Part shown: positions 1-6,043 of the stretch, in pieces
How the letters are laid out: each line of letters begins with the position of its first letter
Position numbering within the stretch: position 1 is the first letter of the stretch
Origin: Gammaproteobacteria bacterium
GTDB taxonomy: Bacteria > Pseudomonadota > Gammaproteobacteria > Chromatiales > Chromatiaceae
Direction: 5' to 3'
Length of the DNA: 6,043 nucleotides
Assembly: GCA_019136395.1 (NCBI GenBank)
Contig: JAGVUH010000307.1
Location: 1-6,043, forward strand
Notes under the pieces: generated by a model
The model's database searches: none
Told to the model about the DNA's origin: nothing
Seen by the model: the letters and a program-made list of their open reading frames with translations, nothing else
Made by a program: the position numbers and the translations under genes

Positions 1-123
1 GAGCGGCACGCGCAACTGATGCAAGGCCGGGGCTTTGGTGGCCGGGGACCCGGCTGGGGTGGTGGCGGCGGTCGGGGTCTTGGCCCTTGCAGCCAGGGCT
101 TGCCCCCGCCCACTAGCCCCTGA
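1..123 (+). CDS. C-terminal end of an unidentified glycine-rich protein (5' truncated)
   Basis: Frame 1 is open from the window edge and ends at TGA 121-123, giving 40 visible residues. They begin ERHAQLMQGRG, followed by a Gly/Arg/Trp-rich stretch (GRGPGWGGGGGRG) and a Pro-rich end. The start lies outside the window. A short helical segment with a Gly-rich tail recalls the ends of some small periplasmic Spy/CpxP-like metal-stress proteins, but no diagnostic LTxxQ motif is visible, so I assign no function. It is on the same strand as the receptor but separated from it by over 300 bases of structured sequence, so it is probably a different transcription unit. Chance coding at a window edge cannot be excluded. 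Confidence 0.45.
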   Translation, partial: ERHAQLMQGRGFGGRGPGWGGGGGRGLGPCSQGLPPPTSP

Positions 124-136
124 TCGGCAGTGATGG

Positions 137-159
137 CCCGGCTCTGCACGAGAGTCGGG
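137..159 (+). terminator. Hairpin just after the upstream gene, possible terminator
   Basis: CCCGGCTCT at 137-145 pairs with AGAGTCGGG at 151-159 (nine pairs, one G-U) around a 5-nt loop, 14 nt after the stop at 121-123. No T-run follows, so it is not a classical intrinsic terminator. It may stabilise the 3' end or assist termination. Confidence 0.35.
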
Positions 160-234
160 TGAGCTCCCCGTTGAACTCTGCTCCCAGTTCCTTCCGAGCC
201 GAGGGGTCACGAGTCTAAACAGAGTAGGTAAGGG

Positions 235-277
235 CGCGGTGGGATGACTGGCTGCAGACCAGGTCATTCCCACCGCG
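235..277 (+). other. Long imperfect hairpin in the receptor upstream region
   Basis: CGCGGTGGGA at 235-244 pairs with TCCCACCGCG at 268-277. The stem continues inward with TGAC 245-248/GTCA 263-266 and TGG 249-251/CCA 259-261, leaving single-base bulges at 267 and 262. That makes about 17 pairs. The right arm contains the first GCGAC half-site of the array downstream. There is no T-run, so it could be a factor-dependent terminator, an mRNA end stabiliser or a DNA palindrome. Confidence 0.5.
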
Positions 278-362
278 ACGCCTTCCCCACCGCGACGCTA
301 TCCCCGCGGCGACACAGCACCTCCACCCTTTTTCGCGACGTCATTCCCTCTGCCCCCGCGAC
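275..362 (+). promoter_or_regulatory. Array of five GCGAC half-sites (RegA/PrrA-like)
   Basis: GCGAC occurs five times in the same orientation at 275-279, 292-296, 309-313, 335-339 and 358-362. The first three are exactly 17 bp apart. The first two lie in a longer direct repeat, CCACCGCGACGC (270-281 and 287-298), and GTCATTCCC also recurs (263-271 and 340-348). RegA/PrrA-type regulators recognise GCGNC/GNCGC half-sites with variable spacing, so this is a plausible binding cluster. The regBA-like genes nearby support that. Binding itself is inferred. Confidence 0.4.
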
Positions 363-372
363 AATTTGTCGC
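358..372. promoter_or_regulatory. Perfect palindrome GCGACAATTTGTCGC, candidate RegA-type operator
   Basis: GCGACAA (358-364) and TTGTCGC (366-372) are perfect inverted repeats about one central T. The site reads GCGAC-N5-GTCGC, which resembles the two half-sites described for RegA/PrrA/RoxR regulators. It sits 68 bp upstream of the receptor start and just upstream of the FNR-like box. Another dimeric regulator could equally use it. Confidence 0.5.
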
Positions 373-380
373 ATCCCTGA

Positions 381-444
381 CCCTTGGGGTGCTCCTTGAT
401 AATTATCAGTTGCTAATCAACTGATCCAGGGAGCACCCCATGGG
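381..444 (+). promoter_or_regulatory. Inverted repeat covering Shine-Dalgarno and start codon of the receptor
   Basis: GGGGTGCTCC (386-395) is perfectly repeated in inverse as GGAGCACCCC (430-439). The pairing extends across the start codon: 381-395 pairs with 430-444 at 14 of 15 positions. Inside it a second inverted repeat, ATCAGTTG (405-412) and CAACTGAT (418-425), closes a 5-nt loop. The right outer arm overlaps the Shine-Dalgarno AGGGAG (428-433) and the ATG at 440. If transcribed from upstream of 381, the RNA would hide the start site. If transcription starts near 410, only the inner hairpin is in the message and the outer repeat would act as DNA. Confidence 0.55.
396..409. promoter_or_regulatory. 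FNR/Anr-type box TTGAT-AATT-ATCAG
   Basis: The site matches the FNR/Anr/Dnr consensus TTGAT-N4-ATCAA at nine of ten defined positions. It contains the 12-bp palindrome TGATAATTATCA (397-408) in an otherwise GC-rich region. It lies only about 30 bp before the start codon, too close for a class II activator at -41.5 unless the start of transcription is unusual. GATAAT (398-403) could be the -10 element, in which case the regulator would repress. A Fur-type box is the main alternative, since only half of a Fur 7-1-7 site matches. Confidence 0.5.
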
Positions 445-2668
445 GCATCGCCTTCACCCCTTGACCACCGCCGTGGCCACGGCCTGCGTTTTGGCGGGCA
501 TCTGGCACCCTGCCGCCGGTGCCGAGACCGCGACCGAGCTGAGCGAGATTGTCGTCAGCGCCCAGCAGCCCGAGGCCTTTCCCAGTTCCAGCCTGGTCAG
601 CGGCCGGGAACTGGAGACGGCGCGGGTCGGTACCAGCGATACCGCCCGGCTGCTCCTGCAAGTGCCGGGCGTGAGCCTCTACGGCGCCGGCGGCGTCTCC
701 AGCCTGCCCGCCCTCCACGGGCTGGCCGATGACCGGGTGCGGGTCAAGGTCGACGGCAAGGACCTGGTGGCCTCTTGTCCCAACCACATGAACCCGCCCC
801 TGTCCTATCTCGACCCCTCGGCGGTCGGCTCGCTCAAGGTCTACGCCGGCATCGTCCCGGTCAGCCTGGCGGGAGACAGCATTGGGGGCAGTATCATCGC
901 CGAGTCGCCGCCGCCGGAATTCGCCGCCCCGGGTGAGAAGTACCTGCTCAAGGGCGAGGTCGGCGGTTATTACCAGAGCAACGGCGACGGCTACAACGCC
1001 AACCTCAGCGCCAGCGCCGCCACCGACAGCCTGAGCATTCGCTATCAGGGCGCGGTGGCCAAGTCGCGGAATTACCAGGCGGGTGGTGACTTCAAGACCA
1101 CCACGGCCACGGGCCGTCTCAACCACACCCTGCCCCTGGACGTGGTCGGTTCCACGGCCTATGACAGCCGCAACCAAAACCTGGATCTGGCCTGGAAGAC
1201 GGGCAGCCACCTCATCGAGGCCCAGATCGGTTACCAGGACATCCCCGAGGAACTCTTCCCCAACCAGCGCATGGACATGCTCGGCAATGAAGAGAAGAAC
1301 TTCAATCTCAACTACACCGGCGACTTCACCTGGGGCAACCTTAAGGCCCAGGTCTATTACGAGGACGTGGACCACTTCATGGACTTCGGCCCCGACAAGC
1401 GCTTCTGGTATGGCACCGCCTCAGGCCCGGGTGGCACGGGCATGAAGTCCGTCGATGGCATCCCCTGCTCACCGCTCGGCCCCACCTGCGCCGCCGGCAT
1501 GCCGATGAACACCGAAAGCAATACCCTGGGCGGCAGTCTGCAAGCGGACATCGATCTCAGCGCCAGCCATCTGCTGCGGCTGGGCGCGGAATATCAGGGC
1601 TATAACCTCGACGACTGGTGGTCACCCTCCGGGGCCAACATGTGGCCCGGCACCTTCTGGAACATCAACGACGGTCAGCGGGACCGCCTGGCCCTGTTCG
1701 GCGAATGGGAGGCCCGTCCCACGCCCCAGTGGCTGACCCAGGTCGGCCTGCGCTTCGAGCAGGTCAATATGGATACCGGCGACGTTCAGGGCTACAACAT
1801 CACCCCCAGCGCCCCCGGCAATCAGTACGCGGAGGCGAACGCCTTCAACGCCCTGGACCACCAGCAGACCGATTACAACCTCAACTTCACGGCCCTGGCC
1901 CGTTACGAACTCGACGCCACCAAGCAGGTGGAATTCGGCTACGCCCACCTGGTGCGCTCGCCCAACCTCTACGAGCGCTACACCTGGTCGAGCTGGTCCA
2001 TGGCGGCGGCCATGAACAACAGCGTGGGCGATGGCAACGGTTACGTCGGGGACATCGACCTCAAGCCGGAGCAGGCCAACACCTTCTCCCTGACCTTCGC
2101 CTGGCAGGACACGGAGGGTGACTGGGAACTCAAGGCGACGCCCTATTACACCTACGTCACTGACTACATCGACGCCATCCCCTTCCCCGGCGCTATCTGG
2201 AAGCCCGACCAGTTCAACATCCTCCAGTACGCCAACCAGGAGGCCCAGCTCTACGGTATCGACCTCAATGGCAAGCTGCCCCTGTTCAAGGGCGACTATG
2301 GCCGCTTCGGTCTCAAGGGCCTGCTGAACTACACCAAGGGCGAGAACCTGGATACCAACGACGGTCTTTACAACATCATGCCCCTCAACCTGACCCTGAC
2401 CCTGACCCAGCAATTGGGCGGCTGGGACAATGGCATCGAGGTGGTCATGGTCGATAGCAAGGATGACCTGTCGGAGGTCCGCAACGAGATCGAGACCCCG
2501 GGCTATACCCTGTTCAACCTGCGCGGCAGCTATGCCTGGCCCAAGGTGCGCATCGACTTCGGCATCGAAAACCTCTTCGATCGGATGTACTACCTACCCA
2601 TGGGCGGCGCCTATCTCGGGCAGCGCCTATCTCGGGCAAGGCCGGACCATGGCCCTCAACCCCACTGA
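440..2668 (+). CDS. oprC: OprC/NosA-like TonB-dependent copper receptor, frameshifted near the C-terminus
   Basis: An outer-membrane TonB-dependent receptor, probably taking up copper. A signal peptide (residues 1-28, AAGA then ET) is followed by a TonB box (SEIVVSA, 35-41), a plug domain (about 45-155) and a beta-barrel. The plug has CPNHM (Cys113, Met117) and the barrel has DHFM (His312, Met314). These fit the CxxxM and HxM copper ligands described for OprC. A loop with Cys343, Cys350 and GMPM may form a disulfide-bearing, Met-containing surface. ATG 440 is chosen for its Shine-Dalgarno AGGGAG six bases upstream and the complete signal peptide. A perfect 16-bp duplication (2607-2638) shifts the frame after residue 727, so the product ends after 742 residues with a foreign tail. 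Removing one copy restores 762 residues ending GMGRSFYVGLNVKF, with the C-terminal Phe needed for barrel assembly. As written the product is probably not functional. The family call is strong; copper as substrate is inferred from motifs. Confidence 0.88.
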   Translation: MGHRLHPLTTAVATACVLAGIWHPAAGAETATELSEIVVSAQQPEAFPSSSLVSGRELETARVGTSDTARLLLQVPGVSLYGAGGVSSLPALHGLADDRVRVKVDGKDLVASCPNHMNPPLSYLDPSAVGSLKVYAGIVPVSLAGDSIGGSIIAESPPPEFAAPGEKYLLKGEVGGYYQSNGDGYNANLSASAATDSLSIRYQGAVAKSRNYQAGGDFKTTTATGRLNHTLPLDVVGSTAYDSRNQNLDLAWKTGSHLIEAQIGYQDIPEELFPNQRMDMLGNEEKNFNLNYTGDFTWGNLKAQVYYEDVDHFMDFGPDKRFWYGTASGPGGTGMKSVDGIPCSPLGPTCAAGMPMNTESNTLGGSLQADIDLSASHLLRLGAEYQGYNLDDWWSPSGANMWPGTFWNINDGQRDRLALFGEWEARPTPQWLTQVGLRFEQVNMDTGDVQGYNITPSAPGNQYAEANAFNALDHQQTDYNLNFTALARYELDATKQVEFGYAHLVRSPNLYERYTWSSWSMAAAMNNSVGDGNGYVGDIDLKPEQANTFSLTFAWQDTEGDWELKATPYYTYVTDYIDAIPFPGAIWKPDQFNILQYANQEAQLYGIDLNGKLPLFKGDYGRFGLKGLLNYTKGENLDTNDGLYNIMPLNLTLTLTQQLGGWDNGIEVVMVDSKDDLSEVRNEIETPGYTLFNLRGSYAWPKVRIDFGIENLFDRMYYLPMGGAYLGQRLSRARPDHGPQPH
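2607..2638 (+). repeat. Perfect 16-bp tandem duplication causing the receptor frameshift
   Basis: GCGCCTATCTCGGGCA occurs twice head to tail at 2607-2622 and 2623-2638 with no mismatch. Sixteen is not a multiple of three, so the second copy shifts the reading frame by +1. The first copy encodes the expected GAYLGQ. The second copy moves translation into a frame that stops at 2668. It could arise or be lost by slipped-strand replication or recombination, or it could be an assembly error. Confidence 0.9.
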
Positions 2669-2744
2669 CGGCACCCTGGCCTGGGGTACCGCGGTGCCCG
2701 GCATGGGACGATCCTTCTATGTCGGGTTGAACGTTAAGTTCTGA
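2639..2744 (+). pseudogene. Displaced C-terminal segment of the receptor
   Basis: This is the true end of the receptor, now out of frame. It reads GRTMALNPTDGTLAWGTA and then VPGMGRSFYVGLNVKF, stopping at TGA 2742-2744. The final alternating hydrophobic strand ending in Phe is the usual outer-membrane barrel signature. It has no ribosome binding site of its own and would not be made without loss of one 16-bp copy or ribosomal frameshifting. Confidence 0.85.
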
Positions 2745-2871
2745 GCGGGTATTCGTGCAGACCCTTGCGCCCTAGAAGGGCTTCGGAACCGCATGCCGCT
2801 GGTTCTCTTACTCCCTCCCCCCTGGAGGGGGAGGGTAGGGGAGAGGGGGTCTGAAAAGGCTACCTGAGCGG
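2741..2871. mobile_element. MITE-like element copy A (2749-2863) with perfect 8-bp target duplication
   Basis: A 115-bp element from GTATTCG to GGCTAC is flanked by identical 8-bp direct repeats CTGAGCGG (2741-2748 and 2864-2871). The left copy contains the receptor stop codon. Terminal inverted matches are GTA/TAC at the tips and CAGACCC (2758-2764)/GGGTCTG (2847-2853). A strong internal hairpin pairs CCCTCCCCC (2813-2821) with GGGGGAGGG (2827-2835). It is about 90% identical to copy B. It carries no gene and was presumably moved by a transposase elsewhere. Lying between two convergent genes, it may now act as a bidirectional terminator. Confidence 0.82.
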
Positions 2872-2888
2872 AAGTAAGCGCCGGTAGC

Positions 2889-3371
2889 TCAGGAATTGGG
2901 CCCTGGCGGGGAGGTCGGCGGCCGGTGCTTGCCCAGCTTGCGTTGCAGGGTGCGGCGGTGCATGCTCAGGCGCTGGTCGGGCACGGGCTCCGCCGTGTTC
3001 GGGACCGGGGCCTCTTCCCGCAGGGCGCGCAGGATATCCGCCACGTCAGCGGGTTTGGCCAGGTAGTGGACGGCGCTGAGCTTCATGGCGCTGACCACGG
3101 TGGGGATGCTGGCGTAGCCGGTGAGAATGAGGATACGGGCCGCGGGGGCCAGGGCCAGAAGGGGCTGGATCAGGTTGAGCCCTGACTGGCCGGCGAGGTT
3201 GAGGTCGAGAACGACGTACGCCGGCGGCTGTCCCCCGCAGCACGCCAGTGCCTCTTCAGGCCCGGCGGCGGCCGTCACCTGGAAGCCCCGGCGCGTCAGC
3301 GACCGCGCCAGCACGGCGCGAAAGGCCTCGTCGTCGTCAATCAGAAGCAAATGTCCGGCCTCAGCGCCCAT
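2889..3371 (-). CDS. regA: RegA/PrrA/RoxR-family response regulator with shortened DNA-binding domain
   Basis: Redox-response regulator, predicted partner of the kinase encoded just upstream. The receiver domain (about 7-118) has the acidic pocket Asp12-Asp13, the phosphorylated Asp56 (YVVLDLNLAG), Thr84 in LTGYAS and Lys106 in YLAKPAD, all close to RegA/PrrA. The C-terminus keeps the recognition helix MHRRTLQRKL (137-146), a hallmark of this family. The segment between VPDQ and RLSMHRR is missing: the family normally has about 25 more residues here, forming the first helices of the Fis-type domain, and the protein is 160 residues against about 180. The join is in frame and shows no shift, so it looks like a deletion. 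The start has a good GAGGT, spaced five bases from the ATG, and lies in the last of four tandem repeat units. It overlaps a small upstream ORF by 11 nt. DNA binding may be weakened; phosphotransfer should be intact. Confidence 0.9.
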   Translation of the reverse strand: MGAEAGHLLLIDDDEAFRAVLARSLTRRGFQVTAAAGPEEALACCGGQPPAYVVLDLNLAGQSGLNLIQPLLALAPAARILILTGYASIPTVVSAMKLSAVHYLAKPADVADILRALREEAPVPNTAEPVPDQRLSMHRRTLQRKLGKHRPPTSPPGPNS

Positions 3372-3414
3372 GGTGGACCTCAGTCAGCAACGGATGCGGG
3401 GCCTCAGCACCCAT
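3361..3414 (-). CDS. 17-codon micro-ORF coupled to the response regulator
   Basis: ATG at 3414, preceded by GAGGT, reads MGAEAPHPLLTEVHHGR and stops at TGA 3361-3363. Its last 11 nt contain the start of the response regulator (3371), so ribosomes finishing here could restart on the regulator. It is a tandem-repeat copy of the regulator's N-terminus rather than a gene with its own history. Translation is unproven; any role would be as a leader. Confidence 0.3.
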   Translation of the reverse strand: MGAEAPHPLLTEVHHGR

Positions 3415-3457
3415 GACCGACCTCGTTTAGAAGCCTATGGCGAGCCTCAGCACCCAT
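3404..3457 (-). CDS. 17-codon micro-ORF, second link in the coupling chain
   Basis: ATG at 3457, preceded by GAGGT, reads MGAEARHRLLNEVGHGC and stops at TGA 3404-3406. It overlaps the next micro-ORF start (3414) by 11 nt, and its own start overlaps the end of the 72-residue ORF by 11 nt. Same origin and same uncertainty as its neighbour. Confidence 0.3.
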   Translation of the reverse strand: MGAEARHRLLNEVGHGC

Positions 3458-3665
3458 GGTCAACCTCGATAAGAAAGGGATACCTGGCTTCGGCGTCATG
3501 GCGGACCTCAATCAGAGGCACTTGCCCAGCCTGTATTCGTTCAGACCCCTTGCGCACTAGGAGGGCTTCGGAAGCGCATGCCACTGGTTCTCTTACTCCC
3601 TCCCCCCTGGTGGGGGAGGGTTGGGGAGAGGGGGTCTGAACGGTTACCCTAGCCTCAGCCGCCAT
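3447..3665 (-). CDS. 72-residue ORF: original regulator start read through the MITE
   Basis: ATG at 3665 follows GAGGT and overlaps the kinase stop by 11 nt (3655-3665), the normal way a coupled downstream gene would begin. It opens MAAEA, then runs through the inserted MITE (TPSPQPSPTRGEGV), and emerges as GQVPLIEV, matching the GHLLLID of the real regulator. MITE plus target duplication adds 123 bp, a multiple of three, so the frame survived the insertion. It later loses the regulator frame in the 43-bp repeats and stops at 3447-3449. I read it as the remnant of the ancestral regulator start. It may still be translated as a leader peptide. Confidence 0.4.
   Translation of the reverse strand: MAAEARVTVQTPSPQPSPTRGEGVREPVACASEALLVRKGSERIQAGQVPLIEVRHDAEARYPFLIEVDHGC
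3525..3655. mobile_element. MITE-like element copy B (3533-3647) with 8-bp target duplication
   Basis: A 115-bp element with 17-bp terminal inverted repeats matching at 15 positions (GTATTCGTTCAGACCCC at 3533-3549 against 3631-3647). The inner 12 bp, CGTTCAGACCCC/GGGGTCTGAACG, match perfectly. Flanks are CCCAGCCT (3525-3532) and CCTAGCCT (3648-3655), a target duplication with one difference. Internal hairpin: 3598-3606 pairs with 3612-3620. Removing the element and one flank rejoins GGCTGAGGCT to GGGCAAG on the minus strand, restoring a repeat unit that matches the regulator start. The insertion lies just after the kinase stop codon. Confidence 0.85.
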
Positions 3666-4971
3666 GGCGAACCTCGTTGTTGTGATTGGGTGGCGCCTCA
3701 TCGTCAGTGACGGATGCCAACAATGGCAGGCGTAGTTCGACGAGGGTCCCCCGACCTTCGACCGACCTACGGTCCACCGCGTTAAAGGTCAGGCTGCCGC
3801 CCCGGCGCTCGATGGCCGCCCGCCCGAGGAGCAGGCCGACGCCCAGGCCCGCGGGTGAGTCCAGGGGCTGACGCCGGGCGAAGGCGTCCAGGGCCGCCGG
3901 TGGCATACCCCGGCCATCGTCCTGAATGCCCACCACCAGCCAGTCCCGCTCGACGTCCGCCCGCACCTGGATGCGGCTGGCCCCGGCCTTGCGGGCATTG
4001 TCGAGCAGATGGGTCAGGGCTTGCTCCAGGGCGACATCAGCCGGCAGGAGCTGGTCGTTCAGGTTCTGACCCAGATCCCAGGCCACCGCCAGGGCGGGAT
4101 GGCGGCTCTGCCAGACCTCAAGCAGGCGCCGCAGCCAGTCAACCGCCGGCTGGGTCGGCGCCTGACCGGCCAGGGCCTGAGCCGCCCGGGCCGTCAGTTG
4201 GCTCAGGGTCTCCTTGCAACGCCGGATCTCGGTCTTCATCGCCTGGACGTCGGCGGTCAGTGCCGGGGGCAGGCGAGCGTCGTCCAGCAGGTCATCGGCC
4301 AGGACGTTGAGGCTGGCCAGGGGGCTGCCCAGTTCATGGGCCGCCCCGGCGGCCTGGCTGCCGAGGGTGATCAGCCAATCATCGCGGATCGCCTGCTCGC
4401 GGGCCGCGGTCAACTCCCGGTCGCGGCGGCGGATACCGCTGGAGAGTTGCAGGATGAACCCGACCACCAGCACCGCCGACAGGGCGAAGACCAGCCACAT
4501 GCCGAACAGGTGCAGGGTCCCGGCCCTGGCAAAGTCGGCGATGTGCAGGGGGACGTAAAAGTACCAGAGAAAGGAGTAGATCAGGATGGCGCCCAGGGCC
4601 AGCAGCCAGGCCTGACGGGGCGTCAGGATCAGGGCGCCGATGGCCACCAGGGGCAGGAAGAGGGAGATCAACGGGTTGGTCGCCCCCCCGGAGAGGAAGA
4701 TGTAGCCCCCCCAGGCGAGGAGGTCGAAGCTCAACTGGACGCAGGGGGAAAAGAAGCGCGGGGCCTCGGCGACACCCAGCGTGCTGTCCGCCAGATGGAA
4801 GCCCAGATTGACCAGGCCGATGAGCGCCGCGTAAATGAGCAGCCGGACCATGAGCCCGGAGGGCCCCAGCAGCAGGGGGCTCACCATGGCCGCCAGCACC
4901 ATGGCGATCACCGACAGCCAACGCAACTGCAGCAGCGAGGCCTGGATGACGCGGGTCAAGGAGTCGATCAT
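3655..4971 (-). CDS. regB: RegB/PrrB/RoxS-family redox sensor histidine kinase
   Basis: Inner-membrane kinase that senses redox or quinone state and phosphorylates a RegA-type regulator. The first ~175 residues form about six membrane segments. Between them GGATNPLISLFLP (95-107) corresponds to the GGxxNPF quinone-binding motif of RegB. The H-box AAGAAHELGSPL places the phosphorylated residue at His212. EIRRCKETL holds Cys252 where RegB has its redox-active cysteine. The ATP-binding domain has the N-box (HLLDNARKAG, Asn325), DDGRGMP (351-357) and GLGVGL (375-380). At 438 residues it is near the family's usual length and appears intact. ATG 4971 gives the full N-terminus, but I see no clear Shine-Dalgarno. 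Its stop overlaps the first ATG of the downstream coupling chain by 11 nt, so kinase and regulator were probably once translationally coupled directly. Confidence 0.93.
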   Translation of the reverse strand: MIDSLTRVIQASLLQLRWLSVIAMVLAAMVSPLLLGPSGLMVRLLIYAALIGLVNLGFHLADSTLGVAEAPRFFSPCVQLSFDLLAWGGYIFLSGGATNPLISLFLPLVAIGALILTPRQAWLLALGAILIYSFLWYFYVPLHIADFARAGTLHLFGMWLVFALSAVLVVGFILQLSSGIRRRDRELTAAREQAIRDDWLITLGSQAAGAAHELGSPLASLNVLADDLLDDARLPPALTADVQAMKTEIRRCKETLSQLTARAAQALAGQAPTQPAVDWLRRLLEVWQSRHPALAVAWDLGQNLNDQLLPADVALEQALTHLLDNARKAGASRIQVRADVERDWLVVGIQDDGRGMPPAALDAFARRQPLDSPAGLGVGLLLGRAAIERRGGSLTFNAVDRRSVEGRGTLVELRLPLLASVTDDEAPPNHNNEVRHGG

Positions 4972-5236
4972 GGGGACGGATTAGAGTGGCGGCGGCAAGG
5001 GGCGGCCGCGATTGTAAACCTATACCTGTCATCCACTGTTTTCGGCTCAATGGAGGACCTGTCAACACCGCGAATATGGTATTTAATCAGTCCGTTGCAC
5101 TTAACGGTCGGGCGATGGAAGGCCACCAGGCCGGGAATGGCCGAGAAGATCCTTTGCGATCAGTCCATGCCGGATTTGTCCGTCAACGCTTCCCCGCTAT
5201 CCCAGGTCACCGGCCAGGATCAGGACTACACTAACC
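4972..5236. promoter_or_regulatory. Divergent control region between regB and exbB
   Basis: I see no convincing gene in these 265 bases. Back-to-back promoter candidates overlap: on the minus strand TTGACA (5065-5060) with a weak AAAACA (5042-5037) after 17 bases, toward regB; on the plus strand CTGTCA (5059-5064) and TTTAAT (5082-5087) after 17 bases, toward exbB. A small inverted repeat CCGTT (5092-5096)/AACGG (5103-5107) follows. Near regB, GCGGC-type motifs at about 4988-5008 might allow control by the regulator. All assignments are from consensus matching only. Confidence 0.35.
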
Positions 5237-5357
5237 GTAAGCCTTCGTACCCCCTCCCGCCTGGCTGGCATCGGTAGCACAAGCCGCTGATTGTCTTGCT
5301 CCCTCCACCCTGGCGGGGGAGGGGTGGGGAGAGGGGGGGGTACGGATACCACTGAAC
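5229..5357. mobile_element. Diverged MITE-like element copy C (5237-5349)
   Basis: A 113-bp stretch with the same GTA...TAC ends as copies A and B. It shares a recognisable core: CTCCCTCC, a CTGG loop, GGGGGAGGG and GGGGAGAGGGGG (about 5299-5340). The inverted ends near the tips are CGTACCCCC (5246-5254) and GGGGGTACG (5336-5344). They differ in sequence from the TTCAGACCCC/GGGGTCTGAA of copy B but still pair. Flanks CACTAACC (5229-5236) and CACTGAAC (5350-5357) agree at six of eight positions, as expected of an old target duplication. It lies in the exbB leader and would form a strong hairpin (5301-5309 with 5315-5323, one mismatch). Confidence 0.65.
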
Positions 5358-5407
5358 AGCCAACGGGCCCTCATCAGCCACCAGGCCAACAACCGGAGAG
5401 AATCAAC

Positions 5408-5833
5408 GTGGAGTTGCTCAAGACCTATCTGGACGCCGGCTTGTATGGGCTCCTCGGCTTCATGAGCTTTCTCACCCTGGCGCTGACTGTGGAGCGCTAT
5501 CTTTACTATGCCCGGGTGGACCTGGGGGCCTTCGACCGGCTGGAGGATCTGGAGATTGCCCTGACCCGGCACCTGACGGTGATCGCCAGCGTCGGCGCCA
5601 ATGCCCCTTACGTGGGCCTGCTCGGCACCGTGCTCGGCATCCTCATCACCTTCCACGACATCGGCCAGGGCGGGGCCATCGAGACCTCGACCATCATGGT
5701 CGGGCTGGCCCTGGCCCTCAAGGCCACCGCCTTCGGCCTGCTGGTGGCCATGCCCTCCATCGTCTTCTATAACGCCTTGCTGCGCCGGGTGGACGTCCTC
5801 AAGGCCCGCTGGGGCCAGCGGGCGGTTGTCTGA
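5408..5833 (+). CDS. exbB: ExbB, short (type 2) TonB-system energiser
   Basis: Inner-membrane proton-channel subunit that, with ExbD, drives TonB and so energises outer-membrane receptors. The 141-residue protein has three membrane segments (about 8-28, 58-82, 98-121). GANAPYVGLLGTVLGI (63-78) is the conserved core of the MotA/TolQ/ExbB family, and KATAFGLLVAMPS with Thr107 matches the third-segment motif. The long periplasmic and cytoplasmic parts of E. coli ExbB (about 240 residues) are absent, as in the type 2 subfamily of about 140 residues. I chose GTG 5408, preceded by GGAGAG seven bases upstream, because translation begins just before the first membrane segment. The open frame extends upstream only through MITE copy C. 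exbD follows after 10 nt. A TonB-family gene probably lies beyond the window. Confidence 0.92.
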   Translation: MELLKTYLDAGLYGLLGFMSFLTLALTVERYLYYARVDLGAFDRLEDLEIALTRHLTVIASVGANAPYVGLLGTVLGILITFHDIGQGGAIETSTIMVGLALALKATAFGLLVAMPSIVFYNALLRRVDVLKARWGQRAVV

Positions 5834-5839
5834 GGAGGT
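5832..5839 (+). promoter_or_regulatory. Strong Shine-Dalgarno of exbD overlapping the exbB stop
   Basis: GAGGAGGT at 5832-5839 shares bases with the exbB stop TGA (5831-5833) and lies about five bases before ATG 5844. This is the best ribosome binding site in the window and implies coupled translation of exbB and exbD. Confidence 0.8.
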
Positions 5840-5843
5840 AGCA

Positions 5844-6043
5844 ATGAAACGCATGGACCAGATCAACGTCATCCCCTTCATCGACGTCATGCTGGTGCTG
5901 CTGGCCATCGTCCTGACCACCGCCACCTTCATCGTCGAAGGGCGTCTGCCCATCCGTCTGCCGGTGGCTGACGCCCAGCCCGCCCCGGCGGAGACCCCGC
6001 CCATCGAGATCGCCATCGACGCGGAGGGCCGGCTGTTCTGGGC
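5844..6043 (+). CDS. exbD: ExbD, TonB-system proton-motor subunit (3' truncated)
   Basis: The first 66 residues are visible. MKRMDQINVIPFIDVMLVLL starts with a short cytoplasmic end, then a single membrane segment (about 12-31) carrying Asp14, which corresponds to the proton-conducting Asp25 of E. coli ExbD in the FIDVMLVLL motif. A periplasmic part follows with a Pro/Ala linker (VADAQPAPAETPP) and the start of the folded domain (IEIAIDAEGRLFW). The protein is anchored in the inner membrane and works with ExbB to power TonB. The family is usually 120-140 residues, so about half is missing at the window edge. Its start is fixed by the strong upstream Shine-Dalgarno. Confidence 0.93.
   Translation, partial: MKRMDQINVIPFIDVMLVLLAIVLTTATFIVEGRLPIRLPVADAQPAPAETPPIEIAIDAEGRLFW

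Follow-up and report, generated by a model that had tools for sequence, protein, structure and literature searches.

Tandem repeats lying between the genes of a sensor kinase and a response regulator are known from the Mycobacterium tuberculosis complex, where the senX3-regX3 locus carries MIRU units of variable make-up, consisting either of three 77-bp units or of two 77-bp units and one of 53 bp (as stated in an excerpt of PMC4213456), and BCG strains contain two or three 77-bp units (from an excerpt of PMC9392950). MIRUs have been reviewed as interspersed and apparently mobile repeats with a stop/start spacing of -4 nt, the ORFs of which are coupled to the next gene, and this coupling likely allows insertion of the repeat with hardly any effect on expression. 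In addition, promoter activity driving regX3 without senX3 has been reported for the senX3-regX3 intergenic region (same excerpt of PMC4213456). As for overlapping genes at large, surveys name -4, -1, and -8 as the commonest overlaps (excerpt of PMC10666635), and a review states that coupling in E. coli is mostly best at spacings from -4 to +3 and weakens as overlaps grow, with exceptions; in chloroplast extract, a -10 spacing was reviewed as working about twofold better than +2. An earlier note on the locus described here had assumed that a relay of coupled short ORFs was without described example, which does not stand in view of the tandem, copy-variable MIRUs of senX3-regX3 and their review as coupled ORFs. 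A literature search for tandem-duplicated overlapping junctions or coupling minisatellites, revealed no such case among the titles and openings of abstracts that were listed.

The window, i.e., the whole stretch of 6,043 nt that was analyzed, contains a kinase and a regulator gene on its minus strand, which are connected by the following features:

3655..4971, minus strand: RegB-like sensor histidine kinase, with Pfam domain HATPase_c and with HisKA under its cut-off
3655..3665, minus strand: junction 0, where the kinase stop and the 72-codon ORF start overlap by 11 nt, GAGGT at 3671-3675
3447..3665, minus strand: 72-codon ORF, consisting of the head of unit 0, the dispersed element, and unit 1 read through
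about 3533..3648, minus strand: dispersed repeat (MITE/REP-like), inserted in unit 0, open in the phase used
3489..3509, minus strand: junction 1, decayed copy, GAGGTccgccATGACGCCGAA, with GAGGT and ATG preserved but one base and the stop lost
3447..3457, minus strand: junction 2, 11-nt overlap, GAGGT at 3463-3467
3404..3457, minus strand: 17-codon micro-ORF A, from frame analysis
3404..3414, minus strand: junction 3, 11-nt overlap, GAGGT at 3420-3424
3361..3414, minus strand: 17-codon micro-ORF B, from frame analysis
3361..3371, minus strand: junction 4, 11-nt overlap of micro-ORF B and the regulator start, GAGGT at 3377-3381
2889..3371, minus strand: RegA-like response regulator, receiver intact, Fis-type HTH mostly missing

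Read along the minus strand, the kinase gene thus leads via three ORFs, of 72, 17, and 17 codons, to the gene of the 160-aa regulator, a chain which the earlier note had described and which frame analysis bears out. The four 11-nt overlaps it had listed are all present, and the pattern GAGGTNNNNCATGGNNGCTGAGGCY matches the window at exactly these four sites, with no match in 200 shuffles; the GAGGT claimed to precede each of them is also found, beginning ten bases 5' of the ATG. The description of the overlaps as identical holds for their form, ATGGxxGCTGA, but not for their letters, the second codon being GCG, GGT, GGT, and GGC, respectively. A 43-nt direct repeat holds three of the junction copies, with 70-72% identity to the reference copy, and the fourth copy lies 208 nt off from this array, with a core of 26 nt in common. 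Each 43-nt unit combines GAGGT plus five bases, from the tail of the kinase gene, with the overlap and the opening codons of the regulator gene. Tandem Repeats Finder, run with a minimum score of 30, did not list the junction array. The 72-codon ORF gave no match in Pfam or NCBIfam, and the protein database held for its 72-aa product a single identical record, sourceless and marked like the window's own protein. A start of the regulator at an in-frame codon further upstream was considered and ruled out, since every such frame meets a stop by the following junction at the latest. The window presents the stop/start overlap with a Shine-Dalgarno sequence that marks termination-reinitiation pairs, and also, like MIRUs, tandem units in which a small ORF terminates at a stop overlapping the start that follows, the coupling itself being presumed; the spacing of the four overlaps is -11 nt and not the -4 nt of MIRUs.

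Three features of the locus were absent from the earlier note, namely the decayed fifth copy, the dispersed element at about 3533-3648, and an 84-nt loss in the regulator gene. The fifth copy at 3489-3509 is added by a looser pattern allowing two mismatches, for which the shuffles give an expectation of 0.13 matches. Its ATG at 3499 opens a 31-codon ORF running from 3499 to 3404, in frame into the ORF that starts at 3457. The dispersed element of about 115 nt makes up about half of the 72-codon ORF; the distance between junctions 0 and 1 is 166 nt versus 43 nt, the added 123 nt being a multiple of three, and the chain uses the one forward frame, out of three, in which the element is open throughout. 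Scored matches to the element numbered 27 in genome G001 and at least 40, 41, and 45 in G002, G003, and G006, respectively (40 candidates scored in these last three), with no scored match in G004 and G005, such that four of the six genomes examined carry the element, its copies being as numerous as expected of a MITE/REP-like sequence. A second copy in the window, at 2749-2855, lies just 3' of the regulator gene, as does a copy at 4592-4707 of the related locus L002, and the two go back perhaps to one common insertion. A 44-nt partial match to the element was also seen at 5294-5337 of the window, near the start of an exbB-like ORF.

Compared with the RegB/RegA (PrrBA, ActSR) redox system, the kinase is closest to the ActS/PrrB/RegB family of NCBIfam (NF033792; E 5e-50, 170.6 bits, below the cut-off of 350), and the best family of the regulator is RegA/PrrA/ActR (NF033791), with 124.3 bits versus a cut-off of 250, to which the L002 regulator scores 161.3 bits. 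Relative to the related loci L001 to L003, the window regulator shows an in-frame loss of 84 nt at about 2965/2966 on the minus strand. Its HTH_8 match covers only positions 27-41 with 12 bits (cut-off 22), whereas the regulators of L001 and L002 and regulator P0001 reach 48-50 bits; these three show the architecture of a receiver plus a Fis-type HTH, which is incomplete in the window. Short similar stretches were observed at both ends of the loss. Among receiver codons 6-120, the window differs at sites where L001, L002, and L003 agree by 11 synonymous and two non-synonymous changes; the receiver is still evolving as a protein, and the loss in the HTH is therefore recent, tolerated, or an assembly error. 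Because the regulator is devoid of most of its DNA-binding domain, the chain in the window may control little. On the plus strand, the ORF of a TonB-dependent receptor (440-2668) contains a 16-nt tandem duplication of 2.3 copies at 2602-2668 and has an untypical tail, with a frame ending in FYVGLNVKF alongside; as judged from these sequences, the gene looks frameshifted near its 3' end.

The distribution of the repeated junction was followed in a locus scan with one genome per species, which yielded 55 loci, and in a regulator search of 210 genomes of the family of G002, 27 of which had a match at E 1e-40 or better. In the nine closest genomes (G001-G006, G148, G152, and G155), a repeated junction occurs in three, represented by three 43-nt units in L001, one 43-nt unit in L002, and one 127-nt unit in L003, which is chained at both ends. 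The number of units thus varies among relatives, a point which the earlier note had proposed to check by comparison. All seven of the next loci (L004-L010) contain a single 11-nt overlap. In L001, the geometry is preserved in part: junction 1 is devoid of GAGGT and stop, and the first micro-ORF, of 27 aa, passes this junction and ends 2 nt short of the junction 2 ATG. Together with the 43-nt repeat and the chained frames, the single overlap of L004-L010 supports the view of the earlier note that tandem copying turned one hand-over into four. In an automatic count over 56 loci, the overlap measured 4 nt at 18, 11 nt at 13, and 8 nt at nine of them, whilst other lengths were counted at 16, a class including the three repeated loci and some misplaced starts; the automatic start placement looks wrong at some loci, e.g., L011, L069, L086, and L088, and L007 and L068 apparently belong to one genome. 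Position 4 is occupied by Glu, a residue that an 11-nt overlap would favor, in 70 of the 120 regulator homologs listed and in 33 of the top 40. From the single overlap of L004-L010 and this Glu-4 frequency, the 11-nt overlap therefore appears to be inherited, and its repetition to be a later feature of a small clade.

When matched by eye, the window and L001 have unit 1 (AGGTATCC) and unit 2 (GAGGTTGACC) in common, and the unit of L002 looks like a fusion of the unit 0 head with the unit 2 tail, a form which the loss of two units would leave. The end points of the 127-nt unit of L003 differ from those of the 43-nt units, and its duplication is probably independent. The micro-ORF of the L003 type was retrieved in its 45-aa form from 22 contigs of public data, a set biased by the reporting of open frames only by gene callers. 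Three variants in the database, of 45, 47, and 49 aa, are distinguished by Val-Glu pairs and by a small number of residues, and the differing number of these pairs in proteins P0121-P0123 points to a 6-nt repeat within the unit of 127 nt.

A narrow pattern of the cassette with up to one mismatch, which misses the copies of G003, had any match in seven of the 210 genomes and two matches in G001 alone, both at the kinase/regulator locus. A looser pattern with up to one mismatch found, in nine genomes, copies at the locus in G001, G002, and G003 and one elsewhere in G148. With two mismatches, it gave three to 12 matches in each of the nine genomes, most of them away from the locus, versus zero to four for the reversed control, and exceeded this control in seven of the nine, a result that counts against the locus-born origin proposed below. 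The idea of the cassette being a dispersed element was rejected because the narrow pattern is repeated at this locus only in the 210 genomes, and the same search gave no sign of interspersion at many genomic loci, as is typical of MIRUs. A search of viral contigs with the kinase as query gave 11 pattern matches and no relative.

The periods of the repeats follow a rule of frames. In an 11-nt overlap, the codon boundary of the upstream frame sits one base 5' of the ATG, and a copied ATG stays in the frame of the chain only if the duplicated length equals 1 mod 3, as is the case for both 43 and 127. For a 4-nt ATGA overlap, the duplicated length has to equal 2 mod 3, and an example of this kind was found at locus L099 of G003 (reverse strand, 1650-1730), where a 4-nt ATGA junction is repeated with a period of 77 nt, which is 2 mod 3. 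A 26-codon micro-ORF ends there in the ATGA that opens a 193-aa ORF, whose product is coiled-coil-like and had no Pfam match above the cut-off; the open frame upstream, of 94 codons, passes through a copy of the dispersed element just 5' of the repeat, and it was because of this element that L099 was in the sample. A scan for tandem-copied junctions covered 1.14 Mb (both strands counted) and 2096 candidate junctions. It excluded L056-L067 as duplicates but still included L089, L091, and some further loci that duplicate others. Its best rows were L003/L091 with 30 of 32, L099 with 27, and the window with 25; L103, L036, and L039 (22-23 of 32) were dropped, looking like chance or low-complexity matches. 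All three cases found here and the one from print are in phase, which is suggestive of the rule, the cases being few and found post hoc. The recurrence at an unrelated gene in L099 favors a general tolerance of in-phase duplications.

Whether the chain is merely tolerated or is under selection was approached with the four arrays for which DNA of the locus was at hand (the window, L001, L002, and L003), the window and L001 being of common ancestry. Both the definition of a chain and the choice of functional columns were made with the data already seen, and the window was picked for its intact chain. Between the two orthologous internal units of the window and L001, two of 16 differences fall into Shine-Dalgarno, ATG, or TGA columns, with 4.1 expected (P 0.18). 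Over five internal units, this applies to three of 35 distinct departures, with 9.0 expected (P 0.011, or 0.06 when the ATG columns are omitted). The block from GAGGT to GCTGAGGC holds 14 departures versus 21 in the linker (P 0.044), and departing cells, which are not independent of each other, amount to four of 55 in functional and 50 of 159 in other columns (Fisher P 2.4e-4). In a neutral simulation at 10-30% divergence, chain and Shine-Dalgarno sequences were kept in 0.4-8.6% of L001-like, 2.1-5.8% of window-like, and 13-53% of L002-like arrays; when only the chain was demanded, the respective values were 6-24, 9-17, and 36-73%. The L003 micro-ORF survives in 27-72% of simulated runs at 5-20% divergence, and all four real arrays pass the chain test of the simulation, including the Shine-Dalgarno sequences. 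At four-fold sites, the window and L001 differ by 0.22 in the regulator and 0.08 in the kinase gene, and the divergence of the array is near the regulator value. These data weakly suggest that the unbroken chain is kept, as would be predicted by tolerance with purifying selection and by tuning alike. The better-kept columns and the low simulated survival lean towards selection for an unbroken chain and count against the explanation preferred below, purifying selection on coupling accounting for them as well as tuning does.

The array is best explained, in our opinion and with moderate confidence, as a minisatellite born at the locus, which was most likely tolerated since it preserved coupling, any lower output of regulator being a by-product. 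The ancestor would have had one 11-nt overlap of kinase stop and regulator start with its own Shine-Dalgarno sequence, allowing ordinary termination-reinitiation coupling. A 43-nt tandem duplication would have copied the last bases of the kinase gene, the overlap, and the first eleven regulator codons, and because 43 equals 1 mod 3, the frame of the copied start would close at the stop of the next overlap, such that a 17-codon cistron and an additional hand-over come with every copy. The array would later have gained and lost units, and in the window one unit would have decayed and the dispersed element entered another, leaving the chain unbroken. Because the regulator would be kept coupled to the kinase, the repeat is most likely tolerated, just as the insertion of MIRUs is believed to be of little consequence. 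This order of events, the translation of the micro-ORFs, the coupling, and the near-neutrality of the array are what we infer. A tuning of the regulator:kinase ratio by the array is possible. It would be the purpose of a selected translational relay, in which each termination-reinitiation step passes on part of the ribosomes, the unit number sets the ratio, and unequal recombination adjusts it. The different unit numbers among relatives, the better-kept functional columns, and the unbroken chains of all four arrays are in line with such a relay, as is the lower coupling by overlaps larger than -4 in E. coli constructs. However, the ortholog pairs alone show no significant sparing, the window regulator is devoid of most of its HTH, and one L001 unit without GAGGT and stop is simply passed by the chain. 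Moreover, each start in the window has its own GAGGT, so the steps need not be lossy, and -11 overlaps need not be poor couplers in view of the chloroplast result at -10; the hand-overs may or may not be leaky. We consider the relay unlikely.

The regulator might also start independently from its own GAGGT, the upstream copies being untranslated or irrelevant debris. Junction 4 offers a GAGGT duplex energy of -6.3 kcal/mol and the least paired Shine-Dalgarno sequence of the five window copies (0.77 unpaired), and the array, with its 16 differences in two units, diverges about as much as the four-fold sites of the regulator and more than those of the kinase. Yet ribosomes reach junction 0, into which the kinase frame leads directly, and the chains are unbroken in four arrays, which makes this explanation rather improbable to us. 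The repeated motif with its CCATGG or TCATGG core, together with the promoter activity reported for the MIRU-bearing senX3-regX3 region (excerpt of PMC4213456), would also be expected if the copies were a promoter or binding sites for a protein or RNA and the ORFs incidental. This appears very unlikely, given that no sigma-70 promoter-like or terminator-like site was found in 3330-3720, that the window has no Rfam match at gathering scores, and that the best-kept columns include those for translation. We give least credit of all, and hardly any, to the micro-peptides being functional products: their frames are kept open, and ORFs of the L003 type occur in several protein sources, although gene callers report open frames only, but the peptides are plain fusions of the regulator N-terminus and the kinase C-terminus, and unit 2 differs between L001 and the window by amino-acid changes.

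Seen as a tolerated minisatellite, the window array is a locus-born variant of coupled repeat ORFs between a kinase and a regulator gene, for which a precedent is known in mycobacteria. Both the senX3-regX3 MIRUs and the array are tandem repeats between a sensor kinase and a response regulator gene, and two unrelated operons of this type would thus carry tandem repeats handing ribosomes on via micro-cistrons. MIRUs are interspersed and apparently mobile, whereas the unit described here derives from its two flanking genes and was found repeated only at this locus in the 210 genomes searched; they also differ in spacing (-4 versus -11) and in the additional promoter activity of the senX3-regX3 region. 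The leader of a bicistronic design, an engineered short leader cistron, delivers ribosomes to the next start in a similar way, but the short ORFs observed here are natural and arranged in series. Overlapping pairs using termination-reinitiation likewise feature a stop/start overlap and a Shine-Dalgarno sequence inside the upstream gene (excerpts of Huber et al., 2019, 2023), but their common overlaps are -4, -1, and -8 (excerpt of PMC10666635), whereas that of the window is -11 and repeated. A broader claim, that the operon's own junction gave rise to a selected, copy-adjustable relay, which obeys the same frame rule as the mycobacterial MIRU array but evolved independently of it, and that overlapping genes can generally grow chains of micro-cistrons, is tentative and seems improbable at present. 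The repeat also illustrates a route by which short ORFs can become chained with no selection acting on a peptide. The frame rule, 1 mod 3 for -11 and 2 mod 3 for -4 overlaps, tells which junction duplications leave coupling whole, and L099 fits it. By arithmetic on the published unit sizes, the MIRUs of 77 and 53 bp would follow the same rule, both being 2 mod 3 at a spacing of -4, just as the units of 43 and 127 nt described here are 1 mod 3 at -11.
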